From Acetobacteraceae bacterium (GTDB lineage Bacteria; Pseudomonadota; Alphaproteobacteria; Acetobacterales; Acetobacteraceae), in assembly GCA_009693865.1 (NCBI GenBank), contig SHWL01000006.1, forward strand, positions 1 through 64,000: a stretch of 64,000 bases of DNA, given 5' to 3'. The translations under genes and the position numbers were made by a program. Under the pieces are notes generated by a model. That model was not told the origin of the DNA. It ran no database searches and saw only the letters and a list, made by a program, of their open reading frames with translations. The first letter of the stretch is position 1, and the number at the start of each line of letters is the position of its first letter. Positions 1-64,000 of the stretch are shown one piece after another.

Positions 1-2095
1 ATGGGCGGCCGACCCGTCGCGGGCCAGTTCGATCAGGTCCTGTCGTGATTCGCTGTCGAGGAAGCCGCGCCGGATCATGGATGGAAGCAGAATAGTTTTC
101 GATCCGGTTGGCAAGCGATTCCTTCGGGTTTTGGGGGAGTCGGGGTATAATTGGGGTCGGAGCCCAAATAGAATTACTATTTGAACCTTGACCCCAATTC
201 GGCGGTTCGCGTTTCAGGGCCAAACGGGCGGCTTCGACAGACGGAAACAAACCGGGATGGGCTTTGTGCAGATCGGAGGCGCCCAACGGCACAATGCCCG
301 TCGCCGCCCAGGCCCGGTCCCAGCGAGAGCCGCCCGCAGCCAGATCCGCATGCCTGAGAATCCGATCGTAGGTCACGTCCAGCGCGAGATTGTTCATCAG
401 GGTGATCGTCCTCCGGTTGAAGATTGGCCGCACCCGATCGGCGGCCTGGACGATCTCGGCCTCGCGAATTTGCTCCAGCACCTCCTGAACACGCGGATCG
501 GGATGCACCTCGACCTCGACCGCTGTAACGCTTCCATCCGCCATGCGCCGCCCACGCGTGGCACGGTATGGCCAATAAGGCCAAAGCCAATCAGGTGGCG
601 GCGCTATCGCCATCGACACAAACGGCGCGGAGTCCCTTGCCATGTAGGCGCGAGCCCGGTTTTCCACCATGTCGATTGAGGGGCTTTCTCTCCCCGCCAC
701 CAGTACCGACTGGCAGTCCTCCCAGATATTAAGCCCGCGGACTGCTCCAAAATGGGCGCAGCGGACCTGATCGCCCCGTCCGACAGTTTGCCGAATTTTT
801 TCCGCCACCGATTTGTTGCTGACGATCAGGGCGGGACCAGGAGAACGCTCCGCGATCGCGATGATCTCCTTCCGCATCCGAGCGCTACTCTCAACTAACG
901 ATGAGGTCCCGGTCTCAGAGCGATTTTGGCCCGACAGCGATTGTCGCGAATAGTTCCGTCCCAGAGTACCCGTGATATCGGCGTCTCGGGGAACGGAAAT
1001 GTGGATATGTTCGATGTTCGGGAAGACGGCCTCATTCAGGCCCCGCGATCCGGTGCCATCCATAACAAGGATCGATGCGTACGGGGGGACCGATATCGTG
1101 GGCCGAAGACGATGGATGGTGACCCATTCAGACCGTTTCTCGTTGCGTGAGTGCAATACGACGCCAGTCAGGGTGTCTCGCCCAAGATCAATCTCCAAAG
1201 CGATCGCCGCGATCAGTTCGCGTACTTTGAGTGCCTCGTATCCCTTCATCATGTCGATAGCCGAATTTATCTCCTGATCCGACATGAAGCCATTGATCGA
1301 GATTTTACAATACTCAATCCCGCGCGTTATGATCGACGATGCGCACTTCAGGTCTGCGGCCGCAACCCCTGAATCTCGCAGCGCCGCAAGTGGTCGCGGA
1401 CCGCGTAGGGCTGTCAGGAGCTTTGTGAGCGTTCTGACGGCGGCGGAGGCTGCCTCGGACAGGTCGTCATCGATTCCAAGCCAAAGCGGGATCTGCTCAT
1501 TGCTCGCGACAGGCAGATGTATTTCTTCGATGGCGATCATGGTGACCGCTTCGTCAGCGACAATAAGATCAGGTGCTGGTGCGGGACATCGCACAAAAAG
1601 GTATTCCCGTGACAGCACGAAAAATGCCCGATTTCCGAGCGCCGCGATTTCGCGTTCTTGTCTTATATACCCGCAGCTACCCCTGAGGGGACACGTTTTG
1701 CAAATGACCTGTTGGATCGCGATCCCGATCAACGCCAATTTCCCGATTGTCGCGTGGCGCGGACACATTTTCTCGCCAACTTTCCCATGCGGATCTTCGG
1801 CGAGCCGGCCGCGAATCACCATGATCGGCAAGGAAGCCTGGTGCATTATCGCGCGATATTGATCGGCGACCTCGTCTGCCTTTGACGTTGTCGGTTGTGC
1901 GCACCACACGATCATGTCGCCAAGTAGCGCCGCGACGGCTTCCAGCGCGACCGTGGTCTTGCCGGTAGCCTGCGATCCGGTCAGCAGCACTCGTTGACCT
2001 GGCGGCGGCCGTTTCAATCTCTCACAAGCCAGAACCGCGCGTGGAATGCGTCGCTGGATCGCTCGGCTGGTCTCCGGGGCCTGACCAAGTGTCAC
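1..2095 (-). CDS. Large P-loop ATPase/helicase of the integrated element (partial, C-terminus beyond left edge of window)
   Basis: Manual translation of complement(2..2095), 698 codons with no stop: GTG start overlapping primase stop (GTGA), VTLGQAPETSRAIQRRIPRAVLACERLKRPPPGQRVLLTGSQATGKTTVALEAV (Walker A), ...EKMCPRHATIGKLALIGIAIQQVICKTCPLRGSCGYIRQ..., ...APDLIVADEAVTMIAIEE (Walker B-like), ...SILVMDGTGSRGLNEAVFPNIEHIHISVPRDADITGTLGRNYSRQSL..., ...ALIVSNKSVAEKI...HFGAVRGLNIWEDCQSVLVAGRESPSIDMVENRARAYM. Not in the supplied ORF track because no stop lies in the window. Confidence 0.82.
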   Translation of the reverse strand, partial: MTLGQAPETSRAIQRRIPRAVLACERLKRPPPGQRVLLTGSQATGKTTVALEAVAALLGDMIVWCAQPTTSKADEVADQYRAIMHQASLPIMVIRGRLAEDPHGKVGEKMCPRHATIGKLALIGIAIQQVICKTCPLRGSCGYIRQEREIAALGNRAFFVLSREYLFVRCPAPAPDLIVADEAVTMIAIEEIHLPVASNEQIPLWLGIDDDLSEAASAAVRTLTKLLTALRGPRPLAALRDSGVAAADLKCASSIITRGIEYCKISINGFMSDQEINSAIDMMKGYEALKVRELIAAIALEIDLGRDTLTGVVLHSRNEKRSEWVTIHRLRPTISVPPYASILVMDGTGSRGLNEAVFPNIEHIHISVPRDADITGTLGRNYSRQSLSGQNRSETGTSSLVESSARMRKEIIAIAERSPGPALIVSNKSVAEKIRQTVGRGDQVRCAHFGAVRGLNIWEDCQSVLVAGRESPSIDMVENRARAYMARDSAPFVSMAIAPPPDWLWPYWPYRATRGRRMADGSVTAVEVEVHPDPRVQEVLEQIREAEIVQAADRVRPIFNRRTITLMNNLALDVTYDRILRHADLAAGGSRWDRAWAATGIVPLGASDLHKAHPGLFPSVEAARLALKREPPNWGQGSNSNSIWAPTPIIPRLPQNPKESLANRIENYSASIHDPARLPRQRITTGPDRTGPRRVGRP

Positions 2096-3342
2096 GACCC
2101 TGCGTTCTCGGCCTTGATTTCGGCTCTCACCGCTCGCCGGATCGCGGCGTCACGACCCGCCTGAGCGATGACCTTACGGATCACCTCGTTCTGACGCGCC
2201 AGGGCGGCGTCGCGGGTCTCGGTCGCGCTGGGGTAGTAAGGAAGCAAACCGTGTCCCGGCGGCGCCACGGTCGGTCCACGTGTCTCGCGTTCGGCGGCTT
2301 TCTCGATGAACCAGGTCAACCATGGCCTCGCATCGCGTATCCGACGGTTCAGGTACGCGTCGCCGCGCCGTCCGATCCGCTCGCGCAGCTTTGCTTCGAC
2401 CTGGGCAAGCAGTGCCTCCTGATCCAGATTGGAACCAAACTCCTGCGTCGCCGCCTTGAACGCGGCGTCGATCGGCGCGTGGAAACCGCGCCCGTCCGGC
2501 CATTCCGGAGGATCGCCCATCAACTCCAGGGCTTCGTCCACACTCGCCACGTGCAGGCCCTCACCGTGCGCCGTGCCGCCTGTGCCGTCTCGCGTCCACG
2601 TTTCCAGGTCAGGAACCTGGACCTCATCGTCGATGCCGAGATGCAATCCATGACGCTCCGTCAGAAAGTCACGCTGACCCGGCGGGAAAATCGGCGCGGC
2701 GACATAAATCGGTTGCACGATCGCATGCACCGATGGATCGGCGATCGAGGCTGGGATCCATCGCTTTGCCTCCGCGTTCGTGACGGGCCGCGACAGCCAG
2801 AAGAACAGGCGCACCCGGCCACCGGGTTTGATGCCATGCCCGGACGTGAGTTGGCGGAAGCATGACGCCCTGCCGAACTCCGGTGGCAGCCGTTCGAGCG
2901 CGGCGTCGATGACGTGTTCGGCGTCCTCGATCGGATCGATATGAGCGGGCAATGGAAAGCTATCCAGATCGAGCGCGATCCAGCGCCTGGCGCGTTCCTC
3001 GAACACCGAAACACCCGCGATCTCATCCGGCCGGTCATACGCCAGCCGCCGGACACCGCCGGGGCGAACCGCGATCTCCTCGAAACCCGGGCGGATGCCG
3101 CCCCGGATCACGCAGGTCTTCGGATCCCGTGCCGCCGTCCCGAGGACGTCGCTCAATGACGCAATATCGTGGACCGGGATTTCGCGCGCGTTGACGCGAG
3201 TGATGCCGCCAAAGTCTCGTGCGACTTTCCATGCACCATCAACCCGCTGTAGCGTTTTCGTGAGCCGGGAATCCTTGGGCGTGACGACGGTGAGGAGAAC
3301 GATGCCGTCTTCGGTGTCATCGGCGGCGACGACGGCACTCAT
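2092..3342 (-). CDS. Primase/replication-initiation-like protein of the integrated element
   Basis: ORF MSAVVAADDTEDGIVLLTVV...; segment WIALDLDSFPLP...SGHGIKPGGRVRLFFWLSRPVTNAEAKRW resembles element-encoded archaeo-eukaryotic-type primase proteins; overlaps helicase (GTGA) and HTH gene (ATGA). Confidence 0.6.
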   Translation of the reverse strand: MSAVVAADDTEDGIVLLTVVTPKDSRLTKTLQRVDGAWKVARDFGGITRVNAREIPVHDIASLSDVLGTAARDPKTCVIRGGIRPGFEEIAVRPGGVRRLAYDRPDEIAGVSVFEERARRWIALDLDSFPLPAHIDPIEDAEHVIDAALERLPPEFGRASCFRQLTSGHGIKPGGRVRLFFWLSRPVTNAEAKRWIPASIADPSVHAIVQPIYVAAPIFPPGQRDFLTERHGLHLGIDDEVQVPDLETWTRDGTGGTAHGEGLHVASVDEALELMGDPPEWPDGRGFHAPIDAAFKAATQEFGSNLDQEALLAQVEAKLRERIGRRGDAYLNRRIRDARPWLTWFIEKAAERETRGPTVAPPGHGLLPYYPSATETRDAALARQNEVIRKVIAQAGRDAAIRRAVRAEIKAENAGS

Positions 3343-3647
3343 GACGGCACCTTTCGTACCACCGGCGCGCGACGGCCGCTCATGACGACCGGAGCCGCGT
3401 TCAGCATGGCGAATGCGATCCGGAGCCCCTTGATCGTCGGGACGATCGCTTTGCCGTTCACGCATTGCGTGGGCAGCGGCCACGCCTCAAGGGTCCGATA
3501 CGAAACCGGAAAGAAATGCCGGGTGATGACATCAGCGAGGGTTCGACGATCCATCCTCACGGGCAGTGTCAGCAACAGTTCTTCAAGCTCAGGTGGTAGT
3601 ACTACCGAATTGGCCTCAACGGCCAGGTTCTCTCGAAGACAAGGCAT
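3339..3647 (-). CDS. Small HTH/excisionase-like DNA-binding protein
   Basis: MDRRTLADVITRHFFPVSYRTLEAWPLPTQCVNGKAIVPTIKGLRIAFAMLNAAPVVM, resembling small AlpA/excisionase-type proteins of integrative elements; 4-bp overlap with downstream primase. Confidence 0.55.
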   Translation of the reverse strand: MPCLRENLAVEANSVVLPPELEELLLTLPVRMDRRTLADVITRHFFPVSYRTLEAWPLPTQCVNGKAIVPTIKGLRIAFAMLNAAPVVMSGRRAPVVRKVPS

Positions 3648-3657
3648 CGTACGTCAA

Positions 3658-3685
3658 CTCCGTGGCGTTACGCGACGCAACGGAG
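3658..3685. promoter_or_regulatory. Candidate operator: 11-bp imperfect inverted repeat CTCCGTGGCGT-N6-ACGCAACGGAG
   Basis: 10 of 11 arm positions complementary; lies 11 bp upstream of the HTH gene start codon. Confidence 0.45.
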
Positions 3686-3731
3686 GCTACTGACGCGGGG
3701 GACTCACAATCCACGGGGCTATTGTGAGGAA

Positions 3732-4319
3732 TCATCGCGAGCCGGGACGGGAGCGTCTCCAACTCTTCAACCACGTGGGGGTGATTCGCTTGTCGCGCAC
3801 CTTGACGCCCATCCTCCCGAGATAAACAGAAACCCGCTTTTCTGCCTCTGATTGGGTGACGCAATTCACCATTTGATACATGTCAACGAATTCGAGGCAA
3901 GAGTCAATCGTATCCTTCTGACGACTGTTATACCGCGCCGTGCCACCGACATTTTTTCGCTTCAGCCGCTCGTCGACGAGCCCATGGTCAAGATCGCCAA
4001 GCGCCTTCGCCAATTCCGCAACCAACTGGCTCGTTGGGTGCTCTACGACGACTACTATATCGTCGGTGGCGAAGCTGGTTTCCATTATCGCGCCGACCGC
4101 CTCGGCAATAGCCTCTAAGATGGTAACGATGGTCCTGCGGTCGAAGCTTGTGGAAAGTGACCCCTCTGGAGTGAGTTCTCTTAATCTCTCGCGGAGTTTG
4201 ACGACAGTAATCAGGTCCCGAAAATCTTCAGGCGAGAGGCGGCTGCGCGCCTTGTCAGTTTCGTCTCTCTGGACTGACGCAGCCGCAACCAGGGCGGACT
4301 TGGTTTTGTCGTTGCTCAT
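3732..4319 (-). CDS. Hypothetical protein between integrase and HTH gene
   Basis: ORF from ATG at 4319 (MSNDKTKSALVAAASVQRDETDKARSRLSPEDF...); 4-bp ATGA overlap with the integrase stop. Confidence 0.6.
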   Translation of the reverse strand: MSNDKTKSALVAAASVQRDETDKARSRLSPEDFRDLITVVKLRERLRELTPEGSLSTSFDRRTIVTILEAIAEAVGAIMETSFATDDIVVVVEHPTSQLVAELAKALGDLDHGLVDERLKRKNVGGTARYNSRQKDTIDSCLEFVDMYQMVNCVTQSEAEKRVSVYLGRMGVKVRDKRITPTWLKSWRRSRPGSR

Positions 4320-5653
4320 GCACGGTTCTGCGCGAATACTACGATCTCGGCCCCAGAAGCTTCCTTGCCACCGATTTCGGCTACCAGCAGTCGACCCCAC
4401 AACTCCATCGCTTTGACCTGTTCCGGCCATCGGCTGGAACGTTGATAGACGCCAAGTACTCCACCCCGCGTCGCTGCTTGTCGGTGGTTCAGCACGGCGT
4501 CAGCGACAGCCTCGGGGATCCCCGCTTCGCCCAGCGTCGACGCGAAACTGCGGCGGGCATCATGGAACCGCCATCCTGTCAGGCCGGGGTCAGCCTTCGC
4601 CAGCGCGGCCTTAATCTTGGTAAACGTGTCGATCGCCTTTCCCGCGCGGGGCGAGGGGAACACAAGACCTTTTTTAGGCTTACCCGCAGTCTCGTGCCGC
4701 CCTCGCAGGATGTCCAGCGCCAGCGGGTGCAGATGCAGCCGGTGGGGGTCGCGGTTTTTGGTCATATGCCCGGGTTGCGCCCAGATGCCGTCTTCCAGAT
4801 CGACGTGCGGCCATTCCAGGTGCGTGGCCTCGCTTCGGCGGCAAGGTACAACGATGAGGAACCGGATCAGATCGCGATGGACGTCATCGAGCCCCATTGC
4901 CGTCTCCGCCAGCTTCCACAACCGAGCCAGTTCGTCGGTTTCGAGATATTCAGCCCGTGAAGCGGGAGCCTTCGGGCGCCGCGACTTCGCCACCATGCTG
5001 CACGGGTTCGCCTGCACCAACCCGTCGTCCCGGCACCAATCGAAAAAGCGGCTGATGGCGCCGAACCTGTGACGCGCGGCGTTAGGATGGTGGGGGTCGG
5101 CGCGCAGCAACTTCCGCAGGTCAGGCGCTCCGATATCCGCGATTGGCTTTGCCCCGCAGCCCATCGCCAGAACGGCGGCCTTGACGTGTGAGATTTCCTC
5201 GCTCGCGTGTCCGGGCGAGATGATGCCGCTCCCGCGCAGCCGGGGACGCTTCGGAACATCCTTGATGTAGGCATGCACCAGCCTGTCAACGGTCCGTGAG
5301 CGGCGTGCGGCATCGCTCGCGATCCTCGCTTTACGAACAGCGGCTGGGTCGCCTCCGGCCTTCGCGAGGCCCTTGTGGGCATTCGCCGCCTGCCGCGCAT
5401 CGTCGGGAGAATGATCGGCCGGATTCCCGATCGTGATGGAGCGTGACGCGAACCGCTTCCCGGTCCCCGCGTCGATCCCGCGCGGTTTGTAGTCAAATCG
5501 CCACGTGAGGCCGGTCGCGTTCACCACCAGCGCCAACCCCCGGCATTCCGAGTCACCTATCACGATCCGCTGGTCGGCCGACCGCCGGCGCCAAGCCGTG
5601 TCGATCGTTGCCTTGGTTATTCTCGTCGGCCCTTCCCGAAGTACCTTCATCAT
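4316..5653 (-). CDS. Tyrosine-type site-specific recombinase/integrase
   Basis: MMKVLREGPTRITKATIDTAWRR..., DUF4102-like N-terminus, catalytic-domain features (LIRFLIVVPCRRSEATHLEW, HRLHLHPLALDIL, GWRFHDARRSFASTL, VLNHRQ...YQRS). Adjacent to tRNA 3' fragment. Confidence 0.92.
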   Translation of the reverse strand: MMKVLREGPTRITKATIDTAWRRRSADQRIVIGDSECRGLALVVNATGLTWRFDYKPRGIDAGTGKRFASRSITIGNPADHSPDDARQAANAHKGLAKAGGDPAAVRKARIASDAARRSRTVDRLVHAYIKDVPKRPRLRGSGIISPGHASEEISHVKAAVLAMGCGAKPIADIGAPDLRKLLRADPHHPNAARHRFGAISRFFDWCRDDGLVQANPCSMVAKSRRPKAPASRAEYLETDELARLWKLAETAMGLDDVHRDLIRFLIVVPCRRSEATHLEWPHVDLEDGIWAQPGHMTKNRDPHRLHLHPLALDILRGRHETAGKPKKGLVFPSPRAGKAIDTFTKIKAALAKADPGLTGWRFHDARRSFASTLGEAGIPEAVADAVLNHRQAATRGGVLGVYQRSSRWPEQVKAMELWGRLLVAEIGGKEASGAEIVVFAQNRA

Positions 5654-5834
5654 CGCCCCCAAAATCGGACGCCTGTTCGAAGACCGGCCTAACCGGACAT
5701 TGACCGGACATTTGATGCGGAGGCAAGCGGAAAGTGACGTAACCTGCCGGGATCGATTACTTCTAATTTTGGCATATAGCTTGGGATTTCGGTAACCTGC
5801 GGATGGACGCGGAACCTGACGGAAGCGGTTATCC

Positions 5835-5883
5835 TCGGTTTTGTAAACCGAAGGTCGGGGGTTCAAATCCCTCACCGGCACCA
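5835..5883 (+). other. 3' fragment of tRNA-Thr(UGU): attachment-site (attR-like) remnant
   Basis: TCGGT-TTTGTAA-ACCGA anticodon arm (anticodon TGT), variable loop, GGGGG-TTCAAAT-CCCTC T-arm, ...CCGGCACCA end; no D-arm or 5' acceptor strand upstream. Confidence 0.8.
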
Positions 5884-6034
5884 TGGTCTTGACGAAGTTG
5901 TTCTGATATTCGGCTCGTTCGTTCCTTGTCCGCGCTGGATCACGGCGAAGAAATTCCCCTGGCCTCCATTGGACCACATTGACAGCCGCCCCTCCCTGTG
6001 CCCGCCTGACCAAAACAACGGACGGAACACGCAA

Positions 6035-7009
6035 ATGGTCGCCTCACCCCAGAGGACCGCCGGAGCCAATACGCCGGAGGCCATCGAAGTCACCCCGCTC
6101 ACCCTGCACATCGGCGCGGAAATCCGTGGCGCCGACCTCTCGCGGCCGTTGCCGCCGGAACAGTTGAAGGACGTGCGCGACGCCTTCCTGAAATGGAAGG
6201 TCGTGTTCTTCCGCGACCAGCACCTCGATCACGCCCAGCATGTGGCGATGGCGCGCCAGTTTGGGGAACCAACGATCGGCCACGCGGTGTTCGGCCACGT
6301 GGAAGGCCATCCCGAGATCTATTCTGTCGCCAAGAACCGCACCGCCAATGAGAACCGGACGGCGACGATGGTGACGCCCTGGTCCGGCTGGCACACCGAC
6401 ATCACGGCGGCGGTCAATCCGCCCAGTGCCTCGATCCTGCGCGGGGTGACGATCCCGCCTTACGGCGGGGACACGTTCTGGACCAATCTCGCCGCCGCCT
6501 ACAAAGGCTTGTCGCCAACCATGCGCGGCTTCGTCGACGGGCTGCGCGGCATCCACAAATACGTGCCGCGCGAAAATCCCCAGGCCGGGAGCGTCTACAA
6601 CGAGCGCCTCAAACGCCGCGCATTGGCAAGCGAGCACCCGTTGGTGACGGTCCACGCCGAGACCGGCGAGCGTGTTCTGTTCGTCAGCCCGACCTACGTG
6701 AAATCGATCGCCGGACTGACCCCGCGCGAAAGTCAAAAGATTCTCGAAATGCTGTGGGAGCATGTCACGCGCCCCGAATACACCGTTCGTTTCAAGTGGA
6801 ACGAGGGCGACATCGCGTTCTGGGACAATCGCTCGACCTCGCATCTGGCGCCGACGGATATCTTCGAGTCCGATTACGACCGCCAGCTCTACCGGATCAC
6901 GCTGGTCGGCGAGCCGCTCATTGGCGTCGACGGCAAACCCTCGACGTCGATCGAAGGCGTGCCGATCCTTTCGGCGGAGCAGGAACTACGCATGATGGCG
7001 GCGCAGTAG
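6035..7009 (+). CDS. TauD/TfdA-family 2-oxoglutarate-dependent dioxygenase
   Basis: LHIGAEIRGADLSRPL...FFRDQHLDHAQHVAMARQFGEP...WHTDITA...GGDTFWTNLAAAYKGLSPTM...HPLVTVHAETGERVLFVSPTYV...WDNRSTSHLAPTD. Confidence 0.93.
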   Translation: MVASPQRTAGANTPEAIEVTPLTLHIGAEIRGADLSRPLPPEQLKDVRDAFLKWKVVFFRDQHLDHAQHVAMARQFGEPTIGHAVFGHVEGHPEIYSVAKNRTANENRTATMVTPWSGWHTDITAAVNPPSASILRGVTIPPYGGDTFWTNLAAAYKGLSPTMRGFVDGLRGIHKYVPRENPQAGSVYNERLKRRALASEHPLVTVHAETGERVLFVSPTYVKSIAGLTPRESQKILEMLWEHVTRPEYTVRFKWNEGDIAFWDNRSTSHLAPTDIFESDYDRQLYRITLVGEPLIGVDGKPSTSIEGVPILSAEQELRMMAAQ

Positions 7010-7058
7010 CCGCGAGCCGCCGGAACGCCGGCCGAAAAATCTCAACGTTGGGTGACAC

Positions 7059-7916
7059 ATGGCTTCCGTGCGAATTGTTCACGTCAGCGACACGCATCTT
7101 TCCCCGACCCACGCTTACTTCGCCATGAACTGGGCTGCGTTTCGCGCCGGCATGGCCACGTCCCCGCCGGATTTCCTGGTCCACGGCGGCGATCTGGCGT
7201 TCAACGCGCCGGAGGTGGAGGACGACCTTGCCTTCGCCGCCAAAGCGGTCGCGGACCTCGGCCTGCCATGGCGCGCCATCCCGGGCAACCACGACATCGG
7301 CGAGGCGCCGCCGTTCTCGCGCCTCGATCAGCCGGTCACACCGGCGAGGATCGCGGCCTGGCGGCGACACGTCGGGCCGCAATGGTGGTCGCATGACATC
7401 GGCGACTGGCGCCTGATCGGACTGGATACCTCGCTCATGGCCAGCGATCTGCCGGAGGAGGCCGAGCAGCGCGAATTCTTCCATCAGGCCCTCGATTCAA
7501 GAGGCGGCCGGCCGGTGATGATGTTCGTCCATATGCCGCCGTTCGACCGCGATCCCGAGGACGCGCGGCGCTCGACGTCGGTCATCCCGTTTCCGGCGCG
7601 GGCCGATTTCCTGGACGCCTGCGCCTCGGGCGGCGTGAAGGTGATCGCGTGCGGGCATCTGCACGTTTACCGGCGTCACCGTCATCGCGGGATGGACATC
7701 GTGTGGGCGCCGCCGACCGCGATGGTGAATGTGCGTGGGGGTCTGAAGCGGTGGCGGCGATTGCCTCGGCCGGGTTACGTGGAGTGGCAACTGGACGGCA
7801 AGCGCGCGACACACCGGCTGGTGGAGCCCGAGCGCATGTTCGTCATCGACACCACCGGCTGGACCGCCGGCAACAACACGACCACGACGACCCTCCCGCC
7901 CTGGTCCGGCTCGTAG
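7059..7916 (+). CDS. Calcineurin-like metallophosphoesterase
   Basis: VRIVHVSDTHLS...DFLVHGGDLAFNAPEVEDDL...IPGNHDIG...VIACGHLHVYRRHRHRGMDIVWAP. Confidence 0.9.
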   Translation: MASVRIVHVSDTHLSPTHAYFAMNWAAFRAGMATSPPDFLVHGGDLAFNAPEVEDDLAFAAKAVADLGLPWRAIPGNHDIGEAPPFSRLDQPVTPARIAAWRRHVGPQWWSHDIGDWRLIGLDTSLMASDLPEEAEQREFFHQALDSRGGRPVMMFVHMPPFDRDPEDARRSTSVIPFPARADFLDACASGGVKVIACGHLHVYRRHRHRGMDIVWAPPTAMVNVRGGLKRWRRLPRPGYVEWQLDGKRATHRLVEPERMFVIDTTGWTAGNNTTTTTLPPWSGS

Positions 7917-8100
7917 GCAAGGCCCAAATATTACCGCACCGAGACGGCCCCCTATCTCCCCGTCATGGCCCGGCGCAGCCTGATCGGATACCGCCCCAAA
8001 GGACCATGGCGGGATTGGCGCCAACGCGGCCAAGGTCCAGAATGGGTCTCGATTTGACCGGAGGCCGAAAGCCCCTCCCCCACATGACCAGGAGAGAACC

Positions 8101-8946
8101 ATGCAACCGATCGTCGCCGTGATCGCACAGGGCATGATGGGCAGCGCCGTCGCCAACTGCCTCACCGTCAATGGCATCGAGGTGCGCACTTCGCTTGACG
8201 GCCGCGGACCGGACTCTCTGGCACGCGCGAAAGCCGCCGGCATGACCGCTGCCTCCGACGCCCAGATCGCCGCCTGCGACATCATTCTGTCGATCCTGCC
8301 GCCGGGCAGCGCCCTCGCGCTGGCGGAAAAGCTCGCCCCGGCGTTGCGCGCCGCCGCGAAGAAGCCGGTCTATGTCGATTGCAACGCGCTCGATCCCGCC
8401 TCGGTCCTGCGCATCGCCCGCGTGGTCGAGGAATCCGGCGCCACCTTTGTCGATGGCGGCATCATCGGCGGCCCGCCGGAGCCGGGGTCGAAGGCCACTA
8501 AAATCTACCTCTCCGGCCCGGATGCCGCGAAGGCCGCGGTGCTGGAGAACTTCGGCCTGTACATGCCAATCCAGCCCGGTCCGATCGGTGCCGCCTCGGC
8601 GATGAAAATGTCCTATGCCGGCATCACCAAAGGCTTCACCGCATTGGCCGCCGGCATGATGCTCGCCGCCACCCGCGCGGGCACCGCCGAGGCATTGAAG
8701 GCGGAACTCTCAAGCAGCCAACCGGCTTTGTATGGCTGGCTCTCCCGCTCGATGCCGCGGATGTATTCCAAAGCCTATCGCTGGGTCGCTGAGATGGAGG
8801 AAATCGCCGCCTTCGTGGGCGAGGACCCGGCCGCCGCCAAATTCTACCAAGGCGCCGCCGAGCTTTACACCCGCATCGCCGCCGACTTCGAGGGGCCGAA
8901 CAAGGAAACCGCCATGCTGGAAGCCTTCGTCGCCAAGAAAGGTTGA
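8101..8946 (+). CDS. NAD(P)-dependent 6-phosphogluconate dehydrogenase-like / DUF1932 protein
   Basis: VAVIAQGMMGSAVANCLTVNGIEVRTSLDGRG...ILSILPPGSALALAEKL...VDGGIIGGPPEPGSKATKIYLSGPDA...MKMSYAGITKGFTAL. Confidence 0.85.
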   Translation: MQPIVAVIAQGMMGSAVANCLTVNGIEVRTSLDGRGPDSLARAKAAGMTAASDAQIAACDIILSILPPGSALALAEKLAPALRAAAKKPVYVDCNALDPASVLRIARVVEESGATFVDGGIIGGPPEPGSKATKIYLSGPDAAKAAVLENFGLYMPIQPGPIGAASAMKMSYAGITKGFTALAAGMMLAATRAGTAEALKAELSSSQPALYGWLSRSMPRMYSKAYRWVAEMEEIAAFVGEDPAAAKFYQGAAELYTRIAADFEGPNKETAMLEAFVAKKG

Positions 8947-8951
8947 CCCGA

Positions 8952-10121
8952 ATGTATCGCGGCATCCACCGCTTCCCGCCCATGGACCACGTCGTCTATG
9001 GCATCCCCGTGGCCGAGGCGCTGGACGCGGAAATCCGCCAGCGCGACTCCCGCGCCGTCTACGTCATGGCCAGCGGCACGCTCAACCGTGAAACCGACGT
9101 CATCGACAATGTCCGCCGCGTACTCGGCAATCGCCTGGCGGGCGTGTGCGCGAAGATTGGCGCGCACACCCCGCGCGTCGATGTCCTCGCCGCGGCGAAC
9201 GAGGCGCGGGCGGCGAAGGCCGACCTGATCCTGACCGTCGGCGGCGGCTCCGTCACCGACGCCGCCAAGATGGTCGGGTTGTGTCTGGGCAACGATGTGA
9301 CCGCGGCCGGGCAGCTCGACGCCTTCCGCGCGGTGGTGACGCCGGATGGCAAGACGGAACGCCCGCCCACGAAAGAGCCCAGTGTGCGCTTTATCGCCGT
9401 GCCGACGACATTGTCCGCGGGCGAGTTCACCTGGGGCGCCGGTTGCACCGATACCGCGCGCCACGTGAAGGAAAGCTTCGGCATGCCGCTGAACATGGCG
9501 TCCGCCGTGATCCTCGACCCCGCGGTCACCGTCCACACGCCGGAGTGGCTGTTCCTGTCCACCGGCATCCGCGCGGTGGATCACGCGGTCGAGGATCTGT
9601 GCTCGATCAACCCGACCCCGTTCTCCGACGGCGCCTCGATGCACGCGCTGCGCCTCCTTTCGCGCGGGCTGGCGGCGGTTAAGGCCGATCCCTCCGACCT
9701 GGAGGCGCGGCTGGATTGTCAGTTGGGCGCGTGGATGTCGATCATGGGCACGCAAAATGGCGTCACCAAAGGCGCCAGCCACGGAATCGGCCACGTGTTG
9801 GGCGGCACCGCCGACGTGCCGCATGGGTATACCTCCTGCGTGATGCTGCCGCACGTGCTGCGCTTCAACGAACCGGTGAACGGAGCCCGCCAGGCGATGG
9901 TGTCGGAGGCTCTGGGCAAACCCGGAATGAAGGCGGCGGACGCCGTGGCGGCCTTGATCGCGAGCCTGGGGCTGCCAGCGACTCTTCGGAGTGTCGGGGT
10001 GAGGCCTGACCAGATGGACGCGATCGCGCGGCAGTCGATGCATGACCGGTGGGTTCACACCAATCCGCGCAAGATCGACGGGCCGCCGGTCGTCAGGGAG
10101 TTGCTCGACGCGGCGTGGTAA
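8952..10121 (+). CDS. Iron-containing alcohol dehydrogenase (maleylacetate reductase-like)
   Basis: ADLILTVGGGSVTDAAKMVGLCL...FIAVPTTLSAGEFTWGAGCTD...HALRLLSRGLAAV...GASHGIGHVLGGTADVPHGYTSCVMLPHVLRFN. Confidence 0.9.
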   Translation: MYRGIHRFPPMDHVVYGIPVAEALDAEIRQRDSRAVYVMASGTLNRETDVIDNVRRVLGNRLAGVCAKIGAHTPRVDVLAAANEARAAKADLILTVGGGSVTDAAKMVGLCLGNDVTAAGQLDAFRAVVTPDGKTERPPTKEPSVRFIAVPTTLSAGEFTWGAGCTDTARHVKESFGMPLNMASAVILDPAVTVHTPEWLFLSTGIRAVDHAVEDLCSINPTPFSDGASMHALRLLSRGLAAVKADPSDLEARLDCQLGAWMSIMGTQNGVTKGASHGIGHVLGGTADVPHGYTSCVMLPHVLRFNEPVNGARQAMVSEALGKPGMKAADAVAALIASLGLPATLRSVGVRPDQMDAIARQSMHDRWVHTNPRKIDGPPVVRELLDAAW

Positions 10122-10317
10122 GGGCGGCGCAAATCCGATCTGGATTCGAATTCGCCTTCCCGCCCAAGCATCGGCATAATGCCGTGGATGCCACGAACCT
10201 CCCACCCTGACATCCTGCGACGGCAACATTTGCGCCGACCGCCCAGGCATGCCCAAACCCTGGCTGGAGGGGCGCGCGTGGCCAGCGATCGCGGCATGTC
10301 CTCGGGTCACGCCAAAC

Positions 10318-10836
10318 ATGGTTGACACGCGAGAACATGACGTCGTCGCCACCGCGTCCGAACCCGTCCCCGACTCCGACATCCGCCAGGCCCAGGACCT
10401 GCTGTTCTTCGCGTATCGGGATTTTACCAATGCGGCGGACGTGATCCTGGAGGAACTCGGCCTTGGCCGCGCCCACCATCGGGCGCTGCATTTCATTGGC
10501 CGCCACCCCGGCATCGCGGTATCCGAATTGCTGTCCATCTTGCGCATCACCAAGCAATCCCTGGCGCGGGTGCTCAATGAACTCGTCGAACGCGGCTATG
10601 TGGCCCAAACCCCCGGGTTGGACGACCGGCGTCAACGTTTGCTCAGCCTGACCAGCGGCGGGGCGGCTCTGGAGAAACGACTGTTCGCGCGGCAGCAGGC
10701 GTGTCTCGCGGAGGCATTTCAGGCGGCGGGTCCAACTGCCCTCGCGGGCTTCCGTCAGGTCATGCGCGGTATCATGGACGAGAGCGCACGCGCCTGGGTG
10801 GATCAGGGCTCACGCGCGCCCGACAGGACAAAATGA
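10318..10836 (+). CDS. MarR-family transcriptional regulator (PetP-like by synteny)
   Basis: RAHHRALHFIGRHPGIAVSELLSILRITKQSLARVLNELVERGYVAQTPGLDDRRQRLLSLTSGGAAL; ATGA overlap with downstream response regulator. Confidence 0.88.
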   Translation: MVDTREHDVVATASEPVPDSDIRQAQDLLFFAYRDFTNAADVILEELGLGRAHHRALHFIGRHPGIAVSELLSILRITKQSLARVLNELVERGYVAQTPGLDDRRQRLLSLTSGGAALEKRLFARQQACLAEAFQAAGPTALAGFRQVMRGIMDESARAWVDQGSRAPDRTK

Positions 10837-11537
10837 CCGGCGACTCGCACATCCTGGTGGTCGAGGACGACGCGCGCCTGCGAGACCGGCTCGCGCGATT
10901 CCTGACCGGGGAGGGGTTCCGCGTCACCGCCGCCGCCGACGCGGCCGACGCGCGTGCCCGGATGCGCGGCATCAGCCCCGACCTTCTGGTGCTGGACGTG
11001 ATGATGCCTGGGGAAAGCGGACTCGATTTGACCCGCTCCTTGCGGGAGGACCAGGGCAGCGACCTGCCGGTCCTGATGCTGACCGCGCGCGGCGCGCCCG
11101 AAGACCGGATCGCGGGGTTCGAGGCGGGCGCCGACGACTACCTCCCCAAACCGTTCGAGCCGCGGGAACTCGTGCTGCGAATCCGCGCCCTGCTGCGTCG
11201 CGCGCCGGCCCCTGTGCCACCCGCGCCAGCGCCATCCGGCCCGGTGCGCATCGGCACGGCATGGTTCGATCTCGAACGTGGCGAATTGGCCGGCCCGGGG
11301 GGACCGATCCGACTGACCGGGGGGGAGGCGGCGCTGCTGATGGCGCTTGCGACCCGTCCCAACGAAATCCTCTCCCGCGAGGATATCGCCACAGCGCTTG
11401 GAACTGACGACGCGGGTGAACGAGCTGTCGATGTTCAGGTCACGCGGCTGCGGCGTAAGATCGAAGCCGATCCCCGGGAGCCGCGCTTTCTGCACACGGT
11501 GCGGGGGCGCGGTTACGTGCTGAAACCAGGCACCTGA
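10833..11537 (+). CDS. OmpR-family response regulator (PetR-like)
   Basis: ILVVEDDARLRDRLARFLTGEGF...LLVLDVMMPGESGLDLTR...VLMLTARGAPEDRIAGFEAGADDYLPKPFEPRELVLRI plus winged-helix C-terminus. Confidence 0.93.
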   Translation: MTGDSHILVVEDDARLRDRLARFLTGEGFRVTAAADAADARARMRGISPDLLVLDVMMPGESGLDLTRSLREDQGSDLPVLMLTARGAPEDRIAGFEAGADDYLPKPFEPRELVLRIRALLRRAPAPVPPAPAPSGPVRIGTAWFDLERGELAGPGGPIRLTGGEAALLMALATRPNEILSREDIATALGTDDAGERAVDVQVTRLRRKIEADPREPRFLHTVRGRGYVLKPGT

Positions 11538-11663
11538 GCAAGCCGCCGCCGATTCGTGGTAATGGAGCGCGCATCCCGGCAGGAGGCCCCCCGATGAGTC
11601 GCCATCCCAGATCGCACATGTCCACTTGTACCAGGGGTCCAAAGGCTTGACTCTTACCCCTCA

Positions 11664-11770
11664 ACGTCATCCACGGGCTTGTCCCGTGGACCGGTCGCGC
11701 CACCCTGCCGCTTCCGGTCCCCGGAACAAGTCCGGGGATGACGTAGTGGGGGTGGCGCGACCGGTCGATC
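11664..11770. repeat. REPIN-like nested palindrome between response regulator and histidine kinase genes
   Basis: CGTCATCCACGGGCTTGTCCCGTGGACC ... GGTCCCCGGAACAAGTCCGGGGATGACG; perfect 16-bp inverted repeat GACCGGTCGCGCCACC (11689-11704) / GGTGGCGCGACCGGTC (11751-11766). Confidence 0.8.
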
Positions 11771-11790
11771 GTCCGGGCCGCTGGTATTAG

Positions 11791-13119
11791 ATGCGCGCGC
11801 GCATACCAGGGTTGGGCTGGATCAAGAGGTTCGTGCCGAAGTCGCTGCTTGGCCGCAGCCTGCTGATGATCCTCGTCCCTCTGGTGGCGTTGCAGGCGGT
11901 GACGTTCCAGATGTTCTACGGCAGTCACCTCGACGTCGTGTCCCGCCGCCTGTCCTCGGCCATCGCCGGGGAAATCGCGATGACGGCGCGGCTGATGAAC
12001 CGGTTTCCCGGCAAGCAGGACCATGACTGGATTCTCGCCCGGGCCTGGGAGCGGTTCAGCCTGGAAATGCGTCTCGATCCCGGGGCAAAACTCGTTCCGG
12101 CGGAACGGACCAACGTCCTGGGACCGATGGACGACGACCTGGAGGCCGCGCTGCGGGAGATATTTCGAACACCGTTCACGATGGATTGGACCTCGGACGC
12201 GCGTTCCGTGCTGATCGATATCCAGGTCGCGGACGGCGTGCTGCACGTGGTCGCGCCACGGAAACGGCTGTACACGACGACGATCTATTTGTTCGTGCCC
12301 TGGGTCGTGGGCACCGCGTTGTTCCTTTTCGGCATCGCGGCGCTGTTCATGCGGAACCAGGTGCGAGGCATCCGCCGCCTCGCCGCCGCCGCCGATGCCT
12401 TCGGATTGGGCCGCGACATCCCACCAATCCGGCCCGAGGGCGCGACCGAGGTGCGACTGGCCGCGTCTGCTTTCAATCGGATGCAGGATCGTATCAGGCG
12501 GTTCCTGGCGCAACGCACGGAGATGCTCGCCGGCGTTTCGCACGATTTACGCACACCGCTGACCCGGTTGCGCCTGGCGTTGGCGATGCTGCCGAAGGAC
12601 GAGGCGTGGCGCCAGGACGTGGTCGAAATGACCGCCGACGTCGAGGAAATGGAACGGATGATCGGCGGCTATCTCTCGTTCGCGCGGGGCGAGGGGTCCG
12701 AACAGGCGAAGCCCGTCGATCTGTCGGCAATGCTGACCGATGTCGCGTCGGCGGCGCGGCGGACGGGAACCGACATCGAGGTCGACGTTCCGGAAACCCT
12801 GACCGTGTCGCTGCGGGCCGACGCCATCCGGCGGGCGATCACCAACCTCGTGGACAACGCGCGGCGGCACGCGAGCCGGGTCATGGTCTCGGCGGTGCCG
12901 CGCGGGCGGTCGGTACAGGTCAACGTGGACGACGACGGGCCTGGAATTCCCCATGAGCAGAGGGAAAGCGTGTTCCGGCCATTCGAAAGCGGCGCGGCGG
13001 GCGGCACCGGACTGGGCCTGACGATCGCGCGGGATATCGTGCGCGCGCACGGCGGCGACATTTCGCTGGAGGACTCGCCGTTGGGCGGGCTGCGGGCGCG
13101 GGTGCGGCTGCCGGTTTGA
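11791..13119 (+). CDS. Sensor histidine kinase (EnvZ-like)
   Basis: HAMP region, EMLAGVSHDLRTPLTRLRLALAML (H-box), TNLVDNARRHASRV (N-box), DDDGPGIPHEQRESVFRPFES, GTGLGLTIARDIVRAHGG. Confidence 0.93.
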   Translation: MRARIPGLGWIKRFVPKSLLGRSLLMILVPLVALQAVTFQMFYGSHLDVVSRRLSSAIAGEIAMTARLMNRFPGKQDHDWILARAWERFSLEMRLDPGAKLVPAERTNVLGPMDDDLEAALREIFRTPFTMDWTSDARSVLIDIQVADGVLHVVAPRKRLYTTTIYLFVPWVVGTALFLFGIAALFMRNQVRGIRRLAAAADAFGLGRDIPPIRPEGATEVRLAASAFNRMQDRIRRFLAQRTEMLAGVSHDLRTPLTRLRLALAMLPKDEAWRQDVVEMTADVEEMERMIGGYLSFARGEGSEQAKPVDLSAMLTDVASAARRTGTDIEVDVPETLTVSLRADAIRRAITNLVDNARRHASRVMVSAVPRGRSVQVNVDDDGPGIPHEQRESVFRPFESGAAGGTGLGLTIARDIVRAHGGDISLEDSPLGGLRARVRLPV

Positions 13120-13203
13120 GTTGTGGCGCGGTTATGGCGGTTTCCGATCAGGTTGCCTCGGGCCGTCACCCTTTCACCGTCAAGGCCCGGACGAACCGCA
13201 TGT

Positions 13204-13378
13204 GCATCAGGATAAGGGTCGGATGTGGACGGCATTGTCCCAAATCGTCATGGCCCGACTCGATCGGGCCATCCGTAGCGGCACCGTGCCGGACCAGATG
13301 GCCCGATCGAGTCGGGCCATGACGAGGAAAAGAGAATATCCGTCTCCGGTCCTCCGTTATCCTGATGCCTATGCGCCT
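13204..13378. repeat. REPIN/MITE-like composite repeat (27-bp perfect inverted repeat inside a 12-bp outer inverted repeat)
   Basis: CGTCATGGCCCGACTCGATCGGGCCAT (13246-13272) / ATGGCCCGATCGAGTCGGGCCATGACG (13298-13324); outer GCATCAGGATAA...TTATCCTGATGC; segment GAAAAGAGAATATCCGTCTCC shared with 51 kb copy. Confidence 0.85.
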
Positions 13379-13411
13379 TGTCAGGGCCATGACACGAATG
13401 GAAGGCCAGAC

Positions 13412-14989
13412 TCAAACGCGCCGCGCACCCCAGAACAACGGAAACCCATCCGGAATCCCGTCCACCGTGTTCTGCCACGCCATCGGTTGATACCAAATGC
13501 CCAGTGGCAGATGCGGCACATCGACCCAACATTGCTTTTGAATTTCCGCGGCGACTCGTTTCTGCGCCGGAAGATCGGGCGCGTCCACCCATTCGGCGCG
13601 CAGTTCCTCAATCCGAGGACTGTTGGTCCAGCCGAACCACGCCTTTTCGCCCGTCGTGCGAAGAAAATGCAGGGTTGGCGTTTGCATGTCGAGGCCATTG
13701 GCCGTGGTGCACAACACGCCCCAGCCGCCTTTATCCATCGGCTGTTTATTCTCCCGCCGCACGACCGCCGTGCCCCAGTCCATCGATTGCACGTCGACAT
13801 TAAATCCAACCGAACGCAACATCGCATGGGCCACATCGGCCATGGCTTTGCGATAATGCGGTTCATTCGGCGCGAGCAGCACGACAGGGTCGCCACCATG
13901 GCCAGCCTCTTTAATCATGGCTTTTACTTTGGCCAGATCGCGAGGGCTGTTCAGAACCTCCATGCCGGCGTCGCTCGCCATATCGGTGTTCGGCGTGAAG
14001 ATGCCGACCTTGTCGCGCCACATCGCGGGATCGTCGCCGACGATCGCGGTCATGAAGTCCTTCTGGTTCACCGCGCCCAACAGCGCGCGGCGTATCGCCA
14101 CGTTGTTGAAGGGCGGCTGCAGATTGTTCATTTTCAAAAGGCCAAGTGTACCGTTGCGGTCCTTGATCTCTACCCGCACCTTGCCCGACCGCTTCAGCAG
14201 CGGTAGCAGGTCCGCCACCGGCAATTCCCACCAGTCCATCTCACCCGCCTGCATCGCGCTGGCCGAGGTGCCGTCATCGGGGCTCGTAAGCCACTCCACC
14301 CGTTCAAAATGCACGATTTTTCCACCGGCCGTCCACCCTTTGCTGATGTCCTGTCTGGGCGCGTACCGTTCATTCTTCGTGTAAACTGCCCGCGCGCCGG
14401 ATACCCATTCGTCGGCCTTGAAGCGGAACGGCCCGCTGCCGACCATTTCCGGCACCGCCTTGAATGGGTCCATTTTGGCAAAACGTTCCGGCATCATCGC
14501 GCACATCGGCGTCGAAATTTTGCCAAGCGCATACGGCAGCAGCGCGAACGGCTTCTTCAATCGGATCTCGATCGTTTTGTCGTCCAACGCCTTCATCTCG
14601 TCCGTGCGAGCTTTCAACAGCGAACCGACGCCATCACGCACCGACCAGCGCGCGATCGAGGCCGCGCAGTCGCGCGCCAGCACTTTCTCCCCGTCGTGCC
14701 ACAGCAGTCCGTCGCGCAATGTCAGCTTCCAACGCTTGCCATCGTCCTCGACGGTGAAGCCTTCCAGCATTTGCGGCTGCATCCGCGTCTGGCCGTCCAT
14801 CCCGAACAGGGTATCGAACACCATGTAGCCATGGTTGCGCACGGTGTAGATGGTGTTGACGATCGGATCGAGAATCGTCAGGTCCGACTGCGGAATGAAC
14901 TTCAACGTGTTAGCGGCGGCCCCGCGCGAAATGGACGGTGCCGCCAGGGCCGAGGCGAGACCCGCGGTAAAGATACGGCGCCGTATCAT
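13412..14989 (-). CDS. ABC transporter substrate-binding protein (family 5, peptide/nickel type)
   Basis: Twin-arginine-like MIRRRIFTAGLASALAAPSISRGAAANTLKFIPQSDLTILDPIVNTIYTVRNHGYMVFDTLFGMD...RNGTLGLLKMNNLQPPFNNVAIRRALLGAVNQKDFM. Confidence 0.92.
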   Translation of the reverse strand: MIRRRIFTAGLASALAAPSISRGAAANTLKFIPQSDLTILDPIVNTIYTVRNHGYMVFDTLFGMDGQTRMQPQMLEGFTVEDDGKRWKLTLRDGLLWHDGEKVLARDCAASIARWSVRDGVGSLLKARTDEMKALDDKTIEIRLKKPFALLPYALGKISTPMCAMMPERFAKMDPFKAVPEMVGSGPFRFKADEWVSGARAVYTKNERYAPRQDISKGWTAGGKIVHFERVEWLTSPDDGTSASAMQAGEMDWWELPVADLLPLLKRSGKVRVEIKDRNGTLGLLKMNNLQPPFNNVAIRRALLGAVNQKDFMTAIVGDDPAMWRDKVGIFTPNTDMASDAGMEVLNSPRDLAKVKAMIKEAGHGGDPVVLLAPNEPHYRKAMADVAHAMLRSVGFNVDVQSMDWGTAVVRRENKQPMDKGGWGVLCTTANGLDMQTPTLHFLRTTGEKAWFGWTNSPRIEELRAEWVDAPDLPAQKRVAAEIQKQCWVDVPHLPLGIWYQPMAWQNTVDGIPDGFPLFWGARRV

Positions 14990-15049
14990 CGATTGTTTCC
15001 TCCGATTGCGCCCGTCGTGACTGGATCACGACGGCGTGTCTGCGATTGT

Positions 15050-16219
15050 TCAAACGAGATGCTGGTGCTCCAGCCAATCCTCGCTTTGCATTTCGTCGAG
15101 CCGCGACGCGGTGCGTTCGAACATCTTCGCGTTTTCACCGCGCCTGTAAAGCTGGTCCGGCACGGCGGCGGCCGAGGCAACCAGCTTGACACGCTGATCG
15201 TACAGCGTATCGATCAGCACGATGAAACGCCGCGCCACATCGTAATTATCGGGCGATAGACGGGGGATGCCGTCCAGCACCAGCGTATGGAACGCGGTGG
15301 CCACGGCCAGATAATCCCCTGGGCCCAGGGCGGTGCCGCACAAGGTAGAAAAATCGCAGCGCGCGACGCCTTCGGCCGCGAGGGGAATGACAAGCGCGCG
15401 ACCCATGACGGTCAGTGTCACCGGTTCCGGCCTCGCGCCGCCGGTCAACGTCGAAAACGCTTCATCCAGAGCACGGCGAGAGAAATCGTCGGCCGGGACG
15501 TGCCATGTCCGCAGGCCGCGCATCCTCTCGCGGCGGAAATCACGGCCCGCGTCCATCATGACGACATCCAGGCGCTGTTGGATCAGGTCGATGAAAGGCA
15601 GGAAGGCATCGCGGCCAGGCTGGTCTTTGAACAGATCGGAGGGTGCGACATTCGACGTGGCGACGACGACGACTCCCCGGGCAAACAGGGCCTGGAACAA
15701 ACGGCCCAGGATCATGGCGTCGGCGATGTCGTTGACCTGGAACTCGTCGAAGCAAAGCAGCGCCGAGTCGTTGGCGATCGTATCGGCCAATGGCGGGATC
15801 GGGTCGGCGCCGCTGGGGTTGGCATTCTTCCAGGCGAAAACCCGCTCGTGGCAGGTTTGTATGAAGCGGTGGAAATGGATGCGTTGTTTCCGGGCGACGC
15901 CCGCGCCCTCGAAGAACATATCCATCAGCATGGATTTGCCGCGCCCGACCTCGCCGGCCAGATAGAGGCCCTTGGGCGTGCCTTCGGGGGCGGCCGGCTT
16001 TTCGGCGGCGCGGCGCAACAAACGGTTAAGAATTCCGCCGGCGCGCGAGGCCGGCTGGTACAGCGGCGGATCGTAGCCGCGCAGGGCCTCCCACAACGTC
16101 TGAAGGCGCCGCGCGCCGTTCTCCTGCGACGGATCGGGCGCCAGTTCGCCCCGCGCGACCATGGCACGGTAGGCGGGCAACGGCCCGGAAACGGGGATTC
16201 GGGCGATGTTGCTATCCAT
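15050..16219 (-). CDS. zapE: Cell division protein ZapE (AFG1-like ATPase)
   Basis: GLYLAGEVGRGKSMLMDMFFEGA...KQRIHFHRFIQTCHERVF...LLCFDEFQVNDIADAMILGRLFQALFARGVVVVATSNVAPSDLFKDQPGRDAFLPFIDLI. Confidence 0.95.
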   Translation of the reverse strand: MDSNIARIPVSGPLPAYRAMVARGELAPDPSQENGARRLQTLWEALRGYDPPLYQPASRAGGILNRLLRRAAEKPAAPEGTPKGLYLAGEVGRGKSMLMDMFFEGAGVARKQRIHFHRFIQTCHERVFAWKNANPSGADPIPPLADTIANDSALLCFDEFQVNDIADAMILGRLFQALFARGVVVVATSNVAPSDLFKDQPGRDAFLPFIDLIQQRLDVVMMDAGRDFRRERMRGLRTWHVPADDFSRRALDEAFSTLTGGARPEPVTLTVMGRALVIPLAAEGVARCDFSTLCGTALGPGDYLAVATAFHTLVLDGIPRLSPDNYDVARRFIVLIDTLYDQRVKLVASAAAVPDQLYRRGENAKMFERTASRLDEMQSEDWLEHQHLV

Positions 16220-16349
16220 GGGGCAGGGCCGGATAGCGCGTCCTGGCCGCCGCGCCTAGATTGATCGCGCGCGAAAGGGATGGGCCGGTTGCGCATCAGC
16301 CATGAAATAGCCCGATTCCCCAAGGAAATCGGGCTTAAAAGGATACGCC

Positions 16350-17756
16350 GTGCCACCCGACCCAAAATACATCCTCCCTCACGCGATCGCCGCGGCGCGC
16401 GAAGCAGGCGACCTGGTCGCGGCCGAGTTCGCCCGCCCGGACGGACCCCGGTTCAGCGATCATGTCACAGCCCCGCTCGATCATGAGATCGAGATGATTT
16501 TGCGCGACCGGCTGCTCGATCTGGTCCCGGCGCGCTTCGTGGGTGAGGAAGCCGGCGTGCTGGACGCGCCGGCGAACGGTTATTGCTGGGTCGTCGATCC
16601 GCATGACGGCACCCGTGCCTTCCTCGAGGGCAAGCGAGGCAGCGCCGTTTCGATCGCGCTACTGCATCGGGGCATTCCGGTCCTCGCGGTCGTTTATGCG
16701 CCGACCAGTCCCGACCGGGGTCCAGACATGATCTCCTGGTGCGAAGGCGGGCGGATCGAGCGCAACGGCCAGGCGGTCACGATCGATCTCCGAACCCGGG
16801 AACTGGCGGCGGGGGATGTGGTGTTCCTCAATCATGGCGTGTGGCAGCGCCCGGTATGGCATGGGACCGCCTGCGCCCCGGCGGGGTTCATGCCGCTGCC
16901 GTCGATCGCCTATCGACTGGCGCGGATCGCCGTGGGTGACGGGATCGCCACGCTGACCTTGCGTCCGGTCAACGCGCTCGACATCGCTGCCGGCCATGCG
17001 TTGCTGATGGCGGCGGGCGGCGTTCTGCTCGCCGAGGACGGGGCTCCGGTCACCTACAACGAACTGGGCGAGAGCCGCCCCTCCGCCTGTTTCGGTGGCT
17101 CGCCCAATGCGGTGGCGGTGTTGCGGGCGCGGACGTGGCGCGGCAGCACGGAACCACGGCGGGAACCGCGGGTCACTTTGACCTGGCCGCGAACGGTGGC
17201 CGAGCCGATGTTGGATCGGGCCGCGGGCTGTCTGTTGGGTTTGGCAATCGGCGGCGATCTCGGGCCCGACGCCGAATTGGCATTGGTCGTTGCCCGAAGT
17301 CTTGTTGGACAACGAACCTTCGACGCAGCCGCGGTCGCCTCGGCGGTCAGTTCCTGGGCTTTGGCGGGCGGCGAGGCCTCGCCTCTGGTTCGCGCGATTC
17401 CCATCGGGCTTTGGGCGCGCGATCCTGAGGCGGCGGCGGCGGCGGCCCGGATTGATTCGCCGGGCGTCCTTGATGCTCCAAAGCTCGCGGCCGCGATCGC
17501 GGCGGGGATGCGCGGAGCCTCGCACGATGCGTTGCGCCGCCTGACGGCCGGGATTGACAGTCCGGCAGCGGCCGGTGCTCTGGCGGGCGTCGCCGGGGGC
17601 CGAGGTGTGTTTCCGGTACCTCAGGTGATGCGCGTTCTGACCTGGCGCCCGGATGAGGGGCTTGGCGTGGCACGCCCCAGACCCGAAATCTGTTGGACCG
17701 ACGACCTCGTCGACCTCGCCGAGGCGCTCCTGTCCCTGGGCCAGCGCGGCCATTGA
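16350..17756 (+). CDS. Inositol monophosphatase-family domain fused to degenerate ADP-ribosylglycohydrolase-like domain
   Basis: N-terminal IMPase motifs GEEAG...WVVDPHDGTRAFLEG; C-terminal LDRAAGCLLGLAIGGDLGPDAELALVVARSLV...ASPLVRAIPIGLWAR...GALAGVAGGRGVFPVPQVMRVLTWRPDEGLGVARPRPEICWTDDLVDLAEALL resembles ARH/DraG family. Confidence 0.8.
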   Translation: MPPDPKYILPHAIAAAREAGDLVAAEFARPDGPRFSDHVTAPLDHEIEMILRDRLLDLVPARFVGEEAGVLDAPANGYCWVVDPHDGTRAFLEGKRGSAVSIALLHRGIPVLAVVYAPTSPDRGPDMISWCEGGRIERNGQAVTIDLRTRELAAGDVVFLNHGVWQRPVWHGTACAPAGFMPLPSIAYRLARIAVGDGIATLTLRPVNALDIAAGHALLMAAGGVLLAEDGAPVTYNELGESRPSACFGGSPNAVAVLRARTWRGSTEPRREPRVTLTWPRTVAEPMLDRAAGCLLGLAIGGDLGPDAELALVVARSLVGQRTFDAAAVASAVSSWALAGGEASPLVRAIPIGLWARDPEAAAAAARIDSPGVLDAPKLAAAIAAGMRGASHDALRRLTAGIDSPAAAGALAGVAGGRGVFPVPQVMRVLTWRPDEGLGVARPRPEICWTDDLVDLAEALLSLGQRGH

Positions 17757-17817
17757 ATATTCTGACCCATCAAGACGAGGCCGCCGTTGCCCGGCAGGCG
17801 GTCCCGGAGAGAGCAAG

Positions 17818-18450
17818 ATGATCGCCCTGGACTACGACAAACTCGCCGAAGCGCCCACCGCCACCGACCCGTTCCCGCATGTCGTGGTGCCGGGGTTCGT
17901 GCCGCCGGACAGTCTCCATGCCGTGTTGGCAGCGTTGCCACCGCTGAACCGGCGCGGGTCCTTCCCGCCGGACTCAGTGCGGTTGGGACCGGAGGCGCGC
18001 GATCTGGTCGAACAGATGGAGGGCGAGCAACTGCGCGCGTCGATCGCATCGCGATTCGGGCTGGACCTGGAAGGGGCCCCGACGATGCTGACGCTGCGCG
18101 GCTGGACAAGCGACCGGGATGGCCGGATCCACTGCGATTCGACCGCCAAGCGCGTGACGGTCCTGCTGTATCTGAACCGGGAGACCGAAGCGTTTGGGCG
18201 CCAGGAAGGCTGCCTGCGATTGCTCCGCGGTTCCTCGGATCTGGAGGATTTCGCGGTCGAGGTACCTCCCGTGAACGGCACACTGCTGGTGTTTCCGAAC
18301 GGGCCCGCCGCGTGGCACGGGCATCGGCGGTTCGTTGGCCAGCGTTACAGCATTCAGTTGAATTATATGACGACGGATACGAAGGCGCGGAGCGAGTTGC
18401 GGCGGCACCGGTTGTCGGCATTCGTGAAGCGGCTGACGATGGCGGCGTGA
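17818..18450 (+). CDS. 2OG-Fe(II) oxygenase family protein
   Basis: DPFPHVVVPGFVPPDSLHAVLAALPPLNRRGSFPP...RIHCDSTAKRVTVLLYLN...GTLLVFPNGPAAWHGHRRFVGQRYSIQLNYM. Confidence 0.82.
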   Translation: MIALDYDKLAEAPTATDPFPHVVVPGFVPPDSLHAVLAALPPLNRRGSFPPDSVRLGPEARDLVEQMEGEQLRASIASRFGLDLEGAPTMLTLRGWTSDRDGRIHCDSTAKRVTVLLYLNRETEAFGRQEGCLRLLRGSSDLEDFAVEVPPVNGTLLVFPNGPAAWHGHRRFVGQRYSIQLNYMTTDTKARSELRRHRLSAFVKRLTMAA

Positions 18451-18461
18451 GGGTTGGGGTT

Positions 18462-18842
18462 TCAGCCGCCGATCGGTGTCGTCACGATCCGGTCCGCCAT
18501 GGCGTGGGGATCGATCTCTACCCGCAACGTATCCACCGTCACGGTTGGGACACGGCGGCGGTCGACAGTACGCATCCTTAGCAAACCAAGCGATTCCAGT
18601 TTCCCAAGCGTGCGTAGCAGGTTCGGCTCGGCGCGGTTGGTGAGACGTGCCAGTTCGGCGACCGATCGAGGTTTGGCGTCCCGGATGGTGCGCAACAGAC
18701 CGCGATTGCCGGGAGTCAGAAGCCGCGACAATACCTCCGCTGATTCAACGCTCGGTGCCGCCGCGTCAGCGGGAGCGGGAATTTCCCCGCGCGCGACAGC
18801 CCGCATCTCGGCCATCAGGTCTTTCATGGGCTGGATCTTCAT
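18462..18842 (-). CDS. HTH (winged-helix) regulator/putative antitoxin
   Basis: MKIQPMKDLMAEMRAVARGEIPAP...LSRLLTPGNRGLLRTIRDAKPRSVAELARLTNRAEPNLLRTLGKLESLGLLRMRTVDRRRVPTVTVDTLRVEID; ATGA overlap with upstream DUF6516-like gene. Confidence 0.75.
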   Translation of the reverse strand: MKIQPMKDLMAEMRAVARGEIPAPADAAAPSVESAEVLSRLLTPGNRGLLRTIRDAKPRSVAELARLTNRAEPNLLRTLGKLESLGLLRMRTVDRRRVPTVTVDTLRVEIDPHAMADRIVTTPIGG

Positions 18843-19261
18843 CCTGGTCTCCTGTTCGTCACGTCGCTTTCCCCGACCACGGTCTTGTCGATGCCGCGCT
18901 CCGCGAGCACTCGTTCGACCGCTGCTTCGAAATCGACCGACAATTGTTCGGTGGTTGTAAAAACGTAGGGCCGCCCTGCGTCGCCGCCTGAACTGTGCCA
19001 ATGGTCATGCGCCACGTTCGGCCTGCGATAACGTCCGCCCAACGAGGCAACACCATGTGCGTTGTCGAACCCCATCAATCGGCGGCCCTGACGGTCGTGC
19101 AATGTGGACGAATAGCGCAATCCGTGCGGCCGTGCCGGCGTCGGCGTTGTCCTTCCGATCTCAAACTTCAGCCAGAACCCTTCCGAGAGATGATGAACGC
19201 GACCGTCGAATCCCAGCAGGAATTCCAGTGTGTGGTCGGGAGGTAATTGCAGCGCGCTTAA
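18839..19261 (-). CDS. DUF6516-like putative toxin (open frame to 19261; real start is non-ATG and uncertain)
   Basis: Manual extension of ORF track entry: LEFLLGFDGRVHHLSEGFWLKFEIGRTTPTPARPHGLRYSSTLHDRQGRRLMGFDNAHGVASLGGRYRRPNVAHDHWHSSGGDAGRPYVFTTTEQLSVDFEAAVERVLAERG; no ATG upstream; frame closes at TAA 19262-19264. Confidence 0.65.
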   Translation of the reverse strand, partial: LSALQLPPDHTLEFLLGFDGRVHHLSEGFWLKFEIGRTTPTPARPHGLRYSSTLHDRQGRRLMGFDNAHGVASLGGRYRRPNVAHDHWHSSGGDAGRPYVFTTTEQLSVDFEAAVERVLAERGIDKTVVGESDVTNRRPG

Positions 19262-19278
19262 TTACCGGCTCGCGGTCC

Positions 19279-19374
19279 GTCCCTCATCGTCATGGCCCGG
19301 CTGGTCCGGACCACCGGTCGCGGCGCTGTGCGCGTGCGGTGGCCCGGACCAGCCGGGCCATGACGATGAGGGAC
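19279..19374. repeat. REPIN-like inverted repeat, 36/37 bp arm identity
   Basis: GTCCCTCATCGTCATGGCCCGGCTGGTCCGGACCACC (19279-19315) vs reverse complement of 19338-19374, one mismatch. Confidence 0.88.
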
Positions 19375-19510
19375 GATACATCGATCTTTAAGCGCGATGG
19401 TACAGGATGATCCCCCACAAGTGGGTATCGCATCATGATAGCATAGTCGTCCGGGCGACCCAAGCCATTCCTCGAAATGCCGGCCGGCGATGCCTGAGCC
19501 GACCCATCGG

Positions 19511-20593
19511 TCATCCCCCCGCCAATATCGCCGCGCGCAGGGTGTCGAGCGGGACCAGCACGCCCTCGCGCTCCAGATGCCAGAACGTCCAACCGTTGCA
19601 GGAGGGTGCGTTTTGCACCGCGGCGCCGACCTGGTGGATGGAGCCCCTGGTATCGCCAGCCAGGACGGTACCGTCCGCACCGACCACCGCGGTCACTCGC
19701 CTCTGACGGTCGAACAGGTGTGTCCCCGGCGGGACGACCCCCTGCTCAACCAGGTTGCCAAAGGGAATCCGGGGGACGTCGCGTTTCGTGGGCGACATCG
19801 CGATCCCCTCGTCCGAGCCTCGGCGTGTGCGGCGAAGGCGGCCCCAGGCGGCCTCCACATAGGCCGGGTGCCGCTCGATCGCGATGAAATGGCGGCCAAG
19901 ACGTTTGGCGACGACGGCGGTGGTGCCGGTGCCGGAGAAGGGGTCGAGGACGATGTCGTCATGGCCTGTGCTGGTCAGCAGAACGCGGTGCAACAGAGCC
20001 TCGGGCTTTTGGGTCGGGTGGAGTTTCAGGCCGTGCTGGTTGCGCATTCGCTCGGGGCCCGTGCAAAGCGGGATCAGCCAATCGCTGCGCATTTGCACGT
20101 CGTCGTTCAGGGCCTTCATGGCCTGGTAGTTGAATTTGTATCGGGATTCCTTGCTTCGGGCAGCCCAGATCATCGTTTCGTGCGCGTTGGTGAAGCGGCG
20201 GCCGCGGAAATTCGGCATTGGGTTGGACTTCCGCCAGATCACGTCGTTGAGCACCCAGAATCCCAGGTCCTGAAGGATCGCGCCGATCCGGAAAATATTG
20301 TGGTAGGCGCCGATCACCCACAGTGTGCCGTCTTTGCGCAGCAGGCGGCGGCACTCGGTCAGCCAGTCACGGGTAAAACGGTCGTAGGCGCCGAAATCGG
20401 AGAATTTGTCCCAGTCGTCATCGACGCCATCCACGAGGCTGTCATCGGGGCGCCGCAACTCCCCGCGCAATTGCAGGTTGTACGGCGGATCCGCGAAGAC
20501 GCAATCGACCGACCCGGATGGCAGCATCCGCATCACCTCGATGCAGTCACCCAGGAGAATCTGGTCCAAAGGAAGTTCGAGAACGATATCCAA
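19511..20593 (-). CDS. ccrM: Cell-cycle regulated DNA adenine methyltransferase CcrM (GANTC)
   Basis: ILLGDCIEVMRMLPSGSVDCVFADPPYNLQLRGELRRPDDSLVDGVDDDWDKF...HPTQKPEALLHRVLLTSTGHDDIVLDPFSGTGTTAVVAKRLGRHFIAIE, plus CcrM C-terminal extension. Confidence 0.95.
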   Translation of the reverse strand: MDIVLELPLDQILLGDCIEVMRMLPSGSVDCVFADPPYNLQLRGELRRPDDSLVDGVDDDWDKFSDFGAYDRFTRDWLTECRRLLRKDGTLWVIGAYHNIFRIGAILQDLGFWVLNDVIWRKSNPMPNFRGRRFTNAHETMIWAARSKESRYKFNYQAMKALNDDVQMRSDWLIPLCTGPERMRNQHGLKLHPTQKPEALLHRVLLTSTGHDDIVLDPFSGTGTTAVVAKRLGRHFIAIERHPAYVEAAWGRLRRTRRGSDEGIAMSPTKRDVPRIPFGNLVEQGVVPPGTHLFDRQRRVTAVVGADGTVLAGDTRGSIHQVGAAVQNAPSCNGWTFWHLEREGVLVPLDTLRAAILAGG

Positions 20594-20677
20594 GCTGGTT
20601 CCAGACCGGGTTGCGCCATGCCACTGGGCTTTGTGCCACCGCCTTATCGTGACGGAGGGGCCGAAGCCACGTCAATC

Positions 20678-21328
20678 TCAGATCGACAGGCGCGCCACGG
20701 GTCCGAATCCGGCGCGGTGATGCGGGGTCACGCCCAACGACATCAGCGCCGCGCGATGTGCCGCCGTGGCGTATCCGGCGTTCCGATCCCAGCCGTAGCC
20801 GGGATACCGGGTGGCCAGACGCGCCATCGCCCGGTCCCGGATGACCTTGGCGACGATGGAGGCGGCGGCGATCGACAGGCTTTTCCCGTCCCCACCTATC
20901 ACGCAACGCACAGGGCACGGCAGCGCCGGTGGCCTGTTGCCATCCACCAATGCGAGGTCCGGCAATTCGCTCAGGCGCAGTACGGCGCGGCGCATGGCCA
21001 GAAGGGAAGCGCCCAGGATGTTGAGGGTGCCGATTTCGGTGACGGAGGCGGCGGCGATCCCGACGTCCGCCAGGCCGGAACATCGAATCGCATCGAAGGC
21101 CCGCTGCCGCTGGCTGGCACTGAGTTTTTTGGAGTCGTCCAGTAACGCGGCAAGGCCGGGAGGCACGCCGAATGGGAACACCACCGCGGCGGCGACGACC
21201 GGGCCGGAGAGCGGGCCTCGGCCGGCCTCATCGACTCCGGCGACCCGGCCCCCGGCGGCTTGCTCCAGTGCGAAATCGGGCGCGGTGTCCCTTCGTCGTG
21301 GTCCACGTGCCGGGGTCGGGCCTTCCAC
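20678..21328 (-). CDS. rnhB: Ribonuclease HII
   Basis: [24 protein letters not shown]...[19 protein letters not shown]...[67 protein letters not shown]. Confidence 0.96.
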
Positions 21329-21330
21329 CG

Positions 21331-22473
21331 TTACGCGGGAACGAACACGCCCTCATCCTGCAGGACCGGCGGCGCGGTGATGATTTCCGGCGGCTGGGTG
21401 AACAGTTTGTCGCGTTGCAAAACCGGCATGACCCTGTCGGCGAACAGCCGCATGTTCAGTTCGGCCTCGTGATGCGGCAGGCCACCGTAGCCGAACTCGC
21501 ACACCAGGTGATCCAGACCGGTGTAGGCGCGCAACATCTTGATTTGATCCAGGCATTCGTCCGGCGTGCCAACGATCTGAATCTTCACGTAGGTGTCGGT
21601 CATTTTGTTACGGTGAGTCTGATCGGACATCTTGGCATAGGTGCGGCCAATCCTGCCGTACGCCTCATATCCCTTCACCGACGCAAGACCGCCATCGGAG
21701 AATCGGTAGTGGCTATCGACGGAATCCCATTTCCTCCCCAACCACTCCACGGCGCGGTCCGTCGCCTCAGCATGGGTTTCGGCACAGGAGATGTTGGTCA
21801 GAATGATCGGCGGACGCGGTGCGTGGCCGGCTTCGATCGCCATCTGGTGAAAGTCGTAAACCTCATGCGCGGCCTTCGACCATTCGTTGTGCATCACGAT
21901 TAACAAGCCAAGGCCGGAACTGGCCAGCAGCTTCGCCGACTCCGGACTGTTGGCCGAGCCGTAGAAGCGCAGTTCCGGATGCGAAACGGGGCCCGGGCGG
22001 ATCGAGGTGCGGGGAATGTCGAAGAACTCGCCCTTGTACTCGAAGCTTTCTTGCGTCAGGCCTAGGCGGATGATGTCGAGGCCTTCTTTGAAACGAGGGC
22101 GGGCCTCCTCCATGGGGATCCGGAACCCCTCGTATTCCACACGCGCGGCGCCGCGGCCGAAGCCGAACAGGCAACGCCCGCCCGAGATCACGTCCAGCAA
22201 CGCGATCTGCTCGGCAATGCGGATCGGGTCGTGCCAGGGGATCACGATCACCGAGGTGCCGAGATGAATGCGATGCGTGCGGCCCGCGAAGTAGGACAGC
22301 AACTGCAACGGCGATGGCGACATCGCGTAGCCGGTGAAGTGATGCTCCAGCGCGAACAGCGAGTCGAAACCGAGCGGTTCGGCGAGGTCGCCAAGCTGCA
22401 TGTGTTCGTTCAGAACAGCGGCGTCCGGGCGGCCCGCCTGGCTGAGCATATTAAGCGCAACGCCGACTCTCAT
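21331..22473 (-). CDS. LLM-class flavin-dependent oxidoreductase (luciferase-like)
   Basis: [12 protein letters not shown]...[80 protein letters not shown]. Confidence 0.93.
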
Positions 22474-22536
22474 GTCCGTGATCCTCCAAGGGTAGGCGAT
22501 GCTACCGGTTGGTAGGCACTTGGTCAAACACGGCGG

Positions 22537-22947
22537 TCACGCTTCGATCTGTCCTTTTGGTCCAAGCAGCGCGAACATCGCCCCCTGCGGGTCGGCGACG
22601 ACCGAAAACCGGCCGACCTCGGGGATGTCCATGGGCGGGCGATGAATCGTGCCGCCGGCTTTCGCGACCTGGTCCGTGTACCGGTCGACATCTTCGACGC
22701 CGATGTATCCCATCCATCCCGGCCGCGCGCCCGCGTCGCACGCTTCTTTCGGCAACGTCATCATTCCCCCGATGCCCGCCCCATCGGCGGTCAGGATGGT
22801 GTAGGACATACCCGGCATGCCGGAGTCGTGCGCGTCCCAGCCGACGACGTTTTTATAAAACGTTTCGGCAGCGGCCATGTCGGTCGTCATCAGCTCATAC
22901 CAAACGAACGTTCCATGGAATGATGGCATTTTCGCTTCTCCTGTCAT
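22537..22947 (-). CDS. VOC-family (glyoxalase-like) protein
   Basis: MPSFHGTFVWYELMTTDMAAAETFYKNVVGWDAHDSGMPGMSYTILTADGAGIGGMMTLPKEA...GARPGWMGYIGVEDVDRYTDQVAKAGGTIHRPPMDIPEVGRFSVVADPQGAMFALL. Confidence 0.92.
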   Translation of the reverse strand: MTGEAKMPSFHGTFVWYELMTTDMAAAETFYKNVVGWDAHDSGMPGMSYTILTADGAGIGGMMTLPKEACDAGARPGWMGYIGVEDVDRYTDQVAKAGGTIHRPPMDIPEVGRFSVVADPQGAMFALLGPKGQIEA

Positions 22948-23942
22948 GATACGGCGCCGGTCGTGACGAGCTTCGTAAGTTGGTCGGCGCACTGACCCCA
23001 GCCCTGATAGAACCCCATATTCTCATGCGTTTCGCGATCCACCTCCGTCCAATGCCTTACCTGGGCTGTATATTTCGTCCTACCGCCCAGATCCTCGAAC
23101 GTCAGAATCACGGTCATGAACGCCTTTTCCGATGGCTCCCGCGCGGCTGAGAATGCGTCTGTGAAGACGAGCCGCTGGTTCGGAACGACTTCCAGATGAA
23201 CGCCGCGGCATGGCATTTCAGCGCCGTCGGGGCCGCGCATGGCGACCAGGCTGGCGCCACCCGGCCGAACGTCCAGTTCCACGACCGGAGCGGTAAACGG
23301 CAATGGCGCGAACCACTGCTTCAACATCAAGGGATCGGCCCAGGCACGGAAGAGTTTTTCCGGAGGCGCATCGATGACACGTGTCAGGACAAGGTCGCGG
23401 ATGGGTGCAGTATGGTTGCTAATGGCGATGGATCCTTTCGTCAAAGGCCGGGTGTTTTGCACTTGCTCCTGAGCGCGCCGGAGCGACGCGATGTCGAGCT
23501 TTCCCATTTGAAGCAACGCCGCCATCACGCGGTTTGTGCTCTCGGGCGAGCCGCCGCCCATGATCTGTCCGAGCATGGCCGGAACGATCTGCCAGGACAG
23601 ACCGAACTGGTCCTTGAGCCATCCGCATCGGCCGGGGGTACCGCCGCGCGAAAGATTATCCCAGTACCAGTCAATCTCCTGCTGAGTCTCGCAGTCCACC
23701 TTCAACGAAATCGCCTCAGAGAATTTGAACATGGGGCCGCCGTTCAACCCCATCATGGGCCGACCGTCGAGTTCGAACGTCACGACCATGACATCGCCCA
23801 CCGCGCGGCCGGACGCCTTTGCCGCTGCCTCGCCGTACCGTGACACAGAGCCGATCCGGGAATTCGGGAACACGGTTAAATAGAAATTCGCGGCTTCCTC
23901 CGCCTGGCCGTCAAACCAGAGGCATGGGGTGATCCTGGTCAT
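22944..23942 (-). CDS. Fusion protein: PhnB/VOC domain + SRPBCC (AHSA1-like) domain
   Basis: MTRITPCLWFDGQAEEAANFYLTVFPNSRIGSVSRYGEAA... followed in frame by IRDLVLTRVIDAPPEKLFRAWADPLMLKQWFAPLPFTAPVVELDVRPGGAS...HWTEVDRETHENMGFYQGWGQCADQL. Confidence 0.9.
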   Translation of the reverse strand: MTRITPCLWFDGQAEEAANFYLTVFPNSRIGSVSRYGEAAAKASGRAVGDVMVVTFELDGRPMMGLNGGPMFKFSEAISLKVDCETQQEIDWYWDNLSRGGTPGRCGWLKDQFGLSWQIVPAMLGQIMGGGSPESTNRVMAALLQMGKLDIASLRRAQEQVQNTRPLTKGSIAISNHTAPIRDLVLTRVIDAPPEKLFRAWADPLMLKQWFAPLPFTAPVVELDVRPGGASLVAMRGPDGAEMPCRGVHLEVVPNQRLVFTDAFSAAREPSEKAFMTVILTFEDLGGRTKYTAQVRHWTEVDRETHENMGFYQGWGQCADQLTKLVTTGAVS

Positions 23943-24253
23943 TGCGATGTCTTCTTCGACGGATCGCGAAGCAGGGCGATCAGATAGCGCCGCAAATGGG
24001 CCAGACTCTCGACCACGACCGAGGGGTTTTATTTCGCCTTGGCGAAGATGAACGCGCCTTGGAGAACGGATTGCATGAAATAGCCGAGGCTTTCGGCGCT
24101 CCAGGAAGCATCGGGGGCGTAACGTTGTTTCGCGTCCGCGATATCGCGGGTCAGATCGGCGACATGGGCGGACATGCCTTCCTCGCACGCGTCGCGCAGG
24201 CCGGGATGGGTGGTGTGAATCTCCTGCACCTTTCGCGGGCTGCGCGGAATCAC
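23939..24253 (-). pseudogene. TetR-family regulator remnant (lost HTH domain, in-frame TAA)
   Basis: RDACEEGMSAHVADLTRDIADAKQRYAPDASWSAESLGYFMQSVLQGAFIFAKAK*NPSVVVESLAHLRRYLIALLRDPSKKTSQ*; same frame continues after TAA and terminates at TGA overlapping next gene's ATG. Confidence 0.78.
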
Positions 24254-24376
24254 GGTTCGATGGCGACCTCAGTTAACACAAAGGGAGACCTCCGATCTGA
24301 TCAACCAACGCGCGAAGTGTCCACCGCTCGTGCGAACAGGCTGCAATACTCATTATGGCGCTGACGCTTGCTTTTT

Positions 24377-24490
24377 CGTCATCCTCCGGCGCGACCGGAG
24401 GATCGGTAGCGGCACATATCCGCGTATAATAGCGCCGGAAAGCAAGGCGTGGTGCCGCTCCGGATCCTCCGGTCGCGCCGGAGGATGACG
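24377..24490. repeat. Perfect 28-bp inverted repeat (REPIN-like)
   Basis: CGTCATCCTCCGGCGCGACCGGAGGATC (24377-24404) and its exact reverse complement (24463-24490); inner arms also near-complementary. Confidence 0.9.
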
Positions 24491-24653
24491 ATTTGGGAAA
24501 GGTCAGCAGCCATAATGAGAATTGCTGGCGAACAGGTTTCGTTGATCGTCGATGATCGTTGGATCGGAAGGACTTTTCGCAGCGGACGTTTTTGCGAGGA
24601 GACTGAATCTCGTGGCTCTGGGACCCTTCAGCCAGCCTTCGGTCCAATCTCCC

Positions 24654-25457
24654 TCAAATCCCCAACCGCCTCCTCACCCCCTCGGCAACCGCCGCCGCCC
24701 GAGCCTCCTCGCTCTCCCCCAACACCTCCAACACCATGCCAGCCAACGCCGGCATCCGTACCGCCGCCTGCCCCAGCAGCACCCAATCATCCTCCCCCGC
24801 GATCCCCGCCAGCGCCCAAATCACGTCCGCCGACGGGGCCGTTCGCAGTAACCGCCGCAGCATCTCACTCCCCTCCCGCCGGCCCAGTCGACCGAGCGCC
24901 AGCGCGGCGGAATGGGTCACGCTCCCGTGCAGGTCAGACAGCAGATCGATCAACGCCGCGACCGTCTCCGCCCCACCCCGGGCGCATCGGCACGCCGCCT
25001 CCCGCACTCCCGGATCGTCATCCCGCAGGAAGCCCGCGACCTGGTTCGGCGGCAGCCGGCACCCCATCCCCGACGCAACCTCCAGCGCGCGCCGCACCCC
25101 CGGGCCGCGCACCGATCCCGAGGCGATCAGCCGCGTCACCGCATCCCGCGCCGCGCCACCGCCAAGCGAGGCCAAACCGCCGATCGCCGCCATTTGCTCG
25201 GTGACCTCGCGGTCCAGACCGAATCCGGAAAAGCGGCGGCACAACGCCTCCAACGCCGGAATTGCGTCCTGCAAAGCGCGCCTCGCCGTTTCCGCAACCA
25301 ACCCGGGCGCCTCGGCCTGCCGCGCCCGCGGCAGAACGGCGATCAGTTCGGAGTCGGACAGACGCGCGGGATCGAGCGGCGCCCAACCGGTCTCCTCCGG
25401 TTCAGGCGCCGGGGCGCCCGCTCCGGAAAACAGGTCAAGTTGAAGCCCCGTGGCCAT
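24654..25457 (-). CDS. HEAT-repeat domain protein
   Basis: Repeated helical units: AIPALEALCRRFSG..., GAARDAVTRLIASG, DDDPGVREAACRCARGGAETVAALIDLLSDLHGSVTHSAALALGRLGRREGSEMLRRLLRTAPSADVIWALAGI. Confidence 0.75.
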   Translation of the reverse strand: MATGLQLDLFSGAGAPAPEPEETGWAPLDPARLSDSELIAVLPRARQAEAPGLVAETARRALQDAIPALEALCRRFSGFGLDREVTEQMAAIGGLASLGGGAARDAVTRLIASGSVRGPGVRRALEVASGMGCRLPPNQVAGFLRDDDPGVREAACRCARGGAETVAALIDLLSDLHGSVTHSAALALGRLGRREGSEMLRRLLRTAPSADVIWALAGIAGEDDWVLLGQAAVRMPALAGMVLEVLGESEEARAAAVAEGVRRRLGI

Positions 25458-25512
25458 ACCCCCGACTTCATGCCAGAATCCTCCCGCAAGCAAGCGTCCG
25501 AGGCGAGGATCC

Positions 25513-26574
25513 ATGAGCGTCATCATCCCCGGCGGTATCGATTGCGACCTGCACCCCGCCGTGCCAAGCCTGAAAGCGCTGTATCCCTATCTGTCCGATC
25601 ATTGGCGCGACATCGCCATCCAGCGCGGCATGGGCGAGTTGGACTCGATCTCCTACCCCGTTAACGCGCCGCTCTCCGCGCGGCCCGACTGGCGGATCGA
25701 GGGGCAAAAGCCCGGCTCCGATCTTGACCTGTTGCGCAAGCACGCATTGGATCCATTTCGCACCAGCATCGCCATCGCCAACTGTCTCTACGGCGTCCAA
25801 TTACTGTTCAGTGAGGACCTGGGCGCCGGATTCGCCAAAGCGCTGAACGACTGGATGGCAGCCGAATGGCTGGACAAAGAACCGCGGCTGCGCGCCAGCA
25901 TCGTGGTACCCGCGCAAAACCCTGAAATGGCAGTCGACGAGATCAACCGCGTCGCCGGCGACAAGCGTTTCGTCCAGGTTCTGATGCTCGTCATGGGCGA
26001 CATGCCCCTGGGCAAGCGGCATTACTGGCCGATCTACGCGGCGGCGGAAAAACACGGGCTGCCAATTGGAATTCATGCCGGGAGTTCGTACCGCCATCCC
26101 GTGACCTCGATTGGCTGGCCCACCTATTACACGGAAGATTACGCGGCCCAGGCGCCGGCATTTCAACAGGCGCTGTCGAGTTTAATTTGCGAGGGGGTGT
26201 TCACGAAATTTCCGTCGCTGATGGTGGTGTTGCTGGAGTCGGGATTCACCTGGCTGCCCGCGCATCTCTGGCGCCTGACGAAATTCTGGCGCGGTCTGCG
26301 AATGGAAGTGCCGTGGGTGGACCGCGCGCCGGCCGAGGTCGTGAAGTCCAATGTCCGGCTAACGATCCAGCCCTGCGACGGACCGCCAACCGAGGAAATG
26401 TTCCAGAAACTGATGGAACACATGGACAGCGACGAGTTATTGCTGTTCTCGACCGACTATCCGCACTGGCAGTTCGATGGGGAGGATGTGTTGCCTTCCG
26501 GACTGTCGCCCGCGCTGGTGCAGAAGATAATGATCGACAACCCGCGTGCGACGTATCCTCGGCTGAGGGCGTGA
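25513..26574 (+). CDS. Amidohydrolase family protein (metal-dependent hydrolase)
   Basis: IDCDLHPAVPSLKALYPYLSDHWRDI...KRFVQVLMLVMGDMPLGKRHYWPIYAAAEKHGLPIGIHAG...FTWLPAHLWRLTKFWRGLR...LLLFSTDYPHWQFDGED. Confidence 0.9.
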   Translation: MSVIIPGGIDCDLHPAVPSLKALYPYLSDHWRDIAIQRGMGELDSISYPVNAPLSARPDWRIEGQKPGSDLDLLRKHALDPFRTSIAIANCLYGVQLLFSEDLGAGFAKALNDWMAAEWLDKEPRLRASIVVPAQNPEMAVDEINRVAGDKRFVQVLMLVMGDMPLGKRHYWPIYAAAEKHGLPIGIHAGSSYRHPVTSIGWPTYYTEDYAAQAPAFQQALSSLICEGVFTKFPSLMVVLLESGFTWLPAHLWRLTKFWRGLRMEVPWVDRAPAEVVKSNVRLTIQPCDGPPTEEMFQKLMEHMDSDELLLFSTDYPHWQFDGEDVLPSGLSPALVQKIMIDNPRATYPRLRA

Positions 26575-26649
26575 CACTCAGGCACCGATCGAACAAATCG
26601 GCGTGAGAGCCCAACCGCGCGACATGCGGGACCACGCTGTCAGGTCTGG

Positions 26650-26994
26650 TGCAGATCGGCAGAAAATCTGGCCGCGCCTGGCGCTTTGTTCCGGTGTCTG
26701 GTGGACGGGCCACTGTCCGGCGCGGTCCCGGCGATCGTCGCGGGCCCAGGGGACAGCGAAAACGCCATCGCTCGCCCGGTGCTGGAGGCGCTTCCTGGCG
26801 CGATCGACCGGATCGGACGATTCAGCCTGCCAGAGATCGCGGCGTTCCTGTCGCGCACGGCGCTGTTTGTTAGCAACGATTCGGGGTTGATGCACACGGC
26901 CGCGGCATTCTCGCGCCCCGGCACGGATATGCTGAGCATCGGCGTGGAGGACGTGGTCGAGGCAACCGTGACGATTTGGTCGTTCGTCCGATAG
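26650..26994 (+). pseudogene. Heptosyltransferase (GT9)-like gene remnant, frameshifted and truncated
   Basis: ADRQKIWP in one frame then (frameshift ~26675) ALFRCLVDGPLSGAVPAIVAGPGDSENAIARPVLEALPGAIDRIGRFSLPEIAAFLSRTALFVSNDSGLMHTAAAF in another; conserved core lost afterwards. Confidence 0.65.
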
Positions 26995-27413
26995 ACGTCG
27001 CCGGTCGCGACATGTCCCATACATTGCCAGGCGGTTCCCGCGCGAAGCCTGGTTGGAAACCCGGTGCCAAGAGCCACGGAATGTTCCGCTGTCAGCGTCC
27101 AACGGTCGTGACACCCCGGGTCCACGGTAAATGCGGCGGGTTCCGTTTTCAGGAAGCTCACATCGAGTGCGCAGGCACTCACCGCGACGGACAGAAATGC
27201 GCGGCAGATGAGCGAACAAGCCACACGCCATCCGGCAACTGTGCGCCAGGGTGGCAGGATATTTCCGAAACAACGAGCGTCCGATTTCCCATGACGTTTC
27301 ATGGTCAAGGTTATCCTCGATCCATTTGTTCATATATCGAGGCGTTCCGGCATTGTCAGTCCCGCACCGGCTCGCCCGCGGAGCCGGTCATGTGCGCGGC
27401 GCGATGGCCAGCT

Positions 27414-27638
27414 TCAATCGGACGATGCCACGCTCGCGGGATTTCGCGGTCGCATATCCCTCCGGGCGTCCTCGTGAGGCGATGCGCCCTTCGCATTGGC
27501 CTGGCCGGTCCGGACCGCCCGATCCCAGACTTCCCCCACGACGGGATCGAGGGCGGGTGACCACGGGTCGTTGAAGAATGGTCCCCAGTGATGGCCGGGA
27601 TGCAGACGTGCCAAGGACGATTCCGGCTTATCGCTCAT
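27414..27638 (-). CDS. Small hypothetical protein, overlapping (ATGA) the GNAT-like gene
   Basis: MSDKPESSLARLHPGHHWGPFFNDPWSPALDPVVGEVWDRAVRTGQANAKGASPHEDARRDMRPRNPASVASSD; 4-bp overlap with upstream stop. Confidence 0.45.
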   Translation of the reverse strand: MSDKPESSLARLHPGHHWGPFFNDPWSPALDPVVGEVWDRAVRTGQANAKGASPHEDARRDMRPRNPASVASSD

Positions 27639-28384
27639 GCTTTATCCTGATCGATGTAGTGGTCCATCACACTCTGGGCCGTAGTGTCCGAGAGATCGAG
27701 TTCGCCCGACCAATTGGACCCGATCTCAAGGAACAATGCCCGTCCCAGGGGCACACGTTCCGGCTTTCCGTCCGGCCCGAATAATTCCGCGCTGCCGACA
27801 GCATCGGTCAGCGACGCCAGGCCCCGCGCGCTTTCTGGCGACGGGCTTTGGATCATTCGGAGGATTTCAAGGTATCGCTGCTCGCCCAGATCGGGAAGTG
27901 CCATCGCGAGACGATGGATCAATTCAACCTTCAACCGGGTCCAGGACCCGCGATCCGGCACGAAGCCAACCCGCAACCACGCGTACCGCCCTATATGTTC
28001 CGAGTCGAGACGAAGGGTGGCGATGCCTAACAACCTGGCGAGTCGCACCAGATCGCCCATGAATCGCCGGCCATGACCCTGGCTCCGGCGCGCTTCCGAA
28101 ATGAACATCCGGTCCGCGTTGATCGCCGGTCCGGACAGGTCGAGCGTGCGGGCATGAAACCAGAAATCTCCGTCGCCGAACGAGCCTTCGACCCGGATGA
28201 AAAAGCGTTCGGCTTCGCCATCGAATTGTGTGACGGTCATCCGTTTCTCATCAGGCCAACTCTGGGACAGAGCGTCGCCGACATCCTCTGGAGTCAGGCC
28301 GAATTGAGTCAGGAACCGGTCCCGCCACCACTGCCTGGCGCGGGGATCGACCGGTACGTCGAAGTGAATCCGGTTGCTATCCAT
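27635..28384 (-). CDS. GNAT-like N-acetyltransferase-fold protein
   Basis: MDSNRIHFDVPVDPRARQWWRDRFLTQFG...FISEARRSQGHGRRFMGDLVRLARLLGIATLRLDSEHIGRYAWLRVGFVP (R-x-x-G-x-G-like acetyl-CoA motif). Confidence 0.65.
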   Translation of the reverse strand: MDSNRIHFDVPVDPRARQWWRDRFLTQFGLTPEDVGDALSQSWPDEKRMTVTQFDGEAERFFIRVEGSFGDGDFWFHARTLDLSGPAINADRMFISEARRSQGHGRRFMGDLVRLARLLGIATLRLDSEHIGRYAWLRVGFVPDRGSWTRLKVELIHRLAMALPDLGEQRYLEILRMIQSPSPESARGLASLTDAVGSAELFGPDGKPERVPLGRALFLEIGSNWSGELDLSDTTAQSVMDHYIDQDKA

Positions 28385-28529
28385 GAAAATTCGGTCGTCG
28401 GCGCCCGCACTCACCTTTTGGCCTCCGTTGGCGGCTGCGCTCGGTATAACGCGAACTCTTTCACGCCGCTGGCATTTTTGTTCAAACACAAGCAGACTGG
28501 GCCCAACCGAGGCCCCCGGAGCCAGTCCC

Positions 28530-29642
28530 ATGAACGTTCAGGTCACCCAGCGTCCGCTGCCCCTCGCCGCCAACTTGTCCAAACTGGCGACGGCCGACTG
28601 CGACATCCATCCGCAGCGCAGCACCGACAAAGCGCTGCATCCCTATCTGGAAAAGCGGTGGCTGGAACACATGCAAATGTTTGGGGCGCGGCCCCGGCAG
28701 GCATATCAGAAAGGACCGGCCTATCCGAAGGGGCAGCCCAATGCCTCCCGCCGCGATGCCTATCCCCCCGAGGGCGGGCGCCAGGGCAGTTCCCTGTCCT
28801 TCCTGCGGCAACAGGTTCTCGACCAGAACAACTGCGTCCTGGGCATCCTCAACCCGACCGGGGACAACGGCCAATCGTATCAGAATCGGGAATTCGGTGC
28901 CGCCGTCTGCCACGCCATGAACGAATGGGTGCTGCATGAGTGGCTGGAGCCGGAACCACGGCTGAAGGGCTCCATCGTCGTCCCCTATGAAGACGCGGAC
29001 GCCGCCGTCGCCGAGTTGGAGAAATACGCCGGAAACCCGCATTTCGCCCAGGTGCTGATGCTCAGCCGGACGAGCGAGCCGCCGGGCCAGAAGCGCTACT
29101 GGAAACTGTATGAGGCCGCCGCCGCCGCCGGCCTGCCCGTCGGTGTACATGCGTTCGGATTTGGCGGCTTTCCCGTCAGCGGCTCCGGCTGGCCGTCTTA
29201 CTACATCGAGGACATGGTGGGGCACGCCCAGTCGAGCCAGGCATTCGTGACCTCGATGGTGATTGAGGGTGTGTTCGAGCGCATCCCAAACTTCCAGCTC
29301 GTGATGATAGAGGCCGGGTTCGCCTGGCTGCCGTCGCTGTCCTGGCGCCTGGACAAAATCTGGAATCGCCTGCGGGTGGAAACGCCGCATCTAAAACGTT
29401 TGCCGTCGGAATACATCCACGAGAGCGTGTTCCTGACGACGCAGCCGATGGAAGAACCGGCGAAGCGCGAGCAGGTGCTGGATGCGATCGATTGGATCGG
29501 CTGGGATCGGCTGCTGTTCGCGACCGATTACCCGCATTGGGATTACGACGATCCCGACAAAGTGCTGCCGATGCCCCTGCCCGAGGAAAAGCGGCGCGAC
29601 TTCTTCCTCAACAACGCGAAGAAGCTGTACAAGCAAGACTAA
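28530..29642 (+). CDS. Amidohydrolase family protein (paralog of 25513..26574)
   Basis: ATADCDIHPQRSTDKALHPYLEKRWLEH...FAQVLMLSRTSEPPGQKRYWKLYEAAAAAGLPVGVHAFGFGG...FAWLPSLSWRLDKIWNRLR...LLFATDYPHWDYDDPDKVLP. Confidence 0.92.
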   Translation: MNVQVTQRPLPLAANLSKLATADCDIHPQRSTDKALHPYLEKRWLEHMQMFGARPRQAYQKGPAYPKGQPNASRRDAYPPEGGRQGSSLSFLRQQVLDQNNCVLGILNPTGDNGQSYQNREFGAAVCHAMNEWVLHEWLEPEPRLKGSIVVPYEDADAAVAELEKYAGNPHFAQVLMLSRTSEPPGQKRYWKLYEAAAAAGLPVGVHAFGFGGFPVSGSGWPSYYIEDMVGHAQSSQAFVTSMVIEGVFERIPNFQLVMIEAGFAWLPSLSWRLDKIWNRLRVETPHLKRLPSEYIHESVFLTTQPMEEPAKREQVLDAIDWIGWDRLLFATDYPHWDYDDPDKVLPMPLPEEKRRDFFLNNAKKLYKQD

Positions 29643-29666
29643 GGCGGGCCCCGACCGGTGCGTTGA

Positions 29667-30524
29667 GTGGCCTCGCAAGACGCAACCAGAGGAATCGCGC
29701 TGGCGGTCGCGGCATACGGGCTGTTCACACTTCACGACGCCGGCGTCAAATGGCTGGTCCAGGATCTGCCCGTCTTTCAGGTGCTGTTTGTTCGGACAGC
29801 CGTGATCCTGGCGGTATGCGTCGCGATTGGCCGCACCTCCCTGATCCTGAGGGCGATGAAAACGCCGCTACGGCGGAAACTGACATTCCGCGCGACGATC
29901 AATTTAATTGCCTGGTTGTGCTTTAATACCGCCTCACGGTCGTTACCACTGGCGCAGTGGTTGTGCCTGTATTTTTGCGCGCCCTTAATGGTGACCGTGA
30001 TGGCATGGCGTATCCTGCGCGAGAGAGTGACGCAGGCGCGCTGGATTGCCGTCACCATCGGTTTCGCCGGTGTGTTGTTCGCCTGCGATCCGTTTGGTGT
30101 CACCCCCTCGTTGGCCACGCTGCTGGTGTTGATCTCCGCCGCATTGTGGGGTTACGGCGTCATACTGATGCGGCAAATCGCGCTGCACGAAACAACTTTG
30201 CTACAGATGTTGGTGACGAACGCGATATTCGCATTGGTCACCGGCGTGTCCTGCCTGTGGTACTGGGCGCCGGTCACGTGGGAACAGACCGTATTCATGC
30301 TCGCGACCGGGGCAATCGGCGGCATCGCGCAATTCCTGGTGTTCGAGGCCGCGCGCATGACCCCCGCCTCCGTCCTCGCCACCGTCGAGTACTCAGCCCT
30401 ACCCTGGGCTTTTATTCTTGAGTATATGATTTGGCGCGATTTTCCCTCGGTTCCAATTTTCATCGGCGCGGGATTGATTATCGTCGCGGGCGCGGTCCTC
30501 GTGCGCGGCGAACGTCAGTTGTAA
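29667..30524 (+). CDS. EamA/DMT-superfamily transporter
   Basis: Multi-TM: GIALAVAAYGLFTLHDAGVKWLVQDLPVFQVLFVRTAVILAVC..., two EamA-like halves. Confidence 0.9.
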   Translation: MASQDATRGIALAVAAYGLFTLHDAGVKWLVQDLPVFQVLFVRTAVILAVCVAIGRTSLILRAMKTPLRRKLTFRATINLIAWLCFNTASRSLPLAQWLCLYFCAPLMVTVMAWRILRERVTQARWIAVTIGFAGVLFACDPFGVTPSLATLLVLISAALWGYGVILMRQIALHETTLLQMLVTNAIFALVTGVSCLWYWAPVTWEQTVFMLATGAIGGIAQFLVFEAARMTPASVLATVEYSALPWAFILEYMIWRDFPSVPIFIGAGLIIVAGAVLVRGERQL

Positions 30525-30607
30525 GCGCCGCCCGTACATGCCTCGCGAGTTGATGGACCGGAGTCCGTGTGTCAACCTGTGGAAACACACGAGGAGAGGC
30601 AAGGCAA

Positions 30608-32263
30608 ATGGCAAGCGATTACACAGTCGCCGATCTGGTCGCTGAATTCCTGGCGGCCTGCGGGGTCACGACCGCCTTCGGTATCGCCTCGGTGCATAAT
30701 ATCCCGATGCTGGACGGAATTGGGCGGCGCAACGCGATCCGCTTCATGATGGCGCGCGGCGAGTTGGGCGGCGCCCACATGGCGGACGGCTACGCGCGGG
30801 TTTCCGGCGGCCTGGGCGTGATTTTTTCCTCGACCGGACCGGGCGCGGCGAACGCCATCGGAGGCCTGATCGAGGCGCGCTTCTCAGGCTCGCCGGTGTT
30901 GCATATCACGGGCATGACGAGTTCGAAGTTCGCGGATCGCGACATGGGGACAGTGCACGATCCCATCGATCAGATCGGCATGATGCGGTCCGTCTGCAAA
31001 TCGGCATATCGCGTGCGATCCGCACACCAGGCCCTGGGCGTTTTAACACGGGCGGCGGCCGACGCGATGTCGGCGCCGCGCGGTCCGGTCAGCGTGGAAA
31101 TCCCAATAGATCTGCAACGAGTCAAGATCGACCGGCCGGCGATGCTTGATCATTTCGTTCTGCCGGTGACACCCGACCGGACGCCGTCGGATGTCGAAAT
31201 GAACGAGCTGGCCGCGCGCGTGAAATCGGCGAAACGGCCAATGCTATGGATCGGTTCCGGCGCTCGTGCCGCGAGCGCGGAGATCCACAAGCTGCTGGAC
31301 ATGGGCTTTACCGTCGTCAACAGCATCAACGGCAAAGGCATCGTTCCCGAAGACCACCCCCAGAGCCTGGGCGGTATGCACGGCAACGGCATGCCCGGAG
31401 TGCAGGAATTTTATGCGGCGTGCGATCTGATGTTGGCCGTAGGGACCCGCGTCCGGGCGCGCGAGACCGGGGACATGGCGGTCAAATTACCCTCGAATAT
31501 CGTGCATATCGATTGCGATCCGATAGCTAACGGACGGACCTATGCGGACACGTATTTCGTGTGCGGCGATGCGCGGCTGACCTTGCAGGAATTGCTCCCC
31601 CGTATCAGTGGGCAGATGGCGATCGATCCCGCGTACAAAGATGAGTTCGCGGCGCTGAAGAAGCGGGTGGTTGGAGAATTTCTCGAGACTCTGGGTGTTT
31701 ATGGAAGTTTTTCCCGGCAATTACGAGACGTACTCCCGAAGGACGCGATCTGGGTGCGCGACGTGACGCAGAACAATACCACCTGGGGCGATCGCGTGTT
31801 CCCTGTCTACAGTCCAAATCAGAGCGTGTTGCCGGTTGGCGCGGGGATCGGACAGGGACTGTGCCTGGGGCTTGGCGCCGCGGCGGCCGCGGGCGATCGG
31901 AAAACGATCGTCATGACCGGCGATGGCGGGTTCTTCCTGAACGTCGGTGAGTTGTGGACGGCGGTGCAAGAAAATCTCGACATGGTCGTGATGGTGATGA
32001 ACGATCGCGGTTATGGCGTGATCAAGCGCATCCAGGACGCGACGGCGCAGGGGCGGCGGTACTTCGCCGATCTGCAAGGCCCGGAACTTTCGAAACTGGC
32101 GGCACTGTCGGACATCCCGTATTTCAAATGCACCAGCGCGGAAACGTTCGGATCGACGGTGGCGAAGGCCCTGGCGATCAAGGGGCTGACGATGGTGGAA
32201 GTGGATATGGTCGCGGTCGGGGAGTTCCCCCCATATTATCCGTTCAATCAGCGCCTTGGGTGA
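30608..32263 (+). CDS. Thiamine-pyrophosphate-dependent enzyme (acetolactate synthase-like)
   Basis: TVADLVAEFLAACGVTTAFGIASVHNIPMLDGI...GELGGAHMADGYARVSGGLGVIFSSTGPGAANAIGGLIEA...MTGDGGFFLNVGELWTAVQENLDMVVMVMNDRGYGVIK. Confidence 0.94.
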   Translation: MASDYTVADLVAEFLAACGVTTAFGIASVHNIPMLDGIGRRNAIRFMMARGELGGAHMADGYARVSGGLGVIFSSTGPGAANAIGGLIEARFSGSPVLHITGMTSSKFADRDMGTVHDPIDQIGMMRSVCKSAYRVRSAHQALGVLTRAAADAMSAPRGPVSVEIPIDLQRVKIDRPAMLDHFVLPVTPDRTPSDVEMNELAARVKSAKRPMLWIGSGARAASAEIHKLLDMGFTVVNSINGKGIVPEDHPQSLGGMHGNGMPGVQEFYAACDLMLAVGTRVRARETGDMAVKLPSNIVHIDCDPIANGRTYADTYFVCGDARLTLQELLPRISGQMAIDPAYKDEFAALKKRVVGEFLETLGVYGSFSRQLRDVLPKDAIWVRDVTQNNTTWGDRVFPVYSPNQSVLPVGAGIGQGLCLGLGAAAAAGDRKTIVMTGDGGFFLNVGELWTAVQENLDMVVMVMNDRGYGVIKRIQDATAQGRRYFADLQGPELSKLAALSDIPYFKCTSAETFGSTVAKALAIKGLTMVEVDMVAVGEFPPYYPFNQRLG

Positions 32264-32369
32264 CACGAATGATTGCACCCGGCCTGGAATCCTCAGGGCG
32301 CGTTTCCGTCCTTCCGATCGAACTGACGAACGGAACATAACCGGTCACGCGCGCGAAGGGAGAGGCCTG

Positions 32370-32819
32370 TTGAAATCACGCCATGGGCTGTCAATCCGAG
32401 CCGCCACCAGCGCCGACGCTTCTGGGCTGTCCGAATTGCTGACCGCGGCCGGTCACGCGACATCGCCTATCGCCCTGGCGGAGCGGTTGGACGCAATGCG
32501 TCAGGAACCAGGCGCGGCCCTGATCGCGGTCGCGTGGGGACCACCGAGCGGTCTGGTCGTGTTGCACTGGTATCGAACGCCTTTCGCCGCCAGACCCACC
32601 GCCCAAATCACGACCTTGCTGGTCGGCCCGGACGAACGCCGAGGCGGAATTGGCCGGCTTCTGGTTAAAGCGGCGGCTCAGGCGGCGCGCGTCGCGGGCT
32701 GTGGCGACCTGGAGTTGTTGACCCCGCCGGACCAACCCGCCCTGCGCGAATTTTGCCGAGCAACTGGCTTCACCGAGGCGGGCCAAAGTTTCGTGAGGGC
32801 GCTGCGCAAGACGGGGTAG
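32370..32819 (+). CDS. GNAT-family N-acetyltransferase
   Basis: LSIRAATSADASGLSELLTAAGHATSPIALAERLDAM...AQITTLLVGPDERRGGIGRLLVKAAAQAARVAGCGDLELLT...FCRATGFTEAGQSFVR. Confidence 0.85.
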   Translation: MKSRHGLSIRAATSADASGLSELLTAAGHATSPIALAERLDAMRQEPGAALIAVAWGPPSGLVVLHWYRTPFAARPTAQITTLLVGPDERRGGIGRLLVKAAAQAARVAGCGDLELLTPPDQPALREFCRATGFTEAGQSFVRALRKTG

Positions 32820-32845
32820 CCGTTACGCACAACCATCGAGCAGGA

Positions 32846-34168
32846 TCACAGGATAAACCGGCTAAGATCGCCCCGCTTGGCCAAGGGGGCCACTTTTTCC
32901 GCGACATAAGCGGCATCTACCGAGATCGTGTCGCCCGCGCGATCCGTCGCGGTGAACGAAATATCCTCCAGCAGCCGCTCCAGCACGGTATGCAACCGGC
33001 GCGCGCCAATGTTTTCGACCCGGTCGTTGATATCGGCCGCGAGGTCCGCCAGCGCGTCCACCGCGCCGGGGGTGAAACTCAGCGAGACATTCTCGGTGCC
33101 AAGCAGCGCTGAATATTGTTTCAGCAACGAATGTTCCGGCTCCGTCAGAATGCGGCGCAGATCGTCGCGTGTCAGCGGCGCCAGTTCGACCCGGATCGGC
33201 AGCCGTCCTTGCAACTCCGGCAGCAGGTCCGACGGCTTCGCCAGATGAAACGCGCCCGACGCGATGAACAGCACGTGGTCCGTCTTCACCAGCCCGTACT
33301 TGGTGTTCACGGTCGTGCCCTCGATCAACGGCAGCAGATCGCGCTGCACGCCTTCGCGAGACACATCGGCGCCGCGAAATCCCCCCTCCGTGGACCGCGC
33401 GCAAATCTTGTCGATCTCGTCGATGAACACGATCCCGTTGTTCTCCGCGAGCGCGACCGCGTCCTTGGTCAGTTGCTCGTTGTCCAGCAACTGGTCGGCT
33501 TCCTCGGCCTCCAGCACTTTCCGCGCTGCCTCGACCGTCAGGCGGCGCTTCTGGCGCGGCCGATTGCCCATGAGGCCTTTCATCATTTCGGACAGGTTGA
33601 TGACCTGACCGGGTGGCATGCCCGGCATGTCGAACTGCCCGATCGGGGAACTGACGGCATCGGTCAGTTCGATCTCGATCTCGTTCTTCTCGAATTCACC
33701 GTCGCGCAGCCGCCGCCGCCATTTCGACCGCGTATCGGCCGTGGCGTCCTCACCGACCATGGCCGCGATCAGCCGGTCCTCGGCGTTCGCCTCGGCCTTC
33801 GCGCGCACCTCGCGGCGAGAGGCTTCTCGTAACATGTTCAGCGAGGCGTCCACCAGGTCGCGGACGATGCTTTCGACATCGCGGCCGACATAGCCAACCT
33901 CGGTGAACTTCGTCGCCTCCACCTTCAGAAACGGCGCCTGCGCCAGCTTCGCCAGGCGCCGCGCGATTTCCGTCTTGCCGCAGCCCGTCGGGCCGATCAT
34001 CAGGATGTTTTTCGGAACCACCTCTTCGCGCATCGCCTCCGGCAGATGTTGGCGCCGCCAACGGTTGCGCAGCGCGATCGCGACGGCGCGCTTGGCGTCG
34101 TTCTGGCCGACGATGAATCGATCCAGTTCCGAAACTATCTCCCGCGGCGTGTAAGTCGGGATCTCCAT
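32846..34168 (-). CDS. hslU: ATP-dependent protease ATPase subunit HslU
   Basis: [42 protein letters not shown]...[54 protein letters not shown]...[11 protein letters not shown]. Confidence 0.98.
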
Positions 34169-34740
34169 CAGATCGACTCCACGATGATGTTGCCGTTCGT
34201 ATAAACGCAAATCTCCGAAGCGATCTTCATCGCGCGGCGGGCGATATCCTCGGCGGACAATCCGTCGATCGCCATCAGCGCGCGGGCCGCGGCCAAGGCG
34301 TAGTTGCCGCCGGAGCCGATGGCGATGACGCCATCCTCCGGTTCCAGCACGTCGCCGTTGCCGGTCAGGGTGAAGCTCCGGTCCTTGTCGGCGACGGCCA
34401 TCATCGCTTCCAACCGGCGAAGGTAGCGGTCGGTTCGCCAGTCCTTGGCGAGTTCCACGCAGGCGCGTTCCAACTGGTTGGGGAAGCGCTCCAGCTTGGT
34501 TTCCAACCGTTCCAGCAGGGTGAAGGCGTCGGCCGTGGCGCCGGCGAAACCCGCGATGACGTGGCCGTCCCCGTGGGTACCGGCGCCGATCCGCCGGACC
34601 TTGCGCGCATTCCCTTTGACGATGGTCTGACCGAGGCTGACCTGGCCGTCGCCCGCCATCGTGACGCGTCCATCCCGCCTGACGCACAGGATAGTGGTGC
34701 CGTGCCACCCGATCGGGTCGGCGGCGGCGAGTGTCATGTT
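34168..34740 (-). CDS. hslV: ATP-dependent protease peptidase subunit HslV
   Basis: [39 protein letters not shown]...[55 protein letters not shown]. Confidence 0.98.
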
Positions 34741-34873
34741 CTGCATGGGGGCACCAGATGGCCGCTTGCGGGCCGCTCCGCAAGACCGGGCCGTCGTGGA
34801 GGTGCCCAGGCGAGGCGGCCGCTTTCCGCGGCCTCCCGCGGGATGTCGCCCCGCCGCGCGCGCCGGAGAAGGT

Positions 34874-35599
34874 TCAGCCGGCTTCGGCCTCGGGAGACGG
34901 GGCGAAGGGCAGCGGCGAGGCTTCGGTGATCATGCTGATCTTGCCGCTGAGTTGACCGCCCTCCTCGACCTGCAGGCGCCGGCAACGCGCCTCGCCGATC
35001 ACCTGGCCGGTCCCGCGCAGCACAAGGCTGCCGCGCACGGTCAAAATGCCGTCCATCAGACCGGAAATCTCCGCGTCCTCCACCTCCACCTGGCCCTTCA
35101 ACACTCCACCGGGCGCGATCTGCAGCTCGGCGGCATTGAGCGACGAGGCCTCGACGGTGCCCTCGACGACCAGGCGTTCCGCGTCCTGGATGGTGCCTTG
35201 CACGCTGATGCCGCGGCCAACGACCAGCGTCCGGCGCTCGCCCGCCTGGGGTGGCATCCGAGCCGGCGCCATGGGCGCGCGCGCCATGCCCAGAGGCGCG
35301 GTGGGGGCGGGCGGTGTTGGTTGCAACGGCGGACGGGACATGAAACTGGGTTCCTTGGGCTGCGGCGGCGTCACGGCCGCCGGTGACGGTTGCGGGGCGG
35401 ATGGAGCGGTGGGGATCGAGGGAATGCCAATCGAGGGGAAAGTCCCGGCCGAGGCCGCGGGCACCGCCGTCCGGGCAGCAAAAATCCCCCTTGCCTTGGT
35501 GGGGGACTCGATCGGAAGTTCGGGCGCGGCCGAGATCATGTGGCCCCGCGGGGCGGGCGAGGGCGTTGGCGGAGCTTCGGGTTTGCGGCGTTTGAACAC
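34874..35599 (-). CDS. Bactofilin-family polymer-forming cytoskeletal protein
   Basis: Pro-rich N-terminus then [101 protein letters not shown]. Confidence 0.93.
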
Positions 35600-35699
35600 T
35601 GTGACCCCATCTGCCTGACGGCAAAGCGAATGGCGGCAAGTAACACGCGGCCGCGTGAGTTCACAACCGGTCCGCGCATTGACGTGGCGGCCGGTCCGG

Positions 35700-36632
35700 C
35701 TAATCGAACAGCGAACTGACCGAGGACTCGTCGCTGATCCGCCGCATCGCCTCGGCCAACAGGGGCGCGATGGTGAGTTGCCTGATGTTGCCCGCCTGCT
35801 CCACCTCTGCCGTCGCCTGGATCGAGTCGGTGATCGTCATCATCTCCAGCGGCGCTTCGAGGACCCGGGCGACCGCGCCGCCGGACAGTACGCCATGTGT
35901 GACATAAGCCCCCGCCGAGCGCGCGCCATGCTTCATCAATGCGAAAGCGGCGTTGCAATGCGTGCCTCCGGAGTCGACGATGTCGTCGATCAGCACGCAA
36001 TCGCGGCCCTCCACGTCGCCGATCACGTTCATGACCTCGGAGTGGCCGGCGCGTTCCCGGCGCTTGTCGATGATCGCCAGGTCGCAGTTCAACCGGCTGG
36101 CGATCGCGCGGGCGCGCACCACGCCGCCGACGTCGGGTGAGACGATCATGATGTCGCGGCCGGCGTAACGCTCCTTGATGTCGCGGGCGAACAGGGGGGC
36201 GGCGTAGAGATTGTCCACCGGGATATCGAAGAAGCCTTGGATCTGTGCCGCGTGGAGGTCCATCGTCAGCACCCGGTTGGCGCCCGCCTCGGTGATCAGG
36301 TTGGCCACCAGCTTGGCGCTGATCGGGGATCGCGACGCGGTTTTCCGGTCCTGCCGCGCATACCCGAAATACGGGATGACCGCTGTGATCCGCCGCGCCG
36401 AGGACCGCCGCAACGCGTCCAGCGTGATGAGCAATTCCATCAGGTTGTCGTTCGCCGGGAACGAGGTGGACTGCATCACGAACACGTCCTCGCCCCGGAC
36501 ATTTTCGAGGATCTCGACGAACACCTCCATATCGGCGAATCGCCGGATCTGCGCCTTGGCCAGCGGGATACCGAGACATACAGCGACCGACTCGGCGAGA
36601 GGACGATTGCTGTTGCAGGCTACAATCTTCAT
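35700..36632 (-). CDS. prs: Ribose-phosphate pyrophosphokinase
   Basis: [97 protein letters not shown]...[17 protein letters not shown]. Confidence 0.97.
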
Positions 36633-36831
36633 GCGCGACGCCGTTTGGCTGGAGGGAAACCCGAGCAGTCCCGTGGCAGAGCCCGCTTCTAAGCAGAATT
36701 CGATCCTGGGCGCTACGGCCCGGCGCCATGTTTCCCCCAACAGTGTCCGCTGACCTGGTATCTCGCGGTTCCGTTTGCCCACCCAACCCGAACCGGCCGG
36801 CCCGCGAAGGGCAACTCTCATCATGGCGGAG

Positions 36832-37010
36832 TGCCGCTTATCTGCGGAGGGATACCGCTTAATTGCGGAAGGATGCCACTTATTTACGGAGAGGTGCCAC
36901 TTTACGGAGAGGTGTCACTTATTTACGGAGAGGTGTCACTTATCTACGGAGAGGTGCCACTTATCTACGGAGAGGTGCCACTTATTGACGGAGAGGTGCC
37001 ACTTTTTTCG
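36832..37010. repeat. 21-bp minisatellite (about 8.5 copies, one 18-bp unit), consensus TGCCACTTATYTACGGAGAGG
   Basis: Direct reading of repeated units, abutting a REP half-site CGTCATGGCCCGG. Confidence 0.95.
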
Positions 37011-37045
37011 TCATGGCCCGGCTTGACCGGGCCACCCGGAGCGGT
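37011..37045. repeat. REP single-arm copy (CGTCATGGCCCGGCTTGACCGGGCCACCC)
   Basis: Same motif as other REP arms; no inverted partner nearby. Confidence 0.7.
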
Positions 37046-37086
37046 ACGTCGTCGCGAAGCGGGACGCAAAATCCGCTCGGGCCGCG

Positions 37087-38343
37087 TCACGGCCGCGCAA
37101 GACCCTCCCCGCCGTCAGCCGACCCCGTCCGTGCGTCCACGAAAGGCACCAACACCAGAACGAATCCCGTGACTGCCGCCGAAACGACAATCAACGGTGT
37201 CAGGTGGCCAGCGAACACATGCTCGTACAAAGCCGCGCCGATCGTATCCGCCAATGGGCTCGCGAGATTGATGACCGACATCAGCGCGGCGAAAGTGAAG
37301 CCCTCGGCCCGTTTCGGGCAATGCGCGGCGGCGAGACTGAGTGTCGCGACATTCGCCACCATGCCCGCCATGCCGCTGACGAAATAAATCGCCACCGCCG
37401 AGACCGGTCCTTGCAGTCCGAGATAAGCGAGTGTGCTCAACACACCAAAAATCAGCGACAGCGTCAGCAACTTCCGGCGCGGCAGCCGCCACAACAGATA
37501 GCGGTACGACAGCCCTCCCGCGATCCAACCCAAAGCGGTGACAGCGGACAGTACACCAATAAATCCCTGGGAGAATCGCAATGTATCCGTCAGATGAAAA
37601 TACAGCGGCGTGCCAAATCCTGGGCTGAAGTAATAGCAAAACAGAAACGCCGCGATGAGCCACAAATTACGGGACCGGAACGCCGCCACCAACGCGCGCA
37701 GACCCGATCGAAAGCCCGCGCGGTCGATCGTGACACGATCCTCGGCGACCAGCCGTAACGACGGGATCACCGCCAACACCGCCGCCGCCGCGATCCATGC
37801 CGCCGCCCGCAGCGCGTTCTGGGCGGACAGAATCTCGATCAGCCAGCCGCCCGTCAGAGCGGCGGCGACCGCGGCCACGTTGAACCAAAGCCATTGCTGA
37901 TTGACGAACGAATCGCTCGCGTTGAGCCGTTGTCCGTTTTCCACCAGCAACGCGCCGCATACTGTGCTCGCGACGGCCAGCGCGACGGCGGTGACCACCA
38001 GGGACGGCACGATCTCCCCGGGCGAGGCGCGCATCCCGACCCACGCGAAGGCGCAGGACGCGGCGAGGGCGGCCAGCAGCAAATACGGCCGCCGCCGGAA
38101 CCCTCCGAGAGGAAGAAAATCCGAGATCAGGCCATAGAGCGGCTTGATCACCCAGGGTACATCCAGGACCGCGAGCGAGGCGCTGATTTGCAACGGCCCC
38201 CAGCCTTGCGTCTCCTTCAGGAAATGGCTCAGCGGTTGCCAGACGATGCCGGATTTGGCCTGGCCGATCCCCTCGACCGCGTAGACGACGGCGAAGAACA
38301 GCATCAGGCGGGCGGTGCCGGCGGGATGAGGTTGGGAGGCCAT
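37087..38343 (-). CDS. MFS transporter (BT1/folate-biopterin-like)
   Basis: VYAVEGIGQAKSGIVWQPLSHFLKETQGWGPLQISASLAVLDVPWVIKPLYGLISDFLPLGGFRRRPYLLLAALAASC..., 12 hydrophobic segments. Confidence 0.88.
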   Translation of the reverse strand: MASQPHPAGTARLMLFFAVVYAVEGIGQAKSGIVWQPLSHFLKETQGWGPLQISASLAVLDVPWVIKPLYGLISDFLPLGGFRRRPYLLLAALAASCAFAWVGMRASPGEIVPSLVVTAVALAVASTVCGALLVENGQRLNASDSFVNQQWLWFNVAAVAAALTGGWLIEILSAQNALRAAAWIAAAAVLAVIPSLRLVAEDRVTIDRAGFRSGLRALVAAFRSRNLWLIAAFLFCYYFSPGFGTPLYFHLTDTLRFSQGFIGVLSAVTALGWIAGGLSYRYLLWRLPRRKLLTLSLIFGVLSTLAYLGLQGPVSAVAIYFVSGMAGMVANVATLSLAAAHCPKRAEGFTFAALMSVINLASPLADTIGAALYEHVFAGHLTPLIVVSAAVTGFVLVLVPFVDARTGSADGGEGLARP

Positions 38344-38408
38344 GGATGCTCCCCATACGATGCCGCGGATGGTTTCGGCGACTCCCACGATATACCGTCG
38401 CGCCGAGG

Positions 38409-39302
38409 TTACTTGATCCGCGCGTTCGCCACGCCGCGTCGCCGGATCGTCGCTGCCGGTTGTCCACGCAGATGCACGTCGAAGAAATCTCGCGTTTCGG
38501 CGGCGACGTTGTCTCGCGCTTCGGACAAATAGTCGGTCCAGGCAAAATGACCAGCGCGCCGGAACACGGTCAATCGCGCCGGCGCCGTGATCCGGTCGAA
38601 GCAGCCACCGCGCCGGGTCACGGCCGGAGCAATCCCGAAATCGCGTGTCCCGGTCTGAAACGAGACCGGCGCCGTCAGTTCGCCCAAATGGCCCCATGCT
38701 TGCAAAAAGGGCGCGCAGGTCGGCGACAGCGCCGCGACGGCCTTGACACCCGGCATACGCCAGCTCGGCCATGCGCCGGCGAGACCCAGCACCGTGTAGC
38801 CGCCCAGGGAATGCCCCATGAGGCCAAGGCGCGACCAATCGATCGCACCCGCGAAGGCGGGATCGCGCCGCAACGCCTCCACCACCGCCACGATATCGTC
38901 GGCCCGGTCCCGCCAGGATGTGTCGGACCAAACATCCGGCAGGCGGAACGGACCCTCGGTCCGACCGGCGACCGTCCGCCCCGGGCAACTCGCATCGGCA
39001 TGGCGCGGGGCCACGACGAAATATCCGGCGTCCGCGAGAGCCTTGGTCAGGAACGACGATTGCGTGCCGCAGCCGCCGTAGCCGTGCGAGAACACGATGA
39101 TCGGAGCAGCCCCTCCTGGGCCGGGACGCCAGATGTTGACGTCGCGGCCACCAGCGACCAAGGCCTCGCCGGTGTCTCTGGGTGGGGCGAACCCGGCCAG
39201 GATCACATCCTCTCTGCCGCCCCCGCCGCCCAGGGGATGGGCGGTCACGGCCGGGGCCATGAACATGGCGAGGCAGAGAAGACTGAAGCTCAGGCGCCGC
39301 AT
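38409..39302 (-). CDS. Alpha/beta hydrolase (dienelactone hydrolase/PAF-acetylhydrolase-like), secreted
   Basis: Signal peptide; PIIVFSHGYGGCGTQSSFLTKALADAGYFVVAPRHADA...RLGLMGHSLGGYTVLGLAGA...GHFAWTDY. Confidence 0.88.
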   Translation of the reverse strand: MRRLSFSLLCLAMFMAPAVTAHPLGGGGGREDVILAGFAPPRDTGEALVAGGRDVNIWRPGPGGAAPIIVFSHGYGGCGTQSSFLTKALADAGYFVVAPRHADASCPGRTVAGRTEGPFRLPDVWSDTSWRDRADDIVAVVEALRRDPAFAGAIDWSRLGLMGHSLGGYTVLGLAGAWPSWRMPGVKAVAALSPTCAPFLQAWGHLGELTAPVSFQTGTRDFGIAPAVTRRGGCFDRITAPARLTVFRRAGHFAWTDYLSEARDNVAAETRDFFDVHLRGQPAATIRRRGVANARIK

Positions 39303-39452
39303 GGTTGGAGGTCTCCATGGGCGGGGACAACGGGTCCGCCGCCTGGATGCAGTTCTGGCACGGCGCGCGTGACGAACTGGCTTCGGTTCGTGCTGGCGGG
39401 TTCCCGTCGGGCCTTACGTGACAATCCGCGGAGCGGTGACAAGACGCGACCG

Positions 39453-39762
39453 ATGCCGGACGAAACCGTCACCCACCGTGCCATGATCACAGCGTGCGCT
39501 ACCGGCGCCACGCTGTCGCAGTCTCTCGACCAGACCGTCGCCAACCTCGCACTGCCGTACATGCAGGGCAGTTTTTCCGCCCGGTACGACCAGATCACCT
39601 GGGTTTTGAGGTCCTACGTCGTGGAGGCTGAGATCATGACCGCGCCGCGTGGCATCGCTGGCGATGAGGTTCGGACGCAAGCCATTGAATATCGTCTGCA
39701 TCATCGGCTTTACCGTCACCTCGATGCTGTGCGACACGGCACGGTCATGCCACGAAACGTTT
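39453..39762 (+). pseudogene. EmrB/DHA2 MFS transporter N-terminal remnant, frameshifted and truncated
   Basis: MPDETVTHRAMITACATGATLSQSLDQTVANLALPYMQGSFSARYDQITWVLRSYVVEAEIMTAP then +1 frame VASLAMRFGRKPLNIVCIIGFTVTSMLCDTARS; then unrelated sequence. Confidence 0.85.
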
Positions 39763-40477
39763 AGTCAAAAAGGCCTCGCTGGACTTCTTGTGCTGCCGCG
39801 GGAACGTAGCATGTCCGATCCTGTCGAATCGAAATCCAGTAAGCTCTTCCGGAGAGCTTCAAAGTTGATCTAAATTCTTTTCTTCCTCGAACGGTGGGAA
39901 CATTGGTTTCCAGCCAGGCGACCTTGAGATTTTCGTACTTCGAACTACCCAACGAGCACATATTGATACGATGAGTGCCAGACACACCCGAAATGCTGTT
40001 GATAAACATCTCGTCAACAATGAAGGAATGCATGTTTGGTAGTTGCATTTCTTCACCATACGACGAGTGGTAGACAACAAAAATGCGCTTTTTGTCGGCA
40101 ACTCGCAGTGCTTCAGCTGTCTTCAAAAATCCAGTGTTGGATTCTAACCGTACCAAGGCATTCGCTACAACTTCCGGCGAGACACCGCATTGGACGACAC
40201 CCCAGGTCCTCAGATTGTGCGGCGATATTGGTTCTGATTTCGGAACGGAATTGAGCCAAGATCTTGCTGGCCAATCTGGCACCAACAAGGATGTTGCGAA
40301 ATCATCCATACATGTCTCTTGCTTCCGAAACTCCTCGCGATCAGCCGTTTTTAACACGGGCAAGGCATTGAAGTGCTTGAATGCCAGGCAGTGACCAAGT
40401 TCATGCGCGATGAAACAAGACGGTTTCCGCGAGCTTATAGCGACCTTCAAGCAATTCGAGGATGTTGGTGAGTGCAT
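39761..40477 (-). CDS. ImmA/IrrE-like metallopeptidase-domain protein, N-terminus probably chimeric/truncated
   Basis: SCFIAHELGHCLAFKHF (HExxH) then EETCMDDFATSLLVPDWPARS-type region (HExxH...E..ANxFA-like); N-terminal ~20 aa are out-of-frame translation of HD gene. Confidence 0.6.
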   Translation of the reverse strand: MHSPTSSNCLKVAISSRKPSCFIAHELGHCLAFKHFNALPVLKTADREEFRKQETCMDDFATSLLVPDWPARSWLNSVPKSEPISPHNLRTWGVVQCGVSPEVVANALVRLESNTGFLKTAEALRVADKKRIFVVYHSSYGEEMQLPNMHSFIVDEMFINSISGVSGTHRINMCSLGSSKYENLKVAWLETNVPTVRGRKEFRSTLKLSGRAYWISIRQDRTCYVPAAAQEVQRGLFD

Positions 40478-41403
40478 CGTGGCGCAGTCGGTCGGCCGGG
40501 CCGACGTTGATCACGAATCGGGGAATCGGCCCATCGGGGCCAGTAGCGGTTCGCGCCTCCATGTACTGATAGGGTCTCTTGTTCTCGTACATAGGCTTAC
40601 CGAGATGGTGCCAGTCGCGAAATAAGTAATCCAGAAAATCGGCACAAATCGTGTTTCCTACCACATCCCGGCAGACTTGTAATGGGATTTCACTTTCAAG
40701 CTGTTTGATCAATTTATCCCACGCGTCTCTCGCTTCGCCCTTCTGTCCAGGAGGTTTGGCGACGATCGCGCAAAGAACCTCAAAAGGTGTCAAATCTGTC
40801 TTCAGGGATTTCGTGACGTCAATGTATAGTGCATCGATAAGCTCCTTAAGTGACCAACCGCCAGTCGGTTTTGGCACGACGCCGACGGATTTAACTAAAT
40901 CATAATGCAGGTATTTGCGGCTCCCGATTTTGTCCAACCTGGCTGGCCCATCGTGTGACGGTAGGTGATTCAATTCATCTTCAAGTGTATGACCGAAGGG
41001 CAAATGGCCGACATCGTGTAGCAGTGCCTCGAGCCTAATTAGCTTCGCGAGTGGCGCACTGATCTTAGTTCTTTTCCAAATTCCTACGTTTGACTCCGGC
41101 TTCTCAGAGTTCTGATTCACGTGATTGATCATGACCTGTGCTACATGGACCGCGCCGATCGAATGCTCTAAGCGAGTATGCACGCCTCCGGGAAAAACGA
41201 TGCAGGCGAACCCGAGCTGCCGTACCCTATCTTAGACGTTGAAACGAAGGATGGTCGATGACGGCGATCTCTTCTGGAAAGAGTTCTACAAGGCCGTGAA
41301 CCGGGAGAAATAACTCCTGCATCCGAACGTATTGGCTCGGTGTTCCCCCGAGATTGGTTGAGCCCGCTTCGACCATCTTGACGACTCCCTTGGCCATTTG
41401 CAT
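40401..41403 (-). pseudogene. HD-domain phosphohydrolase (COG1078-like), frameshifted near 41227 and truncated at 3' end
   Basis: VRMQELFLPVHGLVELFPEEIAVIDHPSFQRLR* then other frame VRQLGFACIVFPGGVHTRLEHSIGAVHVAQVM...LEALLHDVGHLPFGHTLED...; ends ...RYKLAETVLFHRA*, where family members normally continue. Confidence 0.75.
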
Positions 41404-41558
41404 CCCTCTCTGAGGTCGGTTCCGGAACCTGCCCGTCGCGGAAACGCCGGAAGCCTGGCGCGCTGCGGATACGCGACCTGTTTGCCTGCGAGCAGACAAG
41501 CAATAGCGCAATCGCCCGCGCTCGGAAAGCTCGGCCACATCATAACCCAGCGAGTGAC

Positions 41559-41634
41559 ACCGTGACACACGGCATGCCGGAGAACCCGGCGGCAACCCTC
41601 AAACTATCCCTGGCCGTGAAGCGCGACGTCGGTC
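41559..41634 (+). pseudogene. Short remnant of a second PemK-like toxin gene
   Basis: ACCGTGACACACGGCATGCCGGAGAACCCGGCGGCAACC... (VTHGMPENPAATLKLSLAVKRDVG) aligns without gaps to 42165-42240 of the intact toxin (VTHSMPENPAAAFELPRAVNRHLG). Confidence 0.75.
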
Positions 41635-41720
41635 AGGCAAGGTGATATTGTCGATCCCGTCGCGTCGCATTTGCCAAATTCGCGTAAATTGCGTAAATTG
41701 CACTCCGAAAGCGAGATCCC

Positions 41721-42002
41721 ATGCGCGAAGTCCCAGCCACCGAATTCACCCGCAACTTTGGCCGATACCGCGAAATCGCCCAGAGGGAGCCACTCGCGGT
41801 CACCAGCCATGGCCGCGCCACCGGGTATTTCGTCTCCGCCGTCGAATTCGACGAACTTCAGCGGATCAAGGCGCTGGTTGGCAAAAGCCTCGCGGTCGCG
41901 GACCTGACGGAGCAAGAGATCGACCTGATCACCAGCGGCCACATGGACCCCGAGCATGACCACCTGAATGCTCTCTTGGACGAGGATACGGCGGCGGGCT
42001 GA
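41721..42002 (+). CDS. Phd/YefM-like antitoxin
   Basis: MREVPATEFTRNFGRYREIAQREPLAVTSHGRATGYFVSAVEFDELQRIKAL; abuts toxin gene. Confidence 0.88.
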   Translation: MREVPATEFTRNFGRYREIAQREPLAVTSHGRATGYFVSAVEFDELQRIKALVGKSLAVADLTEQEIDLITSGHMDPEHDHLNALLDEDTAAG

Positions 42003-42436
42003 TGCCGCTTCCCGAACCGCGGCGCGGCCTTGTCATTTCCCACGCCTATCTCTGGCATCATGAACACCTCGCGGGCAGGGAAGAAGCCCGGAAGCACAGA
42101 CCTTGCGTGATCGTTCTTGCGATCGAGAACCCAACGGGCGGCCACCCCATCGTCCTTGTCGCACCCGTGACACACAGCATGCCGGAGAACCCAGCCGCGG
42201 CCTTCGAACTGCCGCGGGCCGTGAACCGTCACCTCGGTCTCGACGATGAACGCTCCTGGGTCATACTCGACCAGGTGAACCGGTTCCAATGGCCGGGTTT
42301 CGACCTTCGCCCGATTTCGCCGTCCGGTGACCGCTTCACCCATGGGTTTCTGCCGCCGCGCCTGTTCGACCAACTCATGGTTAAATTGCGCGCGGTCTGG
42401 ACGGCCAGCCCGGGGAAAACCATCAGCCGGGACTGA
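42002..42436 (+). CDS. PemK/MazF-like type II toxin
   Basis: RRGLVISHAYLWHHEHLAGREEARKHRPCVIVLAIENPTGGHPIVLVAPVTHSMPENPAAAFELPRAVNRHLGLDDERSWVILDQVNRFQWPG. Confidence 0.75.
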   Translation: MPLPEPRRGLVISHAYLWHHEHLAGREEARKHRPCVIVLAIENPTGGHPIVLVAPVTHSMPENPAAAFELPRAVNRHLGLDDERSWVILDQVNRFQWPGFDLRPISPSGDRFTHGFLPPRLFDQLMVKLRAVWTASPGKTISRD

Positions 42437-42446
42437 CGGTCTCCCC

Positions 42447-43712
42447 TCACCCCAACGCCGCCTCCACCCACCTCGCCCAGGCGAGCACCGCCCGGTCGTC
42501 GCCTCGGCGGCCGACGATCTGGATCCCAAGCGGCAAGCCGTTCGGCCCAGTACCCGCCGGCACCGTCACGCAAGGGACATGCAACGACGTCCAGATGAAG
42601 TTGAACGCCGGATCGCCGGTCCATTCCAACCCGTTCGGAGCCTCCCCCGGCGCCGCGGGCGTGATCAACACATCCAAATCCGCCATCGCCTGGGGGAACG
42701 CCTGCTGGGTTCGCGCGAAGACATCGTAGGCCTCGGCCAGCGCGGCCTCAGTCTGGGACAGGCCGAAATTCAACCGCTCGCGCAGTCCCTCGCTGACGCC
42801 GTCCGGATGGTTCGCGAGTTCCCAACCCAGGGCGCGGGCCGACTCAGCGTTCTGGACGATGGGGTGGGCATCGATCAAAGCGGAGAACATCGTGGGCAGT
42901 TCCCGCTGCTCGACCGCCGCGCCCGCCCGCGCCAACACGGCCTCGACCCGCTGCAATAACGCATGGGTTTCGGGCGCCGCCACGCCCCATGACGGCGAAC
43001 AGCAGATCCCGATCCGAGGCGCCCGCCCGGGGTGCGAGTCGGGATCGCCCAGGTCGCGGCCGGCGACGGCGCCCGCGAAGAACGCGCAGTCCGCGACCGA
43101 GCGCGCCATCACCCCCACCGTGTCCAGGCTGTCGGACATGATTTTCATGCCGATCCGGCTGATCGTTCCGTAGGTCGGCTTGTAGCCCACCACCCCGCAA
43201 AACGCCGCCGGCCGGATGATGCTGCCTGCCGTCTGCGTCCCGAATGCCACCGGGAACATTCCATCCGCCACGCCCGCCGCCGAGCCCGACGACGATCCTC
43301 CCGGCGTATGCCCGGGATTGGCCGGATTGGCGGTCGGCCCGGGTTTCCGCGTCGCGAACTCGGTCGTCACGGTCTTGCCGATCACCACCCCACCGGTGGC
43401 GCGGGTCCAGGCCACCGGCGCCGAGTCCGCTCGCGGCCGCCAGCCGTCCCAGATCGGTGAGCCGTACGCGCTTGGCATATCCCCCGTATCCAGCACGTCC
43501 TTCACTCCCACGGGGATCCCGTGCAGCTTGCCCGCCCGCGGCACCGCGCCTCGGGCCGCCGCCGGATCGAGATGGGCGAAGGCGTGAATCACCGGCTCCC
43601 GGTCCGCGATTCGCCCCAGACAGGCCTCCATGAGATCGGCGGGCTTCAGGCTCCCCGCCGCGATCTGCCGCGCCGCCTCGGTCGCGGTCAGGCGATACAA
43701 CTCGTTCGACAT
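42447..43712 (-). CDS. Amidase signature-family protein
   Basis: MSNELYRLTATEAARQIAAGSLKPADLMEACLGRI...GIPVGVKDVLDTGDMPSAYGSPIWDG...GHTPGGSSSGSAAGVADGMFPVAFGTQTAGSIIRPAAFCGVVGYKPT. Confidence 0.96.
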   Translation of the reverse strand: MSNELYRLTATEAARQIAAGSLKPADLMEACLGRIADREPVIHAFAHLDPAAARGAVPRAGKLHGIPVGVKDVLDTGDMPSAYGSPIWDGWRPRADSAPVAWTRATGGVVIGKTVTTEFATRKPGPTANPANPGHTPGGSSSGSAAGVADGMFPVAFGTQTAGSIIRPAAFCGVVGYKPTYGTISRIGMKIMSDSLDTVGVMARSVADCAFFAGAVAGRDLGDPDSHPGRAPRIGICCSPSWGVAAPETHALLQRVEAVLARAGAAVEQRELPTMFSALIDAHPIVQNAESARALGWELANHPDGVSEGLRERLNFGLSQTEAALAEAYDVFARTQQAFPQAMADLDVLITPAAPGEAPNGLEWTGDPAFNFIWTSLHVPCVTVPAGTGPNGLPLGIQIVGRRGDDRAVLAWARWVEAALG

Positions 43713-43779
43713 GATGAAATCTCCGCGCTGCGTGCCGCCAGACTGGCGCACCGCCGCGCCAGGGTCCATCCTCCCGCGC

Positions 43780-44298
43780 ATGGATTCACCCGCGTCCGTC
43801 CCGCCGATCCGCGTCGGCACTGCCCCTGACGGTTCGGTGACCTATCTGGTCGACCTGCCGCCCGAAGCCCTGCCTCCGGTCGCCAGCCGCGACCTGGCGC
43901 GCGCGTGGTACGCTGCCCGCCGCGCCGCGCTGGCCGAGCAGTGGGGCACCGTCCGGGTCTTCCGTTTCCTCCACCCCGATGGCGCCCATTCCGATCTCGT
44001 CCTCGCCGATCGCGACGCCAGTTGCTGGGCCGGCGCGCTGGACGCGCTGTACGGGATAGGAACCAGCCAGGGCCTGTCGCTCTGCCTCCGCCTCCTGGCC
44101 CTCATCGACCTTCTCGCCCAATCGCCCTGGGCTTTGCCGTTGATGCGCCTCGCCCGCGACGGAGCCGAGCCCGATCCGGCGCTGCTGCGCGCGGCGGCGA
44201 CCGAACCGCTGACGCGGGAGGCCCGCTTCGACCACACCGGCTTTCGGGCCCGCCTGACCCGCTATACGTCCCATCGCCTGACAGGAGCCTCCGCATGA
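43780..44298 (+). CDS. Conserved hypothetical protein
   Basis: MDSPASVPPIRVGTAPDGSVTYLVDLPPEALPPVASRDLARAWYAARRAALAEQWGTVRVFRFLHPDG...; ATGA overlap with next gene. Confidence 0.7.
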   Translation: MDSPASVPPIRVGTAPDGSVTYLVDLPPEALPPVASRDLARAWYAARRAALAEQWGTVRVFRFLHPDGAHSDLVLADRDASCWAGALDALYGIGTSQGLSLCLRLLALIDLLAQSPWALPLMRLARDGAEPDPALLRAAATEPLTREARFDHTGFRARLTRYTSHRLTGASA

Positions 44299-44663
44299 GC
44301 CGTGCCCATTTCTTTCCCTTTGTGGCACTGCTGGCGCTGGCGGGCTGCTCGGCCGGTTCGATGGGTTCCAGCGGTGGGTTCGCCGCCGTGGGCCCCTCCG
44401 GCGGGCCAACCGATCTGGCGACCCAGACCGCCTGCCGTCAGCGCGTGAACGAAATGTATGACCATCGCAACCGGGCAGAGATTTACACCGCGAACTCGTC
44501 GATGAACTCGCCCTATTCGGCGAATTACCAGGCAGGCGTGACGAGCCGCGGCCTGGCCGGCCAGTTCGACTACGAACGGACCTTGCGGGAATGCGAGCGC
44601 AATACCGGTGCCGCTCGGGAAACCGCGCGAGCACCGGCGGCTCCTCCTCCGAAGGGCCGTTGA
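44295..44663 (+). CDS. Putative lipoprotein
   Basis: MSRAHFFPFVALLALAGCSAGSMGSSGG (lipobox LAGC). Confidence 0.78.
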   Translation: MSRAHFFPFVALLALAGCSAGSMGSSGGFAAVGPSGGPTDLATQTACRQRVNEMYDHRNRAEIYTANSSMNSPYSANYQAGVTSRGLAGQFDYERTLRECERNTGAARETARAPAAPPPKGR

Positions 44664-44673
44664 TCCAAGGCGC

Positions 44674-45918
44674 GTGGCGAGCTTCGCGGCTGTTGGCGGC
44701 GTTCTGGCACAGCGGAATGCCCGAATCTTTTACTCCGGTAGCGTCGTATGCTGGACGGGGTCGTGGATTCAGCGGATCGCCACCGATTGGATGGCATGGG
44801 AGCTGACGCATTCGGCGCTGTGGGTCGGTATCATCGCGTTCTGTAGTCTGGTGCCGTCGGTCGTGATCTCCCCCATCGCGGGCGCGGTCGCGGACCGCAT
44901 GGATCGGGTGAAGCTGACCATGGCCTCGCAATACGTGGCGATGGCGCAGTCGGTGATCCTGATCGCGTTGATCCTGACCGGAACGATCCGGATCGAGTTC
45001 ATGGCGCTGTTGTCGTTCTGCAACGGCGCAGCCGAGACCTTCGCCCAGCCGGCGCGGCAATGTCTGCTTCCGGGGCTGGTGCCGCGGCAATATCTGCCCG
45101 GCGCGGTGGCGTTGAACAGCCTGACCTATAACGTCGCGCGGTTCATCGGACCGGCGATCTCGGGGCCTATGATTTATGCCTGGGGCGTGATGCCGTCGAT
45201 CGCGGTCAACGCCGCGGCGTTTTTCTACGCCAGCGTGACGATGACGATGTTGCGGATAAGTCCCGAGATACGCATGGGCTCGCGTGGCGGCGGATCGGTG
45301 CTGCACGACGCGTTGGAGGGGGTTCGTTACGTCACCCGTCATCCCGGCATCGGACCGTTGCTGTTCTTCGCGGCGACCGTCGGTATGACATTGCGCGCGG
45401 TGGGGGAAATGCTGCCGCCCTACGTGTCTGTCTTGTTCGGACACGGCGCCGAGGGGTTGGCGACCCTGGCCAGCACCATGGGCTGCGCGGCGATGGCCGG
45501 TGGATTTCTGGTGGCGATTCGGGGACGCATCGGCGGCCTGACGCGGATCGCGGTCGGCTGCGGCATTCTGCTGGCCATTGGGACCGCCGGATTCGTCGCG
45601 ACGCCGTGGTTTCCCGTGGGTGTGGTTTGCATCGCGGCGATGGGCGCGGCCACCACGATGCATGGCATTTCATGCCAGGCCTTGATGCAGAACGCCGCCG
45701 CACCCGCGATGGTGGGGCGCGTGCTGAGCCTGTGGGGTATGATCACCCGAGCCGCCCCGGCAATGGGCGCGTTGATCTATGGCGCCGCCGCTGAAGTCTT
45801 CGGACTGCAAATTCCCGTGCTGGCCGGCGTGACGATTTGCGCCGCCGTCTGGCTCCGCACCTGGTTACGGTTGAAACGATTGGCTCCCGTGCTGGAGGGG
45901 ACTGGAATGGTGGGCTGA
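44674..45918 (+). CDS. MFS transporter (EntS-like)
   Basis: FYSGSVVCWTGSWIQRIATDWMAWELTHSALWVGIIAFCSLVPSVVISPIAGAVADRMDRVKLTMASQYVAMAQSV... Confidence 0.88.
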   Translation: MASFAAVGGVLAQRNARIFYSGSVVCWTGSWIQRIATDWMAWELTHSALWVGIIAFCSLVPSVVISPIAGAVADRMDRVKLTMASQYVAMAQSVILIALILTGTIRIEFMALLSFCNGAAETFAQPARQCLLPGLVPRQYLPGAVALNSLTYNVARFIGPAISGPMIYAWGVMPSIAVNAAAFFYASVTMTMLRISPEIRMGSRGGGSVLHDALEGVRYVTRHPGIGPLLFFAATVGMTLRAVGEMLPPYVSVLFGHGAEGLATLASTMGCAAMAGGFLVAIRGRIGGLTRIAVGCGILLAIGTAGFVATPWFPVGVVCIAAMGAATTMHGISCQALMQNAAAPAMVGRVLSLWGMITRAAPAMGALIYGAAAEVFGLQIPVLAGVTICAAVWLRTWLRLKRLAPVLEGTGMVG

Positions 45919-46059
45919 CTCGCCCGGCCGGTGGGGCTGCCCTTTCGGAAACACGGAGGGAACCAAATACGCCGCCGAAAACGCATTGACCGGGACCGCT
46001 CTGGCCTCGCCCGCGCGTCTGCCGTAAAACCGCCGAAGCCGTTTCACAGGGAGTCCCTC

Positions 46060-46410
46060 ATGGCCACAATCATCCGCACCGAGCCTGGTGCCATTCTGTC
46101 CAAAGCCGTCGAGTATCACGGCTTCGTCTATTTGCCCGGCATCACCTCGCGCGACCAGAAACTGGACATCAAGGGCCAGACGGCCGACGTCCTGGCGCAG
46201 ATCGACGCGATGCTGGAGCATCACGGCACCGACAAAACGCGCCTGTTGCAGGCGATCATCTGGGTGAAGGACATCAAGGACCGGGGGGCGATGAACGAGG
46301 TCTGGACCCCGTGGATCCCGGCCGAAGGCCCGCCGGTCCGCGCCTGCGTCCAGGCCGAGATGGCAACGCCGTCCGTGCTGGTGGAGATCATGGTCACGGC
46401 TTGTAAGTAA
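46060..46410 (+). CDS. RidA-family protein
   Basis: GAILSKAVEYHGFVYLPGITSRDQKLDIKGQTADVLAQIDAMLEHHGTDKTRLLQAIIWVKDIKDRGAMNEVWTPWIPAEGPPVRACVQAEMATPSVLVEIMVTA. Confidence 0.95.
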   Translation: MATIIRTEPGAILSKAVEYHGFVYLPGITSRDQKLDIKGQTADVLAQIDAMLEHHGTDKTRLLQAIIWVKDIKDRGAMNEVWTPWIPAEGPPVRACVQAEMATPSVLVEIMVTACK

Positions 46411-46510
46411 CGGGCAGCGCTGACCCTGATCCGGACGGATCGGGGTCAGGGGTCACTCGCGGCCATTTCAGATGACCAGTCGCGGTCACTGCCGACCGGT
46501 AGCGGGAGAC

Positions 46511-47812
46511 TCACGCTACCGCGGTCCCTGATGTCTGTCCTGACCGGAGTAAATCCGCCGCTGGCGCGATCCTGACGGTTACCCGCACATAACTCGGCGC
46601 GGCAAGAAATTCAGGCGGGGGATTGCCATTGCGGGCCAGCGCGGCACGGGCGCGAGGGATGCCGGAGCCGAACCGTTGAATGAACCCCAACGCCTTGGCG
46701 GCCTCACCGAGTGTCGGATTGCGGTAATCGGTCACGCCCTCGTCTCCGAACGAGTCGATCGTGACCGCGCCATAAGGGCCGCCCGGACTCATGATCTCCA
46801 CCCGATCGGAGAACCAGGTAAGGCGAACGGGTGCCGCGGTCCCCTCGTAAGTCCGATGAATCACGGCATTACGCGCCAGTTCCTGAAGCGCCACGGTGGG
46901 ATAGGTCGCCTGATTGCGCTGCACCACCCCCGACAAATCAGCCCAGGTTTCTATATTGTGCGCGATGACTTCATCAAGGCGCCGCAGGAGATGGCTGAGC
47001 GGCCCATCGATTTCTTTGTGATTTTGCACGATGTCACCGATCTCGGCGCCCGGGTAGCGAACGAACTGGATATAGGCGCCCGGCAGCCAGGCCCGCGGGC
47101 TCTTACCGCAAATCAATAAACCGGCGGCGGTCGGCCTTCCATCTGGCGCCAGGATGCGGAGCGCGCGCAATTGGTCCGTGATCTCCCGGCCATTTTCGGC
47201 CAGGACGTCCGGAGGCACGACTGCCGGTAAATATTCCTCCTGGAATCTTGGCAGATTCAAATCGCTCAGCGAGGTTCCGGCCACCGGTTGCTGGTCGAAC
47301 GGCAGGTTCCCCCAACGGCGTTTTTCGGTAAGCCGGCGTTCCTCCTCGGCCGTCGCGTAGCCGCGTAGCGGGCCGATCCGTACACAGACACGACCTTGGT
47401 ATTTCAATGGCGGGTTGTCCGACGGTTCGACCTCGACAATCGCCATCGCGCATCCATCAAGCACGTGCTTACGGACGTGCATCGCCGGAAATGGCGTGAT
47501 GGTTCCATCCGACCGGAAGCCGGCGAGGATTTGGACCAGCCGTTCGTCGATATCGATGTTCGCGCAATCGCCGTTGTCCCGCGCGCCGACGAACAGCACT
47601 CCTGTCCGCCACCGTCCCGGCATGTCGTTGGCGAAGGCGCAAATCGCCTGTCCGAACTTGTTTGTGTCCGTAGGGCTCAACGTCCGCTCGACATGGTCGG
47701 CTTCAAAGTCGCGCAAATATTGACGAAGTTCGTCGTCCGACAGCATCCAAGGGCTCCAGCCGGTTGTCACCGGGGTCGCGGTGGCCTGGCAGCCAGCGTC
47801 TGATACGGTCAT
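46511..47812 (-). CDS. Schlafen/AlbA_2-domain putative DNA-binding protein with C-terminal HATPase-like region
   Basis: DHVERTLSPTDTNKFGQAICAFANDMPGRWRTGVLFVGARDNGD...VCVRIGPLRGYATAEEERRLTEKRR...LQELARNAVIHRTYEGTAAPVRLTWFSDRVEIMSPGGPYG. Confidence 0.85.
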   Translation of the reverse strand: MTVSDAGCQATATPVTTGWSPWMLSDDELRQYLRDFEADHVERTLSPTDTNKFGQAICAFANDMPGRWRTGVLFVGARDNGDCANIDIDERLVQILAGFRSDGTITPFPAMHVRKHVLDGCAMAIVEVEPSDNPPLKYQGRVCVRIGPLRGYATAEEERRLTEKRRWGNLPFDQQPVAGTSLSDLNLPRFQEEYLPAVVPPDVLAENGREITDQLRALRILAPDGRPTAAGLLICGKSPRAWLPGAYIQFVRYPGAEIGDIVQNHKEIDGPLSHLLRRLDEVIAHNIETWADLSGVVQRNQATYPTVALQELARNAVIHRTYEGTAAPVRLTWFSDRVEIMSPGGPYGAVTIDSFGDEGVTDYRNPTLGEAAKALGFIQRFGSGIPRARAALARNGNPPPEFLAAPSYVRVTVRIAPAADLLRSGQTSGTAVA

Positions 47813-47839
47813 CCCCTATCTGATATCGGAGATCTTTCC

Positions 47840-48205
47840 ATGACCACGTTCCTGTCACGCCTCTTGAGGCGGCCCGGATCGTCCGCCGCCACCTGGATCG
47901 AGATCGACGACCTGCGCCGCCACCTCGACGCCAACGAGCCCGCCGTTCCGATCGACGTGCGCCAGCCTGAGGAGTTCACCGCCCCGCCCGGCCATTTACC
48001 GGGTGCCATCAACGTGCCGCTCGCCGAACTGTCCGGCCGCATCGCGGAGGTGTCCGCCCACCAAAAACCGATCGTCCTGGTCTGCAAAACCGATCGCCGC
48101 TCCGCCAGAGTCGCGGAGATCCTGATCGCCGCCGGCGTACCCGATGTCTCGATTCTGCGAGGCGGCACCGACGGCTGGCACGAGCGGGGATTGCCGCTGG
48201 ACTGA
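47840..48205 (+). CDS. Rhodanese-like domain protein
   Basis: IDDLRRHLDANEPAVPIDVRQPEEFTAPPGHLPGAINVPLAELSGRIAEVSAHQKPIVLVCKTDRRSARVAEILIAAGVPDVSILRGGTDGWHERGLPL. Confidence 0.93.
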   Translation: MTTFLSRLLRRPGSSAATWIEIDDLRRHLDANEPAVPIDVRQPEEFTAPPGHLPGAINVPLAELSGRIAEVSAHQKPIVLVCKTDRRSARVAEILIAAGVPDVSILRGGTDGWHERGLPLD

Positions 48206-48214
48206 CCGGAACCC

Positions 48215-49873
48215 TTATCCGTCCAGGCGCAGCCGGCTCGAAAGCAACTCCCCGTGACCGCGCAACACGGGATACGCCGCCGCCGCGACCAGATGCGCGT
48301 TTACTTGTTTAATATCGCGCAGCACATCTAATTGCAGGGCGCTCGCCTCACTCAGCGCCGTTCCACCGGCGCGTAACCGGGCGAAGTGCGCCTGCGTGGC
48401 CTCCGTCTCCATATCTCGAAAGGTTTCCTTTTCCGCCGCCAGGACCCGCGCCGCCGCGAGATCGTCCGACATGAACACCGAAGCCGCCGTATGCAGGTTT
48501 CCGGTCAACCGGTTCAGCGCGGACGTCAGCTCCGCCTGGTCCTTCGCGGCGAACGCCAGCCCGCGCTTCAGGCGCTTCGAGGCGAACCCCATCAGGTTCT
48601 TTTCCACGATGTCGCCGGCGTATTCCAGATTATGCACGAATGTCAAGATATCTTCAACCCGCTGGTGGTCCGCGTCCGTCATCGCATCGGTATCGAGCGC
48701 GCCCAGATAGGCCTTGATCGCGATGTTGAGCCGGTCCAGCACATCGTCCATGCGTTTTGTTTGCGCGATTTGCTTGCGATCACCGTTCTCGAACGCGTCG
48801 CGCGCGCTTTGCAGCATGGCGTCGAGCACATCGACCAGGCGTAGCGCCTCGCGCGCCGCGGCGCCGATCGCGACCGAGGGAACACCGGTGCTGCCCCGAC
48901 GCAGGTAAACCGGCTCTCCGGGATCGTCGGCGTCGATACGGTTGGGAAACCAGCGGCGCAGCAATGCCGCGTACGGGGTCAGTAACGGCAGGAACACGGC
49001 CGCCAGGATCAGGTTAAATCCGGTGTGGAAGCCGGCGACCGCTCGGGCGTTGTCCGGCACCACGGTGACCAGCCACGGCCCAATGACCGGCAACGCCGCC
49101 AGCGCCACCGCGCAGCCCAGGACGCGATTGAGCAAATTCCCCACGGCCACGCGCCGGGCCACCGGGTTGGTGCCGCTGACACCCTCAAGCAGCGGATTGA
49201 TCGCGGTTCCCAGGTTCGCGCCCAGAACCATGGCGAAGGCGGCGTGAGGCGGAATGACACCCTTCGATGCGAAAGACACGATCAACAACACAATCGCGAC
49301 GCTGGAATGCGCCGCCCAGGTCGCGAGCGCCGCGAGCAGTACGCCAAGAACCGGCTCCGTCGCGATGACGCCCATTGCTAACCTGAGACCTGGCACGTCC
49401 TCGTACGGGGTGATGAAATCCAGTAACTGATGCAACGACAGCAGCATCAGACCCAGTCCGATGACGGCGCGGCCCAGATCGCGCGTGCGGGTCGCGCCGC
49501 CGCGGTGGAACATGACGAAGCCGATCAGAAACAGACAGGGTGTCAGTCCGGCGACGTCAACGGACAATACCTGCACGATGAGCGTGGTTCCGACATTGGC
49601 GCCAAGCATGACGGCCAGGGCCGGGACCAGGTCCACCAGCCCGCCCGCCGCGAACCCGGTCAACATGAGGCCGGTCGCCGTGCTGCTTTGCAGGATCGCC
49701 GTGACCCCGGCGCCCGCGATGAACGCCCGCAACCGGTCCCGCAGCGCATCCGCGAGGACCAACCCCAGCTTTGGGCCGAATGCGCGCTGGATCCCGGTCT
49801 GCACCATCCGGACGCCCCACAGCAACAACGCGATGGTGCCCGCGAGATCGATCAACGTCAGAGGAAAGTTCAT
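48215..49873 (-). CDS. Na/Pi-cotransporter family protein with C-terminal PhoU-like region
   Basis: LLWGVRMVQTGIQRAFGPKLGLVLADALRDRLRAFIAGAGVTAILQSSTATGLMLTGFAAGGLVDLVPALAVMLGANVGTTLIVQVL. Confidence 0.95.
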   Translation of the reverse strand: MNFPLTLIDLAGTIALLLWGVRMVQTGIQRAFGPKLGLVLADALRDRLRAFIAGAGVTAILQSSTATGLMLTGFAAGGLVDLVPALAVMLGANVGTTLIVQVLSVDVAGLTPCLFLIGFVMFHRGGATRTRDLGRAVIGLGLMLLSLHQLLDFITPYEDVPGLRLAMGVIATEPVLGVLLAALATWAAHSSVAIVLLIVSFASKGVIPPHAAFAMVLGANLGTAINPLLEGVSGTNPVARRVAVGNLLNRVLGCAVALAALPVIGPWLVTVVPDNARAVAGFHTGFNLILAAVFLPLLTPYAALLRRWFPNRIDADDPGEPVYLRRGSTGVPSVAIGAAAREALRLVDVLDAMLQSARDAFENGDRKQIAQTKRMDDVLDRLNIAIKAYLGALDTDAMTDADHQRVEDILTFVHNLEYAGDIVEKNLMGFASKRLKRGLAFAAKDQAELTSALNRLTGNLHTAASVFMSDDLAAARVLAAEKETFRDMETEATQAHFARLRAGGTALSEASALQLDVLRDIKQVNAHLVAAAAYPVLRGHGELLSSRLRLDG

Positions 49874-49913
49874 CGGCAACCCCTCCGATCAATGGGACGC
49901 CACGCGTCGGAAT

Positions 49914-50909
49914 TCAGCCCAGAGCCCGCGCCATCATCGCTTTCAGGTTTCCCTCCGGCCGAGCGCCGTAATGCCCGATCACCTCGGCCGCCGCGACACT
50001 GCCCATCCGGCCGCAGACAGCCAGCGGTCTTCCCGCCGTCCAGCCCGCGAGAAACCCGGCGGCGTAGGCATCGCCCGCGCCTGTTGTATCCACGACCTTC
50101 ACCTTTTCGGCCGCGATCGTCACGGTATCGGTGCCGCGCAGGATCACGCTGCCGGCCTCGGATCGCGTCAACGCCGCCAGAGCGACGTCCGCCCGTGCCG
50201 CCTCGGCGGCTTCCTCGAAGGTGTTCTTCTCGTAGAGGCTGGTGATTTCCGTCTCGTTGGCGAACAGAATATCGACATGGCCCGCCACCAGATCGCGAAA
50301 CGCCGCGCGATGCCGGCCAACGCAGAACGCGTCCGACAGAGACAATGCCACCTGCCGGCCCGCCCGATGCGCCGCCGCCGCCGCGCGCCGGAATGCCGCC
50401 TGCGCGGGCGGGGGATCGAACAAATACCCTTCCAGGTATGTCACGGACGCGGCGGCGGCGATGTCCTCGTCGACATCCGCCTCCCCGAAGGTCACGCAGG
50501 CGCCGAGATAGGTGTTCATGGTCCGCTGACCGTCCGGTGTGACCAGGATCAGACACCGCGCGGTTGGCGCGCCACCGGTCAGCGGGGGCGAGGGAAAGTG
50601 CACGCCCAGAGCGCGGATATCGTGCGCGAACACAGCGCCCAGTTGATCGTCCGCGACCTTGCCCAGATAAGCGACGCGCGCGCCCAGGACGGCCGCGACG
50701 GCGCAGGTGTTGCCGGCCGAGCCGCCACTGCTTTCGGTGCCGGGCGGCATCGCGGCGTACAACGCCTCGGCCGCCGCCGAGTCCACCAGGATCATCGCGC
50801 CCTTATGCATATTGTGCCGCGATAAGAACGTATCCTCGACCCGTGTCACCACGTCGACCATCGCGTTGCCGATGCCGAGAATATCGAAACGAACGTCTGT
50901 CACACTCAC
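49914..50909 (-). CDS. Adenosine kinase-like PfkB-family carbohydrate kinase
   Basis: DILGIGNAMVDVVTRVEDTFLSRHNMHKGAMILVD...GGSAGNTCAVAAVLGARVAYLGKVADDQLG...VVDTTGAGDAYAAGFLAGWTAG. Confidence 0.95.
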   Translation of the reverse strand: MSVTDVRFDILGIGNAMVDVVTRVEDTFLSRHNMHKGAMILVDSAAAEALYAAMPPGTESSGGSAGNTCAVAAVLGARVAYLGKVADDQLGAVFAHDIRALGVHFPSPPLTGGAPTARCLILVTPDGQRTMNTYLGACVTFGEADVDEDIAAAASVTYLEGYLFDPPPAQAAFRRAAAAAHRAGRQVALSLSDAFCVGRHRAAFRDLVAGHVDILFANETEITSLYEKNTFEEAAEAARADVALAALTRSEAGSVILRGTDTVTIAAEKVKVVDTTGAGDAYAAGFLAGWTAGRPLAVCGRMGSVAAAEVIGHYGARPEGNLKAMMARALG

Positions 50910-50986
50910 TGTTCCTTCATATATCGAACGTTATGCCGCCCCGCTTCCCGATGAGGTCCGGGCGGGCCAATTCCCCTGGGCGACGG

Positions 50987-51211
50987 CCAATTATTACCGC
51001 GCCAATGTGGCCTATTGTCCTTCCGTCATGGCCCGGCTCGTCCGCATAGGCATCAGGATAAGTGCCGGCTGGAGACGGATATTCTCTTTTCACCGTCATG
51101 GCCCGGCTCGTCCGGGCCACCCGTTGTGGCACCGTGCTGAAATGGGTGGCCCGGACGAGCCGGGCCATGACGCGAAGATGGTCGCGTGCCAGTCGATTAG
51201 GTAATAATTGG
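50987..51211. mobile_element. 225-bp MITE/REPIN-like element with perfect 12-bp terminal inverted repeats
   Basis: CCAATTATTACC (50987-50998) ... GGTAATAATTGG (51200-51211); internal 29-bp perfect inverted repeat 51094-51122/51144-51172 plus extra REP arm at ~51028. Confidence 0.8.
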
Positions 51212-51219
51212 GGGTCGCC

Positions 51220-52398
51220 TCATCTCCCCTTCGGTGGCCGCGCGCGGATCGCGGCTTCGTTGACCTCCACACCCCAACCCGGGCCGGTGGGCACGATCAG
51301 GTCACCATCCTCGATCTTCGGCGGGTTGACGAAGAACTCGTCCCGCCAGGACACGCTGTCGATATCGATCTCCATCACCCGGAAGTTCGGGATCACCGCG
51401 CAGAAATGCGCCGACACCGCCGAGCACAAATGCCCGTAATAATTATGCGGCGCGCAGTTCACTTCGTACGCCTCCGCCATCGACGCGATTTTGATCGACT
51501 CAAGGAAGCCATTCCAGATCACGTCGATAATCGCGACATCCGCGGCATAGGCGTCGAAGAACGGCCGGAACGCGCGCCGCCCGGTCACCGACTCCAGCGA
51601 CGCGATCGGACAAGGCGCCTGACGCCGGATCAGCGCCAGCGATTGAGGATCCCACGTGTCGATTTCCAGCCAGGTCATGTCGTATGGCGCGACCGCCTTG
51701 GCGACCTGCAAAAACCCTTCGGTCTTGAAGTGGTAATTCACGTCCAGATGCAGACCCATGTCAGGTCCGGCGCCCGAGCGGAACGCGGCCAGCGTGTCGC
51801 GCACCGCCTGCAACGTCTTGCGGTCGGCGTTCAGCGCGGGATGGCCAGGCGTGCGCCCAAAGCCCGGACCGAAGCTGACCAGCTTGCCGTTTTCATAAGG
51901 CATGATATTGGTTTTGAGACCCTTAAAGCCGCGTGCTTTCACCTCGGCGCCAAGCGCCGCCACGTCGTCGTAATTCTTCAACGCCGGCACGCCGACCAGC
52001 TCATGATTGCGCACCCGGTACGTCCCGCAATGCGACCAATACACCGGAATCCGTTCCCGCACCGGCCCGCCGAACAGCTCATACACCGGCACACCCAGCG
52101 CCTTGCCCTTGATGTCGAGCAACGCATTCTCGATCGCCGCGATCGCCCGCTGGTTGACCCCGTTCGGCGCCTGCACCTGCTTCACGTAAAGCAGCGAGGC
52201 AATCGCCTGAACCGGTCGAGGATCGGTCCCAATCAGCCCCTCCGCCATGCCATGAATGACGGCGGACAGGCCGCGGCTGCCATCGGCCTCGGTGTATTCC
52301 GACCAGCCCACCAGCCCGTCGTCGGTGGTCACCTTCAGGAACGAAAACGTGCGCCAGCCGGCGTCGCAATGCAGATCCTCGACCTTGGCGATCTTCAT
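51220..52398 (-). CDS. Mandelate racemase/muconate lactonizing enzyme family protein
   Basis: MKIAKVEDLHCDAGWRTFSFLKVTTDDGLVGWSEYTEADGSRGLSAVIHGMAEGLIGTDPRPVQAI...ALLDIKGKALGVPVYELFGGPVRERIPVYWSHCGTYR. Confidence 0.95.
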   Translation of the reverse strand: MKIAKVEDLHCDAGWRTFSFLKVTTDDGLVGWSEYTEADGSRGLSAVIHGMAEGLIGTDPRPVQAIASLLYVKQVQAPNGVNQRAIAAIENALLDIKGKALGVPVYELFGGPVRERIPVYWSHCGTYRVRNHELVGVPALKNYDDVAALGAEVKARGFKGLKTNIMPYENGKLVSFGPGFGRTPGHPALNADRKTLQAVRDTLAAFRSGAGPDMGLHLDVNYHFKTEGFLQVAKAVAPYDMTWLEIDTWDPQSLALIRRQAPCPIASLESVTGRRAFRPFFDAYAADVAIIDVIWNGFLESIKIASMAEAYEVNCAPHNYYGHLCSAVSAHFCAVIPNFRVMEIDIDSVSWRDEFFVNPPKIEDGDLIVPTGPGWGVEVNEAAIRARPPKGR

Positions 52399-52479
52399 AC
52401 AACGTCTCCCTCTCTCATGCCGTCCGGTTAGCACCATCCGACCCTGGGCAACAGACACGGGCGTGTTACAGACAGCGCC

Positions 52480-53187
52480 ATGATCCCGTTATTCCTGCCC
52501 ATGAGCCGCGCGTTGTCGCAACTCACCGATCCCGCGCTGTTCGGCGTCGTCTGGCGCAGCGTGCTGTTTTCCGCGCTGTTGTTCGCGGCGATCCACGCGG
52601 GCATGATCGGCGCCGTGCACCACCTGGCCGCCGGGCACGGCGTTCTGGCCTGGGTTCTGCACGCGCTCGGATCCATCGCGGCCGCGCTGTTGGCCTTGTG
52701 GCTGTTCCTGCCGTTCGCCGCGATCATCGGCTCGCTTTACATCGAACGGATCGCCCGCGCCGTCGAACGCCGCTTCTATCCCGAGCTACCCCCGCCCACC
52801 GCCGCGCCCCTCCTGGATCAGGTCTGGGACAGCATCGCCGTCGGCCTACGCGTCCTCGGCCTGAGCGTTCTGGCGTTGCTGCTGACGATCTTCCTGCCCG
52901 GCATCGGCCTCCCCATCGGTTGGGCCATCGCCGCCTGGGCGATCGGCCGAGGCCTTTTCGTCGCCGTGGCAATGCGCCGCATGAGCCGGTGGGAAGCCGA
53001 GGCCCTGTATCGCACCCTCCGCCCAGCGGCGCTGGCGCAAGGCGGCGTGATGGCCGCGGCGGCGTATTTTCCGCTGCTGAACTTGTTGATCCCCGTGGCC
53101 GGCACCGCCGCGATGGTGCATGTCCTGGACCTGGCTCTGACGCGAGGTGGCACGCCAATTCGAACCCACGACCTGGATCGGCGTTGA
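52480..53187 (+). CDS. EI24-domain (CysZ-like) membrane protein
   Basis: MSRALSQLTDPALFGVVWRSVLFSALLFAAIHAGMIGAVHHL...SLYIERIARAVERRFYPELPP...LGLSVLALLLTIFLPGIGLPIGWAIAAWAIGRGLFVAVAMRRM. Confidence 0.88.
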   Translation: MIPLFLPMSRALSQLTDPALFGVVWRSVLFSALLFAAIHAGMIGAVHHLAAGHGVLAWVLHALGSIAAALLALWLFLPFAAIIGSLYIERIARAVERRFYPELPPPTAAPLLDQVWDSIAVGLRVLGLSVLALLLTIFLPGIGLPIGWAIAAWAIGRGLFVAVAMRRMSRWEAEALYRTLRPAALAQGGVMAAAAYFPLLNLLIPVAGTAAMVHVLDLALTRGGTPIRTHDLDRR

Positions 53188-53322
53188 CGCGGAAACGGTT
53201 TTCGCGGAATGCAGCGATAGGCTTCGCGGTCTCCACACGATCATTTTGCCATTGACATACGTCCTATTATAAGAATAAATAATTATCGCGACGGCATACC
53301 ACTCCAGGAAATCCGCATTCCC

Positions 53323-53853
53323 ATGACAATTCTACACTGGCCCGGTACCATGAAACCACGCCACCCCGGCAAGACCCGCAAGCTCATCGTTGATCCGCTT
53401 CCCTGGGAAGTGCTTCACACGCTGGTCTCCGGCCTTCCGGGTCCGATGAACGAAACCGACGCCGAGCGCGCCACCCGTTTCGACGCGCAGATGGCCAAGG
53501 TCGTGTCCTACAACCCCCGCAATGGCCCCGAAGCGATGGTGGCCGTCCAATGCGTGATCATGCGCCTGATGGCCGAGGACTGCCATCGCGACGCCGCTCG
53601 CCCAGACATTGCGTTGAGCCTGAAGAACGCACATTTACGGACTGCGCGGGAGTGCGAAAAACTGCTCGCGGACCAGAAGAGATTGCTGGCGCAATGGCAA
53701 CGCTCGCCACTTCGTAAGATCGAACCCACCGCGGTCGCCAATCTGGGGCTGGCACAGTCGCTGATCCCAGACCCCGACGACCCCGATTTCGCCGAGGAAG
53801 CCTACAGCGCCATTATCGTGCCCCTGCATCCCGCCCCGAAGATGCTGCAATAG
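53323..53853 (+). CDS. Conserved hypothetical protein
   Basis: [96 protein letters not shown]; preceded by AT-rich intergenic DNA. Confidence 0.75.
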
Positions 53854-54823
53854 GCGCGGCTGCCGTGGTCAACGGATCCGGCAAGTCCTTTCCCGCCAGC
53901 AGCCGCGCGGCCATCAGCGCGGCGGCGTAGTTGTCCCGCCCTTCATCGGCGAGCCTCGCGTGCGCCTCCAACCGCCAGGCGCCGCCTTCCATGTTCGCGA
54001 GCCGCGCGGCCGACACCACGCGGCCAATCCCTGAGGGAAGGCCGGCCAGATCGGGCAGATCGATCGACGGGGCCGTTTCAACCATATCGAACGCCGCCTG
54101 GACCGAAACGCCGGCCGCGTCGCTGACCCGCGCTTCGTAGGGCCCGGGCCGGGGCGCGATCATCGACGACACGACCCGCTCCTCGCCAATTTGAAACACC
54201 CAGGGCGGCGCCTCGCCCGGGCCGCCAAGGGTCACGGTGAACGGCGGTTTGCCGCCAATCCACGCGAGGTTGAAACGCCTCTGCGCCGCGACCAGGTGCT
54301 GGCGTGCCGGGCCCGCGAACAGCGGCATCGCCAAGGGCGGCGGAGGTGGCGGGGCGGATTTCTTCACCGGCGCCGGAACCGGCTCCACCACGGCTTTCGC
54401 CCCTCTGGCCCTTTTGGGTGGCGGCGCCTTCTTTGGCGGCGGCGGTGGCAACGGCGGTTGCAGGTCATCGTTCCACTTGCTCAACGCCAGTCCGATCGGC
54501 TCCAACGATTTGGGCAACGGCGCCGTGCGTTGAGCCCGTGCCGTGATCGCCGTGGGCGAGTTCGACGCCATCACCGTCCAGCGCCGCGGCCCGTCTCGCG
54601 GCATGATCTCAATCCGGCAATCGCCCTTCGCGATCACCTGGTCGCCCACGAGCAGATCGGCCCAGTACCGGGCAGGCGTTTCCTTCCGGGCGCGGAGGAT
54701 CGAACACTCCGCGGTCCGCCCGTCGATCGCGCTGATATAACCAGCGACCGCTGGGGGCGGCGCGGCCATCGCCGCGGGCCCGATGGTGCAGATCGTCAGA
54801 GCCAACAGCAGGCGGCCGGTCAT
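53813..54823 (-). CDS. Secreted, proline-rich hypothetical protein
   Basis: Signal peptide [41 protein letters not shown]...[16 protein letters not shown] linker; 41-bp convergent overlap with 53323..53853. Confidence 0.75.
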
Positions 54824-54962
54824 GCGAATCACTTTGTTGCTCCCCCGCGAGTTTCGCACCCCCCGGGCCGCCGCGGTCAAGCGCCGCCGTGGTTGTTGAA
54901 CGGGAATTCGAACCCACCCTCGCGCGCGGGATGCTGCGTCGCGGGATCCGAAGATTCAGACC

Positions 54963-56165
54963 ATGAGCATCGCCCCCACCACGGCCTCGCCGGCACCTGA
55001 ACCCATCCCGTATCCGCGCCGGCTACCGCGTTTGCTGCGCACTTTCATCGCGGTGGGCCCCGCGGCGGCCGATATGTATTTGCCAGCCTTTCCGGCGGTC
55101 GAGGCGACGTTCCACACCGCGCCAGGCACCGCGCGATTGACGCTCGCCGCGTGGTTCGCGGGTCTGGCCGTGGGACAGATCATGCAGGGTACGCTGTCGG
55201 ACCGGTTTGGCCGGCGGAAGCCGTTGGCCATTGGCGGCGCGGTTGCCTCCTCATTAACGGTACTCGCGGTGTTGCGGTTCGTGGGCGCGATGGGAGCCTC
55301 CGCGGGAATGGTGATCGGCCGCGCGGTGGTGCGCGACCTCGCGAGTGGGGAGCGAGGGGCGATTCTTATGTCACGGCTGGTGCTGGTGCTGGTGCTGGTG
55401 CTGGTGATGGGCGTGGCGCCAATCCTGGCGTCCAGTGTCGGGGCGGCGTTTCTGGCGTTCGCGGATTGGCGATTGATTTGCTGGTTTCAGGCGATTTACG
55501 GCGTGTGCTGCGCGCTTTTGGCGTGGCGCATTCTGCCGGAGACGCTACCGGACCAACGCCGAATCAAGGTCGGTTTGGCCCAGGTCCTCACGCGATATGG
55601 TGCCATTCCGCGGGAGCCGATTTTCCGGACGCACGCGTTCATGGGTGGGGCGTCGACGTTCTGTATGTTCGCGTACCTGGGTGGATCGTCGCCGGTGTTC
55701 ATTCAAGGTTTCGGAATGTCGCCATCGGGGTTTGGATTGATTTTCGGTCTGTGTTCGTGCGGGTTGATCGCGGGTTCGCAGATCAACGCGCGCCTGCTGC
55801 CTCGGTTCGGGCTGTTCACGATGCCGCGGGCGATCTGCCGGATTTCGCTGGCGGCGACGACCGTGTTGCTGGTGCTGAGTTTCAGCGGCGCGCATCAACC
55901 ATGGATGATCGTCGCGCCGATCTTCGTGGCGTTGAGCTGCCAGGGATTCTCCAACGGCAACGTCGCGGCGGGGGCACTGGCGCGTCACGCGGCACATGCC
56001 GGATCCGACGCGGCGTTGATGGGCGTTGGACAGTTCGCTTTGGGCGCGAGCAGCGGATTGTTCGTGGGACTGCTGACAGACGGGACGCCGAGGGGAATGG
56101 CGTTGTTGATGTTTTGTGGAGCGTTGTGCGCGGTCGTGGTGGATTTGTTTCGGCCGCGGGGGTAG
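54963..56165 (+). CDS. Bcr/CflA-like MFS multidrug transporter
   Basis: RTFIAVGPAAADMYLPAFPAVEATFHTAPGTARLTLAAWFAGLAVGQIMQGTLSDRFGRRKPLAIGGAVAS. Confidence 0.92.
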   Translation: MSIAPTTASPAPEPIPYPRRLPRLLRTFIAVGPAAADMYLPAFPAVEATFHTAPGTARLTLAAWFAGLAVGQIMQGTLSDRFGRRKPLAIGGAVASSLTVLAVLRFVGAMGASAGMVIGRAVVRDLASGERGAILMSRLVLVLVLVLVMGVAPILASSVGAAFLAFADWRLICWFQAIYGVCCALLAWRILPETLPDQRRIKVGLAQVLTRYGAIPREPIFRTHAFMGGASTFCMFAYLGGSSPVFIQGFGMSPSGFGLIFGLCSCGLIAGSQINARLLPRFGLFTMPRAICRISLAATTVLLVLSFSGAHQPWMIVAPIFVALSCQGFSNGNVAAGALARHAAHAGSDAALMGVGQFALGASSGLFVGLLTDGTPRGMALLMFCGALCAVVVDLFRPRG

Positions 56166-56204
56166 AGGTCCGCGGATGCGCGTACCTGTGTTCCGAGGTG
56201 TATT

Positions 56205-56316
56205 ATACCAACCCCCCGAACGCCGGCCTCTTACGCATTACGTCATGGCCCGACTCGATCGGGCCATGACAGGGAGTGGGGCGGTGCCAGGGGTCAAGTG
56301 TTTGGTCGGTTGGTAT
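56205..56316. repeat. Small MITE-like element: 9-bp terminal inverted repeats flanking a REP palindrome
   Basis: ATACCAACC (56205-56213) / GGTTGGTAT (56308-56316); central CGTCATGGCCCGACTCGATCGGGCCATGAC at 56241. Confidence 0.65.
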
Positions 56317-56405
56317 TAATCGTTATCACCGCAAAGCCACAAGGATCACTTCACTTACGACGATCGAACGAAATTTACGATATCGTCTTCATCGCGGCAC
56401 CAAAT

Positions 56406-57050
56406 CTAATTGGCCGGTCCGCACACCTCGGCCTGATCCGACAACGGCCGTATGTCCAACGAGGTCGAGGAACCCCCAGTGCCGCCCGTGGTTTCGAATA
56501 CAAGAAGTGTCGGCTTCTTATTCGGCGCCGAAACCAAATACGCGTGCCTCGTGAGGCCAGGATCATCGATCCGGCAAACAAGCCGAGATTTCAAGGCCGG
56601 CGACCCAATGGCCTGCTTGTCCGTAAAAGCGCAACCACGAAAGTTGGGACCGAAGCAAAGCTCGTCCGGTTCACTGCCGCCAGGTTTAATCTCGATGCGT
56701 TTCGGACCAGATTTTTGATTTTCGGTTGCCCATAGGGTGACGGTCCACGGCAGGTCTTCCCATTTCTGGCGCAGCACTTTGGAAGTGACACCAGCTACAT
56801 GCACTCGAACGAGCCCCTCCCGGCGCGACCAGCGGTTTGTCGTTTCCGGTCCATTGGTCTTCCACGAGATCAATTGATTGCCGGCCATGTAATCCCAGCG
56901 CATCGAATTAAATCCATCCGGCGGGAGGACAGCGACGACAAGATCGGAAAGTTCAATGACCGGATGGCTATTGAGGTCGATGCTCTCAGCGCGCCCGGGA
57001 TTTATCCAGGCGGTGGCCGCCAGAACGGCGAGGATTGCCAGTCGTCTCAT
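56406..57050 (-). CDS. Secreted hypothetical protein
   Basis: MRRLAILAVLAATAWINPGRAESIDLNSHPVIELSDLVVAVLPPDGFNSMRWDYMAGNQLISWKTNGPETTNRWSRREG... Confidence 0.7.
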   Translation of the reverse strand: MRRLAILAVLAATAWINPGRAESIDLNSHPVIELSDLVVAVLPPDGFNSMRWDYMAGNQLISWKTNGPETTNRWSRREGLVRVHVAGVTSKVLRQKWEDLPWTVTLWATENQKSGPKRIEIKPGGSEPDELCFGPNFRGCAFTDKQAIGSPALKSRLVCRIDDPGLTRHAYLVSAPNKKPTLLVFETTGGTGGSSTSLDIRPLSDQAEVCGPAN

Positions 57051-57449
57051 AGTGTCATCCCTCAACCGAATGGGACACGGTGCCAAGGCGACGCGCGATA
57101 TCGCTCGCCGATCTATCCCATGCGAGCGCCGTGATCAAGGAAGCAGCCACCCAAAATCCGCGGCCTTTCCGAACTGGGCGACACTGTCGACATTCCGGGA
57201 CTGGTTGTTCGTGTCCTGATCAATCCCGACCGCCCCATTGCGTCCGCTGAGCTTGCCCTCGGCGCGTGCTCAATCTCGTTTCCTGAGCTTGGGGTTGTCC
57301 CATTTTATCCGGTCTGATGAGCTAGTGAATATCACGCATATCTGACCATCGCCGGACGGACGGCTCCGCCGCGATGCTGCGTGCAAGACATCTCGACGTC
57401 CGCCGCGCGCTCAGCGTACAACCGGTCCGTCACGGAACTCCAGGATCTC

Positions 57450-58193
57450 ATGAGCATCGTCGTCGGTATCCCCGCCTGCGCCACCACCGCCGGCGAGCGG
57501 CTGGTCCACCAAACCCCTGCCCGTTACGCCGACGCCCTGATCGGCGGGTCGAGCGCTTTGCCGATCATGATCCCCCCAATGGGCGACACGCAGCTCGCAT
57601 TGCTCGATCGCATCGACGGCCTGCTCGTCCCCGGCAGCCCGAGCAACGTCCACCCCTCCCATTACGGCATGGACGAAAGCCTGACGCCCGACCGGCACGA
57701 CCCCGCCCGCGACTCCACGACGCTGCCGCTGATTCGCGCGGCCATCGCCCGCGGCCTGCCGGTGCTCGCGATCTGCCGCGGCATTCAGGAACTGAACGTG
57801 GCTCTCGGCGGTACGTTGCTTCAGAACATCCACGACCTCCCGGGACGCATGGACCATCGCGGCGGACCGCCGCCGCTGGAAACCGCCTATGGCCCCAGGC
57901 ACACGGTATCGCTCGCCGGCGCCCTGGCCCGCATCGCCGGTGCCACCGAAATCACGGTGAATTCGTTACACAGCCAGGCCATCGGCCGCCCAGGTGATGG
58001 GCTGGTGGTCGAGGCACTGGCGGAGGACGGCACGATCGAGGCAGTGTCGTTCCCCACTGCCCTCGGGTTCGTCCTCGGCATACAATGGCACCCCGAGTGG
58101 CTCTGGGCGGAAAAACCCGCCAGTGTCGCGATTTTCCATGCGTTCGGCGAAGCATGCCGCGCGTATCAACAAAGTCCAGGAAAGGCAGCGTAG
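57450..58193 (+). CDS. Gamma-glutamyl-gamma-aminobutyrate hydrolase family protein (peptidase C26, PuuD-like)
   Basis: VVGIPACATTAGERLVHQTPARYADALI...DGLLVPGSPSNVHPSHYG...LPVLAICRGIQELNVALGGTLLQNIHDLPGRMDHRG...VNSLHSQAI...GIQWHPEW. Confidence 0.94.
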   Translation: MSIVVGIPACATTAGERLVHQTPARYADALIGGSSALPIMIPPMGDTQLALLDRIDGLLVPGSPSNVHPSHYGMDESLTPDRHDPARDSTTLPLIRAAIARGLPVLAICRGIQELNVALGGTLLQNIHDLPGRMDHRGGPPPLETAYGPRHTVSLAGALARIAGATEITVNSLHSQAIGRPGDGLVVEALAEDGTIEAVSFPTALGFVLGIQWHPEWLWAEKPASVAIFHAFGEACRAYQQSPGKAA

Positions 58194-58194
58194 G

Positions 58195-58956
58195 ATGGAT
58201 TTACAACTCGCGGGCAAGACAGCCCTGATCACCGGGGGCTCGAAAGGCATCGGCCGCGCGACGGCGGAGGTTCTCGCGGGTGAGGGCGTGAACGTCATCC
58301 TCGTGGCGCGCGAGCAGGCGACATTGGACGAAGCCGCCGCCGCGATCCGCGCCAAACGCCAGGTGAACGTCCGCACCATCGCCGCCGATCTGTCGAGCGA
58401 TGCCGCGGTTCGAAAAGTCGCCGCCGAGGCCGGGGAACTCGATATCCTTGTCAACAACGCGGGCGCGATCCCTCCGGGCGATGTCGGCTCGATCGACGAC
58501 ACGCGGTGGCGCCAGGCGTGGGACCTGAAGGTGTTCGGCTATATCTCCTTCTGCCGGGTGGTTTACGGGCAGATGAAGGCGAAGAAGGCGGGCGTGATCG
58601 TGAACGTGATCGGCGCGGCGGGCGAGAGTTTTCCAACCAACTATATCGCCGGTGCCGCTGGAAACGCGTCGCTGATGGCGTTCACGCGAGCTTTGGGCAA
58701 GGGCGCGCCGGCCGATGGGCTGCGCGTGGTCGCGATTAATCCGGGGCCGGTGGAAACCGACCGCCTGGTCATGCTGCGCCGCGCCGAAGCACAACAAAAA
58801 TTCGGCGATCCGGACCGTTGGCGCGAACTGACCTCCAGCATGCCGTTTGGCCGCGCCGCGAGCCCGGCGGAAATCGGCAACGCGGTCGCGTTTCTGGCGA
58901 GCCCGCTGTCCGGCTATACCACCGGCACGGTGCTGACGATAAACGGCGGCGGCTGA
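58195..58956 (+). CDS. SDR-family oxidoreductase
   Basis: MDLQLAGKTALITGGSKGIGRATAEVLAGEGVNVILVAREQATLDEAAAAI...LDILVNNAGAIPPGDV...YIAGAAGNASLMAFTRALG...GYTTGTVLTINGGG. Confidence 0.95.
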   Translation: MDLQLAGKTALITGGSKGIGRATAEVLAGEGVNVILVAREQATLDEAAAAIRAKRQVNVRTIAADLSSDAAVRKVAAEAGELDILVNNAGAIPPGDVGSIDDTRWRQAWDLKVFGYISFCRVVYGQMKAKKAGVIVNVIGAAGESFPTNYIAGAAGNASLMAFTRALGKGAPADGLRVVAINPGPVETDRLVMLRRAEAQQKFGDPDRWRELTSSMPFGRAASPAEIGNAVAFLASPLSGYTTGTVLTINGGG

Positions 58957-59143
58957 CCCCACGTCCTCTTTCATGTCCGAGGCCACCGCGCCCTCTCCTG
59001 GTTGTCCCCGGGGAGGGCGCTGTCGTTTTCCGTTGCCTATCGCTGTCAGACCAGTTATATGACCAGTCAGACACGGCAAAAATGCGGCATGGCGGAAAAA
59101 TTAACGCCCGCGTTAACGGATCAGCAATGTTCAGGAGGCAGAC

Positions 59144-59398
59144 ATGACCATCTGGCCCGTCCAGGACGCCAAAGCGAGGTTCAGTGAGATGTTGGACAAT
59201 TGCCTGACCGATGGCCCGCAGGTCATCAGCCGCCGTGGGGTGGACGCAGCCGTCCTCGTCCCGATCGACCAATGGCGCCGCCTGAAAGGTAACACGCCTA
59301 CCCTCAAAGAGCTGCTGCTGTCCGGCCACGCCCGCGCCGACATCCCTGTCCCCTCCCGGAAAGGACACCGCTGGCGGCAAACCGCGGTGTTCGACTGA
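59144..59398 (+). CDS. Phd/YefM-family antitoxin
   Basis: MTIWPVQDAKARFSEMLDNCLTDGPQVISRRGVDAAVLVPIDQWRRLKG. Confidence 0.93.
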   Translation: MTIWPVQDAKARFSEMLDNCLTDGPQVISRRGVDAAVLVPIDQWRRLKGNTPTLKELLLSGHARADIPVPSRKGHRWRQTAVFD

Positions 59399-59401
59399 CC
59401 G

Positions 59402-59809
59402 GTGTACCTGGTCGATACCAACGTGGTTTCCGAGTTGCGGAAACCACGTCCCCATCCCGTCGCCATCGCCTGGTTACGCGGTGTTTCAGACCGCGATTTG
59501 TTTCTCTCCGCCGTCACGGTGGGTGAGCTCCAGGCGGGCGTCGAGAACCTCCGCGCCAAGGACAAGTCCCGTGCCGAGGAGATCGAGGCCTGGGTCGATC
59601 AGATCGCTGGCGCCTGGAATGTCCTGCCGATGGACACCAAGGCCTTCCGGCACTGGGCTTTGTTAATGCAGGGCCGCCCAGGAGACTTGATCGCGGACGC
59701 GATGATCGCCGCGACGGCGCATGTCCACGGCCTGACTGTCGTCACCCGCAATATCCGCGACTTCGCGACCCTGAGCGTGCCGACACTTGACCCCTTCGTG
59801 CCGGTCTGA
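59402..59809 (+). CDS. PIN-domain toxin (VapC/FitB-like)
   Basis: MYLVDTNVVSELRKPRPHPVAIAWLRGVSDRDLFLSAVTVGELQAGVENLRAKDKSRAEEIEAWVDQI...GDLIADAMIAATAHVHGLTVVTRNIRDF; GTG start. Confidence 0.94.
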   Translation: MYLVDTNVVSELRKPRPHPVAIAWLRGVSDRDLFLSAVTVGELQAGVENLRAKDKSRAEEIEAWVDQIAGAWNVLPMDTKAFRHWALLMQGRPGDLIADAMIAATAHVHGLTVVTRNIRDFATLSVPTLDPFVPV

Positions 59810-59837
59810 TCCCCTGCCCGCAAGGGAGATACGGACC

Positions 59838-60188
59838 ATGCGCATTCACAACCTGTACGAAGACGCCGAAGGCGTTTCGCATTTTCGAAACATCGAGGTG
59901 GAATGGGACGAGATACGGCAATCGAATAAATTCTCGGCCCGCCAGTCCGCTTCCGGCATCGTCTTCCGTGAAACCACCAAGGATTACACGGTCGATTGGC
60001 ATCCCGCGCCGCGCCGCCAATACGTGATCAATCTTGACAGCGCCGTCCATATCACCGCCGGTGACGGAGAAACGCGTTACATTGGACCCGGTGAGGTCGT
60101 GCTCGTGGAGGACACCACCGGCAAAGGTCACATCTCCAAATTCGTGGGAGGCGCGATGCGCCGCTCCATCTTCGTCGCGTTGGACTGA
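59838..60188 (+). CDS. Cupin-like small protein
   Basis: MRIHNLYEDAEGVSHFRNIEVEWDEI...DYTVDWHPAPRRQYVINLDSAVHITAGDGETRYIGPGEVVLVEDTTGKGHISKF. Confidence 0.85.
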   Translation: MRIHNLYEDAEGVSHFRNIEVEWDEIRQSNKFSARQSASGIVFRETTKDYTVDWHPAPRRQYVINLDSAVHITAGDGETRYIGPGEVVLVEDTTGKGHISKFVGGAMRRSIFVALD

Positions 60189-60199
60189 GGCGGAACCGA

Positions 60200-61150
60200 A
60201 TGTATCTCAATCAATTCGCCGACGGCTCCCTGCCCGAGGACATGACCGGAACGGATGAATTTCGCAGCCTTTTGACCAGCGCGGCCGACCTGGGCATTCC
60301 GCACGACCCGTCGATCTCGTATCGCTCCGCCAACATCGTCATGCGGCGGCAGCGCTTCCATTTCCTGGAATGGGGAGACCGCGCCGCGCCAACGATTGTG
60401 CTGCTGCATGGCGGACATCAGTCGGCGCATTCCTGGGATCTCGTCAGCCTCCACCTCGCCCAACATTATCGCGTCCTGGCCCTGGATCAGCGCGGCCACG
60501 GCGACAGCGAGTGGGCGCGCGACGTCGAGTATTCCAATCACACCATGTCGCTCGACGCGATGGCCTTTCTGGACTCGATGAGCCTGGAAAAGCCGATTCT
60601 GATCGGCCACTCGATGGGCGGCCGCAACAGCATGCTGCTGACCAAACAGAACCCGTCGCGGTTGCGCGCGCTGGTGATCGTCGATGTCGGACCGGAACTA
60701 TCGGACCGCGGCCGTCAGGCGATCATGGGCTTCGTGCAGGAGAATCAAGAGTTCGAGGATCTCGATCATTTCGTCGCCAACGTGCGCAAATACGATCCCT
60801 ATCGCTCCCGCGAGCACATCGAACGCACCGTCAAATACAATATGTTGCAGCGTTCGGACGGCAAGTTCGTCAGTAAATGCGATTCGACCCCGCGGCGCCT
60901 GGGGATCGTCCGGGGCGGCGGGCCGCTGGACAATATCACGCTCGAGGACGCGGGTTCGTTCCACCTTCCGGTCCTGCTGGTCCGGGGTGAGAAGTCGAAC
61001 ATCCTGGCGCCCGATGCGGCGGAGCGGTTCGCGGCGTCCATGCCCCAGGGACGCCTCGTGACGGTGCCGAACTGCGGCCACAACGTGCATGGTCAGAACA
61101 CACTGGGCTTCATCGGCGCCCTGGGAGAGTTCTTGCGCTCTTTACCCTGA
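60200..61150 (+). CDS. Alpha/beta hydrolase
   Basis: RFHFLEWGDRAAPTIVLLHGGHQSAHSWDLVSLHLAQHYRVLALDQRGHGDSEWA...LIGHSMGGRNSMLLTKQNPSRLRALVIVDVGPE...VTVPNCGHNVHGQNT. Confidence 0.95.
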   Translation: MYLNQFADGSLPEDMTGTDEFRSLLTSAADLGIPHDPSISYRSANIVMRRQRFHFLEWGDRAAPTIVLLHGGHQSAHSWDLVSLHLAQHYRVLALDQRGHGDSEWARDVEYSNHTMSLDAMAFLDSMSLEKPILIGHSMGGRNSMLLTKQNPSRLRALVIVDVGPELSDRGRQAIMGFVQENQEFEDLDHFVANVRKYDPYRSREHIERTVKYNMLQRSDGKFVSKCDSTPRRLGIVRGGGPLDNITLEDAGSFHLPVLLVRGEKSNILAPDAAERFAASMPQGRLVTVPNCGHNVHGQNTLGFIGALGEFLRSLP

Positions 61151-61205
61151 GGCCGGCCACCGCATTTGAAACAATGATGCGAGCATTGCCGGCCTAAGTC
61201 AGGCC

Positions 61206-62666
61206 ATGCGCGCCAGCACCCTGACCCCCGCCTGGATCGGACCCACCCGCCAGGCTGGCCCCTTAGCCGAGATGATCGACCCGGCAGTGGCTATCGCCGG
61301 GAGCGTGGCCTTCGCGCTGGTGCTGTTCCTGCCGCAAATCCTCAATGACGGCGACACGCTCTGGCAAATCCGAACCGGTGAGTGGATCCTCGCCAACCTC
61401 GCCATCCCTGCCGTCGACCCGTTCTCCTTCACCGCCGGCGACAAACCCTGGTTCGCCCACGAATGGTTCGCCGAGACGCTGCTGGCGCTCGCTTTTCGCG
61501 CGGGAGGGATGTCCGGCGTCATGGTGCTGGCCGCCACCGCCGTGGGTCTGACCGCGGCCCTGTTGCTCCGCCACCTGAGACGTTTCCTTCCTGGAATCTA
61601 CGCCGTCCTGGGACTGATCGTCGCGCTCGCCAACGCGGCGCCGTCGATGCTCGCGCGCCCGCATTTGCTGGCCTGGCCGTGCCTGGTGCTGTGGTGTGGA
61701 GGCCTGGTTACCGCGCGGGCGAACCGGACCGCGCCCTCATACTGGCTCCTGCCGGTCATGGTACTCTGGGTGAACCTCCACGGCAGCTTCATGGTCGGCC
61801 TGCTGCTGCCCGGCGCCTTCATGCTGGAAGCCCTGTGCGATCCGGGCGCCAATCACCGCCATACTTTCACCACCTGGGCCAGTTTCCTCCTCGCCGCCTG
61901 GGCCGCCGCCCTTATCAACCCCGATGTTCTGGGGGGCGTGCTGTTTCCGTTCCACATGCTCGGGATGAAAAGCCTCGCCTGGATCGGCGAGTGGGAACCC
62001 ACCGACTTCGGCCGCATCCAGCCCCTGGAGCTGATGATCCTCGCTGGCCTCGCCTTGGGATTGTCCGGGAAAGTGAAACTACCGCCGATGCGGCTTCTCA
62101 TGTTGCTGGGGCTGATCCACGGCGCGCTGGCGCATGGACGGCACGAGCAACTTTTGGGCATCGTCGGCGCGTTGATCCTGGCCGAACCGCTTGGTGAGAG
62201 CCTTGGACGTGGGAAAGCAGAGGCTCTGGCGTGGCATCGCCTCGCAGCGGGCGCGGGGCTGATCGCACTGGCGGCGCTCGTCACCCGGGTCGCATTACCG
62301 CTGTCCCCGGCGCGAACCGGAGCCGCCTTCGCCGCGACGCTTGACCAGGTGCCGCCTTCGCTCCGCGCGAGACCAGTCCTGAACGATTACAGCCTGGGCG
62401 GGCGATTGATCTTTCAGGGAGTCCGCCCCTTCATCGACAGCCGCGCCGATCTGTATGGCGACGAGTTCCTGACCCGCTACCGCCGCGTGACCTGGCCCGA
62501 CCGCGACGCGCTGGACCTCGCGCTGTCGGAGTATGGGATCGCCTGGACAATCTTCCCGTCCGGCCACCGGATTGTTCCGGTTCTGGACCGAAAGCCGGAT
62601 TGGCACCGGTTGACGGAAGTGGATGGCGTCGTGATCCACGTCCGCGAGGATCGAACGCCCCGATAG
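61206..62666 (+). CDS. Polytopic membrane protein of unknown function
   Basis: Many hydrophobic segments: AIAGSVAFALVLFLPQILNDGDTLWQIRTGEWILANLAIPAVDPFSFTAGDKPWFAHEWFAETLLALAF...; C-terminal soluble FIDSRADLYGDEFLTRYRRVTWPDRDALDLALSEYGIAWTIF. Confidence 0.85.
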   Translation: MRASTLTPAWIGPTRQAGPLAEMIDPAVAIAGSVAFALVLFLPQILNDGDTLWQIRTGEWILANLAIPAVDPFSFTAGDKPWFAHEWFAETLLALAFRAGGMSGVMVLAATAVGLTAALLLRHLRRFLPGIYAVLGLIVALANAAPSMLARPHLLAWPCLVLWCGGLVTARANRTAPSYWLLPVMVLWVNLHGSFMVGLLLPGAFMLEALCDPGANHRHTFTTWASFLLAAWAAALINPDVLGGVLFPFHMLGMKSLAWIGEWEPTDFGRIQPLELMILAGLALGLSGKVKLPPMRLLMLLGLIHGALAHGRHEQLLGIVGALILAEPLGESLGRGKAEALAWHRLAAGAGLIALAALVTRVALPLSPARTGAAFAATLDQVPPSLRARPVLNDYSLGGRLIFQGVRPFIDSRADLYGDEFLTRYRRVTWPDRDALDLALSEYGIAWTIFPSGHRIVPVLDRKPDWHRLTEVDGVVIHVREDRTPR

Positions 62667-62678
62667 CGCGGCGGCCGG

Positions 62679-63419
62679 TCAGGCCGCGAAAGGCCTCAAC
62701 GCCAGCCGCGGCAGGGATTCCAACTGCAACTGGTCGATCCCTTCTTCCATGGGCTCGCGGATCATATATCCCCGGCCCCAGACCGTGCCGATCAGATTGT
62801 CGGCACCCGCCACCGCCAGTTTTTTTCGCAGCTTGCAGATGAAAACATCGATGATCTTCATCTCTGGTTCATCCATCCCGCCGTATAGATGGTTCAGGAA
62901 CGCTTCCTTGGTCAGCACCATGCCCTTACGGAGCACCAGCAACTCCAGGATGGAATATTCCTTGCCCGTCAAATGCACCTCCTGCCCGTCCACCGTTACC
63001 TCCCGGCTGTCCAGGTTCAGCTCAATCGAGCCAAGCCGCAGGGTTGGCTGGCTGAAGCCCTTGCTGCGCCGGGTGATCGCTTGCATCCGCGCCAGCAGTT
63101 CGGACTTGTCGAACGGCTTGGTGATGAAATCGTCGGCACCCAGGCCGAGGCCTTTGACCTTGGCTTGCGGACGGGACAGGCCGGACAGGATCAGCACGGG
63201 TGTGTCGTTGCGAGCAATCCGCATACGCCGGACCACCTCGTACCCCTCCACATCCGGCAGGATCACGTCCAGCAGTACGATGTCGTACTCGTAATGCCGG
63301 GTCAGTTCGATTGCCTCTTCGCCTGTTTCGGCGTGCTCGACGACCGCGCCAGCGCTTTTTAGCATCAGGGAGACGCCGTGGGCAGCTGTCAGGTCGTCTT
63401 CTACAAGTAGGACGCGCAT
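62679..63419 (-). CDS. ctrA: Cell-cycle response regulator CtrA
   Basis: [115 protein letters not shown]...CKLRKKLA...[13 protein letters not shown]. Confidence 0.97.
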
Positions 63420-63571
63420 GTTGCCCTCTCCACACTCATTTCCAGTTGTATACCACCTATGCGTGTGTTCTGCCAGTGGATTTTTACGACCATTACGTGT
63501 ATTTCTCAAATATTCTCCGATGAGATGGATATATTTTCGATACATATCAGGAACACAACGCCTACTGGAGT

Positions 63572-64000
63572 ATGAACATATTTATGAGACAAAATAATCT
63601 TATAGAAAAGATTGTCCTATCGAGCGCCCGGCTTCGCGAAATCGCGCCGCTGACCATCAGTGGGCGCATCGCCTCGGTGTCCGGCCTGGTCGCCGAAATC
63701 GCCGGCCTGACCGGGCAGGTTTTCGTCGGCGATCAGGTCTTGCTGCACGGCAAGGACGGGATGGCCGTTCGCGCTGAAATCGCCGGATTCCGGGACGGGC
63801 GCGCCCATGCCATGCCTTTTGGGGCCCTTGACGGCCTCGGTCCGGGGCAAACCGCGACCCTGCTGCCACGCGCGGCCGGATCCCTCGCGGTGTCCGATCG
63901 CTGGCTCGGCCGGGTCATCGACCCCATGGGAAAAGCCATCGACGGGCGCGGCCCGGTGCCGCCAGGTCCCACGTCACGCCCGATCGCCGCCAGCCCGCCC
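63572..64000 (+). CDS. fliI: Flagellum-specific ATP synthase FliI (N-terminal part; runs off right edge)
   Basis: Manual translation [127 protein letters not shown]; absent from ORF track because it is open-ended. Confidence 0.88.

Follow-up and report, generated by a model that had tools for sequence, protein, structure and literature searches.

A tRNA-Thr-associated integrase, primase and helicase module in an Acetobacteraceae genome: one end of a candidate phage-satellite-like integrative element

We examined a stretch of 64,000 nucleotides (the window) from a metagenome-assembled genome (MAG) of an Acetobacteraceae bacterium, which comprises 4.48 Mb in 209 contigs and is 80.9% complete. 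The first base of the window is also the first base of contig C27. Five genes, all on the minus strand, run leftward from a tRNA fragment in the order integrase, an overlapping open reading frame (orf), a small helix-turn-helix (HTH)-like gene, primase and helicase. A first-pass annotation of the locus had described five same-strand genes joined by short stop/start overlaps, and both the common strand and the exact overlaps (integrase/orf, ATGA; HTH/primase, ATGA; primase/helicase, GTGA) were confirmed. It had also placed the right boundary at the 3′ fragment of a tRNA gene, which held upon comparison with intact tRNAs: the 48 bases at positions 5836 to 5883 (plus strand) agree throughout with the intact tRNA-Thr(UGU) of genus mates, apart from a single base that is deleted from the acceptor stem. 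This fragment is the candidate right attachment site. The 3′ ends of tRNA genes are targeted repeatedly by integrases of this type, and tRNA-Thr(CGU) sequences were seen close to another two relatives. ARAGORN called no intact tRNA in the window, no intact tRNA-Thr(UGU) was found in the 80.9%-complete MAG, and no unoccupied site sharing the right flank of the window was found within 1.5 kb in the genus mates.

The gene closest to the tRNA fragment (4316 to 5653, minus strand) encodes a tyrosine integrase of 445 amino acids with arm-binding, central and catalytic domains as assigned by Pfam (PF00589, E = 1.5e-13; PF13356; PF22022) and a strong match to PHROG 1 (E = 1.4e-50). Its end overlaps by ATGA the start of an orf of 195 amino acids and unknown function (3732 to 4319, minus strand), which gave no family match above the cut-off. 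Positional counterparts of this orf in three relatives (L128, L138 and L143) are joined by a 4-base GTGA overlap, and no sequence similarity was found between the orf and the integrase-overlapping genes of L128 and L079. The third gene (3339 to 3647, minus strand) encodes a small HTH-like protein of 102 amino acids without a Pfam match above the cut-off, the only hit being DUF5440 at E = 0.017. It is a candidate excisionase/activator or regulator.

The fourth gene (2092 to 3342, minus strand) encodes a primase of 416 amino acids that matches PHROG 16950 (E = 6e-13) and is assigned to the archaeo-eukaryotic primase (AEP or PrimPol) type. The DhD and SxH motifs and a later aspartate, which are the motifs of archaeo-eukaryotic primases (PMC5862659), are conserved across its relatives, with the histidine of SxH replaced in some plasmid and fused versions. 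A fold search with the primase model returned PrimPol proteins as the best matches, which were weak, none being under E = 0.001. Single-sequence searches of genome and viral collections with the primase gave nothing, and a profile search gave matches. A primase profile was positive in 51 of the 398 host-family genomes and in 7 of the 387 sampled class-wide, with the window's own genome counted in both numbers. In a profile search of public genomes, the named relatives were mostly Acetobacteraceae, and we accordingly place the host in or near this family.

Downstream of the primase lies a truncated helicase gene (150 to 2095, minus strand) with a Walker A motif, a Walker B motif (DE) and four invariant cysteines. 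Profile searches pointed weakly to iron-sulphur helicases of the DinG/XPD type, and a fold search returned a DinG/XPD-type match at E = 2.7e-7 from a model of low confidence (mean pLDDT, 57.5). Together, the fold match, the cysteine pattern and the weak profile matches suggest a DinG/XPD-like helicase of superfamily 2. The helicase partner of the primase varies among relatives, being DinG/XPD-like in the window, DUF3631 in L138 and L142, and DUF3987 in L013. In L014 and its likes, the partner belongs to the primase/helicase PHROGs 1139 and 8841, which we take to be DUF927-like (Pfam was not run on these proteins). Related helicases occur on plasmids and also beside phage genes, namely those for a DNA methylase, RuvC, a portal protein and a terminase small subunit.

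The open frame of the helicase had been read as helicase up to the window edge, which was not borne out: the native helicase sequence ends at about position 205, and the last stretch of the frame belongs to an insertion sequence. The 5′ end of this IS630-family element (about 1 to 149, minus strand) was recognized by an exact 147-bp match between the start of the window and the start of contig C64 and by its likeness to a copy in L186, which is 92% identical at the DNA level and is followed by an open reading frame for a DDE_3 transposase (E = 2.4e-29). Judging from these matches, an IS630-family insertion sequence interrupts the element at its left side. Since related helicases run 69 to 206 residues past the point where homology to the window stops and the insertion sequence occupies positions 1 to 149, the helicase of the window is truncated and has lost its C-terminal end. 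Between the native helicase sequence and the IS630 end, at the disrupted 3′ end of the helicase, direct reading of the sequence revealed a hairpin of 51 bp (149 to 199) with 10-bp arms, AATTGGGGTC and GACCCCAATT. It is present as a single copy in the MAG, which rules it out as a genome repeat.

The IS630 end also opens contig C64 and recurs in L186, and contig C27 therefore breaks at a repeat. As the first base of the window, which lies within the insertion sequence, is also the first of the contig, the left half of the element is absent from the assembly. The first-pass annotation had placed this half outside the window. Contig C64 itself was considered as the missing left half and rejected, because beyond the common 147 bp it carries ordinary-looking chromosomal genes; we take its start as a second IS630 copy. 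By eye, hicA/hicB-like toxin-antitoxin genes adjoin this other copy at about 220 to 880 of C64 (L003, G000:C64).

In agreement with the first-pass annotation, which had noted that conjugation genes are lacking in the visible part, Pfam and PHROG searches of the visible 5.9 kb detected no relaxase or type IV secretion gene, and also no structural, capsid, packaging or terminase gene, a result confined to the assembled right-hand part of the element. Furthermore, no Terminase_6N gene was found in the MAG at its 80.9% completeness. Among relatives, terminase large or small subunit genes were found downstream of the primase-helicase module in L079, L061, L078, L143, L077, L016/L018, L181 and L014. 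The plasmids of L016 and L018 (Roseomonas mucosa NZ_CP025065 and NZ_CP147885; 24 to 28 kb) carry ParA, an integrase, a fused primase-helicase and a Terminase_2 small subunit, with no annotated capsid genes. Among 76 proteins encoded downstream of the primase at 14 other loci, a scan gave three terminase-small matches, one baseplate hub (in L135), and one match each to a tail tape measure protein and a head protein. In L135 (G457:C60), a prophage-like locus, this primase is followed by the baseplate hub gene. By its gene contexts, the primase-helicase module travels in prophages, plasmids and small elements.

We also identified nine distinct relatives bounded by exact repeats of 40 to 48 bp, with sizes from 7.7 to 17.4 kb: L128 (8.6 kb), L130 (14.7 kb), L138 (7.7 kb), L142 (10.7 kb), L155 (8.9 kb), L172 (10.1 kb), L177 (7.7 kb), L181 (12.8 kb) and L014+L088 (17.4 kb). 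Two complete elements belong to cultured species, L142 (with L159) to Falsiroseomonas algicola and L177 to F. stagni. ARAGORN was run on five of the nine (L128, L130, L138, L142 and L014), and in each of these a tRNA gene was called at the integrase-distal end, with a 3′ fragment by the integrase. By analogy, this is the layout expected for the window element. The nearest complete relative is L128, which spans 8.6 kb between 43-bp tRNA-Lys repeats and shares the gene order of the window, with 51% identity in the integrase, 54% in the HTH protein (over 56 residues) and 39% in the primase. It also carries a helicase resembling the one in L014, and a terminase-small-like DUF5681 gene whose product is similar to a Terminase_2 protein encoded on a Roseomonas plasmid.

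A scan of 56 mostly non-core proteins from the seven compact bounded relatives (L128, L130, L138, L142, L155, L172 and L177) gave a complete Pfam list without any capsid, portal, tail, relaxase or type IV secretion family. The matches were excisionases, repressors, one terminase small subunit, one endolysin-like protein and an MmeI restriction-modification protein, with the first 25 of 33 families among the PHROG matches listed. Genes in the bounded elements were called with a simple script rather than a trained gene finder and the reading frames were scanned in part, so small or odd genes may escape these counts. A terminase-like gene was found in only three of the nine bounded relatives (L128, L181 and L014). 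The largest of the nine, L014+L088 (G048:C45, about 163437 to 180836), lies between 48-bp tRNA-Arg repeats and holds an integrase, the same primase, a portal gene, HNH, TerS and TerL, its capsid and tail content being partly annotated. It is a candidate capsid-forming satellite or small prophage.

Taken together, we consider it somewhat better than an even call that the window holds the integrase-proximal end of a phage-satellite-like integrative element belonging to a family spread through Acetobacteraceae. This assignment rests on the nearest complete relatives, as the visible half alone does not tell a prophage, a plasmid and a small element apart. The satellite or PICI-like character proposed in the first-pass annotation is therefore upheld in part: the bounded relatives that keep this gene order are small, lie between tRNA-derived repeats and showed no capsid, tail or conjugation family in the scan, and several relatives carry a terminase gene. 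Against it stand the lack of a visible terminase in the window and of any in most compact relatives, the prophage-like locus L135 and the absent left half.

The same observations can be read in other ways. If the window were a prophage remnant, genes for a head and tail would lie, or would once have lain, in its left part, and its replication module would be phage-derived. The position of the primase upstream of a baseplate hub gene in L135, the head and tail-tape-measure matches in the same set of loci, and the related helicases near DNA methylase, RuvC, portal and terminase-small genes are consistent with this. However, the bounded relatives closest in gene order measure 7.7 to 14.7 kb and lack structural genes, and it is these compact elements that the window matches in its integrase-to-tRNA layout and module order, which makes a prophage origin unlikely. 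We give similarly little credence to a plasmid-like element that integrates, replicates on its own and needs no helper phage, its spread relying instead on cointegration, on transformation or on conjugative mobilisation in trans. Fused primase-helicases do occur on Alphaproteobacterial plasmids from 18 kb up, some with ParA and an integrase, and most compact relatives are devoid of terminase; yet several lineages, among them plasmids, repeatedly have a terminase gene downstream of the module, and no relaxase was found in the seven compact bounded elements scanned. That the locus is a dead genomic island, once mobile but by now fixed, eroding and without a function, appears quite improbable. 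The IS630 insertion that truncates the helicase and the one-base deletion in the tRNA fragment speak for erosion, whereas the integrase, HTH and primase frames are all open and the catalytic residues of the primase are conserved. Moreover, erosion concerns the state of this copy and not the kind of element.

For the favored phage-satellite-like element, a life cycle can be proposed in which the integrase, with the HTH protein as excisionase and perhaps the overlapping gene, would excise a circle that the primase and helicase would then replicate. A helper phage would package the element, and some relatives might steer packaging by a terminase subunit of their own. Because its helicase is interrupted by IS630 and one base is gone from its tRNA fragment, the copy in the window is probably decayed and no longer active.

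Phage-inducible chromosomal islands (PICIs) are defined by a conserved organization with an integrase, a replication module and a master transcriptional regulator, a size of about 12 to 15 kb, a unique att site never used by prophages, and induction and packaging by helper phages (PMC6092414). The integrase and replication genes are present in the window, where the HTH protein is a candidate regulator only; the bounded relatives measure 7.7 to 17.4 kb, and the window's own left end is absent from the assembly. The element resembles PICIs of Gram-negative bacteria in its integrase, small candidate HTH regulator and primase/replication module, and in having small bounded relatives without structural genes, some relatives carrying a terminase small subunit. 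It differs in having no known helper and in showing only one end in the window.

A match in gene order is offered by the PICMI of Vibrionaceae, a small element in which an integrase is followed by an ATGA-overlapping gene, an HTH gene and then a primase (PMC10803314), all of which the window has in the same order. The integrase-overlapping gene of PICMI is needed for excision, and the ATGA overlap is common there, not universal (PMC10803314). PICMI integrates beside fis and encodes an AlpA of PF05930/PF12728 and a DUF3987/DUF5906 primase (PMC10803314). In contrast, the window element lies at tRNA-Thr(UGU), its HTH protein matches neither PF05930 nor PF12728, and its AEP-type primase gave no Pfam match to DUF3987 or DUF5906.

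The 17.4-kb relative L014/L088 resembles capsid-forming PICIs (cfPICIs) in its integrase, primase, portal, HNH, TerS and TerL genes, while neither capsid nor packaging genes are visible in the window. AEP primases of the PrimPol-PV1/all3500 kind pair with exchangeable helicases (DUF927, DUF3987 and a remote superfamily-2 type) on mobile elements (PMC5862659), and the window likewise pairs an AEP primase with a helicase on a mobile element. It departs from these modules in that primase and helicase are encoded by two distinct genes that overlap, and in the DinG/XPD-like nature of the helicase, which has four cysteines.

We tentatively propose, as an idea that could well fail, that these loci represent an undescribed family of Acetobacteraceae phage satellites that share a single conserved AEP primase and combine it with exchangeable helicases (DinG/XPD-like, DUF927, DUF3631 and DUF3987), present in about one genome in eight and ranging from minimal through terminase-only to portal-carrying forms. 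Searches of an open-access library found no paper describing phage satellites in Acetobacteraceae, an absence that carries little weight. Should the family prove real, its elements, graded around one primase from minimal to portal-carrying, would offer a way to test how packaging genes are acquired or lost by satellites, and to ask which phages such satellites use.

In another member of the genus, an integrase with 56% identity lies beside the same tRNA-Thr(UGU) 3′ fragment (L090; G001:C70, 3722 to 5260), and its cargo differs from that of the window and includes a protein of 844 amino acids of unknown function. The bounded 14.7-kb relative carries as cargo an MmeI-like restriction-modification protein (L130:13840-17016).
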